Assembly (NCBI RefSeq): GCF_900186865.1 | Contig: NZ_LT906480.1 | Span: 2,746,001 to 2,810,000, forward strand | Direction: 5' to 3' | Length of the DNA: 64,000 bases | DNA from: Stenotrophomonas maltophilia | GTDB taxonomy: Bacteria; Pseudomonadota; Gammaproteobacteria; Xanthomonadales; Xanthomonadaceae | Shown here: in pieces, positions 1 through 64,000 of the stretch | Layout: each line of letters begins with the position of its first letter | Numbering within the stretch: position 1 is the first letter of the stretch | Program-made: the position numbers and the translations under genes | Notes under the pieces: generated by a model | Told to the model about the DNA's origin: nothing | The model's database searches: none | What the model saw: only the letters and a program-made list of their open reading frames with translations

Positions 1-1
1 G

Positions 2-478
2 GCCGAGAACCTGCAGGTGAACTACGCCACGTCCGAGGCGATCATGCTGCGCGTGCACCAGTCGCACGAGGTCAAGCGCCGCGTCAACGAGCGTTCGGTG
101 GTGTTCTTCTCCACCAATGAAACCAGCTTCACCGCCTTGAACCTGGCGTTCACCACGCAGATGGGGCTGCATGAGTCCACGCAGGCGCTCAACGCGATGA
201 CCGAGGGCACCTCCAAGGGCCTGGAAGCGGTGGCCAACATTGGCGACGACGTGCTGCACGAGGGTCTGAAGGCGGGCTACGGCGCCACCATCGGCGTCGA
301 TTCGGTGCGCAAGCTGGTCGATGCAGTGGTGCGCTTCCAGGAGACTTCGCTGCAGGAGATCGAGCAGCTGCGCGGCCAGGCCACCCGTGACTCGGCGGAG
401 ATCGCCGAGTACGTCGAACAGGGCAAACAGCGTTTCGCTGCCCTGCTGCAGGCACCGCCGAGCCCGGAGTCGCGCTGA
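2..478 (+). CDS. Toxic-anion-resistance (TelA/KlaA-like) protein, C-terminal part
   Basis: The frame is open from the left edge, so about 158 C-terminal residues are visible and the start lies outside the window. The segment is helical and charged, with the pattern of an elongated cytoplasmic protein, and ends in a Glu/Gln-rich stretch (EYVEQGKQRFAALL) like the C-terminal coiled region of the TelA/KlaA family linked to tellurite and other envelope stress. No transmembrane segment or signal peptide is visible. It is followed after 13 bp by the membrane-anchored gene at 492, so the two are probably cotranscribed. The family call rests on overall resemblance only; the diagnostic N-terminal half is missing. 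Confidence 0.5.
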   Translation, partial: AENLQVNYATSEAIMLRVHQSHEVKRRVNERSVVFFSTNETSFTALNLAFTTQMGLHESTQALNAMTEGTSKGLEAVANIGDDVLHEGLKAGYGATIGVDSVRKLVDAVVRFQETSLQEIEQLRGQATRDSAEIAEYVEQGKQRFAALLQAPPSPESR

Positions 479-491
479 GGTGAGTGCGACG

Positions 492-1979
492 ATGGCCCCT
501 GCCGAGCTGCAGGATGCGCTGCTGACCATGGATGTGGTCGACCAGCTGCGTTACCGCAATGCCGAAATGAAGGCGCTCGCCGACAGCGGCCATGACAAGG
601 CAACGCTGAAGCAGCGCCTGCTTGAGCTGTACCGCTCGCAGGGCATCGAGGTCTCCGACGAGATCCTCGAGGCCGGCATCGCGGCCCAGCGTGAGCAGCG
701 TTACCTCTACGTCGCGCCATGTGGCTGGAAGGCGTGGCTGGCGCGGCGCTGGATCGATCGCAGCCGGCTGCTGAAGTGGGCGCTGATCGTGGCCCTGGTG
801 CTGCTGATGCTCGGTGTTCTGCTGGCGATGGCGCGCAGCTTCGGCGCGTTCGTGCACGAGAGCAACGTGCAGAAGAACGTACAGGTGCTGAACGACAAGG
901 TGGCCGCGCTGCAACAGGCGGCTGCTGCAGCGCGCGCCCTGCTGGCCGCACAGGTACAGGTCCTGCAGGGGTTGCTGCCACGTGCCACCGCCAGCGGTGA
1001 GCGCCTGCAGCCGCTGACCGAAGGCGCACAGGCCGCGCTGGCCGAAGCACAGCGCCGCTTCGCCGAGGTTCCCGCCGCACTGGCCGCACAGCCGACTCTT
1101 GTGCGCAAAGACAAGCTCACCCGGCTCAGCAGTGGTGGCACTGCCACCGGCGCGCAGGCGGCCGCGCAGGTTGAGCAGCACCGGCTGGCAACCGCGCAGC
1201 TGCTGGTGCAGGCCAGGGAAACCCTGCCCGCGCTCACCGAGCGGGTGAATACCCTCAGCCAGGCCATCGAGGCCAGCGAGCTGCTGGACACCACCAACGC
1301 CGCTGCAAAGGCCGCTCGCCTCGCGCCGGATGCAGAGCAGGTGCGCGCACGCGCCTACACCGGCGGCGACGTGGCACTGCGCGCAGGCGACATGGCCGCG
1401 GCCGGCCAGGCGGTAGCGACCCTGAAGGACCTGATCGGCAGCGCCGACAAGCTGGCCGCGCTCAACGAGCGGTTGGCCCAGCTCAAGACCGACGGCCTCG
1501 CCACCGGCGTCACCGGCGAAGACCGCAAGCGCTTCGAGCGTGCGCTGGACCAGGCCGCCCGCCTGATCCGGATAGAGACGCTGGCCGAAGCCGGGCCGGC
1601 CGTGGACGAGGTCAGCCAGCTGGTGGGGCTGCTGTCGCAGACCCTGGTCTACCGCATCGTCAACCGTGACGATGAACGCACCGGCGTCTGGCGCTACAAC
1701 GAAAAGGCCAATGGTGGCCGCAACTACTACCTGGTGACCGAAGCGCTGGACGAGGCCGGCAACGCTGCCGAACTGCCGATCCGCAACGAGGAGACCGGCA
1801 AGGACGAACGGGTTTCTGTGTTTGCCGTACGTGTGCCCGAGGCCACCTACAACCGTGTTGCCGCCGACAAGCAGGACAACGGCATCATCGAAGACGACCA
1901 GATCGGCAGCAAGCCGCGCGGCAGCCTTTCGCCTCGGTTCCGCATGCCCACCACCGGCGGCTACATCACCCAATGGTGA
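492..1979 (+). CDS. DUF6384-like membrane-anchored coiled-coil protein
   Basis: A 495-residue protein. The ATG at 492 is chosen because GAGGTGAG lies 8 bases upstream; a GTG at 480 is an in-frame alternative. Residues 1-90 are a charged helical cytoplasmic region, one transmembrane helix spans about residues 95-114 (WALIVALVLLMLGVLLAMA), and the rest is a long Ala/Gln/Leu-rich coiled coil ending in a more globular segment near residue 400. The architecture resembles proteins annotated DUF6384 that accompany TelA-like genes in Stenotrophomonas. Biochemical function is not known. It sits between the TelA-like gene and the Ser-rich coiled-coil gene, which suggests one envelope-associated complex; that is inference. 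Confidence 0.6.
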   Translation: MAPAELQDALLTMDVVDQLRYRNAEMKALADSGHDKATLKQRLLELYRSQGIEVSDEILEAGIAAQREQRYLYVAPCGWKAWLARRWIDRSRLLKWALIVALVLLMLGVLLAMARSFGAFVHESNVQKNVQVLNDKVAALQQAAAAARALLAAQVQVLQGLLPRATASGERLQPLTEGAQAALAEAQRRFAEVPAALAAQPTLVRKDKLTRLSSGGTATGAQAAAQVEQHRLATAQLLVQARETLPALTERVNTLSQAIEASELLDTTNAAAKAARLAPDAEQVRARAYTGGDVALRAGDMAAAGQAVATLKDLIGSADKLAALNERLAQLKTDGLATGVTGEDRKRFERALDQAARLIRIETLAEAGPAVDEVSQLVGLLSQTLVYRIVNRDDERTGVWRYNEKANGGRNYYLVTEALDEAGNAAELPIRNEETGKDERVSVFAVRVPEATYNRVAADKQDNGIIEDDQIGSKPRGSLSPRFRMPTTGGYITQW

Positions 1980-1995
1980 TGGGTAAGGAACTGAC

Positions 1996-3435
1996 ATGAG
2001 AGATCTGAACGACGCGATTGCCGATGTCACAACCGATATCGGCCAGGCGCAGGCACAATTGGCCGCGCGTGGCGACCAGTGCCGGGAACTGATCAAGGAA
2101 CAGGAAGCACTGCACGGGCGGGTCCGCGACGACTTCAACGCGCTGGCCCGCCTGCAGGCCGAGGCTGCCACCGATGCGCCGCCGATGCTGGCCCGGGACC
2201 TGCTGCAGCAGACCAGCGCCGATCTGCAGCGCCGTGATCGCAAAGCGGCGGCGCTGGCAGGCGAGCTGCAGGCGCTGCTGGACATCGAGCAGTCGCTGCA
2301 GCAGCGGTCGCAGGAGGCCGTTGCCGCACGCGACGCCGCCGGCGGACGCTGGCAGGCCCTGCAGGACCAGGTGGACACCACGCTGGAAGCGGAACCCACC
2401 TACAGGGCGCTGCAGGACGACCTGCAGCTGGCCGTGGCGCGGGCCGACACGGTCGAGCGCATGGCCACCTCTGCGCAGTCGGAGCATGACGCCAAGGCCG
2501 GCGCCTACCAGGCCGACCCGATCTTCATGTACCTGCACCGGCGCAACTACGGCAGCACGGCCTACCGCGGCTGGCCGATGGTGCGCACCGTCGACGGCTG
2601 GCTGGCCGAACTGTGCGGCTTCGACCGTGCCCGTCGCGAGTACGCCACGCTGGTCGAACTTCCGCCCTATCTGCAGGAACATGCCGGACGCGCCCGCGAC
2701 GACGTCGAGGCTGCCCGCCAGCCGGTACAGCAGGCCCGCGATGCCGCCCTCGCCCACGCCGGTGGCGACCCGCTGCGCCAGCAGCTGCAGACGGCACAGG
2801 GCGCATTGGCGCAGGCGCTGTTGGCCGAGCAGCTGCATCGGCAGACCGTGGATGCCAAGCAGGCACAGATCGACGGCTTCCACAGCTGGACCGATGCCGA
2901 AGGCCGCACCCTGCTCACCGCGCTGGCGCGCACGCTTTCGGCCAAGAGCATGGACGACCTGTACCGCCGCGTCGCCGCCACCGCCTCCGGCGAGGACGAT
3001 GCCGTGCTCGAACGGATCCATGGCAGTCGCCTGCGCCTGGGCGAGATCGACGGCATGGTGGCTGAGCACACCCGTGAAATGGCCGTGCTGAAGAAGCGCC
3101 TGGACAGCCTGCAGGCTGCGCGCAGGAGCTACCAGGCGGCAGCAGACAGCGAACGCCAAGCCTACGAGGCGCCAAGCTACCGGGCCGCCGCACCGGCCAC
3201 AGTCGCCGCGTCCTTCTTCAGCACCACCAGCAGCCGAAGCGCCACCCACTCCTCTGGCAGCCTGTTCGACCTGCTTTTGAGCGGTTCCAGCAGTTCCAGC
3301 TCGCGTTCAAGTTCCAGTTCCAGTTCCAGTTCCAGTTCGCGCTCGAGTTCCAGTTCGGGTTCCAGCGGCAGCAGCTTCCGCAGCGGCGGCGGCATCAGCG
3401 GTGGCGGTGGCTTCAAGACCGGCGGCGGGTTCTAG
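1996..3435 (+). CDS. Coiled-coil protein with Ser-rich and Gly-rich tail
   Basis: A 479-residue protein starting 16 bp after the preceding stop, with GGTAAGGA upstream of the ATG. Residues 1-390 are mostly predicted coiled coil, interrupted near 175-205 by a Tyr/Trp-containing patch (YLHRRNYGSTAYRGW). From about residue 420 the chain becomes almost pure serine, then glycine, ending GGGGFKTGGGF. The Ser tract is encoded by a hexanucleotide repeat (AGTTCC units from 3310). I recognise no enzyme domain, signal peptide or membrane helix. As third gene of the TelA/DUF6384 module it is probably a structural or scaffold partner. Its stop codon overlaps the convergent ltrA stop. Confidence 0.7.
   Translation: MRDLNDAIADVTTDIGQAQAQLAARGDQCRELIKEQEALHGRVRDDFNALARLQAEAATDAPPMLARDLLQQTSADLQRRDRKAAALAGELQALLDIEQSLQQRSQEAVAARDAAGGRWQALQDQVDTTLEAEPTYRALQDDLQLAVARADTVERMATSAQSEHDAKAGAYQADPIFMYLHRRNYGSTAYRGWPMVRTVDGWLAELCGFDRARREYATLVELPPYLQEHAGRARDDVEAARQPVQQARDAALAHAGGDPLRQQLQTAQGALAQALLAEQLHRQTVDAKQAQIDGFHSWTDAEGRTLLTALARTLSAKSMDDLYRRVAATASGEDDAVLERIHGSRLRLGEIDGMVAEHTREMAVLKKRLDSLQAARRSYQAAADSERQAYEAPSYRAAAPATVAASFFSTTSSRSATHSSGSLFDLLLSGSSSSSSRSSSSSSSSSSSRSSSSSGSSGSSFRSGGGISGGGGFKTGGGF
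3310..3339 (+). repeat. Hexanucleotide microsatellite AGTTCC
   Basis: AGTTCC occurs in tandem at 3310, 3316, 3322 and 3328, followed by AGTTCG at 3334. It lies inside the Ser-rich tail of the coiled-coil gene, and each unit adds two codons (Ser-Ser), so copy-number change would alter tail length without breaking the frame. Confidence 0.8.
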
Positions 3436-4610
3436 CCCGGCAACGGCCGGGTGCGCCGCTTCAGCCGCGTATCCAGCAGCCCCACGCCCAGCAGCACCAG
3501 GCTGGTCAGCCACCCGGCGGCCAGCAGGTGCATGTGCGGCAGCATCAGGCCCAGTACCAGCAGCGCCACCGCACCCAGCAGGTGCGAGCGCGGCGCATGC
3601 CCATAGACCACGCGCTTGTAGAGGGCACTGCCCAGCAGGTAGATCAACGGCCCCGCTACCAGCACCGTGGCGTAGACCGGGGTCACCGCTGCGCCAGGAT
3701 GGTCCATGACCAGATCATTGCCGACCGCGGTGGCGATGATGCCGGCGATCAGCAGCGCATGCACGTAGTGGAAGTTGGCCCCCATCCGCCCGGGGTCCTC
3801 GGAATGGGTGATCGCCGCGGTGGCATCGCGGCTGGAGATGCCGAAATACAACCACCACATGGCGATGGTGCCGGCAAAGGTGGCCAGCACCGCAGACACC
3901 ACCGCAGCACTCCACTGCTCGACCTCGCTGAGCACGCCACCGGTAGCCAGCAGCGTCTCGCCGAGTGCGACGATGACGAACAGCTGGCAACGCTCGGCCA
4001 GGTGCCCGCCTTCGATGGTCCACTCGCGGGTGTGCGACCGGCCCAGGCCAGGAAACGCGAAACCGAACATCGGCGAAATGTATTCGCAGGCCACCGCCAC
4101 CGCCCACAACGCCAGACGCAGATTGCCCTCGGCGGCGGCGCCCGCCAGCCAGAAGCAGGCCGACACGCTCACCCACGCCAGCATGCGTCGGAAATTGGGC
4201 GCCAACGGATGCCTGCGACCGACCTCCAGCAGCACGAACACCGTGCGCCCGACCTGCATGGTGGCGTACGCCCCCGCGAAGACCCAGGCGCGTTCAGCGA
4301 AGGCCTCGGGAATGGACGAGGACATCAACAGCGCCAGCAACATGGTGACGAACAGCAGGCTGCGGATGCGTGGCGCCTCGGGATCGAACCAGTTGCTGAC
4401 CCAGCAGGCGTACTGCCAGCCCAGCCAGACCGCGAACCACAGCACCAGCGTCTGCATCACCCCGACCAGGTCCAGGTGATGCAGCAGATGGTGGCTGAGC
4501 TGGGTAACCGCAAAGACGTAGACCAGATCAAAGAACAGCTCTTCGTAAGTCACGCGGGCGTGGTGGCCATCGCGCTGGCGCAGGGCAGGCGGTCTCAGTC
4601 GTGTGCTCAT
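3432..4610 (-). CDS. ltrA: Low temperature requirement protein A (LtrA) family
   Basis: A 392-residue polytopic membrane protein with roughly ten hydrophobic helices. The N-terminus carries the family hallmark VTYEELFFDLVYVFAVTQLS, and the middle has the HLAERCQLFVIVALGE segment typical of LtrA. Molecular function is poorly defined; the name comes from a Listeria cold-growth phenotype. It starts 9 bp after the small membrane protein encoded upstream on the same strand (4620-4886), so the two probably form an operon. The stop codon interleaves with that of the convergent Ser-rich gene. A small hairpin (CCCGGC-AAC-GGCCGGG) lies in the last codons and could help termination. Confidence 0.9.
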   Translation of the reverse strand: MSTRLRPPALRQRDGHHARVTYEELFFDLVYVFAVTQLSHHLLHHLDLVGVMQTLVLWFAVWLGWQYACWVSNWFDPEAPRIRSLLFVTMLLALLMSSSIPEAFAERAWVFAGAYATMQVGRTVFVLLEVGRRHPLAPNFRRMLAWVSVSACFWLAGAAAEGNLRLALWAVAVACEYISPMFGFAFPGLGRSHTREWTIEGGHLAERCQLFVIVALGETLLATGGVLSEVEQWSAAVVSAVLATFAGTIAMWWLYFGISSRDATAAITHSEDPGRMGANFHYVHALLIAGIIATAVGNDLVMDHPGAAVTPVYATVLVAGPLIYLLGSALYKRVVYGHAPRSHLLGAVALLVLGLMLPHMHLLAAGWLTSLVLLGVGLLDTRLKRRTRPLPG

Positions 4611-4619
4611 GGCCGTCCT

Positions 4620-4886
4620 TCAGCGCGCCAGGCGCCAGTACAGCAGTCCAGCCAGCAGGGCCGGCAGCGCGAACACCAGCAGCAGGATCGGCAGTTCTTC
4701 CCGCACGGCGTAACCGGCCTTGCTCACGCCCACCCACATGTTGGCCAGCGTCACCAGCAGCCAGGTGGCGATGAACGCGAGCAGCGCCGTGGGCAGCTGT
4801 GACTGGCCTACGCTCCACAGCCGCCCGAAGAGCAGGAATACCCCCAACAACAACACCCCACCCACCATCACCAGAAGCACGTGCAT
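4620..4886 (-). CDS. Small three-helix inner-membrane protein
   Basis: An 88-residue protein beginning MHVLLVMVGGVLL. The start is chosen because GGAGATGG lies just upstream and because upstream in-frame sequence is not membrane-like. It contains three or four hydrophobic helices, with a basic loop (SKAGYAVREE) between the second and third. I do not recognise a named family. It is translated just ahead of ltrA and is likely cotranscribed with it. Confidence 0.7.
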   Translation of the reverse strand: MHVLLVMVGGVLLLGVFLLFGRLWSVGQSQLPTALLAFIATWLLVTLANMWVGVSKAGYAVREELPILLLVFALPALLAGLLYWRLAR

Positions 4887-5090
4887 GGTCCATCTCCTTG
4901 AGCCTGCTTGCAGGCTAGCCGCGGCCGATTCTGCGCTCCAGACGATGATCGTGGTTTCACTTTCCAGTTCCGACGAACAATCCCCGACCCGCGCCCCACA
5001 TGGCAAACGCGAACGGTTCCCATTAGTATTGCGTCATCGCGCAGGGATGCCCTCCCCCGCGCGCGCCCCTTGCCCTTGCTTCCGGTCCGG

Positions 5091-5615
5091 ATGTCCCAGC
5101 TGCCTTCCCCACCCCCTCCCGCGCTGCCGCTGATGTCCTCGCTGGTGCGCCATTACGAGGAACTGGTGGAGTACCTGCGCCGCCGTTTCCGCTCGCCGGG
5201 GTTGGCTCGTGAGGTGGTGCACGATGTCTGCGTGCGCCTGCTGGAACGCCCGGCCGCCTACGATGCACGGCAACCCATCGCGCTGCTGCGGCGGATCGCG
5301 CACGATACGGCGGTGGATCGCTGCCGCGCCGAGGATCTGCGCCGGCACTGGGTGGAAGCGCGTGCCGAGCTGCCCGATGACGCCTGCCCGCGCCCCGGGC
5401 CTGAGCAGCAGGCGCAGGGACAGCAGGCACTGCAACGACTGGGCGCCACCATCGAACGCATGCCCTGCCGCCGCCAGCAGGTCTTCATCCTGCACAAGAT
5501 CCACGAACTGCCACAGGCTGAGGTTGCCCGCCGCATGGGTATCGGCCAGAAGGCGGTGGAGCGCCACCTGCGCCTGGCCATGGCCGATTGCCAACGGTCG
5601 GCTGGCCTGCGATGA
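5091..5615 (+). CDS. ECF-type RNA polymerase sigma factor (FecI-like)
   Basis: About 174 residues from ATG 5091; an ATG at 5133 would give 160. The sigma-2 region is recognisable in SLVRHYEELVEYLRRRF and HDTAVDRCRAEDLR, and the sigma-4 helix-turn-helix in LPQAEVARRMGIGQKAVERHL. This is the FecI class, which redirects RNA polymerase to an adjacent TonB-receptor gene when a FecR partner relays an outer-membrane signal. The stop overlaps the fecR-like start (ATGA at 5612), indicating translational coupling. The actual inducer is unknown. No clear ribosome site decides between the two starts. Confidence 0.88.
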   Translation: MSQLPSPPPPALPLMSSLVRHYEELVEYLRRRFRSPGLAREVVHDVCVRLLERPAAYDARQPIALLRRIAHDTAVDRCRAEDLRRHWVEARAELPDDACPRPGPEQQAQGQQALQRLGATIERMPCRRQQVFILHKIHELPQAEVARRMGIGQKAVERHLRLAMADCQRSAGLR

Positions 5616-6463
5616 GCCCACAACCGCCGCCGTCCCCACCGCAACCGCCGGTCCAACCCGCAACCATCGACCAGGTGCTGGACCAGCATCGCGATGCCCT
5701 GAAGGAACGCTTCCCCATGCCCAGCGCGGATGCGTTGCAGCGTCGTCGCGGTGGGCGTGCGGCGAAGATCGTCCTGCCGCTGCTGCTGATCACGGCCACG
5801 GGCGTGTTCATTGCCGACCCGGCATGGCAGGTGCACGACTATCGGAGCGCGGTGGGCGAACGCCGCGGCATCCGCCTGCCCGATGGCAGCCATCTGCTGC
5901 TCGACGCCGGTACCCATCTGCAGGTTCGCAGGCACATCCGCTCGCGGCAGGTGGTGCTGGTGCAGGGCCAGGCCCGTTTCCAGGTGCAGCACTCGACCTG
6001 GCGCCCGTTCGAGGTCGAGGCCGGGGCGGTGCATGTGCGCAACTATGGCACGGTGTTCGACGTTGACCGGCAGGGTAGCCTCAGCGAGGTAACCCTGTGG
6101 CGCGGCGAGGTGGGCGTGCGTGTGGATGGCGGGGGCGCAGAGCAGCGCCTGAAGCCGGGGCAGCGCGTGCTGGCCCAGCCAGGATCGTTGTCTCCGCCGG
6201 AAGCGGTGGACCCGGATCGAGCCGACTGGACCCGTGGACGGCTGCAATTCGACCGCATGCCGTTGGCCGAGGTGCTGCGCATCCTGCAGCGCTATCACGA
6301 CCGTCCCATCGTGCTGGACGACCCGGTACTGGGGCCGCTGCAGGTGTCAGGCGTCTTCGATGCCGACCGCGCCGAGACTGTACTCGCGCTGCTGCCCGAG
6401 ATCCTGCCGGTACAGGTGCACACCGCTTCCGATGGCAGCCTGCATCTGCGCGCCCGCGATTGA
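5612..6463 (+). CDS. FecR-like anti-sigma / sigma regulator
   Basis: 283 residues, starting on the ATGA that ends the sigma-factor gene. A Pro-rich N-terminus (about residues 1-20) and short cytoplasmic part precede a single membrane helix (IVLPLLLITATGVFI, about 52-66). The periplasmic FecR domain follows, with the characteristic GIRLPDGSHLLLDAGTHL and the later FDRMPLAEVLRILQRY segment, a FecR C-terminal / STN-binding type region. The N-terminal anti-sigma part is shorter than in E. coli FecR. It should pass the receptor-derived signal to the sigma factor at 5091. A TonB receptor with an STN signalling domain follows at 6535, completing the surface-signalling set. Confidence 0.85.
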   Translation: MSPQPPPSPPQPPVQPATIDQVLDQHRDALKERFPMPSADALQRRRGGRAAKIVLPLLLITATGVFIADPAWQVHDYRSAVGERRGIRLPDGSHLLLDAGTHLQVRRHIRSRQVVLVQGQARFQVQHSTWRPFEVEAGAVHVRNYGTVFDVDRQGSLSEVTLWRGEVGVRVDGGGAEQRLKPGQRVLAQPGSLSPPEAVDPDRADWTRGRLQFDRMPLAEVLRILQRYHDRPIVLDDPVLGPLQVSGVFDADRAETVLALLPEILPVQVHTASDGSLHLRARD

Positions 6464-6534
6464 ATGCCACACCGAGGGTGGGTTGCGCGCCGTCCCATCC
6501 GGCAAGTGCTTGAACCCTTCCGAAGGACCCCCGC

Positions 6535-9932
<3,398 letters not shown>

Positions 9933-9941
9933 TTCCGAAGC

Positions 9942-9988
9942 GTCGAGCTTGCTCGACGGAGCCGCAGAGCAGTCGAGCACGGCTCGAC
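9942..9988. repeat. Paired SMAG-like palindromes after blaL1
   Basis: Two palindromes with the core GTCGAGC: GTCGAGCTTGCTCGAC at 9942-9957 and GTCGAGC-ACG-GCTCGAC at 9972-9988, followed by partial CAAGTCG copies to about 10019. They lie between the convergent blaL1 and DUF411 genes and may also contribute to transcription termination. Confidence 0.65.
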
Positions 9989-10031
9989 TCTGTAAAGAGC
10001 AAGTCGAAAGAGCAAGTCGGCCGCGAGGAAA

Positions 10032-10056
10032 GGTGCCGGTCAGACCGACCGGCACC
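10032..10056. terminator. Bidirectional hairpin terminator candidate
   Basis: Ten-base perfect arms GGTGCCGGTC and GACCGGCACC around the loop AGACC, just beyond the stop of the DUF411 gene and between two convergent genes. There is no clear T-run on either side. Confidence 0.55.
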
Positions 10057-10067
10057 ACCACTGGCTG

Positions 10068-10607
10068 TCAGCCACCTTGCCCGTGCTGGGCAAACGGCTC
10101 GGTGCTGCCGTCGGTGCGCACCAGCTCGACGGTGTACGGCTGCACGTAGCCGTCCGGCATTTCCATGCCCGGCGAACCGGCCGGCATGCCGGGCAGCACC
10201 AGCCCGCGCGCGGCCGGGCGTTCGGCCAGCAGGCGCTTGATGTCCTCGGCCGGGATGTGACCCTCGACCACGTAACCGCCGATCTCGGCGGTATGGCAGG
10301 ACGCCTTGCCGACCGGCACACCCAGGCGGACCTTGATTGGATTCATGTCATCGGTGTCGCGCACATCGACCTGGAAGCCGGCGGCCTTCAGGTGGTCGAC
10401 CCAGATGCCACAGCAACCGCAGCTGGCGGTCTTGTGCACGATGGCCACCGGCAAGGCCGGATCGACCTTGGCCGGGCTGGCCTGGATCGGTGTCACCGGT
10501 GCCGCGCTGGCGACCGGTGCGGCGGCGGATTCTTCGGCGGCACGTGCACAGGCGGTCGTAGCCAACACAGTGCCCAGCAGCAGGCCGAGGGAGAGAGTAC
10601 GGTTCAT
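10068..10607 (-). CDS. DUF411 metal-binding periplasmic protein
   Basis: 179 residues with a lipoprotein-like or cleavable signal (LLLGTVLATTACARA). An Ala/Pro-rich linker leads to the DUF411 domain from about residue 48, with a SCGCCGIWVDHL motif, a further Cys/His pair (GKASCHTAEIGGY) and EGHIPAEDI, ending in a Met/Gly/Pro stretch that could bind copper. DUF411 proteins are small periplasmic metal-binding proteins often found with copper-resistance genes. Here it lies downstream of a CopL-like gene on the same strand (gap 115 bp), which supports a role in copper handling. The exact role is unproven. Confidence 0.85.
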   Translation of the reverse strand: MNRTLSLGLLLGTVLATTACARAAEESAAAPVASAAPVTPIQASPAKVDPALPVAIVHKTASCGCCGIWVDHLKAAGFQVDVRDTDDMNPIKVRLGVPVGKASCHTAEIGGYVVEGHIPAEDIKRLLAERPAARGLVLPGMPAGSPGMEMPDGYVQPYTVELVRTDGSTEPFAQHGQGG

Positions 10608-10722
10608 TGAGTGATTCCTTTGCAGAGGCGGGCAACGTAGCCCGCCGCCCGCGCATCGAAGGCGCGGGCAGAGTCGAGAAGAAGTCGAGCAGCTACGGCA
10701 GGCGCGTGAGGCCTGCAGGAAA

Positions 10723-11034
10723 TCACGCGATGGGGGGCCGCAACGGGTCCGGCATCGGCGGCGATGCGCGTTGCTGGGAACGGGCGGCTACAGGCGCCTC
10801 GCGCCACGGCGAGGCTGGCGTTCCGCTCAACGTGGCCAGCATGCCAAGGCAGGCGGGCGGGCATTCACACTCACCACTCTGGCAGGCCGCCGGGGCCGTA
10901 TCATCGCAGCAGCCGGCTGCCGCCATCGCGGCCGCGTGCGGTGCAGCGCAGTGATCCTGATTGGCCGATCCGCTGTACGAAGACGCAGCGAGTGCCAGCG
11001 CCGGTGCATTCAGCACCAGGGCGACAAGCAACAT
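10723..11034 (-). CDS. copL: CopL-family metal-binding regulatory protein
   Basis: About 103 residues from the ATG at 11034; a GTG at 11064 would add ten residues in front of the signal peptide. The N-terminus is a signal peptide (MLLVALVLNAPALALAA). The mature part is Cys/His-rich (DHCAAPH, GCCDD, SGECECPPACLG) and ends in DPLRPPIA, as xanthomonad CopL proteins do. CopL is required for copper-inducible expression of copAB in Xanthomonas. No copAB is adjacent here; the nearest copper genes are the DUF411 neighbour and copCD at 29.6 kb. Start position uncertain. Confidence 0.65.
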   Translation of the reverse strand: MLLVALVLNAPALALAASSYSGSANQDHCAAPHAAAMAAAGCCDDTAPAACQSGECECPPACLGMLATLSGTPASPWREAPVAARSQQRASPPMPDPLRPPIA

Positions 11035-11231
11035 CCATCGCAGCAGCAGGCCAGGCAGGTTCACACGCCGATGATAGCCGATGCAGGCACCCTCAGTGGG
11101 CTGGCAACGACCCTGACAGCTTGACAACCACGCGGCCGACTTGCGCGACGCCCCTTGCTATGGCGAGATGGCAATCGTGCCACCCTGCATTGCCACGCCC
11201 CTGCCCCTGTCCCCGACACGGAGTTTCCCTC

Positions 11232-12260
11232 ATGAATGGATTCATGCGAACACTGCTTGTGGTGCTGCTGTTGTCGTGCGCGACCATCACGCACGCCGAA
11301 AAACCAAGCGAAGATGAAGCAAGCGAACGCGCTGAAGTCTCTCGGCAGGCACAGCAACTGCTGGAGAAGCAGGATTTCGCCAGACTGGAGCAACTCGCCA
11401 GTCGTTTCCGGGATACGGATCGCTACTTCAGCAGTGGTGTCTGGAAGCTTTCGGCGTACTACGTAGGCATCGGCTATGCCTTCAGCATGAGCAACCGTGA
11501 TCCGGCCTACTGGCAGGGTCGCGAGAAGCTCGTGCAGGCGTGGATCTCGCGCTACCCCAGGTCGCCGTCGGCGCGCCTGGCCATGGCTGAGATGCTCAGC
11601 CGCCAAGGCTGGAGCATCCGCGGCCCCGGCTATGCAAATACGGTGAAGGAAGAGGACTGGGCACCGTTCAAGGCGCTGCAGCAGCAGGCCGTTGACTACC
11701 TGCTGAAATACAAGGACATCGCCAGCACGGACCCGTACTGGTACGAGTCGATGGAACACCGGGCGATCGAACAGAGTTGGGATGCAGACCGCTTCTTCGC
11801 ATTGCATGACGAAGGCATCGCGCGCTATCCGGGCTACTTCCCGCTCTACTTTGCTGCCGTGCGCTATTTCGCTCCGAAGTGGGGCGGCGATCCGGCTGGC
11901 CTGGAAGCCTATGCACGCAGGGTCATGGCTGCGGCCCCACCGCAGGACCAATACATGCTGTACGCCCGTATCTACTGGGTCGCCTCGCAGCGGGAGTACG
12001 AGGACCGTTTGTTCACCGATTCGAAAGTGAACTGGCCGACCATGAAACGCGGCTTCGAAGACGTGCTGTCACGTTATCCCTCGCCATGGAACCTGCAATC
12101 ATTCGCGTACTTCGCCTGCCAGGCCAATGATCCCGTCAAGGCCCGTGAACTGCTGGCCCAGATCCAGGAACCGATCGTTGGCGCTTGGCGGGATACGGCC
12201 AACTATTTCCGTTGCTCCTTTGCTCTGGATGAACCCAACCCACATGCCGAAGGCCCATAG
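11232..12260 (+). CDS. Secreted DUF4034-like protein
   Basis: 342 residues; an ATG at 11244 is also possible. A signal peptide is clear (FMRTLLVVLLLSCATITHA). The mature protein is alpha-helical and rich in aromatic and acidic residues, with a LEKQDFARLEQLASRFR start and repeated helix pairs like a TPR/Sel1-type scaffold (ARLAMAEMLSRQGW, VKARELLAQIQEP). It resembles proteins annotated DUF4034. No catalytic motif is evident. Base composition looks somewhat less GC-rich than its neighbours, which may mean later acquisition. It stands alone on its strand and its stop is 18 bp from the convergent molybdoenzyme stop. Confidence 0.7.
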   Translation: MNGFMRTLLVVLLLSCATITHAEKPSEDEASERAEVSRQAQQLLEKQDFARLEQLASRFRDTDRYFSSGVWKLSAYYVGIGYAFSMSNRDPAYWQGREKLVQAWISRYPRSPSARLAMAEMLSRQGWSIRGPGYANTVKEEDWAPFKALQQQAVDYLLKYKDIASTDPYWYESMEHRAIEQSWDADRFFALHDEGIARYPGYFPLYFAAVRYFAPKWGGDPAGLEAYARRVMAAAPPQDQYMLYARIYWVASQREYEDRLFTDSKVNWPTMKRGFEDVLSRYPSPWNLQSFAYFACQANDPVKARELLAQIQEPIVGAWRDTANYFRCSFALDEPNPHAEGP

Positions 12261-12278
12261 GACTGGATTCATCCACTG

Positions 12279-14561
12279 CTAGGCGACCGCCGCCATTGCA
12301 CTCATCCGCACCGGGATCGACTTGGCCGCTGGGGTACCGCTGACCCGATCGTAGTAGTCCAGCGGCAACAACGGGTTCAGTTCGGGGTAGTAGCCGGCCA
12401 GCGCGCCGCGCGGCATCGGGTAGTCCAGCACCGTCAGGCCCTCGACGCGCCGCTGCACACCATCGCCGCTGATCGTCTCCAGGCTGACCAGCGCTTCCTT
12501 GTCCAGCCCGCGTGCCAGCCGGTCCTCGATGTTCATGAACAGCACCATGCGATCGTTGTACACGCCCCGATAACGGTCGTTGTAGCTGTAGATGGTGCTG
12601 TTGTACTGGTCATGCGAGCGCACGGTGGCCAAGCGCAGCATGTCCGGGTCATGTACGGGGTCGTCCACGTCCAGCCCAGGCATCACCAGGATGTTGGCCT
12701 TGCCATTCGGCGTGGGCCACACCCGGCGGCGCGGCGGAATGTCCAGATGGAAACCGTGTGGCTGCTGGATGCGCTCGTTGAAGCCGGTGTAGATCTCCGG
12801 ATACACCGCAGCGATCAGCTCGCGGATGGGTGCGTAGTCGTGCATGCAGCCGGCCCAGTCAACCCTGCTGTCGGGCAGTGTGGCCAGCGCCATGCGGCAG
12901 ACAATCTCGACCTCGGGCAATACATCGGCGCTGACCGGTTCGAGCACGCCGCGCGAGGCGGTCACATTGGACATCGCGTCTTCGATGGTGACGAACTGCT
13001 CGCCGGCCGGCGTGACGATGCGCTCCGAGCGCGCCACCACCGGCAGGATCAGCGCATCGCGGCCATGAACCAGGTGCCCACGGTTGAGCTTGGTGGCGAT
13101 GCCCACGGTCAGGTCCAGCCCACGCATTGCCTCGTACGCGCGCGGCGTATCGGGCACGGCATGAATGAAGTTGCCACCCAGGCCGATGAACACCCTGGCG
13201 CTGCCGTCCAGCATCGCCTCGATGGATTCGACCACATGGTGGCCATGCTCACGCGGCGGGTCGAAGCCGAACACCTGCTGCACGCGGTCGAGATAGGCCG
13301 GCTTGGGCTTCTCGTCGATGCCGACGGTGCGGTCGCCCTGCACATTGGAATGGCCCCGGATCGGCCCGATGCCAGCACCGGGCTTGCCGAAGTTGCCACG
13401 CAGCAACAGCAGGTTGGCGACCTGCTGCAGCAGGCGCGAGCCGTACTGGTGCTGGGTCAGCCCCATGCCGTAGCAGATCACGGTGGCATTGGAGCGGATG
13501 TCGATCTCCGCACAGCGACGGATCTGCGCCTGCGAAATGCCGGACACCTGCACGATCTGGTCCCAGTCCTGCGCCATCACGTCTTCGCGCAGCGCCTCCA
13601 GGCCCACCGTGTGTTCGGCGAGGAAGGCATGGTCGAGCACACGCTCACCCTGCGCCTCGCGCTCGAACATCACCTTCATCATGCCCTTGATCAGGGCCAG
13701 GTCGCCGCCGATGCGGATGTGCACGAACTCGCTGGTGATCTCGGTCGAACCGAACGTGGCCATCTGCACCATGTCCTGCGGCTCGGCGAAGCGGATCAGC
13801 GCGCGCTCGGGCATCGGGTTGACCGCCACGATCGGAATGCCGCGTTTGCGCGCCTCGACCAGGTTGCTCATCATCCGCGGTGAATTGGTGCCGGTGTTCT
13901 GGCCGATCACGAAGATCGCCTCGGCGTGCTCGAAATCCTGCAGCACGATGGTGCCCTTGCCCACCCCGATGGCCGGCGGCAGGCCGCGGCTGGTCGGCTC
14001 GTGGCACATGTTCGAGCAGTCCGGAAAATTATTGGTGCCGAACTCGCGCACGAAGATCGAATACAGGAACGCCGCTTCGTTGGGCGTGCGTCCGGAGGTA
14101 TAGAACTCGGCCTGGTGCGGGCTGTCCAGCGCCTGCAGGTGGCGGCCGATCAGTGCGAAGGCATCGTCCCAGCTGCACGGCACGTAGTGATCGGTGGCCG
14201 CGTCGTAGCGCATCGGCTCGGTCAACCGGCCCTGCATCTCCAGCCAGTAGTCGGTCTGCGCCATCAGCTCGGTAACGGTATGCCGGGCGAACAGCTCACG
14301 ACCGGCACGGAACTGGGTGGCTTCCCAGGCCAGTGCCTTCGCGCCGTTCTCGCAGAACTCCAGCTTCTTGCGTTCGTCGGCATCGGGGAACGCGCAGCTG
14401 GGGCACTTGAAGCCACCGGGCTGGTTCATCGCCAGCAACGCCTTCGACCCCTTGCCGATCACACTCTGCTGCAGCAACACCTTGGCGGTGGCTCCGGCGG
14501 CACCCCAACCACCGGCGGGCTGGTTGTAGGGCTTGTAACGCGGCGGCTTCTGCTCGGACAT
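12279..14561 (-). CDS. FdhF/YdeP-family molybdopterin oxidoreductase
   Basis: 760 residues from the ATG at 14561 (MSEQKPPRYKPYN). A cytoplasmic molybdopterin enzyme of the formate-dehydrogenase-alpha superfamily, YdeP branch. A CPSCAFPDADERKKLEFCENG cluster region near residue 65 binds an Fe-S centre, and cofactor-binding motifs follow: YTSGRTPNEAAFLYSIF, FPDCSNMCHEPTS, GQNTGTNSPRMM and GNFGKPGAGIGPIRGHSNVQGDRTVG. The C-terminal domain has the PTPNGKANI and LATVRSHDQYNSTIY segments. The physiological substrate of YdeP-type enzymes is not established. The fdhD gene diverges from it, fitting the need of this family for sulfur insertion into the cofactor. Confidence 0.9.
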   Translation of the reverse strand: MSEQKPPRYKPYNQPAGGWGAAGATAKVLLQQSVIGKGSKALLAMNQPGGFKCPSCAFPDADERKKLEFCENGAKALAWEATQFRAGRELFARHTVTELMAQTDYWLEMQGRLTEPMRYDAATDHYVPCSWDDAFALIGRHLQALDSPHQAEFYTSGRTPNEAAFLYSIFVREFGTNNFPDCSNMCHEPTSRGLPPAIGVGKGTIVLQDFEHAEAIFVIGQNTGTNSPRMMSNLVEARKRGIPIVAVNPMPERALIRFAEPQDMVQMATFGSTEITSEFVHIRIGGDLALIKGMMKVMFEREAQGERVLDHAFLAEHTVGLEALREDVMAQDWDQIVQVSGISQAQIRRCAEIDIRSNATVICYGMGLTQHQYGSRLLQQVANLLLLRGNFGKPGAGIGPIRGHSNVQGDRTVGIDEKPKPAYLDRVQQVFGFDPPREHGHHVVESIEAMLDGSARVFIGLGGNFIHAVPDTPRAYEAMRGLDLTVGIATKLNRGHLVHGRDALILPVVARSERIVTPAGEQFVTIEDAMSNVTASRGVLEPVSADVLPEVEIVCRMALATLPDSRVDWAGCMHDYAPIRELIAAVYPEIYTGFNERIQQPHGFHLDIPPRRRVWPTPNGKANILVMPGLDVDDPVHDPDMLRLATVRSHDQYNSTIYSYNDRYRGVYNDRMVLFMNIEDRLARGLDKEALVSLETISGDGVQRRVEGLTVLDYPMPRGALAGYYPELNPLLPLDYYDRVSGTPAAKSIPVRMSAMAAVA

Positions 14562-14805
14562 GTTCGGGAACCTGACGGGAGGAACGCGGCAACAATGGGC
14601 ACAACGCGGTCCGGCGGCGCTTTCGGACGCACAGCCAGCCCCACAGTCAAACACGGCCTGCACGGCTTCGCCAGTGGGTGCGCGCTGTTTTCAGCGCAGC
14701 CTGCCATGACAACGGTTACACCTGCGTCAGCGCATGGCCACTGCGCTATTCTCGATGGCGTGGGTGGTCCACCACCTGCGTATCTCCCTTGTCCGGACGC
14801 GCTGC

Positions 14806-15645
14806 ATGCCTGATTCGACCCCACCGCACACCCCGCCTGCCGGCACGGCCCAGCGCCCGTTGCAGCGCTGGCGCAGCGAGGGGCATCAGCCGCAGGTCGA
14901 CGTGGTGGCCGAGGAAGTGCCGGTGGCGCTGCGTTACAACGGCGCCGCATTCGCGGTGATGATGGCCACGCCCTGCGACCTGGAGGACTTTGCGCTGGGC
15001 TTCTCGCTCAGCGAGGGATTGATCGCTACGCCTGCCCAACTGCTGGCCATCGAGGTACGACCGCAACTGGAAGGCATCGAGCTGCAGATGACCGTGACCG
15101 AGGATGCACCCGGTGCCGATCTGGACCCCGCCAATGGGCGCCTGCTGCCCGGCCGTGGTGGCTGCGGCCTGTGCGGCACGCGCCAGCTGGAAGAAGTGCT
15201 GCGACCGCTGCCGCAGATCCGCGAACGCCGCAGCTATTCCGCCACCGCCCTGCAGCGGGCGGTGGCGACCTTGGCGCAGCACCAGCCGATGAATGCGGCA
15301 AGCGGTTCGATCCACGCCGCGGCCTGGGCCGACGCCAGTGGGCGCATCGGTTGGGTACGCGAGGACGTGGGTCGCCACAATGCACTGGACAAGCTGATCG
15401 GCGCCCTGCATCACAACGAGCACGCCATCGACGGTGGGTTGCTGGTGATTTCCAGCCGCGCCAGCTACGAAATGGTGAGCAAGGCAGCGCGTGCGGGAGC
15501 CAGCGTGCTGGCGGCGGTTTCGGCGCCGACCGCGCTGGCGATCGACCTGGCCCGCAGCGCCGGCCTGTGCCTGGTCGGGTTCGCACGGGAGAGCGGATTC
15601 AATGTGTATACCCATCCCGAGCGGCTGCAGGCAGACGACATTTAG
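14806..15645 (+). CDS. fdhD: FdhD sulfurtransferase for formate-dehydrogenase-type enzymes
   Basis: 279 residues from the ATG at 14806. FdhD transfers sulfur from IscS to the molybdenum cofactor of formate dehydrogenases. The catalytic loop GGCGLCG (Cys120 and Cys123) is present, as are the EDFALGFSLSEGLI and VREDVGRHNALDKLIG family motifs and the SRASYEMVSKAARAG segment. It is divergent from the FdhF/YdeP-type gene, its probable client. The 244-bp spacer between them presumably carries both promoters. Confidence 0.93.
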   Translation: MPDSTPPHTPPAGTAQRPLQRWRSEGHQPQVDVVAEEVPVALRYNGAAFAVMMATPCDLEDFALGFSLSEGLIATPAQLLAIEVRPQLEGIELQMTVTEDAPGADLDPANGRLLPGRGGCGLCGTRQLEEVLRPLPQIRERRSYSATALQRAVATLAQHQPMNAASGSIHAAAWADASGRIGWVREDVGRHNALDKLIGALHHNEHAIDGGLLVISSRASYEMVSKAARAGASVLAAVSAPTALAIDLARSAGLCLVGFARESGFNVYTHPERLQADDI

Positions 15646-15817
15646 CATCGACTGGGTAGTCCTCGACTGGGTAGAGTCGACTGTCAGTCGACTGCTCTTC
15701 GTTCAGCCCCCCGAAAACCCCGCGCTGCGCGCGATAGTCGACTGACAGTCGACTCTACCCCGTCGGCTCAATTCAGACCGGCCCGGGCGACCACTGCCAC
15801 CCGGGCCGGGCCAGGTT

Positions 15818-15868
15818 TCAGCGCAGCGCGACCTTCGGGAAGTCCACCGGCACGTCGAACGCTGCGTT
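15818..15868 (-). pseudogene. Duplicated 3' fragment of the ahpD-like gene
   Basis: This 51-bp stretch matches 16017-16067 (stop codon plus 16 codons of the ahpD-like gene) with only a few changes. It has no start or upstream part and is cut off exactly where the neighbouring SMAG-headed unit begins, so it is a duplication by-product. Confidence 0.85.
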
Positions 15869-15978
15869 GTAGAGTCGACTGTCAATCGACTGCTCTTCGT
15901 TCAGCCTCCCCGAAAACCCCGCGCTGCGCGCGATAGTCGACTGACAGTCGACTCTACCCGGTCGGCTCCATTCAGACC

Positions 15979-16006
15979 GGCCCGGGCGACCGCTGCCACC
16001 CGGGCC
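15979..16006 (-). terminator. Hairpin downstream of the ahpD-like gene
   Basis: GGCCCGGG (15979-15986) pairs with CCCGGGCC (15999-16006), 10 bp beyond the stop of the ahpD-like gene. A second, slightly longer copy (15778-15787 with 15800-15809) lies in the duplicated unit. No T-run follows, so it could be a terminator or an RNA-stabilising hairpin. Confidence 0.5.
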
Positions 16007-16016
16007 AGGCCAGGTC

Positions 16017-16553
16017 TCAGCGCAGCGCGACCTTCGGGAAGTCCACCGGGACGTCGAATGCTACGTTGACGTAGTTGGTGAACAGGTTGAGCGCGACGTG
16101 GGCGAGGATCTCAACGATCTGCTCATCATCGAAGCCAGCCGCACGCAACGCCTGCACATCGCCATCGGCAATCTGCGCTCGTTGCTCGACCACCTTCAGC
16201 GCGAAGTCCAGTGCAGCGGCGGTAGCCGGGTCGTTGGACTGGCCGATCTGCGCAGCGGCCATCTGCTCGCCGCTGGCGCCGGCCTTGCGGCCCAGCGCGG
16301 TGTGCGCGGCCAGGCAGTACTCGCAGGCATTGCGGTTGGCAATGGCCACGGCGATCTGCTCGCCCAGCAGCGGCGACAGGCGACCGCCGCCCAGCGCGCC
16401 GAACGCACCCCACATGCTCTGCAGCGCGGCCGGCGAATTGGCCACGGCACGGAACATGGCCGGGGTGGCGCCGAAGGCGGCGTGGACCTGGCCCAGCAGG
16501 GCCTGACGGTCGGTGGTGGCGTTGGCGGCATCGATCAGGGGGACACGGGACAT
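16017..16553 (-). CDS. AhpD-like carboxymuconolactone decarboxylase family protein
   Basis: 178 residues, AhpD fold. The redox motif CEYCLAAH places Cys77, Cys80 and His84 as in peroxidase-type members of the carboxymuconolactone decarboxylase family, which reduce peroxides rather than decarboxylate lactones. The sequence is otherwise helical, with SPLLGEQIAVAIANRNAC before the motif and LAHVALNLFTNYVNVAFDVPVDFP at the end. It diverges from an AraC-type regulator 106 bp away, the likely controller. Its last 16 codons have been copied downstream in a SMAG-containing duplication. Confidence 0.88.
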   Translation of the reverse strand: MSRVPLIDAANATTDRQALLGQVHAAFGATPAMFRAVANSPAALQSMWGAFGALGGGRLSPLLGEQIAVAIANRNACEYCLAAHTALGRKAGASGEQMAAAQIGQSNDPATAAALDFALKVVEQRAQIADGDVQALRAAGFDDEQIVEILAHVALNLFTNYVNVAFDVPVDFPKVALR

Positions 16554-16659
16554 GGTGGATCTCCTTGGGAAAGCGCCCGGGATTGGACGACCCGCTCATC
16601 CTAGGTAGACTTCCTGGACGAATCAGGCGCAATAAACCACACATGTTGTCCATTCATCC

Positions 16660-17556
16660 ATGAACGTGTCCGCCGACACTTCCTCACCCGACCGCCTCTC
16701 CTCCCTGCTGGAACGCTTCCGGGTGCAGGCCGCGCTGTTCCACAGTGGTCCGCTGTGCGGGCGCCACGTCTTCGAGCCGCAACCCGGTCGTGCCTTCCTG
16801 CACATCCTGCGCCAGGGTGAAATGGAGGTCCGTCATCCCGGGGGCGATATCGCGCTGCCCCGGTTGAAGATCGACACACCCAGCCTGCTGCTGTATCCGC
16901 AGCCGCTGCACCATGTGTTCTTCAACGCACCGCTGGATGGCCCGGATTTCACCTGCGCCACGCTGGACTTCGATGGCGGCGCGCGCAATCCGATCGTGCA
17001 GTCGCTGCCACCGGTGATGGTGGTGCCGCTGGCGGCGATCGGCGAACTGGATGACACCCTGCACCTGCTGTTCGCCGAGGCCGATCGCCAGCGCTGCGGC
17101 TCCCGGCTGCTGACCAACCGCCTGTTCGAGGTGGCGCTGATCCAGATCCTGCGCTGGGTGGTGGACCACCCGGATGCGGCGGGCGTCAGCCATGGGCTGA
17201 TGCGCGGGCTGTCCGATGCGCGGCTGGCCCGTACGCTGGTGGCGATGCACCAGGCGCCGCAGGTCGAATGGACGCTGCCGCGCATGGCTGCGACTGCCGG
17301 AATGTCGCGCAGCGCGTTCGCGGCCGTGTTCAAGGAGGTGATGCAGGCGACGCCGGCCGCTTATCTGCTGGACTGGCGGCTGAGCCTGGCCTGCGCGCAG
17401 CTGCGGGCAGGCGTGGCGGTCAAGCAAGTGGCGATCGAGCTGGGGTTTGCCGATACCGCCTCCCTGTCGAAGGCGTTCCGCAAGCGGCTGGGAGTATCGC
17501 CGAGGGCGTGGCTGGCCGCGGGCGCCACGCAGGCTGGGCAGACGCGCGAGGGGTAG
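16660..17556 (+). CDS. AraC-family transcriptional regulator with cupin sensor
   Basis: 298 residues. The N-terminal cupin_6-type ligand domain (FLHILRQGEMEVRH, PLHHVFFNAP) is followed by a two-HTH AraC domain from about residue 195 (WTLPRMAATAGMSRSAFAAVFK and VKQVAIELGFADTASLSKAFRKRLG). It is divergent from the ahpD-like gene, the arrangement common in CMD/AraC pairs. The stop codon TAG (17554-17556) is part of the GTAG head of a SMAG repeat. A partial copy of the last coding stretch occurs again at 17740-17798. Confidence 0.88.
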   Translation: MNVSADTSSPDRLSSLLERFRVQAALFHSGPLCGRHVFEPQPGRAFLHILRQGEMEVRHPGGDIALPRLKIDTPSLLLYPQPLHHVFFNAPLDGPDFTCATLDFDGGARNPIVQSLPPVMVVPLAAIGELDDTLHLLFAEADRQRCGSRLLTNRLFEVALIQILRWVVDHPDAAGVSHGLMRGLSDARLARTLVAMHQAPQVEWTLPRMAATAGMSRSAFAAVFKEVMQATPAAYLLDWRLSLACAQLRAGVAVKQVAIELGFADTASLSKAFRKRLGVSPRAWLAAGATQAGQTREG

Positions 17557-17984
17557 AGTCGACTGTCGCGCGAAGCGCGGGATTTTCGTTGTCTGATTGA
17601 AGAGCAGTCGACTGACAGTCGACTCTACCGAAGCGCATTTTCGTGGCCTGACCGAAGGGCAGCCGACCAGCGGTCGGCTCTACCACGGGCCATGTCTGCG
17701 CGCCGGTTGGCCGCTCAACTGGACGTTCCGTCATTCTCGCTGTCGAAGGCGTTCCGCAAGCGGCTGGGGGCCAGGCTGGGCAGACGCGCGAGGGGTAGAG
17801 TCGACTGTCAGTCGACTATCGCGCGAAGCGCGGGTTTTCGCTGTCTGATTGAAGAGCAGTCGACTGACAGTCGACTCTACCGAAGCGCATTTTCGTGGCC
17901 TGACCGAAGGGCAGCCGACCAGCGGTCGGCTCTACCACGGGCGATGTCTGCGCGCCGGCTGGCCGCTCAACTGGACGTTCCGTC
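17464..17984. repeat. Tandem duplication of the araC-tetR intergenic region with both gene tails
   Basis: Unit A (17464-17732) and unit B (17740-17984) each run from the end of the araC gene, through GTAGAGTCGACTGTC, an opposing SMAG copy and a second palindrome (GCCGACC-AGC-GGTCGGC), to the last codons of the convergent tetR gene. Unit B lacks 34 bp of the araC tail and has ten extra bases in the first SMAG. Unit A therefore ends in a stray tetR 3' end (17715-17732), and unit B begins with a stray araC 3' end (17740-17798). It occupies all of the 410-bp gap between the two genes. Confidence 0.9.
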
Positions 17985-18524
17985 AGACTTCGCCAACAAC
18001 CCGGCGATGCGCTCGGCAACACGGGCGCGCACGCCTTCGTCCAGCTGGCCTTCGTACATTGCCTCGTAGATCCACAGGCCATCGGCGGCCAGGCGCGCCA
18101 CGAAATTGTCGAGCGTCGTCGGATCGACATTCCCAGCCTCCGGCGCGGATGGTGCCCAGCGCCGTACCGCCGGTCCCCACGGACGCTCGCCCGCCTCCGG
18201 GTCGGCCGATTCCAGCATGAACATCAGTTCGGCACGGGTGGCACTCTGCGCCGAGACACGCACGAAGGTCTGGTAACGCTCCAGTGCCGTCGCTTCATCC
18301 GCGCGCTTGCCCAGCAGCGTTTCCATCGACGTTTCCCAGGCCTGCACCAGGTGCTCGTCGATGCCGCGCAGCAGTGCCTCGCGCGACGGGAAGTGGTACA
18401 GCAGGCCGCCGCGGGTCAGCTTGGCCTCGGCCGCCACCGACTCGAAGGTCACCGCTCGCACGCCATCACGATTGATCACGTTGACGGCGGCGTCGAGGAT
18501 GCGGTCGCGCTTGCTGGTTCTCAT
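17967..18524 (-). CDS. TetR-family repressor of the adjacent efflux pump
   Basis: 185 residues. The HTH is at residues 5-50 (RDRILDAAVNVINRDGVRAVTFESVAAEAKLTRGGLLYHF pattern, read as two segments). The ligand-binding C-terminal half is helical and Trp-containing (WGPAVRRWAPSAPEAG). It is encoded 4 bp after the stop of the DHA2-type transporter on the same strand, so it is autoregulated if it acts on the palindrome at 20092-20121. This SmvA/SmvR-like layout fits a biocide or cationic-drug responsive repressor. The ligand is not readable. Confidence 0.88.
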   Translation of the reverse strand: MRTSKRDRILDAAVNVINRDGVRAVTFESVAAEAKLTRGGLLYHFPSREALLRGIDEHLVQAWETSMETLLGKRADEATALERYQTFVRVSAQSATRAELMFMLESADPEAGERPWGPAVRRWAPSAPEAGNVDPTTLDNFVARLAADGLWIYEAMYEGQLDEGVRARVAERIAGLLAKSDGTSS

Positions 18525-18528
18525 CGCT

Positions 18529-20061
18529 TCATTTTACGCGATCGGCCGCACCCTCGCGGCTGCCAACGCGGCCGCGCAGCAGGCGCGCCAGGATCGTCGC
18601 GCCCAGCGCCAACACCGCCGTGATCACCAGCAGCACGATCTGGTAGCCACGGTCATACGCCGCCGCAGTCAATGCGAACCACTCGCCCTGCCCGCTCTCG
18701 CGCGCGGCATGCAGCGCCTGGGTGAAACCCTCGCGGGCAAGCGCGGGCATGTCTGCCGAGACCGGCAGGAACGCGCTGTACATCGCTGCGCTCAGGCTGC
18801 CCAGCATCGCCACCGCCAGCAGGCCACCGAACTCATAGGACACTTCTTCCACCGACGAGGCCATGCCTGCGCGGTGTGCCGGCACATTGTTGAGGATGGC
18901 GGTGGATGCCACCGAGATGGCCGAACCCATGCCGAAGCCGGTGATGGCCATGCCAGCCACCACCCAACCAAGGCCGTGCGGGAAGCCGAACGCCACCACG
19001 CCGACGCCCAGCGCACCTGCGGCCAGGCCGCCACAGATCAGCGGGCGCAGGCCCACCCTGTGCAGGATGCTGCCGCCCAGCAGCGCGCTGGGCAGGCTGC
19101 CCAGCGCCGCCACCGAGACCAGCAGGCCCGCCTGCAGCGGCGTGAAGCCTGCCACCAGCTGGAAGCGCTGGGTGGTGACCAGCTGCAGGCCGGCCATCGC
19201 GAACAGGGTGAACACCGCCGACAGCGTGCCGGCCAGGAACGCAGGGTTGCGGAAGATCGCGAAGTCCAGCAGCGGGTACGGCAGCTGCTGCTGGCGGCGC
19301 GCGAACGCCGCACCGCTGATGACGGCCAACAGCAGTGCGCCTGCGCCCAGCGCATACGACGGCGGCGTTGCGATCAGCGACTTGATCGCCAGCACCAGGC
19401 CGGACAGTGCAGCCAATGCCAGAACTGAGGACACCAGGTCCCACGGCCGCGAGGTGTCGCGCTGGCCTTCCGGCGCCAGCAGCAGCGTGGCCACGAATGC
19501 GACCACCACCACCGGCACGTTGATCAGGAACACCGAGCCCCACCAGAAGTGCTGCAGCAGCCAGCCGCCAATGATCGGGCCGAGCGCCGCACCGACGATG
19601 GCCACCGAACCCCAGATCGCGATGGCGATGTTGCGTTCGCGCTCTTCGTGGAAGCTCAGGCCGATCAGCGCCAGCGTGGCCGGCATCATCGCGGCCGCGC
19701 CGATCGCCAGGAACGCGCGTGCGGCAATCAGCTGCGCTGCGGTGTCGGCGAACGCCGCTGCCAGCGAGGCGACGCCGAACACCACCAGGCCGATCAGGAA
19801 CATGCGGCGATGGCCGATGCGGTCGCCCAGCGTGCCCGCACCCAGCAGCAGGCCGGCCATCACCAGCGGATAGGCGTTGATGATCCACAGCGCCTGGCCG
19901 GCACTGGCCGAGAGTTCCTCGGTCAGCGTCGGCAGCGCGGTGTAGAGCACGGAGTTGTCGAGCGTGACCAGCAGCAGGCCGGCGGCGACGGTGAACAACA
20001 GTGCCCAGCGACGGGCACGCGACAGGGCCGGAGCACCGGCCAAGGGCTGGGACAAAGCCAT
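18529..20061 (-). CDS. MFS multidrug efflux transporter, DHA2 (14-TMS) family
   Basis: 510 residues with about 14 hydrophobic helices, the size and topology of DHA2 drug:H+ antiporters such as SmvA, QacA and EmrB. Motif D1 (LVTLDNSVLYTALPTL) is in helix 1, motif A (GDRIGHRR) between helices 2 and 3, and motif C (GAALGPIIGGWLL) in helix 5. The long soluble stretch near residues 425-470 fits the SmvA/QacA branch, which exports cationic biocides and dyes. It forms an operon with the downstream TetR gene, and a perfect 30-bp palindrome lies 31-60 bp upstream of its start. Confidence 0.88.
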   Translation of the reverse strand: MALSQPLAGAPALSRARRWALLFTVAAGLLLVTLDNSVLYTALPTLTEELSASAGQALWIINAYPLVMAGLLLGAGTLGDRIGHRRMFLIGLVVFGVASLAAAFADTAAQLIAARAFLAIGAAAMMPATLALIGLSFHEERERNIAIAIWGSVAIVGAALGPIIGGWLLQHFWWGSVFLINVPVVVVAFVATLLLAPEGQRDTSRPWDLVSSVLALAALSGLVLAIKSLIATPPSYALGAGALLLAVISGAAFARRQQQLPYPLLDFAIFRNPAFLAGTLSAVFTLFAMAGLQLVTTQRFQLVAGFTPLQAGLLVSVAALGSLPSALLGGSILHRVGLRPLICGGLAAGALGVGVVAFGFPHGLGWVVAGMAITGFGMGSAISVASTAILNNVPAHRAGMASSVEEVSYEFGGLLAVAMLGSLSAAMYSAFLPVSADMPALAREGFTQALHAARESGQGEWFALTAAAYDRGYQIVLLVITAVLALGATILARLLRGRVGSREGAADRVK

Positions 20062-20091
20062 GGGAGAACCTGATGGGGGTGGAGTACGATG

Positions 20092-20121
20092 ATAACTATA
20101 CAGGATGTCCTGTATAGTTAT
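20092..20121. promoter_or_regulatory. 30-bp perfect palindrome, probable TetR operator
   Basis: Arms ATAACTATACAGGA and TCCTGTATAGTTAT flank a central TG. AT-rich arms in a GC-rich genome, the position just upstream of the DHA2 transporter, and a cotranscribed TetR gene all suggest the operator. TATACA/TATAGT inside the arms could also provide a -10 element, so binding would block the promoter. Confidence 0.8.
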
Positions 20122-20150
20122 GACCTTGAGAGCCAGCCGATTCAGCTTTT

Positions 20151-20203
20151 GTAGAGGCGAGCCTGCTCGTCGGAACCGCCAGCCAGGCGTGGCCTGGCTC
20201 TAC
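20151..20203. repeat. SMAG-like repeat pair
   Basis: GTAGAGGCGAGCCTGCTCGTC starts at 20151, and a reverse copy AGCCAGGC-GTG-GCCTGGCT with CTAC ends at 20203. It lies between the transporter promoter and the end of the 20214 gene. Confidence 0.65.
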
Positions 20204-20213
20204 TGGTAGACGC

Positions 20214-20960
20214 TCACCGGCAGTCTTCCGGCAGCGCGGCGATGGCCGATACCACCGTCGCCTGCATCCCCTGCCCTACGGCGGCGTCCAGCTCGCCACC
20301 AATGTCACCATGCTGGCGCCGCAGTTCGTCCTCGCACAGCCCGCGCACGCGCGCACGGGCATTCGCGCGCAGGCTGCTGCACCGCCAGTCGGTGCCACCC
20401 AGCGGCAGCACCGAATACACCACGCTGTTGCAGGCATTGCCGGCACGCTGCTGCAGTGGCAGTCCACCGAAATCCCGCGGCACGCTGCTGCGCTGCGGGT
20501 CGAAGTAGCTGTCCGGGAACGTGCGCGCGTACTGTTCGATGTCCACCGCCATGCTGCGCCCACCGGCCTGCGGCATCTGCAGCGGCTGGCCGCACTGCGT
20601 CGCGTCGGCGCGGTGCTGGATGTACTGGTAGATCGGCCGGTCCAGCGATGGATCCTGCTGGGTCACCGCACTCACCGCCGCCAGCACCGGCAGCGACGCA
20701 CGATTGGCCATGCGCGCCAGCAGGCCCGCCTGCGCGGGCTGGCAGCGGTCGCGCAATGTTGCCGCGAGCAGGAACAATACGTCGTTGCGGAACGCGTGAT
20801 CGTCACCCAGGCGCTGTTCGATGCGCTGGCTGGCATCGGACGCCGGTGCTGGAAACGCAACCGCCGGCGGCGCGGTGGGTGCGCGCTGCCGCTGCCACCA
20901 CACCAGCAGCACCACCCCGCCCAGCAGCACCCCGGCAGCCATGATCCATCGCCTGCGCAT
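20214..20960 (-). CDS. Membrane-anchored protein of unknown function, last gene of the zinc cluster
   Basis: 248 residues from the ATG at 20960, which overlaps the stop of the DUF3299 gene. An N-terminal anchor (WIMAAGVLLGGVVLLVWW) is followed by a Pro/Ala linker and a soluble part with six or more cysteines (DRCQPAQAG, ATQCGQP, GNACNSVVY, DWRCSSLR, GLCEDELRR, PEDCR) and repeated Asp/Gln patches. I do not recognise the family. The overlap with the DUF3299 gene indicates translational coupling, so it probably acts in the periplasm with the zinc-related genes upstream. Confidence 0.7.
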   Translation of the reverse strand: MRRRWIMAAGVLLGGVVLLVWWQRQRAPTAPPAVAFPAPASDASQRIEQRLGDDHAFRNDVLFLLAATLRDRCQPAQAGLLARMANRASLPVLAAVSAVTQQDPSLDRPIYQYIQHRADATQCGQPLQMPQAGGRSMAVDIEQYARTFPDSYFDPQRSSVPRDFGGLPLQQRAGNACNSVVYSVLPLGGTDWRCSSLRANARARVRGLCEDELRRQHGDIGGELDAAVGQGMQATVVSAIAALPEDCR

Positions 20961-21580
20961 CAGTTGCGGATTACCGTCAGCGTGGCTGCCGCGGCATCGT
21001 AGGACGCGCTGGCGATGTCCGCGTCGAAGCGCTTCACCTGCAGGCGGCCGACAAGGCGGTACGGATCCCACAGATCGCCCAGTGCGATCGGTGTCGCCAG
21101 GGTCACATGGATGATCTGGTTGGGCGGCGGTGGTGGCACATGGATGCAGGCGCCGTAGAACGGCACGAACAGCAGTTCATCCACCAATCCTGCATCGTTG
21201 GTACCGAGCGGTACCACGTAGCCATCCAGATCCACCGCGCGACCATCAACAGCATCGACCACGCGCGAAGAGCCGAACTGCTTGGCGCGATCCGGGCTGG
21301 AATGGTCGATTTCCTGCCCCGGTGGCGTGCCGGAGCCGGTGTCGTCAATCAGGCCACCCACACCCTCCATCCCATTGCGTGACAGGCCGATCTGCGGCGG
21401 CGGTCGCTGGTAGGTCACTTCGTCGGGCCGCAACGCGTCCCAACGGGCGATGGGGGCTTCGCCCGTGGCGGAGGGCGCCGGTTTGTCCTCCGGCGTGACC
21501 CCCACCGCATGGCCGCCAGGCGCCGTGCAGCCCGCCAACCACAGGCATCCCAACGCCAGCAACAGGTGACTACGGTTCAT
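20960..21580 (-). CDS. DUF3299 lipoprotein (second copy)
   Basis: 206 residues with a lipobox (LWLAGC). The DUF3299 core is GYVVPLGTNDAGLVDELLFVPFYGACIHVPPPPPNQIIHV, given here in parts: GYVVPL, LLFVPFYGACIHVPPPPPNQ. Proteins of this family accompany ABC transporters of zinc-starvation clusters, for example the P. aeruginosa PA4063-PA4066 group; the molecular role is unknown. It is a paralogue of the gene at 21570, with which it overlaps by 11 bp. Confidence 0.85.
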   Translation of the reverse strand: MNRSHLLLALGCLWLAGCTAPGGHAVGVTPEDKPAPSATGEAPIARWDALRPDEVTYQRPPPQIGLSRNGMEGVGGLIDDTGSGTPPGQEIDHSSPDRAKQFGSSRVVDAVDGRAVDLDGYVVPLGTNDAGLVDELLFVPFYGACIHVPPPPPNQIIHVTLATPIALGDLWDPYRLVGRLQVKRFDADIASASYDAAAATLTVIRN

Positions 21581-22121
21581 ACGGCCTCAGCTGCGCGTCA
21601 CGCATGGTGTAGGCCGAACCGGCCAGATCGTCGTCCAAGCGTTCGGCATGCAAGGTGCCGGCCAGGAAGAACGGCGAATACATGTCAGGCATGTCGATCG
21701 GGCGCGGCAGCACCACGTGCACGATCTGGTTCGGCCGCGGTGGTGGCACATGGATGCAGGCGCCGTAGTACGGCACGAACAGGAATTCGGTCAGCCGCCC
21801 GTCCTGCGCGTTGGCCAGTGGTACCACGTAGCCCGGCAGGCGCACCGGCCGCTGCAGCACCGTGTCCACGGTGCGGAAGGTGCCGAACTGCGGCATGCGC
21901 CGGTTGCCGTTGTGTTCGACTTCCGGGCCCTCGCCGCGTTCCAGCGCGGCCAGCTCGTCCTTGGGCATCATCTGCAGCCAGTCCAGCTCCTGCTCTGCCG
22001 CATCCGCAGCGTCAGCGCGGTCGACAACCGGCGCGGGTGGCAGGGCCTGCACACCGGTATCCACCGGCCGCTCGCAGGCAACCAGGGCCAGTACCATCGG
22101 CAGCGACAGCATCCAGCGCAT
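21570..22121 (-). CDS. DUF3299 lipoprotein (first copy)
   Basis: 183 residues from ATG 22121. Lipobox LALVAC near residue 14, then an acidic linker (EELDWLQMMPKDELAALERGE type) and the DUF3299 motif GYVVPLANAQ...FLFVPYYGACIHVPPPRPNQIVHV. The start lies 2 bp after the stop of the FtsX-like permease, so it belongs to the same operon. The close motif match with the next gene indicates an in-cluster duplication followed by divergence. In related clusters a single DUF3299 gene is usual. Confidence 0.85.
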   Translation of the reverse strand: MRWMLSLPMVLALVACERPVDTGVQALPPAPVVDRADAADAAEQELDWLQMMPKDELAALERGEGPEVEHNGNRRMPQFGTFRTVDTVLQRPVRLPGYVVPLANAQDGRLTEFLFVPYYGACIHVPPPRPNQIVHVVLPRPIDMPDMYSPFFLAGTLHAERLDDDLAGSAYTMRDAQLRPYEP

Positions 22122-22123
22122 GC

Positions 22124-23377
22124 TCAGCCTCCCGGTGAAAGGCCATCGGCCAAGGTGCGCCGGTAAGCGAGCAACGCCGGGACCAGCCCAGCCACCGCAC
22201 TGATCGCCAGCACGCCTGCCACCCAGGCCAGCTCGCGGCCGTCCGGCCAGACATGGGTGATCGACAGACCGAAGGTGGCCAGGGCCCAGCCGCGCCCGGC
22301 AACGCTGGCGGCCACCAGAAGCACCAGCGCCAGCACGCAGGCCGCCGCGCTGGTCGCCACCGCCTCCACCACCAGCAGGCCGGCGATGTAACCCGGCCGT
22401 GCCCCGGTGGCACGCAGGATCGCCATCTCGCGCCGCCGCTCCTGCAGGGTCGAGACCAGCAGCGCCACCAGCGAGACCATGCCGAGTGCCACCACCATCG
22501 CGCTGATCAGCTGCAGTGCGCGCTCGGCGGTGCCCAGCGACTGCCACAGCTGCTGCAGGGTCACGCCGGGCAGGATCGCCAGCATCGCCTCATCCGGATA
22601 CTCGTTGATCCTGCGCTGTACCGAGAACGTGGCGATGCGCGAGTTGAGGCCGAGCATGAAGGCGGTGATGCTGGTCGGTGTCAGGTCCAGGTGGCGCGCC
22701 TGCTCGGCGCTGACGCGCTGGCTGCGCAGCTGCACGCCCGATCGCCAGTCAACATGGATCGCCTCGATGGCCGGCAGCGAGACCAGCAGCGACGAATCCA
22801 CCGGCGTGCCGGTGCGCTGCAGGATGCCGGCAATACGGAACGGCTTGTCGGCATGCGTGGCCAGGGTGACCGCGCCGGTGCCGTGTGCCAGCACGATCTC
22901 ATCGCCGAGGCCGACCTTCTGCGCGCGTGCCACTTCTGCGCCGATCACCGCGTCATACAGATCATCGAAGGGCCGCCCCTGTGCAAAGGCCAGCTCGTGA
23001 CCGGAACCATAGCGATAGTGTTCAAAGTAGCCGCCAGTGGTACCCACTACACGGTAGCCGCGCCAGGAATCGCCCAGCGACAGTGGCACCGACCACTTCA
23101 CCTGCGGCAAGGCGGACAGCTCCTGGTAGGACTGCCAGGACACGTTGTTGGTCGGGTCGCCGATATGGAACACCGAGTACAGCAGCAGGTTCACCGGTCC
23201 CGAGCGCGCACCGACGATCAGGTCGGTGCCCGATACGGTGCTGGCGAACCCCTCGTGCGCCTGCGTGCGCACACGCTCGACGCCCAGCAGCAGCACCACG
23301 CTGAGGGTGATGACCAGCACGGTCAGGCCGACACTCAACGCGCGGCTGCGCAGGCTGGCCCAGGCTAGCTCAAGCAT
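22124..23377 (-). CDS. ABC transporter permease, FtsX/MacB type
   Basis: 417 residues from the ATG at 23377 (MLELAWASLRSRALSVG). One N-terminal membrane helix, a large periplasmic domain of the MacB/FtsX core type (about residues 40-265), and three C-terminal helices, the middle pair bracketing the conserved cytoplasmic loop LQERRREMAILRATGARPGYI. The start overlaps the ATPase gene by 8 bp. In P. aeruginosa the homologous permease/ATPase pair is induced by zinc starvation. This class often moves lipoproteins or couples ATP use to periplasmic work rather than importing ions, so a mechanotransmission role with the DUF3299 lipoproteins is plausible. Confidence 0.85.
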   Translation of the reverse strand: MLELAWASLRSRALSVGLTVLVITLSVVLLLGVERVRTQAHEGFASTVSGTDLIVGARSGPVNLLLYSVFHIGDPTNNVSWQSYQELSALPQVKWSVPLSLGDSWRGYRVVGTTGGYFEHYRYGSGHELAFAQGRPFDDLYDAVIGAEVARAQKVGLGDEIVLAHGTGAVTLATHADKPFRIAGILQRTGTPVDSSLLVSLPAIEAIHVDWRSGVQLRSQRVSAEQARHLDLTPTSITAFMLGLNSRIATFSVQRRINEYPDEAMLAILPGVTLQQLWQSLGTAERALQLISAMVVALGMVSLVALLVSTLQERRREMAILRATGARPGYIAGLLVVEAVATSAAACVLALVLLVAASVAGRGWALATFGLSITHVWPDGRELAWVAGVLAISAVAGLVPALLAYRRTLADGLSPGG

Positions 23378-24065
23378 GGCCGGCACCTGCCTGGTTGATC
23401 TCGGACAGTGAAATGGCGCGGTCGAACAACGGCTGCAGGCTGTCGTCATGGCTGACCACCAGCACCGTGGCGCCGGCCGCCTGGCACTGCGCGGACATCA
23501 ACTGCAGGAACGCGGTTGCCGCTTCACGGTCAAGCGCCGAGGTGGGCTCATCGGCCAGCAGCAATGCCGGACGACCGATCAGGGCGCGTGCTGCCGCCAC
23601 GCGTTGTTGCTGGCCAACACTGAGCGTACCCGCCGGCCGCTGCATAAGCTCAGGGTTGAGCTGCAGGGCCTGCAGCAGGCGGGCGATCTCGGCATCCAGC
23701 GGGCCGCTGATGCGCGCGCTGCGCAGGCGCGAGAAGCGCAGGCCCAGCGCGATGTTGTCGCGCACGCTGAGAAACGGCAGCAGGTTGAACTGCTGGAAGA
23801 TCACGCCCAGGTGGTCGGCGCGGAAGCGGTCCCGCGCGGCACCGCGCATCGCCTGCAGCGCGTGCCCGGCCACCTCGACACGGCCCTTGCCGGGCAGCAG
23901 CACGCCCGCCAGCAGGCCCAGCAGGGTACTTTTGCCGCCACCGCTGATTCCGCGCAGCAACACGCTGCTGCCCTGCTCGACCCATAACCGCGGGATGTCC
24001 AGCACCTGCTGCATGCCGTAGCCGAACTGCACGTCTTCCAGCGAGATCACCGGTGCCGCGCTCAC
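23370..24065 (-). CDS. ABC transporter ATP-binding protein (LolD/MacB type)
   Basis: 231 residues. Walker A GISGGGKST (39-47), Q-loop FQQFNLLPFLSVRDNI, signature LSVGQQQR, Walker B ALLLADEPTSALD and H-loop VVSHDD are all intact, so it should hydrolyse ATP. It pairs with the FtsX/MacB-like permease that overlaps its 3' end, and its start overlaps the end of the DUF2796 gene by 4 bp. All genes from 24595 down to 20214 appear to be one transcription unit. Confidence 0.92.
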   Translation of the reverse strand: MSAAPVISLEDVQFGYGMQQVLDIPRLWVEQGSSVLLRGISGGGKSTLLGLLAGVLLPGKGRVEVAGHALQAMRGAARDRFRADHLGVIFQQFNLLPFLSVRDNIALGLRFSRLRSARISGPLDAEIARLLQALQLNPELMQRPAGTLSVGQQQRVAAARALIGRPALLLADEPTSALDREAATAFLQLMSAQCQAAGATVLVVSHDDSLQPLFDRAISLSEINQAGAGHA

Positions 24066-24595
24066 GGTGCCAGCACCACGCGCAGGTTGTCGGGCGTCAG
24101 CACGCTGCGGTTCTGGCCATTGGCGGTTGCGCTGTTGACTATGACTTCGTGCAGGCCGGGGAAAAGTACGGGCAGGCGCACGACGATGGCGCGCAGCGCG
24201 GCAGGTTTCGCACAGTGGTACTGCAGCGTTGCGCTGAAACCTGCGTGCCGGTGCTGTCCCGGCGGCGGCGCGGCGGCCGTCGCGTCGAAGCCCTCTGCAT
24301 CGGCTTTACCGGTGGCCAGACGGCAGCCCGCAGCGGTGGGCAAGGTGACCCAGCTGCCGCCCTTCAGCACTGTCGTAGCCCGTGCCAGCGCGGCCTGCTC
24401 GGCTGCATTGGCCGGCGGTCGCTCGTAATCGAGGATGCCGATGCCGGGGGCCTGCAGGGCGAATTCCAGCGTCTGCTGGTCAAGCGCAACTTCGACGGTG
24501 GCCTGGCCGTGCACGTGCGGTGCGTGCTGGCGGATGTCATGGGCCTGCGCGGCGCTGGCAGCCAGCAGCAGGAAAAGAGCAGCAGAACGCTTCAT
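24062..24595 (-). CDS. DUF2796 / ZrgA-type periplasmic zinc-binding protein
   Basis: 177 residues with a signal peptide (LFLLLAASAAQA). The mature N-terminus is His-rich (HDIRQHAPHVHGQ) and a second His cluster (PPGQHRHAG) follows, with the family segment ATVEVALDQQTLEFALQAPG between. ZrgA/DUF2796 proteins are periplasmic and required for zinc uptake under limitation in Vibrio and Pseudomonas. It is the first gene of the ABC/DUF3299 operon, and its start lies 15 bp from a TGTTAC-TAT-GTAACA palindrome that looks like a Zur site. Confidence 0.85.
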   Translation of the reverse strand: MKRSAALFLLLAASAAQAHDIRQHAPHVHGQATVEVALDQQTLEFALQAPGIGILDYERPPANAAEQAALARATTVLKGGSWVTLPTAAGCRLATGKADAEGFDATAAAPPPGQHRHAGFSATLQYHCAKPAALRAIVVRLPVLFPGLHEVIVNSATANGQNRSVLTPDNLRVVLAP

Positions 24596-24609
24596 GGGGA
24601 GACTCCAAT

Positions 24610-24624
24610 TGTTACTATGTAACA
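24610..24624. promoter_or_regulatory. Probable Zur box in a 31-bp divergent promoter
   Basis: Perfect inverted repeat TGTTAC (24610-24615), TAT, GTAACA (24619-24624). It agrees with the GTTAC/GTAAC core of proteobacterial Zur sites, and zinc-starvation genes lie on both sides. It ends two bases before the merC-like start codon and is 14 bases from the DUF2796 start. Confidence 0.7.
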
Positions 24625-24626
24625 TT

Positions 24627-25100
24627 ATGGACCACATCCCCACGACGCCCGCAAGGGCCCTGGCCCAGCCGCCAACTTCGGCACGCTGGCACCCCCGCTT
24701 CGATCTTGCCGGTGCCTGGCTGTCCCTGGCCTGCGCCGCCCATTGCATCGCCCTGCCCCTGCTGCTGGCCTTCGTGCCGGCCGCGATGATGGCGCTGCGC
24801 TCGTTCCAGCATCCCGGCCATGGCGCGATGACATTGCTGTTGATGATGTCGCACTGGGAATGGCTGTTCGCGCTGCTGGCCTCGTCGCTGGCCTTGGCGA
24901 GTACCTCGGCCGGGGTGCACCGGCACGGGCGCTGGCCGCCCCTGCGGCTGGCCTGCATCGGCGCCATCCTGCTGCTGTCGGCCTCGCTGTATCTGCCGCT
25001 GAAGGAATCGCTGCTCTGGCATGGCGTGGCGACAGCCACTGGTGGCGTGCTGCTGGCATGCGCGCACATCGGCAACCGGCGGGCGCTGCGCACCCGCTGA
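24627..25100 (+). CDS. MerC-domain integral membrane protein
   Basis: 157 residues, four membrane helices. The helix-1 motif ACAAHCIALPLLL carries the Cys/His pair typical of MerC metal transporters; a second metal site is suggested by SFQHPGHG and the MMSHWEWLF segment. MerC proteins move Hg(II) across the inner membrane, but MerC-domain proteins linked to zinc-starvation genes are likely to carry other metals. The start is two bases after the Zur-like palindrome with no ribosome-binding site, so the mRNA may be leaderless. It is divergent from the DUF2796 operon. Confidence 0.8.
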   Translation: MDHIPTTPARALAQPPTSARWHPRFDLAGAWLSLACAAHCIALPLLLAFVPAAMMALRSFQHPGHGAMTLLLMMSHWEWLFALLASSLALASTSAGVHRHGRWPPLRLACIGAILLLSASLYLPLKESLLWHGVATATGGVLLACAHIGNRRALRTR

Positions 25101-25130
25101 CACCGGCCGCGGGTCGGCAGCCCCGGTGAC

Positions 25131-25374
25131 CCGGCAGCCGGCCAGCGGCCGGCTCTACCCATCCATGCATGGGCCACGCATCAGGTGATACGCATTTGGT
25201 AGTGCCGGCCGCTGGCCGGCAGCCCCAAGGACCCGGCAGCCGGCCAGCGGCCGGCTCTACCCATCCATGCATGGGCCACGCAACAGGTGATACACAGTTG
25301 GTAGTAACGGCCGCTGGCCGGCAGCTGCTGTGATCCGGCAGGAGGGGAAAAGCCGGCCAGCGGCCGGCTCTACC
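25131..25374. repeat. SMAG tandem array with 102-bp period
   Basis: The core CCGGCAGCCGGCCAGCGGCC recurs at 25131 and 25233, and an altered copy ends at 25374. Each period contains a reverse SMAG (…CCGGCTCTACC), a CCATCCATGCATGG palindrome and a forward SMAG (GGTAGT…GGCCGCTGGCCGGCA). It fills the 279-bp space between the convergent merC-like and LysR genes. I see no gene in it. Confidence 0.85.
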
Positions 25375-25379
25375 GATCT

Positions 25380-26282
25380 CTATTCGTCAAACGGACGCTG
25401 GCCGAGCGTCTGCGTCACGTGGTCGACGAAACAGGTGATGCGGGCGGCCAGCGCGGTGTTGCGGTAGTACACCGCGTTGATCGGCTGCCGCACTTCCTGC
25501 GTCTGCCTGGCGAACAGCTGCACCAGGCGGCCATCACGCCGGTCCTGGCGGGTGAGGAAATCAGACAGGCAGGCGATGCCCAGCCCGGCCACCGCCATCT
25601 GCCGCAGTGTCTCGCCACTGGATGAAGCGATGGCCGGCTCGATCACGAAAGGCCCGCCATCGGCATCCTGCAGCGGCCATTCGTTCAACGAACTGGGCTG
25701 GGTGAAGCCCAGCAGGTCGTGCTCACGCAGCTGCTCCACGCGCGTGGGCGTTCCCTGGCGGCGCAGGTATTCGGGGCTGGCCACCACCCGGATGCGGCTG
25801 TGGCCGATCGGCCGCGCATGCAGGGTCGAGTCGCGCAGCACGCCAATGCGGAACGCCACGTCGGTGCGCTTCTCGATCAGGTCGGTGATGCCTTCATTGG
25901 AATTCAGCTCCAGCTCCACCTGCGGGTAGCGCTCACGGAACCCCTCAAGCAGCGGCACGATCACGTGCAGCATGAACGGCGTGGCGGCGTCCACGCGCAG
26001 GCGCCCGACCGGCTGCAGCCGCCGCGCGGCCATCTGTTCCTCGGCCTCGTCCACCGTGGCCAGGATCGTACGCGCGTACTCCAGGAACGCCGCGCCTTCC
26101 TCGGTCAGTTCCAGCCGCCGCGTGGTCCGTCGCAGCAGCGTGGTCTGCAGCTTGTCCTCCAGCCGCGCCAGGGTGCGGCTGGTGGCGGAGATGGTCAGTT
26201 CCAGCGCCTCGGCCGCCGCCGTGATCGAACCACTGTCGACCACGGCCACGAAGGCTTTCAGCTCATCCAGGGTGGTTTTCAT
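25380..26282 (-). CDS. LysR-family transcriptional regulator next to dkgB
   Basis: 300 residues. The N-terminal winged HTH is clear (LDELKAFVAVVDSGSITAAA and LELTISATSRTLARLEDKL), followed by a LysR substrate-binding domain (RLRVDAATPFMLHVIVPLL). It resembles the YafC-type regulators found beside dkgB in enterobacteria. It is divergent from dkgB with a 118-bp AT-richer spacer, so it probably controls the four-gene operon on the other side as well as itself. The inducer is unknown. Confidence 0.88.
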   Translation of the reverse strand: MKTTLDELKAFVAVVDSGSITAAAEALELTISATSRTLARLEDKLQTTLLRRTTRRLELTEEGAAFLEYARTILATVDEAEEQMAARRLQPVGRLRVDAATPFMLHVIVPLLEGFRERYPQVELELNSNEGITDLIEKRTDVAFRIGVLRDSTLHARPIGHSRIRVVASPEYLRRQGTPTRVEQLREHDLLGFTQPSSLNEWPLQDADGGPFVIEPAIASSSGETLRQMAVAGLGIACLSDFLTRQDRRDGRLVQLFARQTQEVRQPINAVYYRNTALAARITCFVDHVTQTLGQRPFDE

Positions 26283-26400
26283 TTTTTACCTCGGCGCAAA
26301 AGCGTTTCCCGTATACACGGCTTAATCAACAAATGTAAAGCGCCCACACTTCGCCCTGTCCCGAGCCCACCGGCTCTCAACGAAGTCCCTGGAGTCCATC

Positions 26401-27204
26401 ATGAGCGTTCCTTCCTTTGGCGTCGGCACCTTCCGCCTGACCGGCCAGACCGTCATCGACTCGGTGCGCAACGCCCTCGACGTTGGCTACCGTGCAGTCG
26501 ATACCGCGCAGATCTATGGCAACGAAGCCGAAGTCGGCCAGGCCATCGCCGAATCCGGCGTCCCGCGCGACCAGCTGTTCCTGACCACCAAGATCTGGGT
26601 GGACAACTACGCCGCCGACAAGCTGATCCCGAGCCTGCGCGACAGCCTGGCCAAGCTGCGCACCGACTACGTCGACCTGCTGCTGATCCACTGGCCGGCG
26701 CCGGGCAATGGCGTTGAACTGCGCGAGTACATGACCGCGCTGGCCGAAGCCAAGACGCTGGGCCTGACCCGCCAGATCGGTGTGTCCAACTTCAACATCG
26801 AGCTGACCCGGCAGGCCATCGAGGTGGTCGGTGCCGGCGAGATCGCCACCAACCAGATCGAACTGAGCCCGTACCTGCAGAACCCGGCACTGACCGCCTT
26901 CCTGCAGGACCAGGGCATCACCGTGACCTCCTACATGACCCTGGCCTACGGCAAGGTACTGAAGGATCCGGTGCTGGCCGCCATCGCCGACAAGCACCAG
27001 GCCACCGTGGCCCAGGTCGCGCTGGCGTGGGCGCTGCAGCGGGGTTACTCGGTCATTCCGTCCTCGACCAAGCGCGAGAATCTGGCCAGCAACCTGCTCG
27101 CCCAGGACCTGCACCTGGATGCCGATGACATGGCCGCGATCGCTGCACTTGACCGCAACGGCCGCGAAGTCGATCCGCCGGGCCTGGCCCCGGCCTGGGA
27201 CTGA
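26401..27204 (+). CDS. dkgB: 2,5-didehydrogluconate reductase DkgB-like aldo-keto reductase
   Basis: 267 residues, the same length as E. coli DkgB, and very similar over its whole span as remembered ([41 protein letters not shown]). The aldo-keto reductase tetrad is visible as Asp34, Tyr39, Lys64 and His97. NADPH-dependent reduction of 2,5-diketo-D-gluconate and small aldehydes such as methylglyoxal is the known activity. It starts the operon dkgB / LLM oxidoreductase / cyclase / MoaF-related. Confidence 0.9.
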
Positions 27205-27215
27205 GGAGCCTGGCC

Positions 27216-28163
27216 ATGGGCAGTGCGTTGGCGCGGCTGCAGGCCGGTGGTTTCAGCATCGGCATCGAAGCACCGCTGGACAATGACTGGACGCCGCTGG
27301 GCGAACAGGCACGACGCGCCGCGCGACGCCTGCCCGGTGAACCGGACCTGCAGCGCCATGCGGAGCTGGCACGGTTGGCCGACCGCCTCGGGTTCCGTGC
27401 GCTGTGGGTACGCGACGTACCGGTGTACGACCCGGCCTTCGGCGATGCCGCACAGGTGTTCGAGGTATTCAGTTACCTCGGCTACCTGGCCGGCATCACC
27501 AATGACATCCTGCTGGGCACCGGTGCGGTGGTGCTGCCGATCCGTGAGCCCTTGCTGACCCTGAAGTCGGCGCGCAGCGTGCAGCGGCTGAGCGGCGACC
27601 GCCTGTTGCTGGGCGTGGCCAGTGGCGACCGCCCGGTGGAGTACCCGCTGTTCGGTCGCGACTTCGACAGCCGTGGCAGCCGTTTCCGCGAGCAGATCGC
27701 ATTGCTGCGCGAAGGCGCCGCCGCGCACCTGCCGCAGGGCCTGGACGTGCTGCCCGCCGATGGCCCGGCCCTGCCGTTGTTCGTGGCCGGCCTGGCCCAA
27801 CAGCAACCAGCATGGATCGGCCAGCACATGGATGGCTGCCTGGCCTACCCGGGCGCGCCGCAGGACCATGCGCAACGCGTGGCGGCGTGGCGCGCCGTGG
27901 CCGGCAACAAGCCGTATGCCAGCTTCATCCACCTGGACCTGGTGGACGATGCCGACGCCCCCCTGCAGCGCTGGCGCTTCGGCCTGCGTGGCGGCCGCAA
28001 CGCCCTGCTGGCCGAGCTGCACGCCATGCAGGCGGCCGGTGTCGACCACATCGGCCTGCAGTTCCGCCGCAACGAACGGCCGTTGGCCGAAACCTTCCAC
28101 GAAATCGCCGAGTACGTGCTGCCGCACTTCCCGGCCCATGCCGGCGCCACCGCGACGGCCTGA
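27216..28163 (+). CDS. Luciferase-like (LLM class) flavin oxidoreductase
   Basis: 315 residues, beginning 11 bp after dkgB. A bacterial luciferase-type TIM barrel using reduced F420 or FMN: LARLADRLGFRALWVRDVPVYDP near the N-terminus, LGTGAVVLPIREPLLTLKSA, then RLLLGVASGDRPVEYPLFGRDF. It looks like the TIGR03571-type subfamily. Substrate unknown. Position in the dkgB operon suggests a role in oxidising or detoxifying the same class of carbonyl compounds. Confidence 0.82.
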   Translation: MGSALARLQAGGFSIGIEAPLDNDWTPLGEQARRAARRLPGEPDLQRHAELARLADRLGFRALWVRDVPVYDPAFGDAAQVFEVFSYLGYLAGITNDILLGTGAVVLPIREPLLTLKSARSVQRLSGDRLLLGVASGDRPVEYPLFGRDFDSRGSRFREQIALLREGAAAHLPQGLDVLPADGPALPLFVAGLAQQQPAWIGQHMDGCLAYPGAPQDHAQRVAAWRAVAGNKPYASFIHLDLVDDADAPLQRWRFGLRGGRNALLAELHAMQAAGVDHIGLQFRRNERPLAETFHEIAEYVLPHFPAHAGATATA

Positions 28164-28182
28164 CAGTTACCGGAGCTTTGCC

Positions 28183-29121
28183 ATGAAGATGAAGACCCTG
28201 GCCGCGCTTGCGCTGGCCACCCTGCCGCTGTCCTTCCAGGCCACCGCCGAGGAGTGGTATCCCTCTGCCTACGGCGCCCACGACGAGATCGGCGCGGCCA
28301 ACCTGCTCACCGCTGACGTGGTCAAGCACGCGGTCTCGCTGGTCAGGACCGGCAAGACCTATCCGCTGGCGGTGCCGGTGGACAAGAACCTGCCCGCGTT
28401 CCGCCACCGCAGCTTCCGCCTGTACAACGTGCAGGTCGGCCAGCAGGCCGGCAAGTCGCTGGGCCCCAACAAGTTCACCTTCAACGATGAACTGGTGAAC
28501 GCCTGGACCGGCGTTGGCACCCAGCTCAACGGCATCGGCCATATCGGCATCGACAACGTCTACTACAACGGCAACAAGGCCGCCGACTTCGTCACCGTGG
28601 ACGGTGTGCGCAAGCTCGGCGTCGAGAAGGTACCGCCGATGGTCACCCGCGGCGTCGTGCTGGACATGACCGCGTACTACGGCAAGGCGATCGTGCCCGG
28701 CGGCACCGAGTTCACCGTGGCAGACATCCAGGCCGTGCTGAAGAAGCAGGGCCTGAGCCTGCGCAAGGGCGACGTGGTGCTGTTCAACACCGGTTGGCTG
28801 GAACTGATCGGCAAGGACAACACGCAGTTCCTCGAAGTGGAGCCGGGTATCGGCATGGAGGCCGCGAAGTGGCTGGCCGACCAGGGCATCGTCGCCTTCG
28901 GTGGCGACACCTGGGCCTCGGAGGTCTACCCGAACCCGAACGGTACCGAGGAGTTCCCGATCAACCAGTACATGCTGGCCAAGCGCGGCATCTACAACCT
29001 GGAGCTGATCGACAGCCGTGCGCTGGTGCGCGACAAGGCCTGGGAATTCCTGTTCGTGCTCGGCCAGCCGCTTTACGTCGGCTCGACCCAGGTCAACATC
29101 AACCCGGTGGCGATCCGATGA
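28183..29121 (+). CDS. Secreted cyclase-family (KynB-like) metal hydrolase
   Basis: 312 residues with a signal peptide (MKTLAALALATLPLSFQATA). The cyclase/kynurenine-formamidase fold is recognised by EIGAANLLTADVV, the metal-site segment WTGVGTQLNGIGHIGID, TRGVVLDMTAYYG, and LRKGDVVLFNTGWLELIG. The usual HxGTHxDxPxH motif is replaced by the GTQLNGIGHIG version seen in the periplasmic branch. Likely a metal-dependent amide or ester hydrolase. Its stop overlaps the next start (ATGA). Confidence 0.85.
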   Translation: MKMKTLAALALATLPLSFQATAEEWYPSAYGAHDEIGAANLLTADVVKHAVSLVRTGKTYPLAVPVDKNLPAFRHRSFRLYNVQVGQQAGKSLGPNKFTFNDELVNAWTGVGTQLNGIGHIGIDNVYYNGNKAADFVTVDGVRKLGVEKVPPMVTRGVVLDMTAYYGKAIVPGGTEFTVADIQAVLKKQGLSLRKGDVVLFNTGWLELIGKDNTQFLEVEPGIGMEAAKWLADQGIVAFGGDTWASEVYPNPNGTEEFPINQYMLAKRGIYNLELIDSRALVRDKAWEFLFVLGQPLYVGSTQVNINPVAIR

Positions 29122-29441
29122 ACACGGCCCCCGCCTTGCCGTTGTTCGCCGGCCGCCGCTTCCGCGTCAGCTATGACGGCCTGGCCGCCGACAATGTCTA
29201 CAGCGCCGATGGCCGCCACGTGCAGTACGCCATCGTTTCCGGCGCCTATGCCGGTGCGCAGGGCGAAGCCGCCTGCGAGTGGCAGCAGATCGGCGAAGGG
29301 GTCTATGCCATTTCGTGGCAGGAAGCCGATGGCGCAACGGTCGTGCATGTCGACGACTTCGTCGGCGGGCGTTCGCTGGCCTGGTTCACCGCCACCGATG
29401 GCAGTTTCCATCGCATGCAGGGGCCGTTGGCAGCACTGTGA
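29118..29441 (+). CDS. MoaF-related domain protein
   Basis: 107 residues, starting in the ATGA overlap with the cyclase gene. A compact beta-barrel-like sequence with GRRFRVSYDGLAADNVYSADGR and YAISWQEADGATVVHVDDF, the hallmark of the MoaF-related domain. It probably binds a small ligand; no enzymatic activity can be assigned. Strict coupling to the cyclase gene suggests they act on the same compound. Confidence 0.7.
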   Translation: MNTAPALPLFAGRRFRVSYDGLAADNVYSADGRHVQYAIVSGAYAGAQGEAACEWQQIGEGVYAISWQEADGATVVHVDDFVGGRSLAWFTATDGSFHRMQGPLAAL

Positions 29442-29460
29442 TGCCGGCCAGCGGCCGGCA
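29442..29460. repeat. Single SMAG palindrome
   Basis: TGCCGGCC-AGC-GGCCGGCA directly after the stop of the MoaF-related gene. It may end the dkgB operon transcript. Confidence 0.65.
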
Positions 29461-29477
29461 CCACCTGTGCGTGGACG

Positions 29478-29501
29478 GAACATTACAGATCGGTAATGTT
29501 C
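29478..29501. promoter_or_regulatory. CopR/CusR-type operator candidate upstream of copC
   Basis: Perfect inverted repeat GAACATTAC (29478-29486), AGATCG, GTAATGTTC (29493-29501), 66 bp before the copC start. The ACATTAC/GTAATGT core resembles copper-responsive CopR boxes, and a heavy-metal response regulator is encoded downstream. Confidence 0.65.
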
Positions 29502-29567
29502 GGGTCAGGGCGGCGAAAGGCGCCGCCCTCCACCCTAAGGGCCACGTCTTCCACAGGTGTCCCGCGC

Positions 29568-29945
29568 ATGACCCGTTCCCTTCGCCGCTCCGCCTCCCTG
29601 GCGCTTCTCCTGTCCGGCCTCGCGGTTGCGCCGCTGGCCCTGGCCCATCCCAGCCTGGTGCGTTCGACGCCGGCCGCCGACGCCACCATTGCCCCGGCGA
29701 CCGAGATCACGCTGCAGTTCAGTGAGAAGGTGATGCCGCGTGCCACCCGCATCGAACTGAGCATGGACCATGGCCGCATGAAGATGGCCATGCCCACCAC
29801 CGCACAGGACATTTCCGAAGATGGCCACACGCTGCGCGCGCGTTTCGCCAAGCCGCTGCCCGCAGGCAGCTACGCACTGCAATGGCGCGCGGTCGGCCAG
29901 GACAGTCATCCGATGACCGGCAACTACCGCTTCACCGTGAAGTAA
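29568..29945 (+). CDS. copC: Copper resistance protein CopC
   Basis: 125 residues. The signal peptide is cleaved at ALA/HPS, leaving an N-terminal His, as needed for the CopC Cu(II) site. The rest is the CopC cupredoxin-like fold (ATEITLQFSEKVMP, LPAGSYALQWRAVGQDSHPMTGNYRFTVK); DSHP supplies another Cu(II) ligand and the MDHGRMKMAMP Met-rich loop could bind Cu(I). Ten bp upstream of copD. Confidence 0.93.
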   Translation: MTRSLRRSASLALLLSGLAVAPLALAHPSLVRSTPAADATIAPATEITLQFSEKVMPRATRIELSMDHGRMKMAMPTTAQDISEDGHTLRARFAKPLPAGSYALQWRAVGQDSHPMTGNYRFTVK

Positions 29946-29955
29946 GGCCGCCGCC

Positions 29956-30837
29956 ATGGCCGAGCTCTCACCGTATGCGCTGCGGCTGGCGCTGTACCTG
30001 GTGCTGATGCTGCTGTTCGGGCGGATGCTGTTCGTCCGTCCGGTGCCACGCGGCGTCCCGCTGGCGCTCGCCCTGATCGCGTTGGCCGTGGTGGTCACCG
30101 ATGCCATCACCCGCTTGTCCGGTGTGCTCGGCATCGCGCCGGTCGACATCGACCCTGCAACGGCGCACTGGTTCCTCACCAGCACGCCGGTAGGTGAAGC
30201 CGGCCTGCTGCGCACCGTGGCGGTGCTGGCGATGCTGCCCCTGCTGGCATCCGCCACGCCGCTGGGTGGACCGCGGCGCGTGGCGCTGCTCGCGTTGTCC
30301 GGAATGGCCCTCGCCAGCCTGTCCTGGAACGGCCACGCCGCTGCGGGCGATGGGTTCGGTGGCACGCTGCGGCTGCTGGCCGGCAACGTGCACCTGCTGG
30401 CCGTCGGCGCCTGGGTCGGCGCGATCGCCGCCATTCTGCAACTGGCGCTGCGTCCACAAGGCCTACACCTGCGCGAACGCACCCATGCACTGTGGCAGGC
30501 CGCCCACAGCTTCGCCCTGCCCGGCACGGTCATCGTCGCCGCCCTGGCGATGACCGGCACCTATACCTATGTCGACCTTGGCGGTTCCGTGCAGACCCTC
30601 ATCGGCACTGCGCACGGACGCTGGCTGCTGCTCAAACTCGCCCTGGCCGGTGGCATGCTGGGCCTGGCCGCGCTGCATCGCTGGCGGCTGGTGCCGGCGC
30701 TGGCGGTCTCCATCCGTGGCGGCTGGCAACCCAGGCCGCTGCGCTCGCTCCGCCAAAGCCTGGCCTGCGAATCGCTGCTGGCGCTGCTGGTGCTGGCCTG
30801 CGTCGCGGTGCTTGGCACGCTGGACCCACTGGCATGA
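29956..30837 (+). CDS. copD: Copper resistance membrane protein CopD
   Basis: 293 residues with about eight membrane helices. Family landmarks are SWNGHAAAG, LLAGNVHLLAVGAWVGAIAA, LPGTVIVAALAMTGTYTY and WLLLKLALAGGMLGLAALHRWR. CopD works with CopC in moving copper to the cytoplasm or across the inner membrane. It is followed after 45 bp by the response regulator gene, so copCD-RS are probably one unit. Confidence 0.92.
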   Translation: MAELSPYALRLALYLVLMLLFGRMLFVRPVPRGVPLALALIALAVVVTDAITRLSGVLGIAPVDIDPATAHWFLTSTPVGEAGLLRTVAVLAMLPLLASATPLGGPRRVALLALSGMALASLSWNGHAAAGDGFGGTLRLLAGNVHLLAVGAWVGAIAAILQLALRPQGLHLRERTHALWQAAHSFALPGTVIVAALAMTGTYTYVDLGGSVQTLIGTAHGRWLLLKLALAGGMLGLAALHRWRLVPALAVSIRGGWQPRPLRSLRQSLACESLLALLVLACVAVLGTLDPLA

Positions 30838-30882
30838 TCAATCCGTTCCGGTACGGGCCCAAGCTGCGATGATGGGCGCATC

Positions 30883-31581
30883 ATGAAACTGCTGATCGTC
30901 GAAGACGAACCCAAGACCGGCAACTACCTGCGCCAGGGGCTGATCGAGGCCGGCTACGTGGTCGATCTCGCCTGCAACGGCGTCGACGGGCTGCACCTGG
31001 CCGGCAGCGGCGAGTACCAGCTGGTCATCCTCGACGTGATGCTGCCCGGCCTGGATGGCTGGAACGTGCTGTCGCGGCTGCGCGAGGCCGGCTGGCAGGT
31101 GCCGGTACTGTTCTTGACCGCGCGCAGCAGCATCGCCGACCGCGTGCAGGGCCTTGAGCTGGGCGCCGACGACTACCTGGCCAAGCCATTCGCCTTCGCC
31201 GAGCTGCTGGCGCGGGTACGCACCCTGCTGCGTCGCGGCCAGGCGCAGCCGCAGGCCGAGCGCATCGTCATCGCCGACCTGGTGGTGGACACCCTGCGCC
31301 GCCGGGTTGAACGCGGCGGCCAGCGCATCACCCTCAGCCAGAAGGAATACACCCTGCTGGAGCTGCTGGCGCGCCGACGTGGCGAAGTGCTGCCGCGCTC
31401 GTTGATCGCTTCGCAGGTGTGGGACATGAATTTCGACAGCGACACCAACGTGATCGACGTGGCGATCCGCCGCCTGCGCGCGAAGATCGACGATGACTTC
31501 GATGCCAAGCTGATCGTCACCGTGCGCGGCATGGGCTATGTGCTGGAGGCGCCGGACGACGGTGCAGTGCACAGCGGATGA
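30883..31581 (+). CDS. Heavy-metal response regulator (CopR/CusR type)
   Basis: 232 residues, OmpR/PhoB class. Receiver with Glu/Asp pocket (VEDEP), phospho-acceptor Asp51 in [10 protein letters not shown] and Lys in LAKPFAF. The C-terminal winged helix has [25 protein letters not shown] and [15 protein letters not shown], as in CusR/CopR/IrlR. Its start follows copD; its stop overlaps the kinase start. Likely target: the inverted repeat at 29478. Confidence 0.9.
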
Positions 31582-32945
31582 GCCTGCGCCGTTCCATCGC
31601 GGTGCGGCTGACGCTGCTGTTCGCCATCGTGGCCACGCTGGTGCTGGCCGCGTTGGGCGTGGCGATCTATGTCAGTGCCCGCCACGACCTGGTCGCCCAG
31701 GACTTCGTCGAACTGGAAAACAAGGTCGCGTTGATCCGTGACCTCGCCGATAACGGACCTGCGTCCGCACGCGGGAAGCGCTTGGCAGAGGCGCTGGGCC
31801 ATCATCCGGATATCGCCTTCCACGTTGTTGATGGGCGTGGCGCGGTGCTGTTCTCGACCGCACCGGCACTGCTGCGCGAGCATGCACGCGGCCAGCCGAT
31901 CGACGCCGCGCCACGGCGGCACGACTGGATCCTCGCCGATGGCCGCTGCATGCATGCCCTGCACCTGCGCCAGACCCTGGCCGACGGCAGCCCGCTGGTC
32001 ACCCTGCTGGCCATCGATGACGACCGCCATGCCGATTTCCTGCAGCGCTTCCGCCACCTGCTGGCGATCGCGATCATCGGCGCCGCCGTGGCCAGCAGCC
32101 TGCTCGGCGGTTATGTGGTGCGGCGTACGCTGCGGCCGCTGCGCACGCTGGCCGATGAGGCCAGGCAGATCACCGCCGGTCGCCTGCAGCGCCGCCTGAG
32201 CGCGCGCAGTGCACCGGCCGAACTGGAGCAGTTGGCGCAGACCCTCAACGGCATGCTGGCACGCCTGCAGCAGGACTTCGCGCGGCTGACCGAGTTCTCC
32301 GGTGATCTCGCCCACGAGTTGCGCACCCCGATCACCAACATGCTGACCCAGGTGCAGGTGGTGCTGGCGCACCCGCGCAGCAACGAGGCCTACCGCGAGA
32401 CGCTTGCGTCGTGTGCCGAGGAACTGCAGCAGCTGGCGCAGACCGTGGGCGACCTGCTGTACCTGGCGCAGGCCGAGGCGCCGGGCGCGCTGCCCTCACG
32501 CGAGCTGGTGGCGCTGGATGGGGTGGTGGATTCGCTGCTCGAGTTCTACGACCTGCTGGCCGAGGACCGGCAGTTGACCCTGCGCCGCGACGGTGTGGCG
32601 AGCGTGGAAGGCAACCGCCTGATGCTGCACCGCGCGATCGCCAACCTGCTGTCCAACGCGTTGAAGCACGCAGCCGTGGGCAGCGAAGTACGGGTGCGGC
32701 TGATCGAGGCCGATGGCGTGTGCAGGGTCAGCGTGCACAACCTTGGCACGCCGATTGCCGCCGAAGCGCTGCCGCGCCTGTTCGATCGCTTCTACCGCGG
32801 CGAGCGCGGCCGCCACGAAGGTGCCGGACTGGGGCTGGCGATTACCCGCGCGATTGCACAGGCCCATGGCGGTAGTGTGAGTGTTGTGTCGGATGACACC
32901 GGCACCGTGTTCGAGCTGGTGCTGCCGGGCGCCGCCGCCCGGTAG
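31578..32945 (+). CDS. Heavy-metal sensor histidine kinase (CopS/CusS type)
   Basis: 455 residues. Two membrane helices (about 12-30 and 155-175) flank a periplasmic sensor with several His residues ([16 protein letters not shown]); a HAMP domain follows, then the H-box [15 protein letters not shown] near residue 245, N-box [10 protein letters not shown] and G-box [16 protein letters not shown]. It should phosphorylate the response regulator that overlaps its start. The stop TAG (32943-32945) lies inside a SMAG GTAG head. Confidence 0.9.
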
Positions 32946-33130
32946 TGCCGACCGCTGGCCGGTACCCCGGTACATCAAGCGCATTGCAGTTGCCGGCCAG
33001 CGGCCGGCACTACCCTGCACAGCCAGCCCATGGCAGCGTCTCAGGAACGTTGCTTCGGTGCTGCCGGCCAGCGGCCGGCACTACCCAGCACGCGCGCCCT
33101 TGGACGGTAGTGCCGGCCGCTGGCCGGCAA
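32942..33130. repeat. SMAG repeat cluster between copS-like and LysR genes
   Basis: Four palindromes: GTAGTGCCGACCGCTGGCCGG at 32942, a reverse TGCCGGCCAGCGGCCGGCA ending CTACC at 33014, another reverse copy at 33062-33085, and a forward copy GGTAGTGCCGGCCGCTGG from 33106. The last copy lies inside the 3' end of the LysR gene. Confidence 0.85.
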
Positions 33131-34022
33131 CCCCGGTCTGCTCGAACACCCCGGCCACCCAGTCGATGAACACCCGCAAGCGTGGCGACGGCGTGCGGTT
33201 GCGCGGGTAGACCAGGCTCAACGGGCTTGCCGTCGGCGGCGTCTCAGGCAACAGCTCGACCAGCTGCCCGCGCGCGATATACGGGTCCATCCGGTAGCGC
33301 GGTGCCTGGATGATGCCCAGGCCCGCCAACGCGGCCCCAAGGAATGCATCCGCGCCGGAAACACGCACCCGCGCCTGCAGCGGCACGTAGCGCACCTGTC
33401 CCGCCTGCTGGAACTCCAGGGGGATCAGCTGGCCGGTGGCGCTGGAGCGGTAGCCGATCATCTGATGGCCTTGCTCCAGCGATTCAATGGTATCGGGCAG
33501 GCCGTGCGCCTGCACATAACCCGGCGCGGCCACCGTGACCTCGCGCAGCATCGTCAACCGGCGCGCCGCCAGATCGCTGTCGGCCAGCGTCCCCACCCGC
33601 AGCGCCGCATCCACGCCTTCGCGCAGCAGGTCGACATAGCGGTCGCCTTCACTGACGTCCAGCTCGATCTCCGGGTAGCGCTGCAGGAATTCCGGCAGGT
33701 GCGGGAACAGCAGGTGTCGGCCCAGCGTGCCATGTACTTCAATGCGCAGCGGCCCGCGTGGCGGGGCATCACGGAACGCAGCCTCGGCATCGTCCATGTC
33801 GGCGATCAGGCGCAGGCAACGGCCATAGAAGGCCTCGCCTTCCAGCGTCGGCACCACCAGCCGGGTGGTCCGGTGCAGCAGGCGCACGCCCAGCCGCTGT
33901 TCCAGCGCCTTGATCGCGTCGGTCACCGTGGCCCGTGGCAGGCCCAGGTCCTCGGAGGCCCGGGTGAAGCTGCGGCGCTCGACGATACGGACGAAGGCGC
34001 GCATGGCCGTGAAACGATCCAT
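33081..34022 (-). CDS. LysR-family regulator divergent from an SDR
   Basis: 313 residues. HTH at residues 3-60 (FTAMRAFVRIVERRSFTRAS, LGLPRATVTDAIKALEQRLG) and a periplasmic-binding-type effector domain (PLRIEVHGTLGRHLLFPHLP). The reading frame runs into a SMAG repeat, so the C-terminal tail (VAGQRPALPSKGARAG) is repeat-encoded, unlike family members. It is divergent from the SDR at 34129, its likely target. Inducer unknown. Confidence 0.85.
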   Translation of the reverse strand: MDRFTAMRAFVRIVERRSFTRASEDLGLPRATVTDAIKALEQRLGVRLLHRTTRLVVPTLEGEAFYGRCLRLIADMDDAEAAFRDAPPRGPLRIEVHGTLGRHLLFPHLPEFLQRYPEIELDVSEGDRYVDLLREGVDAALRVGTLADSDLAARRLTMLREVTVAAPGYVQAHGLPDTIESLEQGHQMIGYRSSATGQLIPLEFQQAGQVRYVPLQARVRVSGADAFLGAALAGLGIIQAPRYRMDPYIARGQLVELLPETPPTASPLSLVYPRNRTPSPRLRVFIDWVAGVFEQTGVAGQRPALPSKGARAG

Positions 34023-34128
34023 TGTTCGGCTGTCCGGATGATGTTGACGGATTATGCAGGACTATCCGAAAGGACAATCTCGCGAAGATAGCCCTGCGCC
34101 ACTCCGGCGCTCCCCAGTGGAAGCCACC

Positions 34129-34872
34129 ATGACCCCCTCCCCCGCCCGCTCTGTCGCCCTGGTCACCGGCGGCTCCCGTGGCATCGGCGCCGCCATCTCC
34201 CGCCGCCTGGCCGCTGAAGGCCACGCGGTCGCGATCAACTATGCGGGCCGCCGCGACGACGCCGATGCATTGGCGGCCGAACTCAGCGCGGCCGGCGCGC
34301 AGGCCATCGCGCTGCAGGCCGATGTCGCCGATCCTCAGGCGGTGCGGCAGCTGTTCGATGCCATCGAGGCGCGCTTCGGCGGTATCGACGTAGTGGTGAA
34401 CAGTGCCGGCGTGCTGCAGTTGGCGCCGCTGGCCGATACCGACGACGCCCTGTTCGAGCGGGTGATCGGGATCAACCTGAAAGGCGCCTTCAACGTGCTG
34501 CGCGAGAGCGCGCGACGGGTGCGCGACGGTGGCCGCCTGATCACCCTGTCCACCAGCGTGGTTGGCATCAAGCTGGAGAACTACAGCGTGTATGCCGCCA
34601 GCAAGGCGGCGGTGGAGACGATGGGCGCGATCCTCAGCAAGGAGCTGCGCGGGCGCAACATCACCGTAAACGCGGTGGCTCCCGGTCCGACCGCTACCGA
34701 CCTGTTCCTGGACGGCAAGTCACCGGAACTGATCGAGCGGCTGGCGAAGATGAACCCTCTGGAACGGCTGGGTACGCCGGAAGACATCGCCGGCGCGGTG
34801 GGGTTCCTGGCCGGTGCCGATGGCGGATGGATCAACGGCCAGGTGCTGCGCGCCAACGGCGGAATGGTGTAG
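34129..34872 (+). CDS. Short-chain dehydrogenase/reductase (SDR)
   Basis: 247 residues, classical SDR. Cofactor motif TGGSRGIG (13-20), the NSAGV stretch, STSV serine and the active site YAASK are all present, and the C-terminal WINGQVLRANGGMV is typical of 3-oxoacyl-ACP-reductase-like SDRs. NAD(P)H-dependent reduction of an unknown carbonyl. The stop TAG follows GTG to make a GTAG at the edge of a SMAG region. Confidence 0.88.
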   Translation: MTPSPARSVALVTGGSRGIGAAISRRLAAEGHAVAINYAGRRDDADALAAELSAAGAQAIALQADVADPQAVRQLFDAIEARFGGIDVVVNSAGVLQLAPLADTDDALFERVIGINLKGAFNVLRESARRVRDGGRLITLSTSVVGIKLENYSVYAASKAAVETMGAILSKELRGRNITVNAVAPGPTATDLFLDGKSPELIERLAKMNPLERLGTPEDIAGAVGFLAGADGGWINGQVLRANGGMV

Positions 34873-35000
34873 ATCGCGCGAACGGCATCCACGCATGGCG
34901 TGGATCTACTGATCGCATCTACGCGGAGCGCGGGAACTCGGTAGCTCCGGGGCATGCCCGGCGGCGGGGTCGCATCCACGCATGGCGTGGATCTACCGTG
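34869..35000. repeat. SMAG repeats between SDR and efflux operon
   Basis: GTAG at 34869, then the reverse palindrome ATCCACGC-ATG-GCGTGGAT with CTAC (34887-34909), and a second copy at 34975-34997 just before the end of the RND gene. They separate convergent genes. Confidence 0.8.
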
Positions 35001-35004
35001 CGGA

Positions 35005-38000
35005 TCATCCGGTGCGTGCCTCGCGGCGGCGATGCACCCAGTAGTACAGCGTGGGCAGTACCAGCAGGGTCAGCAGCATCGCCGACAGCAGGCCGCCGAT
35101 CACCACCACCGCCAACGGCTTCTGGGTCTCGGCGCCAATGGCATGCGAGGTCGCCATCGGCAGCAGGCCGAACATCGCCAGCAGTGCGGTCATCAGCACC
35201 GTGCGCAGGCGCTGCAGCGAGCCCTGCACCACCGACTGCAGCAGGTCCATGCCCTGCTCGCGCAGCTGGGCGAAGCGGCTGAGCATCACCACCCCGTTCA
35301 AGACCGCCTGCCCGAACAACGCGATGAAGCCGATCGCCGCCGACACCGACAGTGGAATCCCAGTCAACCACAGGGCGAGAATGCCGCCGATCATCGCCAG
35401 TGGCACGTTGGCCAGGATCAGCGCGGCGCTGCTGATGTCCTTGAAGGCATCGAACAGCAACACGAAGATGATCAGCACCGACAGCGGGATCACCCAGCCC
35501 AGCCGTTTCATCGCACGTTGCTGGTTCTCGAACTCCCCGGACCATTCCAGCCGGTAGCCTTCCGGCAACTGCACGCTGGCGTCCACGCGCTTGCGCATGT
35601 CGGCCACCACGCTGCCCATGTCACGCCCGGCGATGAAGATGCTCACCGCCTTGACCCGCTGTGCGTTCTCGCGCGAGATGTTGATCGCACCGCTGGCCAT
35701 GCGGAAGTCGGCCACGTCGGACAGTGTCACCGTGTGCCCATCGCCGATGCCGACCGGCACCGTGCGCAGCCGTTGCAGGTCGCGGTCGGCGTCGTCCAGG
35801 CGCAACGTGATCGGGAACCTGCGGTCACCTTCCCACAGTTCGCCGACCTGGCGCCCGCCCAGTGCGGTCTCGATCACCTCGTCGATATCGCGCACGTTCA
35901 AGCCATAGCGCGCAGCACGGTCGCGGTCGATTTCGATCTGCAGCTGCGGCAGTGAGCCGTCACGGTCGATGAAGGCACTCTCTACGCCCTCTACGCCACG
36001 TACCTGTCCCAGGATCGCCTGCGCCTGCTGGTTCAGCACGTCCAGATCCGAGCCACTGACCTTGATCACCACCTGGCCCTTGATCTGCGAGATGCTCTCC
36101 AGGATGTTGTCGCGCACCGGCTGCGAGATCGAGAACTCCGGCCCTGGAATACGCTGCTCCAGCGTGCGCTGCAGATCACTGACCAGCTGCCGCTTGTCCA
36201 CGCCCTTCGGCCATTCCTTCTCGGGCTTCAACGCCACCAGCGCCTCGATCTGGTTGGCGCCCTTGGCATCGGAGCCGTCTTCCGGGCGCCCCAGCTTGGC
36301 CACCACCGTCGATACCTGCGGGAAGGTGCCGACCAGCTCACGGATGCGCCGCGACTGCTGCTGCGCCTCGGCCAGGCTGGTGCTGGGGTCAAGCGTGGCG
36401 GTCAGCCAGATCGAGCCCTCGTCCAGCTCCGGCAGGAACTCCGAACCCAGCCGGGTGCCCAGCGCGAGCGTGCCGGCCAGCAGCGCGACCGCGGTCAGTA
36501 CCACCGCACGCGGGCGGGCCAGAGCGCGCTCCAGGATCGGCCGGTACCAGCCGGTCAGGCGGTCCATCAGCGGATTGCCGTCGCGCATGCGGTCGCGCCG
36601 CAGCCACCAGTAGCAGAACAACGGCACCACGGTCAGCGCCAGGATCAACGCACCGATCAGGGCCGAGGTCACCGAGTACGCCATCGGCGCGAACATGCGG
36701 CCTTCCTGGCGCTGCAGGGTGAAGATCGGGATGTGTGCGGCGATGATGATCAACATCGAGAAAAACGTCGGCCGCCCCACTTCCGATGCGGCTGAAAGAA
36801 TGGTCGAGAACCGTGTCTTCCGGTCGGCCGCAGGGGGCAGCTTCGACAATCGCGAGACGATGTGCTCGGTCACGATCACCGCGCCGTCGATGATGATGCC
36901 GAAGTCCATCGCACCCAACGACAGCAGGTTGGCCGGCACGCCCCACAGGTGCAGGCCGAGGAAGGTCGACAGCAGCGCAAGCGGCATCATCGCCGCCACG
37001 ATCAGTGCGGCGCGGGCGTTGTACAGGAACAGCCACAGCACCAGGAACACCAGCACCGCGCCTTCCAGCAGGTTGCTGAAGACGGTTTTCAGCGTGGTCG
37101 AGACCAGCCACGAGCGGTCGTAGAACGGCTCGATGCTGACCCCGTGCGGCAGCTGGTTGGCTTCGATCTCGGCGATGCGCGCATGCAGGGCGCCGAGCAC
37201 GTCGGACGGATTCTCGCCCTTGCGCATCAGCACCATGCCGAACACCGCATCGTCATTGTCGTCCTGGCCGACCAGGCCCTGCCGTGGCAGGCCGGTATCG
37301 GCGATGCTGGCTAGGTCGCGCACCAGGATCGGCGTGCCACCACGCTGCTCCACGACCACATTGCCGATGTCGGCCGGCGAACGCATCAGGCCTACGCCGC
37401 GGATCAGGAACTGCTGCTGGCCGCGCTCCACGTAGCCGCCGCCGGCATTCGAGCTGCCCTTCTCCAGGGCCTCGGCGAACTCACGCAGGCTGATGCCGCG
37501 GTCACGCAGCTTGTCCAGGTCCGGCTTGACCTGGAACGTGCGCGCGAAGCCGCCGAAGCTGATCACATCGGCCACGCCCGGCACGGTGCGCAGGCTGCGC
37601 TCCATCGTCCATTCCTGCACGGTGCGCAGCTGGGTCGGCGTCATGTGCGGGCCCTTGAGCACGTAGCGGTAGATCTCGCCTACCGCTGAGCTCATCGCCT
37701 CCAGTTCCGGGGTCACCCCTTCCGGCAGCTCCACGCCCTGCAGGCGCTCCAGCACCTGCTGGCGCGCGAAGTAGTCATCGGCCTTGTCGTCGAAGGTCAG
37801 GATGATCATCGACAGGCCGAACTGCGTATGCGAGAACACCCGCACCGAATGCGGAATGCCGGACAGCGCCACTTCCAGCGGCATCGTCACTTCGCGCTCC
37901 ACCTCTTCGGCCGCGCGCCCGGTGTGCAGCGATACCACTGTCACCTGTGTATCGGACACATCCGGAAAGGCCTCGACTGGCAGCACGCGGAACGCGGCAA

Positions 38001-38082
38001 TGCCAGCGCCGATGAACAACAGCAGCGCCAGCATCACCATCAAGGGCTGGCGCAGGCAATAGGCAATCAGGCGATCGATCAT
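35005..38082 (-). CDS. HME-RND efflux pump, CzcA type
   Basis: 1025 residues, 12 membrane helices, full RND length. Heavy-metal-efflux subfamily. The fourth helix carries DFGIIIDGAVIVTEH, which matches the CzcA/CnrA (divalent Co, Zn, Cd, Ni) signature rather than the CusA (Cu/Ag) one. Other motifs: FPDVSDTQVTV, GVADVISFGG, ELPEGYRLEWSGEFENQQRA. Exports metal from periplasm and cytoplasm through a CzcB/CzcC tunnel. Start overlaps the CzcB-like stop by 4 bp. Metal specificity is inferred from one motif. Confidence 0.9.
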   Translation of the reverse strand: MIDRLIAYCLRQPLMVMLALLLFIGAGIAAFRVLPVEAFPDVSDTQVTVVSLHTGRAAEEVEREVTMPLEVALSGIPHSVRVFSHTQFGLSMIILTFDDKADDYFARQQVLERLQGVELPEGVTPELEAMSSAVGEIYRYVLKGPHMTPTQLRTVQEWTMERSLRTVPGVADVISFGGFARTFQVKPDLDKLRDRGISLREFAEALEKGSSNAGGGYVERGQQQFLIRGVGLMRSPADIGNVVVEQRGGTPILVRDLASIADTGLPRQGLVGQDDNDDAVFGMVLMRKGENPSDVLGALHARIAEIEANQLPHGVSIEPFYDRSWLVSTTLKTVFSNLLEGAVLVFLVLWLFLYNARAALIVAAMMPLALLSTFLGLHLWGVPANLLSLGAMDFGIIIDGAVIVTEHIVSRLSKLPPAADRKTRFSTILSAASEVGRPTFFSMLIIIAAHIPIFTLQRQEGRMFAPMAYSVTSALIGALILALTVVPLFCYWWLRRDRMRDGNPLMDRLTGWYRPILERALARPRAVVLTAVALLAGTLALGTRLGSEFLPELDEGSIWLTATLDPSTSLAEAQQQSRRIRELVGTFPQVSTVVAKLGRPEDGSDAKGANQIEALVALKPEKEWPKGVDKRQLVSDLQRTLEQRIPGPEFSISQPVRDNILESISQIKGQVVIKVSGSDLDVLNQQAQAILGQVRGVEGVESAFIDRDGSLPQLQIEIDRDRAARYGLNVRDIDEVIETALGGRQVGELWEGDRRFPITLRLDDADRDLQRLRTVPVGIGDGHTVTLSDVADFRMASGAINISRENAQRVKAVSIFIAGRDMGSVVADMRKRVDASVQLPEGYRLEWSGEFENQQRAMKRLGWVIPLSVLIIFVLLFDAFKDISSAALILANVPLAMIGGILALWLTGIPLSVSAAIGFIALFGQAVLNGVVMLSRFAQLREQGMDLLQSVVQGSLQRLRTVLMTALLAMFGLLPMATSHAIGAETQKPLAVVVIGGLLSAMLLTLLVLPTLYYWVHRRREARTG

Positions 38083-39251
38083 GGCGCGGCGTGCCCCGTG
38101 CCGGCGCTGGCGGCGGCTGGCGCGCTGTCGACCAGCTGCTGCAACAGCAGGCCGCCCTCGACCACCACTCTGCTGCCAACCGCCAGGTCGTCACGCACCC
38201 ACAGCCGGCCATCGCCCAGTTCCTCGGCATGCACGGCATGGCGCACGTAGCGCCCCTTGTCCTCCTCCACGAACACCACCTGCTTGCCGTCGATCAGAAG
38301 CACGGCCGCATCGGGCAGCGAGACACCGCCGTCGGCCGGCAACGCCACCTGGGCGCGCACGTACTGCCCCGCCTTGAAGCCGCGTGCGCGGTTGTCCAGC
38401 TCGGCGCGCGCCTGCACCACGCGGCGTTCGCTGTCGACGAAGTCATCCACGTGCTGCAGGGTCGCCTGCAGCAGTTGGCCATCGGCACCGGGTACGCTCA
38501 CCTGCATGCCCGCCTTCATGCGTCCGGCCAGGCTCTCGGGAACATCCAGCAGCAACCACAGGCGGTCCGGATCGCCAATCACCGCCAATGGCTGTTCGCT
38601 GTCCGGGCTGACCGCCATGCCCGGGCTCATCCGCCGCTCCACCAGCACGCCATCAATGGGCGCGCGCAGCGGCAGGCGCTGGTCGACGCGCTGGCCGTTG
38701 CCATATGCCTTGGCGAAGGCGGTTGCACGCGCATGATCGGCCTGGCTGCCGGCGAAGTTGGCCTCGGCCTCGTCCAGTTCGCGGCCCGACGCCACACCCG
38801 CCGCATGCAGCTCGCGGGTGCGCTCCAGCTCCTTGCGCGCCTGCTGCAGCTCGGCGCGGCCACGCACGCCCTCCGCCTGGGCCTGGCCGAACTCGGGCGA
38901 GGTGATCCAGGCAATCAATTGGCCGGCCTTCACTTTCTGGCCCGGCTGCGCCTCGATGCGCGCCACCTGCCCCGGCAACGGCGTGCGCAGTGCACTGGAA
39001 CGGGTCTCGTCCCAGACCACCCGGCCCGGCAGCTGCAGGCTGGCGCTGGCGCCGGCGGTCACCGCCTCGCTGCGCAGCACGTCCAGCTGGCGGCTGCCGG
39101 CAGGAAACTGGATCTGGCCGGCACTGATCTGCGGCGCATCCTCGGTGTAGGACGCCGGCTCACGGCCGCAGCCGACCAGCAGGGCCAGCGCCAGCAAGGC
39201 CGGCAGCACGCCGTGTCGCGCCCGCGGGCGATGGGCGACGGGGGACTTCAT
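38079..39251 (-). CDS. RND periplasmic adaptor (CzcB/membrane fusion protein)
   Basis: 390 residues. N-terminal lipoprotein-type signal (LLALALLVGCG), coiled-coil hairpin (AELQQARKELERTRELHAAGV), lipoyl-like halves (TPLPGQVARIEAQPGQKVKAGQLIAW and PIDGVLVERRMSPGMAV) and a beta-barrel/MP domain. It links the CzcA-type pump to the outer-membrane channel. Start overlaps the TolC-family gene stop by 4 bp. Confidence 0.9.
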   Translation of the reverse strand: MKSPVAHRPRARHGVLPALLALALLVGCGREPASYTEDAPQISAGQIQFPAGSRQLDVLRSEAVTAGASASLQLPGRVVWDETRSSALRTPLPGQVARIEAQPGQKVKAGQLIAWITSPEFGQAQAEGVRGRAELQQARKELERTRELHAAGVASGRELDEAEANFAGSQADHARATAFAKAYGNGQRVDQRLPLRAPIDGVLVERRMSPGMAVSPDSEQPLAVIGDPDRLWLLLDVPESLAGRMKAGMQVSVPGADGQLLQATLQHVDDFVDSERRVVQARAELDNRARGFKAGQYVRAQVALPADGGVSLPDAAVLLIDGKQVVFVEEDKGRYVRHAVHAEELGDGRLWVRDDLAVGSRVVVEGGLLLQQLVDSAPAAASAGTGHAAP

Positions 39252-40495
39252 CGGGACTCTCCTTCAGCAACGGATGTGGCCGCTTCCCAGCGCGCCAGGG
39301 CAATGGCATGGTCGGCGCGCGCATCGATCAGCGCGGCCTCGAAGTCGCGCCAACTGCGGCGCGCATCCAGCAGATCGGTCAGGCTGGCGGCGCCGCGCCG
39401 GTACGCCAGTTCGATGCCCTGCACCGCCTTGCGTGCGGCGTCGGACTGCAGTCCCTCATAGTCGCGGCGGCGCTGTGCGGCGGACTGCGCGCTGGCCTGC
39501 AGCTGGTCCAGCTCGGCGCGTGCTTCGCGCTGCAGTACCTGCAGCTCCAGCGCGGCGCTGTCACGGTCGGCCTCGGCACGCTGGATCGCGCCGCGTGCAC
39601 GTGACGGGCCGCCGAGCGGAATGGTCAATGACACACCCCAGGTGACGCCGCTGATGTCGGTCGGCTCGCGCTCGGCCTCCACACCCAGCTGGATGTCGCG
39701 ATGGCGCTCACTGCGCGCCAGTGCCACACCGGTGTCGGCCGCGGCCAGGCGCGAACGTGCCGCGCGCAGATCGGCACGCTGCTGCGGGTCGAACGCACGC
39801 GTATCCACCCTGCCCGCGGGGTCTGGCCACGGATCATCGGCGCTGAGGTCATGGCTGTCGTCGCGGCCGAGCAGCAGCCCCAGCGCATGCCGTGCATCGC
39901 GCAGATCCAGGGCCGCCTCGCGCGCCGCGTCGGCTACGGCGAGATCGTCCACCGCCAGCCGCGCGCGATCCACCGGTGCCATCGCCCCTGTCGCGACCTG
40001 CTTGTCCGCCGCCGCCATCTGCTCGGCCGAACTCTGCCGGTTGGCATCAGCAATCCGCGCCCGCTCCTGGGCGCCCTTCAGGCCGAAATAGGTTTCATGC
40101 AGCGCCACCTGCTGGCGACGCCGCGCATCCAGCATCTCCAGCCCGGCCACTTCCAGCAGCGCGTCGGCCTGGCGGATGCGCAGTGCGCGCTTGCCACCAC
40201 GTTCCCAGGTCCAGCCCAGGCCCACGGTGCTGTCCACCCGCTTGTCCTGCCAGCGCCCAGGGCCGATACCATGCTTGGGGCTGATCTTGCTGGTGCCGAT
40301 CGACAGCTCGGTGGCCGGGCGTAATGCCGCCGTCTGCGCATCGCCCTGCACACCGCGCAGCTCCAGTGCCGCCGCGCGCAGGTCCGGGTTGTGTGCTTCC
40401 ATTGCGCGCTGCGCTTCCTGCAGGGACAGCGCCGAAGCCGCAGGCGCGCACAGAAGCGTGGCCAGCACGGCCGCTAGACGAGAGGAGAAATTCAT
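39248..40495 (-). CDS. TolC-family outer-membrane efflux protein (CzcC type)
   Basis: 415 residues from ATG 40495, with a signal peptide (VLATLLCAPAASA). Two repeats of the outer-membrane factor fold are visible, each with long helices rich in Ala/Arg/Glu (ALEVAGLEMLDARRRQQVALHETYF and QRADLRAARSRLAAADTGVAL). First gene of the czcCBA-like operon. It diverges from the response regulator at 40558 over a 62-bp spacer holding four 11-bp-phased repeats. Confidence 0.88.
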   Translation of the reverse strand: MNFSSRLAAVLATLLCAPAASALSLQEAQRAMEAHNPDLRAAALELRGVQGDAQTAALRPATELSIGTSKISPKHGIGPGRWQDKRVDSTVGLGWTWERGGKRALRIRQADALLEVAGLEMLDARRRQQVALHETYFGLKGAQERARIADANRQSSAEQMAAADKQVATGAMAPVDRARLAVDDLAVADAAREAALDLRDARHALGLLLGRDDSHDLSADDPWPDPAGRVDTRAFDPQQRADLRAARSRLAAADTGVALARSERHRDIQLGVEAEREPTDISGVTWGVSLTIPLGGPSRARGAIQRAEADRDSAALELQVLQREARAELDQLQASAQSAAQRRRDYEGLQSDAARKAVQGIELAYRRGAASLTDLLDARRSWRDFEAALIDARADHAIALARWEAATSVAEGESR

Positions 40496-40518
40496 GCACG
40501 TCACGGTAAGGTGATGCA

Positions 40519-40556
40519 CTTGCGCCAAACTTGCCCCAACCTTGCACGAAGCTTGC
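40519..40556. promoter_or_regulatory. Four 11-bp-phased CTTGC direct repeats
   Basis: CTTGC begins at 40519, 40530, 40541 and 40552, an exact 11-bp period, with CNCNAA following in the first three units. OmpR/PhoB-class regulators bind direct repeats spaced about one helical turn, so this is a likely site for the regulator at 40558. It ends one base before the regulator start codon and lies 24 bp from the efflux gene start, so it could control both directions. Confidence 0.75.
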
Positions 40557-40557
40557 A

Positions 40558-41232
40558 ATGCGAATCCTGCTGATCGAAGACGACGCCGCTCTGGCCGATG
40601 GACTGATCCGCGCCCTGCAGGGTGCCGGTCATCTGTGCGACCACCTCTCGCGTGGACTGCACGCGCCGGCGGCATTGGCCAGCGCACCGTATGACGTGAT
40701 GGTGCTGGACCTTTCATTGCCCGACGTCGATGGCCTGGACCTGCTCTCGCGCCTGCGCAACGACGGCGCCACCCTGCCGGTGCTGATCCTGACCGCACGC
40801 GATGGTGTGGAGGACCGCATCCTCGGCCTCGACCGCGGTGGCGACGATTACCTGGCCAAGCCGTTCGCACTCGGTGAGCTGGAAGCCCGCCTGCGTGCAC
40901 TGTCGCGCCGCCGCAGCGATGCACCGGCGCAGAAGCGATTGGGCCGGTTGTGCTTCGACAGCATCCGCAATGAAGTGCAGGTTGAAGGCCAGCGCATCGA
41001 GTTGACCGCGCGCGAGCTGTCGCTGGTCGAGGCACTGATGCAGCATCCCGGTCGTACCGTCACCAAGCAGCGCTTGTTCGATGCGCTGTACAGCTGGGAC
41101 CACGAGGCCAACCTGTCGGTGATCGAGGTGCATGTCAGCCGCCTGCGCCGCAAACTGGAACAGGCGCGCGCCGGCGTCGGCATCCGCATGCTGCGTGGGC
41201 TTGGATACCGGCTGGAGGCCGCGGGTGACTGA
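40558..41232 (+). CDS. OmpR-class response regulator of the efflux operon
   Basis: 224 residues. Receiver with IEDDA pocket, Asp51 in VMVLDLSLPD, and LAKPFAL; winged-helix C-terminus with IELTARELSLVEALMQHPGRTVTKQRL and NLSVIEVHVSRLRRKLE, closest to the QseB/TctD group. It is divergent from the czcCBA-like operon and followed by a kinase gene with which it overlaps. No ribosome-binding site is evident before its start because repeat DNA occupies that position. Confidence 0.9.
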   Translation: MRILLIEDDAALADGLIRALQGAGHLCDHLSRGLHAPAALASAPYDVMVLDLSLPDVDGLDLLSRLRNDGATLPVLILTARDGVEDRILGLDRGGDDYLAKPFALGELEARLRALSRRRSDAPAQKRLGRLCFDSIRNEVQVEGQRIELTARELSLVEALMQHPGRTVTKQRLFDALYSWDHEANLSVIEVHVSRLRRKLEQARAGVGIRMLRGLGYRLEAAGD

Positions 41233-42604
41233 GCGCGTGCACAGCCTGCGTGGCCTGCTGCTCAGGCGCCTGTGGCTGCCGCTGCTGGTACTGCTGCTGT
41301 GCAGCGCAGTGGGTTCATTTGCGCTGGCCCGGTTCTATGCCGGCCAGGTTTACGACCGCTGGCTGCTGGATTCGGCGATGTCGTTGTCCGAACTGGTGAC
41401 GGTGCAGGATGGTCGCGCTTCGATCGAGATCACCCCGGCGGTCTCGCGCATGTTCAGCTGGGACACCGCCGACGAAGTGCATGGCGAGGTGGTCGATGCC
41501 GAGGGTGGGCGTCTGTATGGCGACCTGCCCGAAGCCCTGCCCCGCCCGGCGACGTCCGCCAACAGTGACGACGCGGTCTACTACGATGCGCGGCTGCGTG
41601 GTCAGGCTGTGCGCATGGTCGAGGTGGTGGTCAGCGCCGGACCGGGCCATGACATCCGGCTGCGCGTGGCTGAGACGCTTCGCAAACGCCACCGGCTGGA
41701 GCGCAAGCTGCTGCTGACCAGCGTTCCCTTCCAGGCCGCGATCCTGGCACTGGCGGCGTGGCTGGCCTGGTCCGGTACAGGCGCTGCCGCTCGCCATGCC
41801 AACCTGGTTGCGCGGAAGCTGGCCAGCCCGCGGCCGGATCCGTTGGCACCGTTGGACCCCGCGCAGGAGGCACCGCGCGAACTGTGGCCGGCGGTGGAGG
41901 CCTACAACGCGCTGCTGCAGCGTCTGGACGCGATGCAGGATGCGCAGCGGCGCTTTGTCAGCAATGCCGCGCACCAGCTGCGCACGCCCTTGGCGGCGAT
42001 GCAGGTGGAACTGGAGAGTTCATTGCGCCAGCACGACCCGCAGGCCCAGCAGCTGGCGCTGTCCGGCACGCTGGCCGGGCTGGCCCGCTTGCAGCATCTG
42101 GTCAACCAGCTGCTGATGCTCAGCCGCTCGGAAGATCCGCATGGCAGTGCACTGCCACTGCAACCGGTGGACCTGGCTGCGTTGGCACGCGGGGTGGTGG
42201 AGCGCTACGCCGACCGTGCGTTGGCGGCGGGCGTTGACCTGGGCTACGAGGGGCCAGACGACGGCGTGCAGGTACAGGGCGATCCGCAGCTGCTGCGCGA
42301 AGCATTGGGCAACCTGCTGGACAACGCGCTGCGCTACGGTGCCGTGCCCGGTGTGATCACCCTCGGCGTTCGGCAGGAGGCCGAAGGCGTGCAGGCATGG
42401 GTTGACGATGACGGCGCCGGCATTGCCGAAGCCGAACGCACGCGCGTCACGGAACGCTTCTACCGGGCCAGCAGCGAAGGCGATGGCTGCGGGCTGGGGT
42501 TGGCGATTGTGGCCGAGATCGCGCAGCGACATGGCGCGATCCTGATGATTGATACCGCCCCGATCGGTGGCGCGCGGGTGGGGGTGCGGTTCCGTTTCCG
42601 CTGA
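41225..42604 (+). CDS. Sensor histidine kinase, TctE/QseC type
   Basis: 459 residues from a GTG at 41225 that overlaps the regulator stop; GTG 41237 is an alternative and no ATG fits. Two membrane helices flank a 2CSK_N-type sensor (DRWLLDSAMSLSELVTVQDGR, GEVVDAEGGRLYGDLPE); then H-box SNAAHQLRTPLAAM near residue 250, LREALGNLLDNALRYG, and GCGLGLAIVAEIAQRHG. Pairs with the regulator upstream. Confidence 0.88.
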   Translation: MTERVHSLRGLLLRRLWLPLLVLLLCSAVGSFALARFYAGQVYDRWLLDSAMSLSELVTVQDGRASIEITPAVSRMFSWDTADEVHGEVVDAEGGRLYGDLPEALPRPATSANSDDAVYYDARLRGQAVRMVEVVVSAGPGHDIRLRVAETLRKRHRLERKLLLTSVPFQAAILALAAWLAWSGTGAAARHANLVARKLASPRPDPLAPLDPAQEAPRELWPAVEAYNALLQRLDAMQDAQRRFVSNAAHQLRTPLAAMQVELESSLRQHDPQAQQLALSGTLAGLARLQHLVNQLLMLSRSEDPHGSALPLQPVDLAALARGVVERYADRALAAGVDLGYEGPDDGVQVQGDPQLLREALGNLLDNALRYGAVPGVITLGVRQEAEGVQAWVDDDGAGIAEAERTRVTERFYRASSEGDGCGLGLAIVAEIAQRHGAILMIDTAPIGGARVGVRFRFR

Positions 42605-42612
42605 CCTCCCGC

Positions 42613-42637
42613 GTGCCAACCAAGGTTGGCACCTACC
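42613..42637. repeat. Reverse SMAG element / terminator
   Basis: GTGCCAACC-AA-GGTTGGCAC followed by CTACC, 8 bp after the kinase stop and before the convergent GH92 stop. Serves as a likely bidirectional terminator. Confidence 0.7.
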
Positions 42638-42679
42638 AGGTGCGGGGCAATGGCGGCGGCAGGACGGCGCCGCCCCGCA

Positions 42680-45031
42680 TCACCGGCTCATCGAGTACGG
42701 CGCCTGCGCGCCCTGCCCCGGCCAGTCCTTGTTCGGCTCGGCCTGCATGCTGAAGCGCAGCTCGCCACCGGCCAGGATCTCGTCGTGGCGCAGGAAGGTG
42801 CGCTGCAGCGGCTTGCCGTTGAGGCTCACGCTGCCCACATAGGTGTGCCTGTCATCCAGGCCATCGGCCACGATGGTGAACGTCTTGCCGTTGGGCAGGC
42901 GCATCGCGGTCTTCGGCAGGAACGGGCGACCGAGGATGTACTCGCCCGAGCCCGGTGCCACCGGGTAGAAGCCCAGCGCGGTGAACACATACCACGCCGA
43001 CATCTGGCCGACGTCATCGTTGCCGGCCAGGCCATCCGGACGGTCGGCGTACTGGGTGTCCATGATCTGCTTCAGGCGCGCCTGGGTGCGCCACGGCTGG
43101 CCAGCGTACGAGTACAGGTAGGCCACATGGTGGCTGGGTTCGTTGCCATGTGCGTACCAGCCGATCAGCCCGGTGATGTCTTCCATGTGCTCGAAGATGG
43201 ACGGATCCACCTTGGCGTTGAACACCTCGTCCAGGCGCGCGAGCAGCTTGTCGCTGCCACCGTGCGCTGCCGCCAGCCCGGCCACGTCCTGCGGCACATA
43301 CCAGGAATACTGCCAGGCGTTGCCCTCGGTGTAGTCGGTTCCGTAGCCGCTGGCGCTGGGGTCGAACGGGGTGCGGAAACTGCCGTCGCGCTTGCGTGCG
43401 CGCATGAAGCCGGTGTCCTTGTCGAACGCATTGCGCCAGTTGGCCGCGCGCTTGTCGAAGGTCGCCGCGATATCGCCCTTGCCCATCGCCTGCGCCATGC
43501 GTGCGATGGTCCAGTCATCGAAGGCGTATTCCAGCGTCTTGCTGGCCGCTTCACCTTCCTCGTCGATCGGTACGTAGCCCAGCTCGCGGTACTGTGCGAT
43601 ACCGTCATAGGGGCCGTAATTGGCGGTCTCGACCATCGCCTTCAATGCCTTGTCGGCGTCGAAGCCACGAATACCCTTCACGTAGGCGTCGGCGATCACC
43701 GGCACGGCGTGATAGCCGATCATGCACCAGTCTTCCAGGCCATGGAACGACCACACCGGCAGCATGCCGTAGGGGCTGTGCTCATGGTGGGCCAGCATCG
43801 AATTGACGAAGTCGCTGTTGCGCTTCTCCGGCTGCACCAGGGTCAGCAACGGGTGCAACGCACGGTAGGTATCCCACAGCGAGAACGTCGAATAGTTCGT
43901 GAAACCATCGGCCTTGTGCACGGCATTGTCCGAACCGCGATACTGGCCATCGGCATCCATGAAAAGCGTCGGCCCCAACAGTGTGTGGTACAGCGCGGTA
44001 TAGGCGCTGCGGCGAGCGTGCTCGGGTGCATCGATATCAAGCACAGACAGCGCCTGCGTCCATTCCTGTTTCGCCTGCGCACGCACGCGGTCGAAATCGA
44101 AGTCGGCCACTTCCGCGTCGAGGTTGGCAATGGCGCCGGCCTCGCTGACCGGCGAGATGGCAACCTTGACCACCAGCGGTGCGTCCAGCTTGCCGAATGC
44201 GAAGGTACCGACCAGCTGACGGCCCTCGATCTGTGCGCGCTGGGACGGATCCTTCTCGCCCGGCGGCGGGAAGCCCTTGTAGACGATGTCCTGCTCGGTG
44301 TTGTGCAGCTCATGCCCGGCCAGCGGGCGCGAGAAGCGCATCGCGAAATACAGCTGGCGGCCCGGCGCCCAGCCGCGTGTCTCGCGGAAGCCGGTCACCG
44401 TGCCGTCGGCACGCACCCGCACCCGCGACCACAGCACTTTGCCCGGGTAGTCGTACATGCTGGTGCGCATGTCCAGCAGCACCTTGGCGTCGGTGCCCTT
44501 GGGGAACGCACAGCGATGCACGCCCACGCGGGTACTGGTGGTCAGCTCGGCACGCACCTTGTAATCGTCCAACGTGACCGCGTAGTAGCCCGGCTCCGCT
44601 TTCTCGTCATCATGGCGGAAGCGGGAGGCATAGCCGCTGCGCGGCTTCTCGGGATCGCCACGCTCCAGGCCGGGACTGCCGATGAACGGCATCAGCAGGA
44701 TGTCGCCCAGATCGGAATGGCCAGTGCCGGAAAAATGGGTGTGCGAGAAGCCGACGATGCTGCTGTCGTCGTAGCGGTAGCCGGCCGCCCAACCGTAGGC
44801 CTTCTCGCGCGGCTGGATACGCGTATCCGGGCTGAGCTGGACCATGCCGAACGGTACCGTCGCACCCGGATAGGTGTGACCTTCGCCACCGGTGCCGATG
44901 AACGGGTCCACCGATGCATAGGCCTTGTCGGCGGCGGTTCTGGCAGGCGCGGCCGAAGCCAGGCCGGAAGCGAGCATCGCCGTGGCGGCGACAGCGATCA
45001 GGAGACGACGGTCCAGCGTGGGCATCGGCAT
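42680..45031 (-). CDS. GH92-family alpha-mannosidase, secreted
   Basis: 783 residues with a signal peptide (LLIAVAATAMLASGLASA). Glycoside hydrolase family 92: N-terminal beta-sandwich with DPFIGTGGEGHTYPGATVPFG and SHTHFSGTGHSDLGDI, then the (alpha/alpha)6 domain with YTEGNAWQYSWYVPQDV (catalytic acid Glu) and DDVGQMSAWYVFTALGFYPV. GH92 enzymes are calcium-dependent exo-alpha-mannosidases acting on N-glycans, with inversion. It stands alone between convergent neighbours, so its promoter lies upstream of 45031. Confidence 0.92.
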   Translation of the reverse strand: MPMPTLDRRLLIAVAATAMLASGLASAAPARTAADKAYASVDPFIGTGGEGHTYPGATVPFGMVQLSPDTRIQPREKAYGWAAGYRYDDSSIVGFSHTHFSGTGHSDLGDILLMPFIGSPGLERGDPEKPRSGYASRFRHDDEKAEPGYYAVTLDDYKVRAELTTSTRVGVHRCAFPKGTDAKVLLDMRTSMYDYPGKVLWSRVRVRADGTVTGFRETRGWAPGRQLYFAMRFSRPLAGHELHNTEQDIVYKGFPPPGEKDPSQRAQIEGRQLVGTFAFGKLDAPLVVKVAISPVSEAGAIANLDAEVADFDFDRVRAQAKQEWTQALSVLDIDAPEHARRSAYTALYHTLLGPTLFMDADGQYRGSDNAVHKADGFTNYSTFSLWDTYRALHPLLTLVQPEKRNSDFVNSMLAHHEHSPYGMLPVWSFHGLEDWCMIGYHAVPVIADAYVKGIRGFDADKALKAMVETANYGPYDGIAQYRELGYVPIDEEGEAASKTLEYAFDDWTIARMAQAMGKGDIAATFDKRAANWRNAFDKDTGFMRARKRDGSFRTPFDPSASGYGTDYTEGNAWQYSWYVPQDVAGLAAAHGGSDKLLARLDEVFNAKVDPSIFEHMEDITGLIGWYAHGNEPSHHVAYLYSYAGQPWRTQARLKQIMDTQYADRPDGLAGNDDVGQMSAWYVFTALGFYPVAPGSGEYILGRPFLPKTAMRLPNGKTFTIVADGLDDRHTYVGSVSLNGKPLQRTFLRHDEILAGGELRFSMQAEPNKDWPGQGAQAPYSMSR

Positions 45032-45127
45032 TTGGATCGATTCAGGTGATAGCCGGATGCTAGCACCGGGCCTGTCACGCCGCATGCTGCAGTGCGACTG
45101 CCCCGCGTGCTGCGCCCGGTTCACTCC

Positions 45128-45451
45128 TCAATCGGGAAGCGCGCCCTGCAATGACATGAGGTCCGCGCTGTCCAGCGGCCTCGCTACCCGCGCGACCTCG
45201 TCTCCATCGTGCAGCAGCACCACCGTCGGCCACAGCTTCACTTTGAACGCTCGGCCCAGGGGCCTGCCCTTGCCATCCTCGATCTTCCAGTGCGGCAGAT
45301 CGTTCGCTTCGACAAAGGCCTGCAACGCGGGCTGCGCGGCCTGGCAGTGGCCACACCAGGGCGCGCCAAACTCGAGAAGCAGCCAGCCGACCTGCGCCTC
45401 CACATCCAAGCGGTCGGGCTCCGCCGACAGGTGATCGCGCATGAATGGCAT
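45128..45451 (-). CDS. Thioredoxin-family protein
   Basis: 107 residues, one thioredoxin domain. The active site is WCGHC (Cys33, Cys36) instead of WCGPC, and the cis-Pro loop is LWPTVVLLHDGDE. No signal peptide, so cytoplasmic. ATG 45442 is an in-frame alternative to 45451. It follows the host-attachment-type gene by 5 bp and may be cotranscribed with it. WCGHC sites are usually more oxidising than WCGPC. Confidence 0.88.
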   Translation of the reverse strand: MPFMRDHLSAEPDRLDVEAQVGWLLLEFGAPWCGHCQAAQPALQAFVEANDLPHWKIEDGKGRPLGRAFKVKLWPTVVLLHDGDEVARVARPLDSADLMSLQGALPD

Positions 45452-45456
45452 CCGCG

Positions 45457-45873
45457 CTACGCCGCCAGCGCCTTCTGGATATCCGCCAACGGCGCGTTGG
45501 TCAGGTCCTTGGCGATGTCGCCCAGCAGGCGGGCCTGGGTTTCCTTGTGCAGCAGCGGACGGATGCGTCCCAGCGTGGTCGGATCAGCGATCAACACCAG
45601 GTGTGCATAGCGGTTCTTCAACGCATCCTCATTGAGCTGTTCCGCCACCTGCTTGGCGAACGTCGCCTCGTTGAGCTGGGATACCGACATGTCCTTCGGC
45701 ACTGCACCCGCAGGCCCCTGCCCGGATACACCCTGCTCGCTGATGTCCTGCAGGCGCAGTTCGCCTTCCTGCTTCAAGGCCAGCTGGTGATCGCTGCCGA
45801 CATTGGTGAATACACGGGCCGAACCGCCATCGGCGACAACCACAAGCGTACCTTCGGGAATGCGACGGGTCAT
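45457..45873 (-). CDS. Host-attachment (baeRF-type) protein
   Basis: 138 residues from ATG 45873 (MTRRIPEGTLVVVADGG). A single RNase-H-like / eRF1-domain-1-like fold: VVVADGGSARVFTN, FAKQVAEQLNEDALKNRYAHLVLIADPTTLGRIRPLL. Proteins like Agrobacterium AtsE were named host-attachment proteins, but archaeal-release-factor relatives suggest an RNA or translation role. It precedes a thioredoxin gene on the same strand. Confidence 0.85.
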   Translation of the reverse strand: MTRRIPEGTLVVVADGGSARVFTNVGSDHQLALKQEGELRLQDISEQGVSGQGPAGAVPKDMSVSQLNEATFAKQVAEQLNEDALKNRYAHLVLIADPTTLGRIRPLLHKETQARLLGDIAKDLTNAPLADIQKALAA

Positions 45874-46353
45874 GCGATGCTCCTTCTCTGTTGCGTTCGC
45901 CCACAACGTAGAGGGCGGCATGTGAGCAGCACGACCAGATTCCGTTCAACGCACGTCATCATTGCTTTGCAGATGAACAGGCATGATGGAACACAGCGTG
46001 CAGACAACTGCGCTTCGCTGCACGCTCACGCGCGTGCCGTTATGATGAACGGATGATCGACACGACCCACTACGTGACGGGCGCACCTGTTACGTGGAAA
46101 GCACTGCCGACCGGCGCTCCGCTTGCCACGCATGTTCCTGCTCCGCCCATCCATCGCCTCGCGCTGGATCCTGGCGGATGACGCCCGCAGGCACTTCGCC
46201 TGCATCCCCCGCATCGCTGTGATTCCCGGCCGCTGACCGCGCGGCCGTCGTGATCCCGTTGCCGTGCTTCCGCCGAAACGGCGGTGCCACGCCGTGCGCG
46301 TGCATCCACGCATGCCGCCGTTTTCTCCATTTCAAACCTCCCAGGGAGCCCCC
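45874..46353 (+). other. 480-bp gene-free region and putative structured proP leader
   Basis: No convincing gene. A 9-bp stem (AGCGTGCAG 45995-46003, CTGCACGCT 46018-46026) precedes a TATGAT (-10-like) at 46041. Near the end, CGGCGG (46279-46284) can pair with CCGCCG upstream (46270-46275, loop AAA) or with CCGCCG downstream (46315-46320), the latter followed by TTTTCT. The two pairings are mutually exclusive, as in an attenuator. Confidence 0.45.
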
Positions 46354-47841
46354 ATGCAGGACACCCCCGATGCACATGCCCATTTCGGCTGGTTCAAACG
46401 CCGCCGCCATCTGAAGGTCGATGAGATCACCGTCGTCGATACGCCCATGCTCAAGCGCGCCGTCGGTGCCGCCGCACTCGGCAATGCCATGGAGTGGTTC
46501 GACTTCGGTGTCTACGGCTATCTGGCCGTCACCATCGGCCAGGTGTTCTTCCCGTCCAGCAACCCCACCGCACAGGTGATCGCCGCCTTCGCCACCTTTA
46601 CCGTGGCGTTCCTGGTGCGTCCGCTCGGCGGCCTTGTGTTCGGCCCGCTGGGGGATCGCTACGGCCGCCAGAAAGTGCTGGCGTTCACCATGATCCTGAT
46701 GGCGCTGGGCACGTTTGCCATCGGCCTGATTCCGTCCTACGAGCGCATCGGCATCTGGGCGCCGGTGCTGTTGCTGCTGGCGCGCGTGGTGCAGGGCTTC
46801 TCCACCGGTGGCGAGTACGGCGGTGCGGCCACCTTCATCGCCGAGTATTCCACCGACCGCAACCGTGGGTTGATGGGCAGCTGGCTGGAGTTCGGCACGC
46901 TGGGCGGCTACATCGCAGGCGCCGGTACCGTCACTGCGCTGCACATGCTGCTGAGCAGCGAGCAGATGCTGGACTGGGGCTGGCGCATTCCATTCCTGGT
47001 GGCCGGCCCGTTGGGCCTGCTCGGCCTGTACATGCGCATGAAGCTGGAGGAAACCCCGGCGTTCCGCGCGTTCGCCGAAGAAGCCGAGAAGCGCGAGCAC
47101 GACCGGCCGGGGCTGGGCGCACTGTTCCAGGTGCATGGTCGCCAACTGCTGGTGTGCATGGGCCTGGTGCTGGTGTTCAACGTCACCGACTACATGCTGC
47201 TGACCTACATGCCCAGCTACCTCAGCGTCACCATGGGCTATGCCGAGAGCAAGGGCCTGCTGCTGATCATCATCGTGATGCTGGTGATGATGCCGCTGAA
47301 CATCGTCGGCGGGTTGTTCAGTGACAGGCTGGGCCGCCGACCGATGATCATTGGTGCCTGCATCGCGCTGCTGGTGCTGGCGATTCCGTGCCTGCTGCTG
47401 GTCGGCAGCGGCAACGACGGGCTGATCTTCCTTGGCCTGATGCTGCTGGGCCTGGCACTGGTGTGCTTCACCAGTTCGATGCCGTCCACGCTGCCGGCGC
47501 TGTTCTATACGCCGGTGCGCTACAGCGCGCTGTCGATCGCATTCAACGTGTCGGTGTCGCTGTTCGGTGGCACCACGCCACTGGTGACCGCGTGGCTGGT
47601 GGAACGTACCGGCGACCCGCTGGTGCCGGCCTATTACCTGATGGGCGCGGCGGTGATCGGGCTGGTGACCATGCTGTTCGTGAAGGAGACCGCCGGCCTG
47701 CCGCTGCGTGGCTCACCGCCGGCAGTGGGCAGCGACAGGGAAGCCGCTGCGTTGTTGAAGAGCGATGTACCGGTAACGGTGGACTCGACCTTGCCACCAC
47801 TGCCGGAGGCTGCGGAGCCTGAGCAGGTGAAGCCGGCCTGA
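46354..47841 (+). CDS. proP: ProP-like MFS osmoprotectant/H+ symporter
   Basis: 495 residues, 12 membrane helices, metabolite:H+ symporter family. Close to E. coli ProP across the core (ALGNAMEWFDFGVYGYLAV, GDRYGRQKVLAF, RGLMGSWLEFGTLGGYI, YMLLTYMPSYLS). ProP imports proline, betaine and ectoine on osmotic upshift. It lacks the antiparallel coiled-coil C-terminus of E. coli ProP; the tail is acidic and Pro-rich (LPPLPEAAEPEQVKPA), so osmosensing may differ. Ribosome site GGGAG precedes the ATG. Confidence 0.82.
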   Translation: MQDTPDAHAHFGWFKRRRHLKVDEITVVDTPMLKRAVGAAALGNAMEWFDFGVYGYLAVTIGQVFFPSSNPTAQVIAAFATFTVAFLVRPLGGLVFGPLGDRYGRQKVLAFTMILMALGTFAIGLIPSYERIGIWAPVLLLLARVVQGFSTGGEYGGAATFIAEYSTDRNRGLMGSWLEFGTLGGYIAGAGTVTALHMLLSSEQMLDWGWRIPFLVAGPLGLLGLYMRMKLEETPAFRAFAEEAEKREHDRPGLGALFQVHGRQLLVCMGLVLVFNVTDYMLLTYMPSYLSVTMGYAESKGLLLIIIVMLVMMPLNIVGGLFSDRLGRRPMIIGACIALLVLAIPCLLLVGSGNDGLIFLGLMLLGLALVCFTSSMPSTLPALFYTPVRYSALSIAFNVSVSLFGGTTPLVTAWLVERTGDPLVPAYYLMGAAVIGLVTMLFVKETAGLPLRGSPPAVGSDREAAALLKSDVPVTVDSTLPPLPEAAEPEQVKPA

Positions 47842-47894
47842 GGCCGGCCGCAGAACGCGGTCCCCGCTTGGCGTGGACCTACGGGGCCAGTGGC

Positions 47895-47914
47895 GCCGGG
47901 CGAATACGCCCGGC
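47895..47914. terminator. Bidirectional hairpin terminator
   Basis: Perfect 8-bp arms GCCGGGCG and CGCCCGGC around AATA, between the convergent proP-like and 47926 genes. Lacks a clear T-run. Confidence 0.6.
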
Positions 47915-47925
47915 ACTCCCTGGCG

Positions 47926-48540
47926 CTATTTCCTGATGTGAGTCAGCTTCCCCGGCGTCCAACGCAGCGTCCATGTGTAGTTTCCGTCCGGCGGACAGAC
48001 GTGGCGGTTCGGGCTCTTCCATTCGCAGACCGTCGCGCCGGCACTGACAGTGAAATCGACAACGATGCGATCACCCTGGATGCGGATGGCACGGGTGGCG
48101 CCTGGAATCTGTTCAGCCGCGTCGTCAGCATAGCCATACCTGCGGATGGCGGCATAGTCCTCTGCTTCCACCGGCGACAGGCTGTTCGGGTTCTCCCGGC
48201 CGCGCGGATCGTTTGCCGTCAGCGCCGTCATCACCGCAACAACGTTGCTTTGGGCGAAGCTGCCGCCGGAATAGTCGGACGTGTAGAAATACACGACCTC
48301 GGCACGGCCATCGCCATCGAGATCGGCAACAGCGGTCCAAACCGGGCGGAAGTCGGATTCAATGTCGCCGCCGGGAATCAGCCGCAGGTTGGCTTCGGCG
48401 GCGTGGAAGGCCTGCACCAGGCTGGGCGGCGATGGTCGCTTGGCGGCAGGCGACGCGGCCATCGTCGGCATGCAGGACAGCGCCAGCGCGGCAAGCACCA
48501 GGCAGATAGAACTGGAGCGGAACGTCGCAGGTCCGTGCAT
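47926..48540 (-). CDS. Secreted protein with a DxDGDGxxEVV (FG-GAP-like) motif
   Basis: 204 residues with a signal peptide (CLVLAALALSCMPTMAA). The mature part carries ADLDGDGRAEVVYFYTSD, a calcium-binding loop of the FG-GAP/VCBS type, and a C-terminal CEWKSPNRHVCPP disulfide pair. I do not recognise a named family. Possibly a small periplasmic or secreted calcium-binding protein. Stands alone. Confidence 0.7.
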   Translation of the reverse strand: MHGPATFRSSSICLVLAALALSCMPTMAASPAAKRPSPPSLVQAFHAAEANLRLIPGGDIESDFRPVWTAVADLDGDGRAEVVYFYTSDYSGGSFAQSNVVAVMTALTANDPRGRENPNSLSPVEAEDYAAIRRYGYADDAAEQIPGATRAIRIQGDRIVVDFTVSAGATVCEWKSPNRHVCPPDGNYTWTLRWTPGKLTHIRK

Positions 48541-48626
48541 GTCATCCTCCTTGAGTGTGCGGTCAGTCTAACCGCAGCTCCGGTGGCAGTCGTGCACGGC
48601 GCGGTTTCGCGCGATGTGTGAAAGGT

Positions 48627-48648
48627 ATCCACGTATGGCGTGGATCTA
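48627..48648. repeat. Degenerate reverse SMAG at the zeta gene end
   Basis: ATCCACG-TATGG-CGTGGAT with CTAA (a changed CTAC); on the minus strand its TTAG head includes the TAG stop of the zeta-like gene. Confidence 0.65.
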
Positions 48649-49272
48649 ATCCGAGGTGTTCAACTCCATCGCACGCATCACGATGGGCTTGGCCCAATCC
48701 GGCGTATGCAGCAGCTCGGCCACCGAGACCGGGTACTGCAGCTGGCCATGCGCCATCGCCAGCACCGGCAGCGGCTCGACGCAGCCGTCGGCGTCGGCGG
48801 GAGCGCTGTTGTCGTAGACATGCAGCTCGGCCAGGTGTGGCAGCAGGTCCAGCAGGTTCTCGCGCGCCGAATCGAAGCGGGCGTGGATCTTCTCCACCGG
48901 AATATCGTGGCCACCGGCCGCTACCCGCGCAGCGACGCGGGCGATGTGCAGCTCGACGCTGGCCAGGCCGCAGAACCATACCGCCACATGATGCTGCTCA
49001 CAGGCCTCGCGCAGCAGGCCTGGAATGGTGTTGCCGCCCAGCGTGGTCTCGAAGGCGAAGTCCGTGCCATCAGCCATGGCCTGGCGCAGGCGGCGGGTGC
49101 CTTCCTGCCAGGCCTCCGCATTGGCATCGGGCAGCGGCCAGCCGGCCTCCACCAGGCGCCGGGTGAACGAATCGGGGTTGAACCAGCCCAGCCCTTCGGC
49201 TTCCAGCCAGGTACCCAGCAGCGAACTCTTGCCGGCGCCATTGACGCCGGCAAGCACCAGGATCCGCCCCAT
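48646..49272 (-). CDS. Zeta-toxin-like P-loop kinase
   Basis: 208 residues. Walker A GVNGAGKSS (residues 9-17), then WFNPDSFTRRL, a substrate/antitoxin-site region, FAFETTLGGNTIPGLL (the FETT/E motif conserved in zeta and PezT kinases), and a lid with RVAARVAAGGHDIPVEKIHARF. Zeta kinases phosphorylate UDP-N-acetylglucosamine and block cell-wall synthesis; related family members may not be toxins. It follows a Phd/YefM-type antitoxin gene by 3 bp, making a toxin-antitoxin pair. Stop codon lies in a SMAG remnant. Confidence 0.8.
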   Translation of the reverse strand: MGRILVLAGVNGAGKSSLLGTWLEAEGLGWFNPDSFTRRLVEAGWPLPDANAEAWQEGTRRLRQAMADGTDFAFETTLGGNTIPGLLREACEQHHVAVWFCGLASVELHIARVAARVAAGGHDIPVEKIHARFDSARENLLDLLPHLAELHVYDNSAPADADGCVEPLPVLAMAHGQLQYPVSVAELLHTPDWAKPIVMRAMELNTSD

Positions 49273-49275
49273 CGG

Positions 49276-49617
49276 TCAGAGCGGGCGGCCGAGGGTGACC
49301 TTGCGACCGCGGCGGATCGGCTGGCCCAGCACCTTGCCCAGCCCCTCCCCGCGCTGCAGGCTGGCCAGGGTCTGGTCAAACTCACCGCGCAGGCGCAGCA
49401 GTTCTTCGCTGCGCTCACCGGCATCGCCGCCAGCGGCCTTGGCCAGCAGTTCCTGGTAGGTGCGGATGTCCACGATCACCGCTTCGGGGTGGTTGTGGTT
49501 GGTGATGACCAGCGCCTGCTTCTCGCGCACGGTGCGCATCAGGCTCGGCCAGCCACGGGTCTTCACCGACGACGCGGGGGCCTTTTCGAGGCCAGGCAGA
49601 TCCAGCGGCAGGGTCAT
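49276..49617 (-). CDS. Phd/YefM-type antitoxin
   Basis: 113 residues from ATG 49617, preceded by GGAG; ATG 49650 is an alternative. The N-terminal fold resembles Phd/YefM: LMRTVREKQALVITNHNHPEAVIVDIRTYQELLAKA. The C-terminal half (RLRGEFDQTLASLQRGEGL) is the likely toxin-neutralising arm. It lies directly upstream of the zeta-like kinase and probably represses their shared promoter through the AT-rich inverted repeats at 49650-49680. Confidence 0.78.
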   Translation of the reverse strand: MTLPLDLPGLEKAPASSVKTRGWPSLMRTVREKQALVITNHNHPEAVIVDIRTYQELLAKAAGGDAGERSEELLRLRGEFDQTLASLQRGEGLGKVLGQPIRRGRKVTLGRPL

Positions 49618-49649
49618 GGCACGGCTCCAGACGGGGACAGTTGAGGCCA

Positions 49650-49680
49650 TTATGCCCAATTTGGCCCAATTGGGGATAAA
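49650..49680. promoter_or_regulatory. Probable operator/promoter of the Phd-zeta pair
   Basis: Two adjacent palindromic half-sites, CCAATTGG and CCAAATTGG on the minus strand, flanked by TTATCC and ATAAT, 33-63 bp upstream of the antitoxin start. AT-rich against the local background. Fits autoregulation by the Phd-type protein. Confidence 0.55.
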
Positions 49681-49687
49681 TGGACTT

Positions 49688-51283
49688 TTACCTGCCGGAA
49701 CCGCCCGCCGCCGCGCCGGGAGCATCGGTCTGCAGCAGGCTGTCTCGCTCGCGCAGCGGAAAGCGGATCCAGGCGTCCAGGCCCTGCGGGCCAAAGCGCA
49801 GCTCGCCGCTGCCGACGAGTTCGTAGGGCACGCGCTGCTCGATCAGCGCCCGGCCAAGGCCACGCTGCCGGGGCTGCTCCCAGTCCTCCACTTCGGCATG
49901 GCGCTCGCACCAGTGCAGACCCAGCCATGGCTGGCCGGCCTGAACCTGCAGATCCCAGGTCACCTCGATCCGGCCATCCTCATGGGTCAGTGCGCCATGC
50001 CGCAGGGCATTGCTCGCCAGCTCGTGGATCGCCAGGGACAGTACTTCGGCCGCCTTCGGCGGCAGCAGCACATCCTCGCCCTGCAGGCGGTAGGCCGCCG
50101 CTGCCGGCGCCTGCGCCGCGATCTCCTCATCGAGCATGCCACGCAGGCAGACCCCGGCATTGGCGCCGCGGGTCAGCAGGCTCTGCGTGCGCGCCAGCGA
50201 CATCAGTCGCCCGCACAACCGTTCAGCGTATTCATCCACGCTGCTGACCGACTCGCGGGTCCGCCAGGCAATGGCATGGATGGTGGACATGATGTTGCGC
50301 ACCCGGTGCTGCAGTTCGGCCAGCAATACAGACTGGCGCTCGGTGGCACGCTTGAGATCGTCGATGTCCACGGCGATGGCAAATACGCCGCTGACCTCAC
50401 CGTCGCCATCGCGCAGGGGCGCGGCCGCGACCCGGGTCCAGCGCGCGCGCCCATCGTCATGCAGATACTGGAACTCCAGCCCCGGCACCACGGTCTCGCC
50501 GCGCATCGCACGGGCGATGGCGAAATCCTCCGGCCCGATGGCGCTGCCGTCCGCATGCCAGCCACGCCAGCGATGCAGGTTCACCTCATCCGTGGAGGGA
50601 ACCTTGCCGCTGGGCAGGTAGGCACGCATCTGGTCGTTGGACAGCTGCAGGCGCCCTTCGGTGTCGACAATGCAGACGCCCACCGGCAGCACCTTGAAGG
50701 CCAATGCCAGGCGCCGGTCCGCCTCCCGCCGCTTCTGCTCTTCGCGCTCGCGTGCCGATTGGGCCACATGCGCCGCTGTGGTCTCGAACATGGTCACGAG
50801 CACGCCGTTGATGCGCCCTTCCTCGCCACGGATCGGGCTGTAGGTAATGGTGAACCAGACATCCTCCAACCGCCCGCGGCGCGCCAGGGGATAGAGTTTG
50901 TCCTCGTAGGTGATGGTTTCGCCCTGCCAGACGCGCTGGTAGATGGGCCCATTGATATGCCAGACCTCGGGCCAGCACTCGCGGGTCGGCTGGCCGAGCC
51001 CGCCGGGATGCTTGTCGGCCAGAATCTCGGCATAGCCATCGTTGTAGAGCTGCACCACCTGCTCACCCCACAGCACGATCATCGGGAAACCATGGGCCAG
51101 CATCAGGTCGACGGTGGCGCGCAGGTGGGGCGGCCACTGCTCGCAGGCACCCAACGGCGTGGATGACCAGTCGTGGCGGGCGATGCGCGCGGCCATGCCA
51201 TCGTGGCGCACATGCAGCTGCGGTGCAGGTGGCATCTGGCCACGCAGCTTGGCGGCGTGGATGTCTTCAGGACGGCGCGACAT
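49688..51283 (-). CDS. PAS-domain HWE-type sensor histidine kinase
   Basis: 531 residues from ATG 51283; a TTG at 51292 would overlap the receiver gene stop. No membrane helix. A first PAS/GAF-like domain (about 50-165, GFPMIVLWGEQVVQLYNDGYA), a second PAS (about 195-310, VGVCIVDTEGRLQLSNDQMR) and an HWE kinase core with H-box ELQHRVRNIMSTI near residue 330, IHELASNALRHGAL and CERHAEVEDWEQPRQRGLG. Cytoplasmic sensor, possibly light- or redox-linked. Encoded immediately after the receiver gene. Confidence 0.87.
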   Translation of the reverse strand: MSRRPEDIHAAKLRGQMPPAPQLHVRHDGMAARIARHDWSSTPLGACEQWPPHLRATVDLMLAHGFPMIVLWGEQVVQLYNDGYAEILADKHPGGLGQPTRECWPEVWHINGPIYQRVWQGETITYEDKLYPLARRGRLEDVWFTITYSPIRGEEGRINGVLVTMFETTAAHVAQSAREREEQKRREADRRLALAFKVLPVGVCIVDTEGRLQLSNDQMRAYLPSGKVPSTDEVNLHRWRGWHADGSAIGPEDFAIARAMRGETVVPGLEFQYLHDDGRARWTRVAAAPLRDGDGEVSGVFAIAVDIDDLKRATERQSVLLAELQHRVRNIMSTIHAIAWRTRESVSSVDEYAERLCGRLMSLARTQSLLTRGANAGVCLRGMLDEEIAAQAPAAAAYRLQGEDVLLPPKAAEVLSLAIHELASNALRHGALTHEDGRIEVTWDLQVQAGQPWLGLHWCERHAEVEDWEQPRQRGLGRALIEQRVPYELVGSGELRFGPQGLDAWIRFPLRERDSLLQTDAPGAAAGGSGR

Positions 51284-51292
51284 GCCGCGCAA

Positions 51293-51718
51293 TCAGGCAA
51301 TGCCCGCAGAGACCTGCGGCGCCGCCACCAGCGCGGCCAGCTGCTGCACCAGCGCTTCGATGTGATAAGGCTTGGTACAGCGCGGCGCGCTGGCAAAGCG
51401 GCTGGGCAGGTTGTCGTCGTAACCGGAGGTCAGCAGGAAGGGGATACCCGTCTCGGCCAGCCGATCGGCCAGCGGATAGACCTGCTCACCGCCCAGGTTG
51501 ATGTCCAGCAATGCCACATCGATGGGATGGGTATCGACCAGCCGCCCCAGCGCCTGCAGGTCACCGGCAGGCCCCACCACCTGTGCGCCTTTCAGCTCCA
51601 GATAGTCGACCAGAAACATCGCGATGGCGAATTCATCCTCCGCCACCAGTACACGCAGCCCTTTCAGGCCCTCTGGTTTGTTGCCCGCTTCCAGCACGAC
51701 CGGCGCTCCTCGATACAC
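51293..51718 (-). CDS. Stand-alone receiver-domain response regulator
   Basis: 141 residues, receiver only. VAEDEFAIAMFL acid pocket, Asp72 in ALLDINLGG, SGYDD Thr/Ser position, and Lys in CTKPYHIE. Family receivers of this type partner HWE kinases. It lies directly upstream of the kinase, so the pair is an operon. No output domain, so it acts by protein contact or phosphate relay. Confidence 0.85.
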   Translation of the reverse strand: MYRGAPVVLEAGNKPEGLKGLRVLVAEDEFAIAMFLVDYLELKGAQVVGPAGDLQALGRLVDTHPIDVALLDINLGGEQVYPLADRLAETGIPFLLTSGYDDNLPSRFASAPRCTKPYHIEALVQQLAALVAAPQVSAGIA

Positions 51719-51832
51719 GCGGCCCAGCTCTGCCGCAACAGCCCAAGGATGCGCGAAACGGGCTACAAGAGCGCGTGATGATGAATGAAGATCGCGGCCA
51801 CGGCGCGTTCACCGTGCAGCGCAGCGGCGCGT

Positions 51833-53287
51833 TCAGAAGGCCCGTTCCCATTTCAGGCTGAGCAGGCTGCGGTCGTGGCTGTACAGCCAGCCGACGTTGC
51901 TGTCGATGCGCGCGTAGCGCAGGCTCAGGCTGGGCACCAGCCCGGCCACCGCCAGGTGCTCGCTGCGCACGACAGCAATCAGGTTCTGTTCGCTGTCCTC
52001 ACGCCGCGCCTCCAGCAGCGGGCTCCACGCCTCGTAGTCGCGCTCGCGCAACGACACGAACACGGTGGCGGTGGTGCCCGTCCACTGGCGCGCCGCCCCC
52101 AGGCGCAGTCCACGCTGGCGGTAACCGTTGGCCGGATTGGCGGCGCGGCTGTCACTCAGGTCCAGCCCGGCAAAGAGGGTCCAGCGCGTGTTGAGCGCAC
52201 GGAACCAGGTGGCATACACCGCGGCCAGCTCACCGTCGTAATTGCTGGCCAGGCCGCGCTGGCGATAGCGCTGGCGCTTCCAGTCGGCCTCCAGCCTGAG
52301 CAGGCTGCGCGCGTCCAATGCATATTGCCATTCGCCATGCAGCCCGCTGCCGCCCTGCAGGGCCCGGTTGCCCAGGCCCTGGTAGTCATAGCTCGGCGCG
52401 ATCTGCAGGGTATGCCGTGCGCTGCGCCAGCTATAGCCCGCCTGCACGCTCGCATTGAGCTCGTTGTAGGCGCTGTGCCCGCGCCATGCCTGGCCGAACG
52501 CAAGCGCGCGCACATAGACGCCGTGATGACCGGCCAATGCCCAGCGACGCTCCAGGTTGCCGTCGTAGTCCAGGCCCATGGCGCGCTGGGCATCGGGAAG
52601 ATTGCGCTGGATGATGCAGGTGTCGCCCACCCCGAACAGGCAGGTGCGGCTGGCCGAGCTGCGGTTGATGTTATCGCTCCATGCCGGGCCGGCTGCCAGC
52701 GCTCCTTTCCAACGCCTGCGCGCCTGCAGTGCGGCCAGGTAGGCGTCCACCCGTCCGCGTACACCGGCGGTGGCGGGGTCGTCAGCATTGATGTCACCGG
52801 CGATGGCCGTGAACAACGCCTCCGCATCGCGGTCGCGCTGGTCCTCGGCATGGACACGTGCAAGCTCAAGGCGGGCCGGCAGGAAATCCGGCTGCGCCGC
52901 CAGCAGTGCTTCGTACTCGTTGGCCGCGCGGTGGTGATTGCCGGCCACCCGCGCCAGGCCGCCCTGCGCGTAGTGGCGCAGCAACGGGTCGTGGCCGGGC
53001 AGTTCGATGTATTCGTCCAGGAAGCGCTGCGCTGCGCCCCATTGCTGATGCTGCAGCGACAGGTACAGCGCCTGGCCCAGATCGTCGACCGTGCGCTCCA
53101 CGCGCAGGGTCTGGCCGTCGATGGTGATGGTCGGTCGCGCCGACTCGGCCTGCTGCAGGCGCTGCTGGTCCTGCTGCTGGTGGCGCAGTTCGCTGCCCTG
53201 CTCCAGCACGCGACGAAGATCATCCTGCTGGGCGCGCACATCGGCAGCCGCCAGCAACAGGATCATAAGGAAGATGGGATGGCGCAT
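51833..53287 (-). CDS. Surface lipoprotein assembly modifier (Slam, DUF560), type XI secretion channel
   Basis: 484 residues from ATG 53287 (MRHPIFLMILLLAAADVRA signal peptide); ATG 53308 is an in-frame alternative. N-terminal periplasmic TPR part (about 60-190, DDLGQALYLSLQHQQWGAAQRFLDEY, ANEYEALLAAQPDFLPARLELARVHAED) and a C-terminal 14-strand barrel of the Slam type (GPAWSDNINRSS, SLRERDYEAW, LYSHDRSLLSLKWERAF). Slam proteins move TbpB-fold lipoproteins or soluble hemophores across the outer membrane. The adjacent gene encodes exactly such a client. Confidence 0.9.
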   Translation of the reverse strand: MRHPIFLMILLLAAADVRAQQDDLRRVLEQGSELRHQQQDQQRLQQAESARPTITIDGQTLRVERTVDDLGQALYLSLQHQQWGAAQRFLDEYIELPGHDPLLRHYAQGGLARVAGNHHRAANEYEALLAAQPDFLPARLELARVHAEDQRDRDAEALFTAIAGDINADDPATAGVRGRVDAYLAALQARRRWKGALAAGPAWSDNINRSSASRTCLFGVGDTCIIQRNLPDAQRAMGLDYDGNLERRWALAGHHGVYVRALAFGQAWRGHSAYNELNASVQAGYSWRSARHTLQIAPSYDYQGLGNRALQGGSGLHGEWQYALDARSLLRLEADWKRQRYRQRGLASNYDGELAAVYATWFRALNTRWTLFAGLDLSDSRAANPANGYRQRGLRLGAARQWTGTTATVFVSLRERDYEAWSPLLEARREDSEQNLIAVVRSEHLAVAGLVPSLSLRYARIDSNVGWLYSHDRSLLSLKWERAF

Positions 53288-53356
53288 GGTCGATCCGTGG
53301 TGATGCATGCAGCGGGCCGAAGCAGGGACTGGCGGATCGCGGCTTGTCCCTGCCCT

Positions 53357-53370
53357 GCCCCGTCAGGGGC
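53357..53370 (-). terminator. Short hairpin between the client and Slam genes
   Basis: GCCCC-GTCA-GGGGC, a 5-bp stem 8-21 bp after the client gene stop. May reduce read-through so that the client is made in excess over Slam. Confidence 0.35.
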
Positions 53371-53377
53371 GTGGCAA

Positions 53378-54142
53378 TCAGTTCTTGCTGCCGCCGAAGG
53401 CGGTGTCGTACTGGCTGTTGCCGGCGAAGGTGGCGATGCCGGCCAGGGTGGCGGCGTTGGCGCCGAAGAACTGGCCCTGGGTGGTGCCGTTGACGCTGCC
53501 ATTGACGTTGGCCGAACCGGCGAACGATGCATCGGCACTGTTGATGTTGGCAACGATGGCCAGGGTCAGGCCATTGCCGGACAGCGCACCATCCAGGGTG
53601 CCGGCGCCGAAGTCGGCGTCGAAGGTGCCGCTCAGAAGGTTGCTGCCGTTGAACTTGTTCAGGCCGGCCACGGTGTAGGACGCCACGCCGGCGGGCAGCG
53701 TGGTGCCGGCACGGTCACCAACGAAGTAGACCTGGCGGTTGTTGAAGCCACCGGCGGCGCCATCCTTGGACCATTCGCCGAACCAGACATCACCACTGCC
53801 GACCTTGACGAAGTTGAAGTGGCCCATGCCGGCGTGGCTGCCCGGTGCGCCGGTGATCGGCATGGCCAGGGTACGTACCGTCACGCCATTGACGGTGGTG
53901 GGTGCCGAGTAGGCGCTCAGGCCCTGGAAGTCCACCGGCTTGGCCTGGGACACGGTACCGACACCGATGCCGGCCTTGCCAGCGCGGTGCGGGCCGCCAT
54001 TGACCTGCGATTCACCAACCGCCACGTACAGCTCGGCATCGGTCCTGGCACTGGCGGCACCGACGATATCGGCAGCATGCGCGGCACCGACCAGAGCCAG
54101 CGAGGCGGCAACGGCGAGCACCGAACGGGAGATCATTTTCAT
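53378..54142 (-). CDS. Hemophilin-like Slam-dependent secreted protein (TbpB-barrel fold)
   Basis: 254 residues, AGGAG before the ATG. Sec signal (AVAASLALVGAAHA) without a lipobox, so soluble like HphA rather than surface-anchored. An N-terminal handle domain (about 23-115) with His residues (GGPHRAGK, GSHAGMGHFNF) is followed by an eight-strand beta barrel (about 140-254) with GTFDADFGAGTLDGALSG, GSANVNGSVNG and the family end GQFFGANAATLAGIATFAG. Hemophilins capture heme and deliver it to a TonB receptor. Slam lies downstream and the receptor upstream in the same orientation. Heme as ligand is inference. Confidence 0.82.
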   Translation of the reverse strand: MKMISRSVLAVAASLALVGAAHAADIVGAASARTDAELYVAVGESQVNGGPHRAGKAGIGVGTVSQAKPVDFQGLSAYSAPTTVNGVTVRTLAMPITGAPGSHAGMGHFNFVKVGSGDVWFGEWSKDGAAGGFNNRQVYFVGDRAGTTLPAGVASYTVAGLNKFNGSNLLSGTFDADFGAGTLDGALSGNGLTLAIVANINSADASFAGSANVNGSVNGTTQGQFFGANAATLAGIATFAGNSQYDTAFGGSKN

Positions 54143-54195
54143 GGTATTGCTCCTTGGTTGAGGGAACTACGGGTACAACGCTTGAAGATGGGAGA

Positions 54196-57100
54196 TCAGA
54201 AGCGCGCGGTGACGCCGAGCTTCAGGGTGCGACCCGGGGCTGGCAGCGTGGACCGCGTGGCTGGATCGACGTAGTAGCGGTTGCCGAGGTTGCTGCCGAC
54301 CAGTTCGACGCTGGCATGCTCGTTGAAGCGCCAGCGCGCATAGGCATCGACGGTGGTGATGTTTCCCCAGGTGAACGGCACGTTCTGCCAGAGCAGGCCG
54401 CTGCCGCCGCTCAGCAGGCGATCACGGTAGGCCTGCAGGTCAGGGTTCTCGTGCCGCCGGTAGTGCACGATGCGGCTGCCCAGCTCCAGGCGCTCATCGA
54501 ACAGGCGCGTGCCCAGCGACCCGTTGATCGACAGCCTGGGAATGGCCTGGGTCAGCAGGTAGCCACCGACGAAACCATCCTGCACGCAGTTCGGAACCAG
54601 GCCGCGGTTCGCGTCCAGGAGCACCGCCGTGCTCTCGTCACACACCTCGTTTTCCAGCGTGCGGGTGATGCCCAGATCGGTGAAGAAGCGCCGGTTGTCG
54701 AAGCGGGCCTGCAGTTCGATACCACGGATGGTCTGCTTGTCGACGTTGTCGAACAGGAAGTTGCCATCGCGTTCGATCACGTCACGGGTCTTGTGCACGT
54801 AGTACGCCAGCTTGACGTCGGCATCGGCGGTGTTGCCGAACAGGGCCGACAGGTTGTGCACGTAGCCCACCTCGTAGTTGTAGGCGTGCTCGGGCTTGAG
54901 CGCATGCAGCGGATTGAGGCTGCCGGAGAAGGCGATGGTGCTTTCGAACATGCTCGGGAAGCGCACCGCTTCGCTGTAACGCACGTAGGCACGGGCGGCC
55001 GGGGACAGGTGTGCAGTGGCCGAGAAGGTCGGCAGCCAGGCATGGTCGCGGCGGCGGCTGTTGCGTCCATCGACCGGCTGCGACTGTACGCTGTTGCCGA
55101 TGTTGCAGACCTGGTCGCTGCCGGCGAACACCGGCTTCACGCCGGGAATGGCCGCCACTTCGCCATTGAGGCAGGGATTGCCGGCGCGGGTGTAGTTGCC
55201 ATCGGCATCGGGCAGCCAGGGCCGCGTGTACCGGACCGGACGCGGCGTCTCGTACGGTGCCAGCAACGCACGGATGCTGTCGTCGATGAACCAGCCCATG
55301 CCGCGCTTTTCCCATACGGCGCGGCGTGCTTCCAGCGCGTCGATGCGGGCCTGCAGATTGGCGGGACGGGGCGGCAATTCGTTCACGGTGTACTGCGCTT
55401 CCTTGCCACCTACGCCCTTGGTCAGCAGCTCGGGGTGCGCCTCGAGGAAATCGTCGAAGGCCCAGTAGCGGCTGTAGCGCACGCCTGCATTGAGGGTGAG
55501 GAAGTCGAGCGGCCGCCACTCCAGGGTCAGGTAGCCTTCACCCTCCTGGCGGCGCCCGGCACGCGGGAACATGCGCCAGCCATCGGTGGTGCCGAAGTAC
55601 GGATCGCGGGACCCCAGCTTCTCGTACTGCCAGTTGCCGCCCACAGTCAGGTCCAGGGTCGAATGCAGCGCGAAGCGGTTGCTCAGGATCAGGCCGGTGC
55701 GGTCATTGCGCGCGTTGGCCAGCGCGGTATTGCGCAGGATCGGGCTGGCGTCCGGATTCCATGCCGGATTACCCACTGCGAAGTTCGGGAAGCCGCCAGC
55801 GCTGTAGGTATCGCTTTCCGTTTCCGTGCGCCACAGGTTGGCGTACAGGTCCAGCCAACGACTGCCGGCGGGCTGGAAACGGTATTCCAGGTTCCACGCA
55901 TCCGAATCGACCCGGCTGAGCGGCCACTGGATGCGGCCGTAGTCGGGGGCCGACAGGATGCGAGACGGCATGATCTCGCCGTAGTGCGACAGCGTGCGCC
56001 GCCAGGTCGCCTTCAACTGCTGGTCATCGTTGATCTGCCAGCTGCCTTTGACCAGCCAGGACTCCTGTTCGCTGGAGGTATTGGGCACTTCATCGCCGGG
56101 CTTGAAGTAGCGCGCCAGCGTGGTGATGTAGTCGATGCCCTGGTACTCGAACTGCTCGCGCTGGTCCTGTTCGTAGTAGGCGCTGCCCTGGGTCCCGGAG
56201 AAGTAGTTGCCGCGCTTGCGCCAGGCGTAGGCGGCCATCAGGTCGACGTTGTCGCCACGCACGCCCAGCGCCAGGCGCCAGGCCTGGTCCTCGCCATCGA
56301 AGGGATTGTTGCCACTGCGCGATTTCACCGGCACCACCAGGGTGCGGTCGTCGTAGGGTGAGTTCGGCGAGCCCTGCGGGAAGCCCGGCACGGTGCGGTA
56401 ATCCTCGCCGGTGTGCAGCCGCGGCAGGCGCGGCGCCACCGCATTGCTGCTGCCTTCGATCTTCAGCTCCCCGCCGAAGCGCTCGCCGGCAGCGACGATG
56501 TCATCGACGTCGATGGTCTTGATCACCAGCGCGCCACCGATCCCGCTGTGCACATCGCGCACCAGCCCTGGCCCCTTGATGACCTGGATGCCACCAATCA
56601 GGTTGGGATCGATGTAGTTGCGGTTGCTGACGCCGTTGTAGCCACGCCAGACAGTGAGCGCCTGTTCGCCGCCGTCGATGCTGACCGGCACCCGCCCGGG
56701 CCCCTGGATGCCACGGATGTTGACGTCCAGCGCGCCGCTGTTGCGCGCATCGCCACTGAACACGCCGACCAGATCCTTGACCACGTCGGCCGGATTGGAG
56801 CCTCGGTAACGCTCCACCCGGTCGCGCCCCGAATACGCCGTGGTCATGTCCAGCGCGAACACATCGTCGTAGCCACGCCGATCGCGGGCCTCACCCCCTT
56901 CCGACTGAAGGCGACCGGCCACGTCCAGTGTTTCGGTCACCCGCACCCCTTCCCCTTCACCCGCCTCCGCTGCGGCCCGCAGGCTCCAGGTTCCGTCCAT
57001 GCCGCGCTGCGCGCGTACGCCGCTGCCGCGCAACAGCTGTTGCAGCGCCTGCATCTGGCTGTACTCACCCTTCACTGCGCTGGAGCGGCGGCCGTCCACC

Positions 57101-57318
57101 AGGTCGCTGCGGAACACCACCTGCACATCGGCCTGGCGGCCAAAAGCGCGTACGGCATCAGCCAGCGGCTGCTCCGGAATGGTGTACTGGCGCACCGGCG
57201 CGACGATCGCCGGCTGCGCCTGCACGGCCGGCACCCAGGCCAGCGGCAGCAATGCGGTGGAAACAGCCAGGGCCAGAGCGGTGGCGCGACGATGACAGGC
57301 GGACGCCGTGGACGGCAT
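54196..57318 (-). CDS. Large TonB-dependent receptor with STN domain (hemophore-receptor-like)
   Basis: 1040 residues. Signal peptide ends near residue 34; STN signalling domain about 43-112 (YTIPEQPLADAVRAFGRQADVQVVF); plug about 155-275 (NIRGIQGPGRVPVSIDG, GGIQVIKGPG); long-loop barrel ending LKLGVTARF. The barrel contains RFPSMFEST and NPLHALKPEHAYNYEVGYV, in the place of the FRAP/NPNL-type motif of heme receptors, and several Cys pairs in extracellular loops. With Slam and the hemophilin-like protein it forms an HphR-like set; STN links it to the FecR-like protein at 57501. Confidence 0.87.
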   Translation of the reverse strand: MPSTASACHRRATALALAVSTALLPLAWVPAVQAQPAIVAPVRQYTIPEQPLADAVRAFGRQADVQVVFRSDLVDGRRSSAVKGEYSQMQALQQLLRGSGVRAQRGMDGTWSLRAAAEAGEGEGVRVTETLDVAGRLQSEGGEARDRRGYDDVFALDMTTAYSGRDRVERYRGSNPADVVKDLVGVFSGDARNSGALDVNIRGIQGPGRVPVSIDGGEQALTVWRGYNGVSNRNYIDPNLIGGIQVIKGPGLVRDVHSGIGGALVIKTIDVDDIVAAGERFGGELKIEGSSNAVAPRLPRLHTGEDYRTVPGFPQGSPNSPYDDRTLVVPVKSRSGNNPFDGEDQAWRLALGVRGDNVDLMAAYAWRKRGNYFSGTQGSAYYEQDQREQFEYQGIDYITTLARYFKPGDEVPNTSSEQESWLVKGSWQINDDQQLKATWRRTLSHYGEIMPSRILSAPDYGRIQWPLSRVDSDAWNLEYRFQPAGSRWLDLYANLWRTETESDTYSAGGFPNFAVGNPAWNPDASPILRNTALANARNDRTGLILSNRFALHSTLDLTVGGNWQYEKLGSRDPYFGTTDGWRMFPRAGRRQEGEGYLTLEWRPLDFLTLNAGVRYSRYWAFDDFLEAHPELLTKGVGGKEAQYTVNELPPRPANLQARIDALEARRAVWEKRGMGWFIDDSIRALLAPYETPRPVRYTRPWLPDADGNYTRAGNPCLNGEVAAIPGVKPVFAGSDQVCNIGNSVQSQPVDGRNSRRRDHAWLPTFSATAHLSPAARAYVRYSEAVRFPSMFESTIAFSGSLNPLHALKPEHAYNYEVGYVHNLSALFGNTADADVKLAYYVHKTRDVIERDGNFLFDNVDKQTIRGIELQARFDNRRFFTDLGITRTLENEVCDESTAVLLDANRGLVPNCVQDGFVGGYLLTQAIPRLSINGSLGTRLFDERLELGSRIVHYRRHENPDLQAYRDRLLSGGSGLLWQNVPFTWGNITTVDAYARWRFNEHASVELVGSNLGNRYYVDPATRSTLPAPGRTLKLGVTARF

Positions 57319-57452
57319 GGACAGGAACTCCTCAAGCGGGGCGGGACCACGGGCACGTCCGGTGCCGGTGGCATGTCTGGCTTGAGGAGAAACGGTGTTT
57401 CGCTCTGGCTATACCTCTATAGACAGCGGGGCACTGCAGTTGCCCACGGTTC

Positions 57453-57470
57453 TTTCATGTTTTTTTCATG
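57453..57470. promoter_or_regulatory. A-tract and 11-bp-spaced TTTCATG repeat upstream of the receptor
   Basis: TTTCATG occurs at 57453 and 57464 with a run of seven Ts between. On the minus strand this gives CATGAAAA…CATGAAAG about 135 bp before the receptor start, in an otherwise GC-rich gap of 182 bp after the FecR-like gene. A promoter UP element or the ECF-sigma-dependent promoter is plausible. Confidence 0.35.
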
Positions 57471-57500
57471 CGACCCGTTCATCCGGGTGCTGGGCGGGCC

Positions 57501-58457
57501 TCACCACAGCACCAGCGCGCCGCCGGGCAAGCGCTGCACGCGCAGTCCCGCCTGTGCGGCCACCGCGTAAATGGCGGTCTCCGGCTGTTGCAGGTGGAAC
57601 AGGCCACTGACCCGTACGCTTGCGCCCTGCCCGCCCAGTACCCAGACCGGAGCACGCCGGTAGCGCGCCAGATTGGCGATGGCCTGCGCGGCGGGCTGAT
57701 CGTCGATCACTACCTCGCCACGCCGCCATGGCGCCATGGCATCCGGATCGGCCTGCCGCAGCGGCTGCAGCCAGCGACCGTCACGGAACACCCGTGCCTG
57801 CCCCGCATGCAGGCGCTGTACGCTGCCATCGCCCGGACGCACGTCGACCACACCCTCGCTGACCTGGGTGGTGACCGTGGTATCCAGCATCGACACACTG
57901 AAGGCGGTACCGATTTCACGGACCAGGCCGCCCGCCGCCTCGACCTGGAACGGTCGCGCCTCATGGGCCACCTGGAACCAGGCCTGGCCGCGCAGCAGGC
58001 GCAGGTGCCGCTGCTGGCCATCGAACGCAACCGCCAATGCGGTGCCCGCATCGAGTACGGCGGTGCTGCCGTCCTCCAGCTGCACCACGCGCGGTGCATC
58101 GCTGCTGCGCAGGTCACCGCGTGCCAGCAACAGCGCGTGTGGCGCAGCGGCAACCATCAGCACCACTGCGGCTGCACTGGCCAGCAGCCACGGCAGGCGC
58201 CGACGCGGTGCGATCGGGCGCAACCCTTGGCGATCAGCCGTCAACCCGGGCAGCGCGGCCAGCACGTCGGGCCCGGCGGCATCCAACCCTTGCCAGAAGG
58301 CCTGCTGCTGGCGCCAGGCCAGCGCATGGCGCGGATCGGCCTGCAGCCAGCGCTGCAGGGTTCGTTGCTGGCGTTCCGGCAGCGGGCCTGCACTGCACTG
58401 GATCACCCAGCGCAACGCCTGCCTGGCCTGACGCGGCGAGGGTTCGGACGTGGTCAT
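57501..58457 (-). CDS. FecR-like sigma regulator of the Slam locus
   Basis: 318 residues from ATG 58457. N-terminal DUF4880-type anti-sigma part (ALRWVIQCSAGPLPERQQRTLQRWL, HALAWRQQQAFW), one membrane helix (LPWLLASAAAVVLMVAAAPHALLLA, about 115-138), then the FecR domain (VVQLEDGSTAVLDAGTALAVAF) and a C-terminal STN-like fold (GEVVIDDQPAAQAIANLARY). Transmits receptor occupancy to the ECF sigma factor encoded 85 bp upstream. Confidence 0.88.
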   Translation of the reverse strand: MTTSEPSPRQARQALRWVIQCSAGPLPERQQRTLQRWLQADPRHALAWRQQQAFWQGLDAAGPDVLAALPGLTADRQGLRPIAPRRRLPWLLASAAAVVLMVAAAPHALLLARGDLRSSDAPRVVQLEDGSTAVLDAGTALAVAFDGQQRHLRLLRGQAWFQVAHEARPFQVEAAGGLVREIGTAFSVSMLDTTVTTQVSEGVVDVRPGDGSVQRLHAGQARVFRDGRWLQPLRQADPDAMAPWRRGEVVIDDQPAAQAIANLARYRRAPVWVLGGQGASVRVSGLFHLQQPETAIYAVAAQAGLRVQRLPGGALVLW

Positions 58458-58542
58458 GGTTGTGGCCTGCCGCACCGCGAGCGGGTGCGCCTTCCTCTTG
58501 TGACAACGGCGGGCGCGATCTGCCCACGGCAATCGCCGCTCA

Positions 58543-59043
58543 TCAATGCATTCCCTGCTGGTGCTGCTGGATCAACAGTGCCGCGCGCAGCACGTGCTTG
58601 CCGACCAGGCTCTTGGAAATACCCAGCCGGGTGGCGATCTCGCGCTCGCTCAGGCCCAGGTAGCGGTTGAGCACGAAGCACTCACGCACCTGCGCCGGCA
58701 GCGCGAGGATGGTCCTGGTGATCTCGCGCAGTTGTGCCTGGTCCAGCGCATGCGCCTCGCCGTCGTGGCCCGCCTCGGCCATGTCGAGGGCGTACTCGGC
58801 CATCGCCCGCCGCTCGCGGGCGTCGGACTGGCTGCGGTTGAGCGCGTGATGGTAGGCCATCCGGTACAGATAGCCGCGCGGCTCCAGGATGGGCGGATCG
58901 CCGGGCACGCTGCTGGCCTTCAGGTACAGGTTCTGCAGGGTGTCCTCGGTACTGGCCGGGTCGAGATAGCGCGCGATGAAGCGAGACAACGCACGGCGCT
59001 CGCGGATCAGCAGCTCGACCAGCGCCAGGGCATTGGGAGACAT
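58543..59043 (-). CDS. ECF sigma factor (FecI-like) of the Slam locus
   Basis: 166 residues from ATG 59043. Sigma-2 (LIRERRALSRFIARYL, YHHALNRSQSDARERR) and sigma-4 (LGLSEREIATRLGISKSLVGKHV) regions. First gene of the ECF sigma / FecR / receptor / hemophilin / Slam series, all on the minus strand. Probable client promoter: upstream of the receptor. No clear Fur box was seen in front of it. Confidence 0.88.
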   Translation of the reverse strand: MSPNALALVELLIRERRALSRFIARYLDPASTEDTLQNLYLKASSVPGDPPILEPRGYLYRMAYHHALNRSQSDARERRAMAEYALDMAEAGHDGEAHALDQAQLREITRTILALPAQVRECFVLNRYLGLSEREIATRLGISKSLVGKHVLRAALLIQQHQQGMH

Positions 59044-59146
59044 AGGTGCCAAGGCCGGACCGGGGAATGATGGGCGTGATGGCGACGGTCCGGACGTGGA
59101 TTGTGGGCTGCACGGCCGCAGGCGGCAAGCCGCGGCCGAGAGCTTC

Positions 59147-59207
59147 ATCCACGCATGGCGTGGATCTACCAAGGCGCAGGTCCAGTAGATCCACGCCATG
59201 CGTGGAT
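59147..59207. repeat. SMAG head-to-head dimer
   Basis: Reverse copy ATCCACGC-ATG-GCGTGGATCTAC (59147-59169) and forward copy GTAGATCCACGC-CAT-GCGTGGAT (59185-59207) can form one long stem. It lies between the ECF sigma promoter and the LysR gene end. Confidence 0.85.
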
Positions 59208-59214
59208 GGAAGAG

Positions 59215-60141
59215 TTAGGGTTCCTCCAGCGCCTCGAAGCGTTCGGCGAGGTAATCGATCAGTGCACGCACCGCCGGCAACAGGCCGCGTCGCGACGGGA
59301 ACACCGCGTGCACGATGCCGTGCTTGGGCACCCACTCCGGCAGCACCGGCACCAGCGCGCCACTGGCCAGTTCGTCACTGATCATCATCCGCGGCAGCAT
59401 CAGCAACCCCACCCCGGCCACCGCAGCGGTGCGCAACGCGATCATGTCATCGCTGACCAGCCGCGGGCGATGATGCACGCTGGCCAGCACGTCGCCCGGC
59501 CCGGTGTATTCCCATACATGCTGCTGGCTGGGCGATGCCAGATCGACGGTCGGCATCATCGCCAGGTCGGCCGGCACCTGCGGCGTGCCCAGCCGCTGCA
59601 GCAGCGCCGGACTGGCACTGGTACACCAGACCCGACGCGCCAGCACGCGTACCACCAGGTCGCTGTCCTCCAGTGGCGGCGGCCGCACGCGGATCGCCAC
59701 GTCCACACCCTCGCCCACCACGTCGACGCGCCGGTTGGTGGCGTCCAGCTGCACCGTCACCTGCGGGTGCTGGGCCAGGAAGTCGGCCAGCATCGGGCCG
59801 ATGCGCGCATGCAGGATCGCGATCGGGCACGCCAGGCGGATCGTGCCGCGCGGCTCGGCGCGCGACATCGCAATCGCTTCTTCGGCCGCTTCGGCTTCGA
59901 CCAGCATCGCCTTGCAGTGGCGGTAGTAGTCCTGGCCGACCTCGGTGACCGAGAAACGCCGGGTCGAGCGCTGGATCAGGCGCACGCCCAACCGTTCCTC
60001 CAGCAGCGCGATGCGCCGGCTCAGTTTCGACTTCGGCATGGCCAGCGCCCGGCCGGCCTGCGAGAAGCCGCCGTGCTCGACCACCATGGCGAAGTAGAAC
60101 AGGTCGTTGAGGTCGCAACGGCGGATATCAGCGATGAACAT
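59215..60141 (-). CDS. LysR-family regulator divergent from pirin
   Basis: 308 residues from ATG 60141 (AGGAG 9 bp upstream). HTH at LNDLFYFAMVVEHGGFSQAG and LAMPKSKLSRRIALLEERLG; effector domain with LACPIAILHARIGPMLADFL. Very similar in kind to regulators beside pirin genes in proteobacteria. Divergent from the pirin gene; probably controls the pirin / two hydrolases / OsmC group. Confidence 0.88.
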   Translation of the reverse strand: MFIADIRRCDLNDLFYFAMVVEHGGFSQAGRALAMPKSKLSRRIALLEERLGVRLIQRSTRRFSVTEVGQDYYRHCKAMLVEAEAAEEAIAMSRAEPRGTIRLACPIAILHARIGPMLADFLAQHPQVTVQLDATNRRVDVVGEGVDVAIRVRPPPLEDSDLVVRVLARRVWCTSASPALLQRLGTPQVPADLAMMPTVDLASPSQQHVWEYTGPGDVLASVHHRPRLVSDDMIALRTAAVAGVGLLMLPRMMISDELASGALVPVLPEWVPKHGIVHAVFPSRRGLLPAVRALIDYLAERFEALEEP

Positions 60142-60292
60142 GGGGCGATCTCCTGTGGCGCAAGGCGCGCACCCATTGTTCACCAGATAGGACTATGACG
60201 GCAAATATTGGCGTCTACCGGCCCAATTGTCGCGGCGATATCGTCTCCTGCAACGAAGAACAGCGGCCGGCAGCCCCGGCCAGGAGATGGCC

Positions 60293-61159
60293 ATGAAGCG
60301 TGTCACCGGTACTTATAGCGCCCCGCGCCCGCACTGGGTGGGCGACGGATTCCCCGCCCGCTCGATGTTTTCCTACAACACCCACGGCCAGCACCTGAGC
60401 CCGTTCCTGCTGCTGGACTACGCCGGCCCTTATACCTTCGCCCCCAGCGATACCCCGCGCGGGGTCGGCCAGCATCCGCATCGCGGTTTCGAGACCGTCA
60501 CCATCGTCTATGAGGGCGAGGTCGCCCACCGCGATTCAACCGGCGCCGGCGGCACCATCGGCCCGGGTGACGTGCAGTGGATGACCGCGGCCTCCGGCAT
60601 CCTCCACGAGGAGTTCCACACACCGGAGTTCAGCAAGCGGGGCGGCACGCTGGACATGGTCCAGCTGTGGGTGAACCTGCCCGCGCAGGACAAGATGGGT
60701 GCACCGGGCTACCAGACCCTGCTCGACGCACAGATCCCCTCGGTTGAACTGCCTGAAGGCGCCGGCCGCGTGCGTATCATCGCCGGTCGCTTCGACGGTC
60801 ATGCCGGCCCGGCCCGCACCCACACGCCGATGAATGTCTGGGACATCCGCCTGCGGCAGGGCCACCACGCCGAACTGCCGGTGGCCGATGGCCGCACGCT
60901 GGCGCTGGTGGTGCTGAAGGGCACGGTGCGGATCAACGGCGGCCAGCCGGTCGGCGAGGCACAGCTGGTCACCTTCGACCGCAGCGGCGAGGACGTGTTC
61001 GTCGACGCCGACAGCGACGCCACCGTGCTGCTGCTCAGCGGTGAACCGATCGACGAGCCGGTGGTGGGCTATGGCCCGTTCGTGATGAACAGCCAGGCCG
61101 AGATCGCGCAGGCGGTCAACGACTTCAACAGCGGCCGCTTCGGCCAGATCGCGCACTGA
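60293..61159 (+). CDS. Pirin-family protein
   Basis: 288 residues from ATG 60293 (AGGAG six bases upstream; ATG 60287 alternative). Double cupin. Metal ligands in the N-terminal cupin: His61 and His63 in GQHPHRGFETV, His105 and Glu107 in GILHEEFH. Some bacterial pirins are quercetinases; others bind partner proteins. Starts a run of small stress or catabolic genes under a divergent LysR. Confidence 0.9.
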   Translation: MKRVTGTYSAPRPHWVGDGFPARSMFSYNTHGQHLSPFLLLDYAGPYTFAPSDTPRGVGQHPHRGFETVTIVYEGEVAHRDSTGAGGTIGPGDVQWMTAASGILHEEFHTPEFSKRGGTLDMVQLWVNLPAQDKMGAPGYQTLLDAQIPSVELPEGAGRVRIIAGRFDGHAGPARTHTPMNVWDIRLRQGHHAELPVADGRTLALVVLKGTVRINGGQPVGEAQLVTFDRSGEDVFVDADSDATVLLLSGEPIDEPVVGYGPFVMNSQAEIAQAVNDFNSGRFGQIAH

Positions 61160-61169
61160 TCGTTTCAAT

Positions 61170-61191
61170 GCGGCGGGCATTGGCCCGCCGC
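61170..61191. terminator. Hairpin between pirin and the first hydrolase
   Basis: Perfect 9-bp arms GCGGCGGGC and GCCCGCCGC around ATTG, 11 bp after the pirin stop. No T-run; may attenuate or process the transcript. Confidence 0.5.
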
Positions 61192-61231
61192 ACCTTCCGG
61201 GCCATCGCCCACCTTCTCCAGGAGACTGACC

Positions 61232-61912
61232 ATGAGTACCCCCGCCAACTTCAACGGTGCCCGCCCGGTGATCGATCCGGACAACGCCGCGATGCTGCTG
61301 ATCGACCATCAGAGCGGCCTGTTCCAGACCATCGGTGACATGCCGTTCACCAGCGTGCGCGCCCACGCCACCGCGCTGGCGAAGATGGCCACGCTGGCAA
61401 AGATGCCAGTGATCACCACCGCCTCTGTTCCGCAGGGCCCGAACGGCCCGCTGATCCCGGAGATCCACGACGCGGCCCCGCATGCCCAGTACGTGGCACG
61501 CAAGGGTGAGATCAACGCCTGGGACAACCCGGAATTCGTTGCCGCGGTGAAGGCCACCGGCCGCAAGCAGCTGATCATTGCCGGCACCATCACCAGCGTG
61601 TGCATGGCCTTCCCGTCGATCGCCGCCGTTGCCGATGGCTACCAGGTGTTCGCAGTCATCGACGCGTCCGGCACCTACTCGAAGATGGCCGAGGAGATCA
61701 CCCTGGCCCGCGTGGTGCAGGCAGGCGTGGTGCCGATGGACACCGCCGCGGTGGCCTCGGAGATCCAGCGCACCTGGAACCGCGACGATGCCCAGCAGTG
61801 GGCCGAGGTCTACACGAAGATCTTCCCGAACTACCAGCTGCTGATCGAAAGCTACCTGAAGGCGCAGGACGTGCAGAAGAACCACGAACAGCTGGATTCG
61901 CAGCGCAGCTGA
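61232..61912 (+). CDS. YcaC-related isochorismatase-fold hydrolase
   Basis: 226 residues. Cysteine-hydrolase triad visible: Asp25 (LLIDHQSGLF), a Lys in the mid-part (KATGRKQLII) and Cys124 in GTITSVCMAFPS. YcaC-like proteins form octamers; substrate not established. A second member of the same fold follows 54 bp downstream. Confidence 0.87.
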   Translation: MSTPANFNGARPVIDPDNAAMLLIDHQSGLFQTIGDMPFTSVRAHATALAKMATLAKMPVITTASVPQGPNGPLIPEIHDAAPHAQYVARKGEINAWDNPEFVAAVKATGRKQLIIAGTITSVCMAFPSIAAVADGYQVFAVIDASGTYSKMAEEITLARVVQAGVVPMDTAAVASEIQRTWNRDDAQQWAEVYTKIFPNYQLLIESYLKAQDVQKNHEQLDSQRS

Positions 61913-61965
61913 GTGGCCTTCGTGCCGGCCAGTCGCCGGCTCCCCCCCTGAACAGGAGACCCACC

Positions 61966-62607
61966 ATGTCCAGTGAACCGATCCGCGACCCGGTCAGCGA
62001 TCATCTGCTGACCCCGCAGAATTCCGCCTTCATCATCATCGACTACCAGCCGGTGCAGGTGAACTCCATCGCCTCGATGGACCGCCAGTTGCTGGTCAAC
62101 AACATCGTCGGCACCGCCAAAGCCGCCGTCGCCTATGGTTTGCCGATCGTGCATTCGACGGTGAACGTCAAGACCGGCCTGAACAAGCCGCCGATTCCGC
62201 AGCTGCGCAAGGTGCTGGGTGACTACCCCACCTACGACCGCACCACCATCAACTCCTGGGAGGACGTCGAGTTCCGCAAGGCGGTGGAAGCCACCGGCCG
62301 CCGCAAGCTGATCATGACCGCGCTGTGGACCGAGGCGTGCCTGACTTTCCCGGCCCTGGATGCGTTGAAGGAAGGCTATGAGGTGTATGTGGTGGTCGAC
62401 GCCGTCGGCGGCACCTCGCTGGCCGCGCACGATGCGGCGCTGCGCCGCATCGAACAGGCCGGTGGCCAGCTGATCAGCGTGCCACAGCTGTTCTGCGAGC
62501 TGCAGCGCGACTGGGCCCGTTCGGAAACGGTGCCGGCCTTCATGAACCTCTTCATTGAAACCGGGGGTACGGCAGGCATCCAGTTCTCGTACGATCGTAC
62601 CGAGTGA
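61966..62607 (+). CDS. Second isochorismatase-fold cysteine hydrolase
   Basis: 213 residues with AGGAG before the ATG. Asp26 (IIIDYQPVQVN), Lys in GRRKLIM and Cys125 in LWTEACLTFPAL form the catalytic set. It is a diverged paralogue of the gene before it. Followed by a strong intrinsic terminator. Confidence 0.86.
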   Translation: MSSEPIRDPVSDHLLTPQNSAFIIIDYQPVQVNSIASMDRQLLVNNIVGTAKAAVAYGLPIVHSTVNVKTGLNKPPIPQLRKVLGDYPTYDRTTINSWEDVEFRKAVEATGRRKLIMTALWTEACLTFPALDALKEGYEVYVVVDAVGGTSLAAHDAALRRIEQAGGQLISVPQLFCELQRDWARSETVPAFMNLFIETGGTAGIQFSYDRTE

Positions 62608-62613
62608 TTGGAT

Positions 62614-62645
62614 GGCGGCGCCGGTCCTGGCCGGCGCCGCCTTTT
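62614..62645 (+). terminator. Intrinsic terminator
   Basis: Perfect 11-bp stem GGCGGCGCCGG (62614-62624) / CCGGCGCCGCC (62631-62641), loop TCCTGG, then TTTT. Located 7 bp after the second hydrolase stop; the best rho-independent terminator in the window. Confidence 0.85.
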
Positions 62646-62691
62646 GGAGCAGTCGAGCATGGCTCGACGCCACAGATAGATGGAGAACGTG

Positions 62692-63090
62692 ATGGCCTAC
62701 GCACGCATTGTTTCAACCGCCGACAACTACCTGCACCACATCAGCAATGGCACATTCGCTGTGGATGCGGACGAGCCCGCCTCACTGGGCGGCCAGGGCA
62801 AGGGCTTCGCACCGTTCGACCTGTACCTGGCCTCGCTGGCGGCGTGCACCGCCATCACCCTGCGCATGTACGCGCAGCGCAAGGGCTGGAAACTGGGCGA
62901 GTTCCATGCCGAGCTGCGTTCGGAACGTGACGCGGATGGTCGCTTCCATGTGCACCGCGTGCTGCATGCCAGCGCCGAGCTGAGCGATGCGCAGTGGCAG
63001 CGGTTGCTGGAGGTGGTGGAAAAGACCCCGGTGACCCTGGTGATGCGCGAGGGTGCGCGCATCACCAGTGAGCGTGGGGCTGCAGCGTAA
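62692..63090 (+). CDS. OsmC-like protein with a single conserved cysteine
   Basis: 132 residues from ATG 62692 (GGAG just upstream). OsmC/Ohr fold: LGGQGKGFAPFDLYLASLAACTAITLRMYAQRKGW. Cys52 sits at the peroxidatic position, but the second conserved Cys is replaced (EKTPVTLVM instead of CPV), so a classic two-Cys peroxidase cycle is unlikely. Resembles YhfA-like members. A palindrome GTCGAGC-ATG-GCTCGAC lies at 62652-62668. Confidence 0.82.
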   Translation: MAYARIVSTADNYLHHISNGTFAVDADEPASLGGQGKGFAPFDLYLASLAACTAITLRMYAQRKGWKLGEFHAELRSERDADGRFHVHRVLHASAELSDAQWQRLLEVVEKTPVTLVMREGARITSERGAAA

Positions 63091-63094
63091 CCCC

Positions 63095-63117
63095 ATCCAC
63101 GCATGGCGTGGATCTAC
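63095..63117. repeat. Reverse SMAG element
   Basis: ATCCACGC-ATG-GCGTGGAT-CTAC, followed by a GTAG at 63119. It separates the convergent OsmC-like and 63133 genes. Confidence 0.75.
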
Positions 63118-63132
63118 TGTAGAGGCGAAAGC

Positions 63133-63462
63133 TCAGCGCCGTGAATGCAGCACGGTGCGCTGGCGCATCGCGTTGAATTCCTGCTCCACCTGCTGGATGT
63201 CTTCGGCCTGGAAACCGGCCGCATCCAGCAGCTGGTCGGCGGCAGCGGCGGCCAGCGGATCATCGTCACGCTGGCGCCAGCAGCGCGCCGGCAGGAAATA
63301 GCCCACCTCGCTGCGCCCGCGCATGATCACCACCGGCCGGCCTGCATACAGCAGGAACTCGGCCAGGTGCTGGCGCAGGCCCTCGACGGAAACATAGGCC
63401 GGCCCAACACCCAGCATCTGGCTGGACGGTTCGGGACTCTCGAACAGCTTGCGACGGCTCAT
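63133..63462 (-). CDS. Small Phd-fold-like protein without adjacent toxin
   Basis: 109 residues; AGGAGG precedes the ATG at 63462. The segment YVSVEGLRQHLAEFLLYAGRPVVIMRGRSEVGYFLPA follows the Phd/YefM pattern, quoted here in parts as YVSVEGLRQHLAEFL and GRPVVIMRGRSEVGYFLPA. The C-terminal half (DDPLAAAAADQLLDAAGFQAE) is helical. No toxin-like gene adjoins it, so an orphan antitoxin or unrelated regulator. Weak family call. Confidence 0.55.
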   Translation of the reverse strand: MSRRKLFESPEPSSQMLGVGPAYVSVEGLRQHLAEFLLYAGRPVVIMRGRSEVGYFLPARCWRQRDDDPLAAAAADQLLDAAGFQAEDIQQVEQEFNAMRQRTVLHSRR

Positions 63463-63559
63463 CCACTCCTCCTTTTGAACAACGCGTGGTCTCCTTTCCT
63501 TAGACGGGCGCATCGCTGCGCCCCCGCCACGCACTACGTGATCCGCATCACGCCGCCAC

Positions 63560-64000
63560 TCAGAAGCCGGTGTTGAACTCCAGCTGGAACACGTCGATCG
63601 ACAGCGGCGCACCGGACACTTCCTTGGCCGCCATCCACTTGCCGCTGATCCAGCTGCGCGCGTCCAGCGCGTAGGCACCGCCCACGTAGTAGCCGCGGGC
63701 GTTGGTACCGCCCAGGTGGAAGTTCGGATCGTTGTAGCCGTCCGGCAGCGCATCGGCCTCGATGTGCTTGTAGCCCAGCAGCGCCTGCCACTGACCCTTC
63801 TCCTTCAGCTCGGTGGCTCCGAAGGTGGCCTGCACCATCCAGGCGGTGTCGCCGCTGCGGAAGGTGTCGATGCTGGCGGTACCGCCGGCGCCGTAGTTGT
63901 TGACGATGCCGTTCTGGGCGCGGCTGAACATGGCCTGCTTGTCGTAGGCCAGGTTGCGGATGTAATCGCCGTCCAGGCGCAGACCGACGCCCTGTGCCAG
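63560..64000 (-). CDS. Putative porin (Porin_5-like), C-terminal part
   Basis: About 146 C-terminal residues; the frame is open at the right edge. The sequence alternates as in outer-membrane strands and ends in Phe (VFQLEFNTGF). Landmarks are DYIRNLAYDKQ, GDTAWMVQATFG, LGYKHIEADALPDGYNDPNFHLGGTN and the strand GYYVGGAYALDARSWISGKWM, matching the putative-porin family. Transported substrate cannot be read. A GGGCGCA-TCGC-TGCGCCC hairpin lies downstream at 63506-63523. Confidence 0.8.
   Translation of the reverse strand: MAQGVGLRLDGDYIRNLAYDKQAMFSRAQNGIVNNYGAGGTASIDTFRSGDTAWMVQATFGATELKEKGQWQALLGYKHIEADALPDGYNDPNFHLGGTNARGYYVGGAYALDARSWISGKWMAAKEVSGAPLSIDVFQLEFNTGF

What the first reader, a model, noticed from the sequence alone, without database searches (positions are those of the whole stretch)
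51833..59043. Slam / hemophilin-like / STN receptor locus under its own ECF sigma-FecR pair
Seen: on one strand, ECF sigma, FecR-like, 1040-residue STN receptor, soluble TbpB-barrel protein with signal peptide but no lipobox, and Slam. Known: Slam (type XI secretion) exports hemophilins that feed a TonB receptor. Inference: a heme (or other ligand) capture circuit in which the loaded secreted protein also triggers its own transcription through the receptor STN domain. Coupling of a Slam client to cell-surface signalling is the unusual part and the best candidate for a new system here.
Basis: partly seen in the sequence, partly recalled or inferred. Interest (0 to 1): 0.78.

Follow-up and report, generated by a model that had tools for sequence, protein, structure and literature searches.

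The report
Secreted heme-scavenger operon with own sensor
This bacterium carries a five-gene set that secretes a heme-grabbing protein, takes up its heme through a surface receptor, and very likely uses that receptor to switch its own genes on; the parts and their layout are already known from relatives, so it is a good member of a known kind rather than a new system.

Summary
In detail: on the minus strand, 59043-51833, lie an ECF sigma factor, a FecR-type regulator, a 1040-residue STN/TonB receptor, a soluble hemophilin and a Slam. The 254-residue protein is a true hemophilin (both HphA domains, 201 of 231 residues identical to solved 8GMM, no cysteine, both heme-ligand histidines kept). The claim that coupling a Slam client to surface signalling is unusual fails: of 74 hemophilin loci with a whole receptor in view, 48 have sigma, FecR and STN, 25 have none, 1 is mixed; the A. 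baumannii hemO cluster is tabulated in print with the same order. Order, receptor (HasR is the best solved relative) and logic match the has operon, with hemophilin and Slam in place of hasA and hasDE. New support: a two-block promoter with a fixed 16-base spacer before the receptor in Stenotrophomonas; in 21 marine loci a motif whose -35 half matches the published HasI target, before the receptor in 14 and before the hemophilin gene in 12, but absent from the window's own branch. Loaded hemophilin as inducer is inferred, not shown. Verdict: new member of a known kind.

The parts
58546..59043 (-). ECF sigma factor (FecI/HasI type), 166 aa
   Evidence: Pfam Sigma70_r4_2 1.2e-12; 40% identical over residues 1-154 to the sigma of the HemI-type locus in the same genome
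57501..58532 (-). FecR-type sigma regulator (343 aa from TTG 58532, or from ATG 58457): DUF4880 and FecR domains
   Evidence: Pfam DUF4880 and FecR; best solved relative the PupR periplasmic part, 6OVK chain R, E 4e-15
54196..57318 (-). TonB-dependent receptor with N-terminal STN signalling domain, 1040 aa, HasR-like
   Evidence: Pfam STN, Plug, barrel; best solved relative HasR, E 2.2e-25; profile of 7 such receptors: HasR 7.5e-53, next chain 1.5e-23
53378..54142 (-). hemophilin (HphA), 254 aa, signal peptide, no lipobox, heme ligands predicted H52 and H103
   Evidence: HphA_N 8.4e-30 and HphA_C 4.6e-20; 8GMM E 7e-123, 201/231 identical, no Cys
51833..53308 (-). Slam / type XI secretion outer membrane protein, 491 aa (or from ATG 53287)
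   Evidence: SlipAM 2.6e-48, TPR_Slam 1.1e-21
57389..57460 (-). promoter-like block before the receptor: GTGGGCA (57447-57441), 16 bases, GTCTATAG (from 57424)
   Evidence: conserved blocks with variable spacer in window + 19 loci; spacing 16 in 21 of 80 sequences scanned, spacings 10-15 and 17-23 together 1 match
59044..59105 (-). nearly invariant leader before the sigma gene (ACAAT-like block and CGGACC/GGTCCG arms)
   Evidence: kept in 20 sequences where the DNA further upstream differs; fold z -1.74; function unknown
53322..53353 (-). conserved inverted repeat GCAGGGAC/GTCCCTGC between hphA and slam
   Evidence: 21 sequences; fold z -1.31, so not exceptional for its composition

Best explanation
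A has-like heme-scavenging operon in which hemophilin and Slam stand in for HasA and its exporter. Steps: under iron shortage the sigma and FecR genes are expressed (inferred for the window; clear Fur boxes were seen only in relatives). Hemophilin goes through Sec by its signal peptide and across the outer membrane by Slam (shown in A. baumannii, inferred here). Outside it takes heme between H52 and H103 (shown for the A. baumannii protein, inferred here) and brings it to the receptor, which imports heme with TonB energy. Occupied receptor changes its STN contact with the periplasmic end of FecR, FecR is processed, and the sigma factor drives the receptor-hphA-slam unit from the promoter before the receptor (promoter supported by conservation; the rest inferred from Has, Fec and Fox systems). 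The result is positive feedback: more scavenger, exporter and receptor while heme-loaded scavenger returns.
For: Domains and identity of all five proteins. STN goes with sigma and FecR: 48 of 74 loci have all three, 25 none, 1 mixed. Receptor nearest to HasR; FecR nearest to PupR and the receptor's STN also matches PupB (3.5e-9), the two partners solved together in 6OVK. Stenotrophomonas promoter blocks with fixed 16-base spacing before the receptor; hphA follows after 53 bases and slam after 69. Marine relatives: motif before the receptor in 14 and before hphA in 12 of 21 loci, 0 in 25 loci without sigma/FecR, 0 in the Markov null; its -35 half is TTTACGG[G/A]TTT, the HasI target being TTTACGGGTTT (PMC9249621 passage), letter for letter in the site before V. 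harveyi hphA. Fur-like sites of 15-17 of 19 before sigma in 11 of 16 marine loci scanned. L056: FecR cut to DUF4880 and receptor without STN, both gone together. An A. baumannii hphR mutant makes less HphA (PMC8560813 passage), though a polar effect could explain that.
Against: The STN/sigma/FecR co-occurrence is one change on the Slam tree, one independent pair, so it is not repeated proof. The window has no clear Fur box before sigma: best 11 of 19, shuffle p 0.055; of 13 xanthomonad/Caulobacter loci scanned only L084 reaches 15 or more. The marine motif is absent from all 27 xanthomonad/Caulobacter loci of this layout, the window's branch, and from the plus strand of 3 of the 21 marine loci. 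In S. maltophilia KJ the paralogous hemI operon is hemin-induced but not autoregulated (PMC12772443, parts 1-4 of 5 read). In Fox the signalling domain protects the anti-sigma factor when the signal is absent (PMC11637429 abstract), so the sign of the STN contact is open. Nothing here shows that hemophilin, not free heme, is the signal.
Confidence: 0.75

Rival explanations
1. The receptor signals when it binds free heme or heme proteins directly; hemophilin only feeds heme and is not part of the signal.
For: The review on Has speaks of transcription initiation by free heme as well as by hemophore-bound heme (PMC9249621 passage); the hemI operon of S. maltophilia responds to hemin (PMC12772443); STN receptors without a hemophilin beside them exist in the same genome, L129 and L130.
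Against: Hemophilin sits in the same unit and, in 12 of 21 marine loci, has the motif of its own; HasR signalling in Serratia involves loaded HasA. Neither decides it.
Confidence: 0.3
2. The sigma/FecR pair is a neighbour that controls other genes, and hphA and slam are simply Fur-regulated.
For: No promoter motif of its own was seen before hphA or slam in the window; the pair is 3' of slam in two Pseudoalteromonas loci; the sigma promoter is not proven.
Against: Fixed-spacing promoter before the receptor; in the own genome the pattern gave this site and one other with spacer 19; marine motif before receptor, hphA and, in V. harveyi, exbB; 0 sites in the 25 loci lacking the pair, although an earlier matrix gave one minus-strand site in one of them, L099.
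Confidence: 0.08
3. The locus is the published HemI-HemR-HemA system itself rather than a second circuit.
For: Same sigma-FecR-STN receptor order in what is, by its nearest relatives, the same genus.
Against: The own genome has a separate locus at 4085000-4102000 with sigma, FecR, STN receptor, DUF2789, heme oxygenase, DUF454, ExbB, ExbD and TonB, which fits the published neighbourhood; its sigma is 40% identical to the window's.
Confidence: 0.02

Closest known systems
Acinetobacter baumannii hemO cluster (ECF sigma, anti-sigma, hphR, hphA, hsmA, TonB-related, heme oxygenase)
   Same: Same order of the five genes; soluble hemophilin exported by Slam; heme ligands correspond (passages; alignment).
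   Different: The window has no TonB or heme oxygenase gene next to slam; in this genome such genes lie with the second, HemI-type locus. Whether HphR has an STN domain was not tested. PMC10483418 calls the cluster unique to Acinetobacter; the first five genes are found in that order elsewhere here.
Hemophilin of PDB 8GMM
   Same: 201 of 231 residues identical; hemophilins of this genus come as near as 225 of 231 (which compared only frames holding the letters ADIVG).
   Different: An allele or sister species. That it is the S. maltophilia protein is recalled; its likely paper (10.1128/jb.00027-24) was not held, so what it says on sigma/FecR is unknown.
has operon of Serratia (hasI-hasS-hasR-hasA-hasD-hasE-hasB)
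   Same: Sigma, anti-sigma, STN receptor, hemophore, exporter in that order (passages); HasR is the nearest solved receptor.
   Different: Hemophore and exporter are of other families: hemophilin and Slam; no HasA match in the own genome, but the controls of that search were silent too.
HemI-HemR-HemA of S. maltophilia
   Same: FecI/FecR/STN heme receptor in the same genus.
   Different: No hemophilin or Slam in its published neighbourhood or in L129; sits with heme oxygenase and ExbBD-TonB; published operon not autoregulated.
Vibrio harveyi hemophilin locus (L067)
   Same: Sigma, FecR, STN receptor, hemophilin, Slam on one strand. The first 32 residues visible agree with the solved hemophilin 8GM3.
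   Different: Two PKD-domain proteins between receptor and hphA, ExbBD-TonB after slam, five motif copies, Fur-like site 16 of 19 before sigma.

Membership tests
Slam-dependent hemophilin (HphA) | HphA N-terminal heme-binding and C-terminal barrel domains | tested here: met
   PF22828 8.4e-30, PF22829 4.6e-20; 8GMM 7e-123
Slam-dependent hemophilin (HphA) | soluble: signal peptide, no lipobox | tested here: met
   no cysteine in 254 residues; 8GMM chain begins at the residue matching 24; no signal-peptide program was run
Slam-dependent hemophilin (HphA) | heme-coordinating histidines | tested here: met
   H52 and H103 fall on H43 and H106 of A. baumannii HphA, read by hand from the printed alignment; both 90% or more conserved in the 24 hemophilins aligned
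Slam-dependent hemophilin (HphA) | secretion depends on Slam; heme binding | not testable with these tools
   bench only
Slam / type XI secretion | SlipAM barrel with N-terminal TPR domain | tested here: met
   PF04575 2.6e-48, PF24575 1.1e-21
FecI/FecR surface signalling | STN domain in the receptor beside sigma and FecR genes | tested here: met
FecI/FecR surface signalling | FecR with cytoplasmic DUF4880 and a periplasmic part able to meet STN | tested here: met
   DUF4880 and FecR domains; alignment to PupR over residues 147-334; contact itself not tested
FecI/FecR surface signalling | sigma-dependent promoter before the receptor | tested here: inconclusive
   conserved two-block motif with fixed spacing; that this sigma reads it is inferred
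FecI/FecR surface signalling | Fur box before sigma | tested here: inconclusive
   11 of 19, shuffle p 0.055 in the window; 15-17 of 19 in 11 of 16 marine loci and 1 of 13 xanthomonad/Caulobacter loci scanned
has operon | HasA hemophore and its exporter HasDE | tested here: not met
   hemophilin and Slam stand in their place; no HasA match in the own genome, controls silent

The most novel reading that the evidence does not exclude
Hemophilin/Slam operons of alpha- and gammaproteobacteria are has operons with cargo and exporter exchanged: one HasI/HasS/HasR-type signalling chassis serves two unrelated hemophores and two unrelated secretion machines, loaded hemophilin is itself the inducer, and the sigma factor directly transcribes the hemophilin gene, its exporter, the receptor and, where linked, the TonB motor. 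Slam cargo would then be made on demand by its own success outside the cell.
Probability: 0.5. Interest if true: 0.55.

Novelty: new member of a known kind. Interest (0 to 1): 0.42.

Why it matters
If right, heme scavenging by type XI secretion is wired to success outside the cell, as in the Has system, across many genera. It gives a concrete test (promoter motif before hphA, sigma deletion, loaded against empty hemophilin) for how the supply of a Slam cargo is matched to need, and a natural form without the sensing parts (L056) to compare with.

Tried and rejected
Rejected: that the layout is unique; that the locus is the published HemI locus; that the Fisher p of 7e-19 proves functional coupling, since the Slam tree has a single change. 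Set aside: an RNA element in the sigma leader or the hphA-slam gap; Rfam gave no match at E up to 1 in 51000-60300 and the folds are not exceptional (z -1.31 and -1.74). The Stenotrophomonas promoter pattern in the own genome gave the locus and one place with spacer 19, so no wider regulon was found; none of the four other fetched stretches of the genome carries the -10 block. HasA search over 369 genomes of the class: 0, controls silent, so it says nothing about absence. HphA_N in the class: 3 of 369, two of them in the window's genus including the own genome; in the genus 39 of 91. Whether A. baumannii HphR has an STN domain stayed open: none of the names shown among the 120 listed of 1034 receptors is Acinetobacter, and most rows bear no organism. 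No structure was predicted, since 8GMM is 87% identical.

Rows dropped and sample: the 79 loci are the kept part of 171 relatives, rich in Stenotrophomonas and Morganellaceae. 5 of 79 lack a whole receptor (L037, L058, L068, L069, L103) and were left out of the 74. For the tree, 6 of 79 were skipped and 14 near copies dropped, leaving 59; it is a quick tree with long branches meeting. The Fur scan took 29 loci. Sigma and FecR were counted anywhere on the plus strand of the stretch held, up to about 10 kb from hphA. The motif scan's held-out loci include close kin of the training loci, and one site (L057 19818, 16.8 bits) lies outside the gene set. A looser form of the Stenotrophomonas pattern gives one further place, in L033 at 679.
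Full report
What is there. The five genes lie on the minus strand with intact frames: sigma 59043-58546, FecR to 57501, receptor 57318-54196, hemophilin 54142-53378, Slam to 51833. Pfam places each, except that region 2 of the sigma factor is too weak to be listed; NCBIfam's best sigma model spans residues 17-154, below its cut-off. The hemophilin matches 8GMM at E 7e-123, 201 of 231 mature residues identical, and has no cysteine. H52 and H103 fall on the two heme-coordinating histidines of A. baumannii HphA, as read by hand from the alignment (ligands H43 and H106 from passages of PMC8560813); both are 90% or more conserved in the 24 hemophilins aligned.

Which genome. The window is a 64-kb part of a 5.0-Mb genome in one contig, with one hemophilin. 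Nearest loci by hemophilin (97-99%) are Stenotrophomonas maltophilia or uncultured Stenotrophomonas, and one bin titled Rickettsia, so the genus is inferred from neighbours. HphA_N is present in 39 of 91 genomes of the genus, so the trait is patchy. Flanks in the 20 loci L032-L051: the response-regulator side is found in 19 (not in L034, whose piece ends before it; displaced in L050); the LysR side in 11, and two of the nine without it (L033, L037) end before that point.

Not the HemI locus. A paper of December 2025 describes HemI-HemR-HemA in S. maltophilia KJ (PMC12772443, parts 1-4 of 5 read). The own genome holds a fitting neighbourhood elsewhere: 4085000-4102000 has sigma, FecR, STN receptor, DUF2789, heme oxygenase, DUF454, ExbB, ExbD, TonB. 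The window's locus is a second circuit; the two sigma factors are 40% identical.

How common. One genome scan with a profile of 24 hemophilins gave 171 relatives, of which 79 loci were kept. Of 74 with a whole receptor in view, 48 have STN in the receptor plus sigma and FecR on the same strand within the stretch, 25 have none of these, and one (L056) has sigma and a short FecR but no STN. The 48 include Stenotrophomonas, Xanthomonas, Lysobacter, Pseudoxanthomonas, Vibrio, Marinomonas, Marinobacterium, Salinivibrio, Alcanivorax, Pseudoalteromonas and the alphaproteobacterium Caulobacter; the 25 are Xenorhabdus, Photorhabdus and two Neisseriaceae. On a quick Slam tree of 59 loci the two groups are parted by one branch (support 99), so this is one event as far as these data go and not repeated independent evidence.

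What was in print. PMC10483418 (passages) tabulates the A. baumannii hemO cluster as ECF sigma, anti-sigma, hphR, hphA, hsmA and on, and calls the cluster unique to Acinetobacter; the first five genes in that order in other genera do not fit that statement, which rested on a search with the whole cluster. PMC8560813 (passages) reports less HphA in an hphR mutant and suggests that the cluster primes expression of heme uptake genes, in a comparison with HasA/HasR; it names no sigma factor (0 occurrences). Two type XI secretion surveys hold no word beginning with sigma or FecR in their main text. Of the held library, one paper holds both hemophilin and sigma factor, PMC10483418; none holds hemophilin, Slam and Stenotrophomonas; among the 20 of 139 listed for hemophilin, anti-sigma, FecR, surface signaling, HphR and Slam-dependent, and the 19, no further paper that holds hemophilin also holds anti-sigma or FecR. 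The spelling haemophilin was not searched across the library. The two J Bacteriol papers of 2024 are not held and may say more; I saw only their entries in a reference list, and what I know of their content is recalled.

Has likeness. In Serratia the order is hasI, hasS, hasR, hasA, hasD, hasE, hasB, and loaded HasA with HasR starts transcription (PMC9249621 passages). The window's receptor finds HasR as best solved relative (2.2e-25), its FecR the PupR periplasmic part (4e-15), and a profile of seven such receptors puts HasR 97 bits above the next chain. So the chassis is Has-like; hemophore and exporter are not. No tree of heme receptors was made, so descent from a has operon is a reading, not a result.

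Promoters. In window plus 19 Stenotrophomonas loci, the gap between FecR and receptor keeps GTGGGCA and GTCTATAG-like blocks with a variable spacer. Over 79 loci and the window, the pattern with spacing 16 occurs in 21 sequences, all Stenotrophomonas by their DNA (L059 hemophilin only 46% identical), and spacings 10-15 and 17-23 together give one match, in L060. In marine loci a different motif, TTTACGG[G/A]TTT then TTCGGT[G/A]TA, precedes the receptor and other genes. Trained on 7 sites of two loci, a matrix finds 53 plus-strand sites and 1 minus-strand site in 21 loci, 14 before the receptor and 12 before hphA (11 of the latter in the 19 held-out loci); 27 lie elsewhere, and 3 loci (L075, L079, L085) have none on the plus strand. 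Controls: 0 in five Markov copies, 0 in 25 loci without sigma/FecR, 0 in the 27 xanthomonad and Caulobacter loci with them. An earlier matrix, trained on 11 sites, gave one minus-strand site in a locus without the pair, L099, and one null match of 14 bits. The -35 half matches the HasI target TTTACGGGTTT reported for hasS and hasR, exactly so in the site before V. harveyi hphA. In V. harveyi the five sites stand before the receptor, two PKD proteins, hphA and exbB. The window's own branch does not carry this motif.

Iron control. Of 29 loci scanned, best Fur-like sites before sigma reach 15-17 of 19 in 11 of 16 marine loci and 1 of 13 xanthomonad/Caulobacter loci (L084); the window reaches 11 of 19, shuffle p 0.055.

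A natural form without the sensing parts. In L056 the FecR gene stops after DUF4880, and the receptor has Plug and barrel but no STN, while motif sites before receptor, hphA and the next gene remain. Both ends of the periplasmic contact are gone together, as the model predicts, but it is a single case and an assembly fault is not excluded.

Mechanism, shown and inferred. Shown by sequence: identity of parts, layout, conserved promoter-like blocks. Inferred from named families: Sec and Slam export, heme capture, TonB import, STN-FecR signalling, sigma action on the promoter. The sign of the STN contact is debated: in Fox the signalling domain protects FoxR when the signal is absent (PMC11637429 abstract). 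Loaded hemophilin as inducer is the least tested step; free heme is the main rival.

Verdict.

Noticed in passing
window 5115-8964 (+): A second sigma (5115-5600), FecR (5588-6463) and STN receptor (6535-8964) set lies in the same window.
   Followed up: partly
window 59146-59209: Paired inverted copies of a short repeat with the look of SMAG/REP elements (name recalled) lie just before the sigma leader; present in some relatives and missing in others.
   Followed up: no
window 59044-59105: The sigma leader is nearly invariant among 20 sequences although DNA upstream differs; no Rfam match; function unknown.
   Followed up: partly
window 53322-53353: Inverted repeat between hphA and slam is conserved and could make slam expression lower than hphA.
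   Followed up: partly
L043, L044, L045, L051; also genomes G015, G017, G033, G082, G090: Two tandem hemophilin genes in 4 of the 20 loci L032-L051 and two HphA_N matches in 5 of 39 positive genus genomes.
   Followed up: no
L067 6916-8229 and 8382-9791: Two PKD/Ig-domain proteins, lipoprotein-like by eye, between receptor and hemophilin in V. harveyi, each with the promoter motif; similar-sized genes with it in other Vibrio loci.
   Followed up: partly
L056 6553-9879: Photobacterium galatheae: FecR ends after DUF4880 and the receptor lacks STN, with promoter motif sites kept.
   Followed up: partly
L034: A record titled as a Rickettsia endosymbiont MAG carries this Stenotrophomonas locus, likely contamination of the bin.
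   Followed up: no
L070, L076, L077, L082, L086, L087: Xenorhabdus loci hold a second hemophilin and Slam pair near the first.
   Followed up: no
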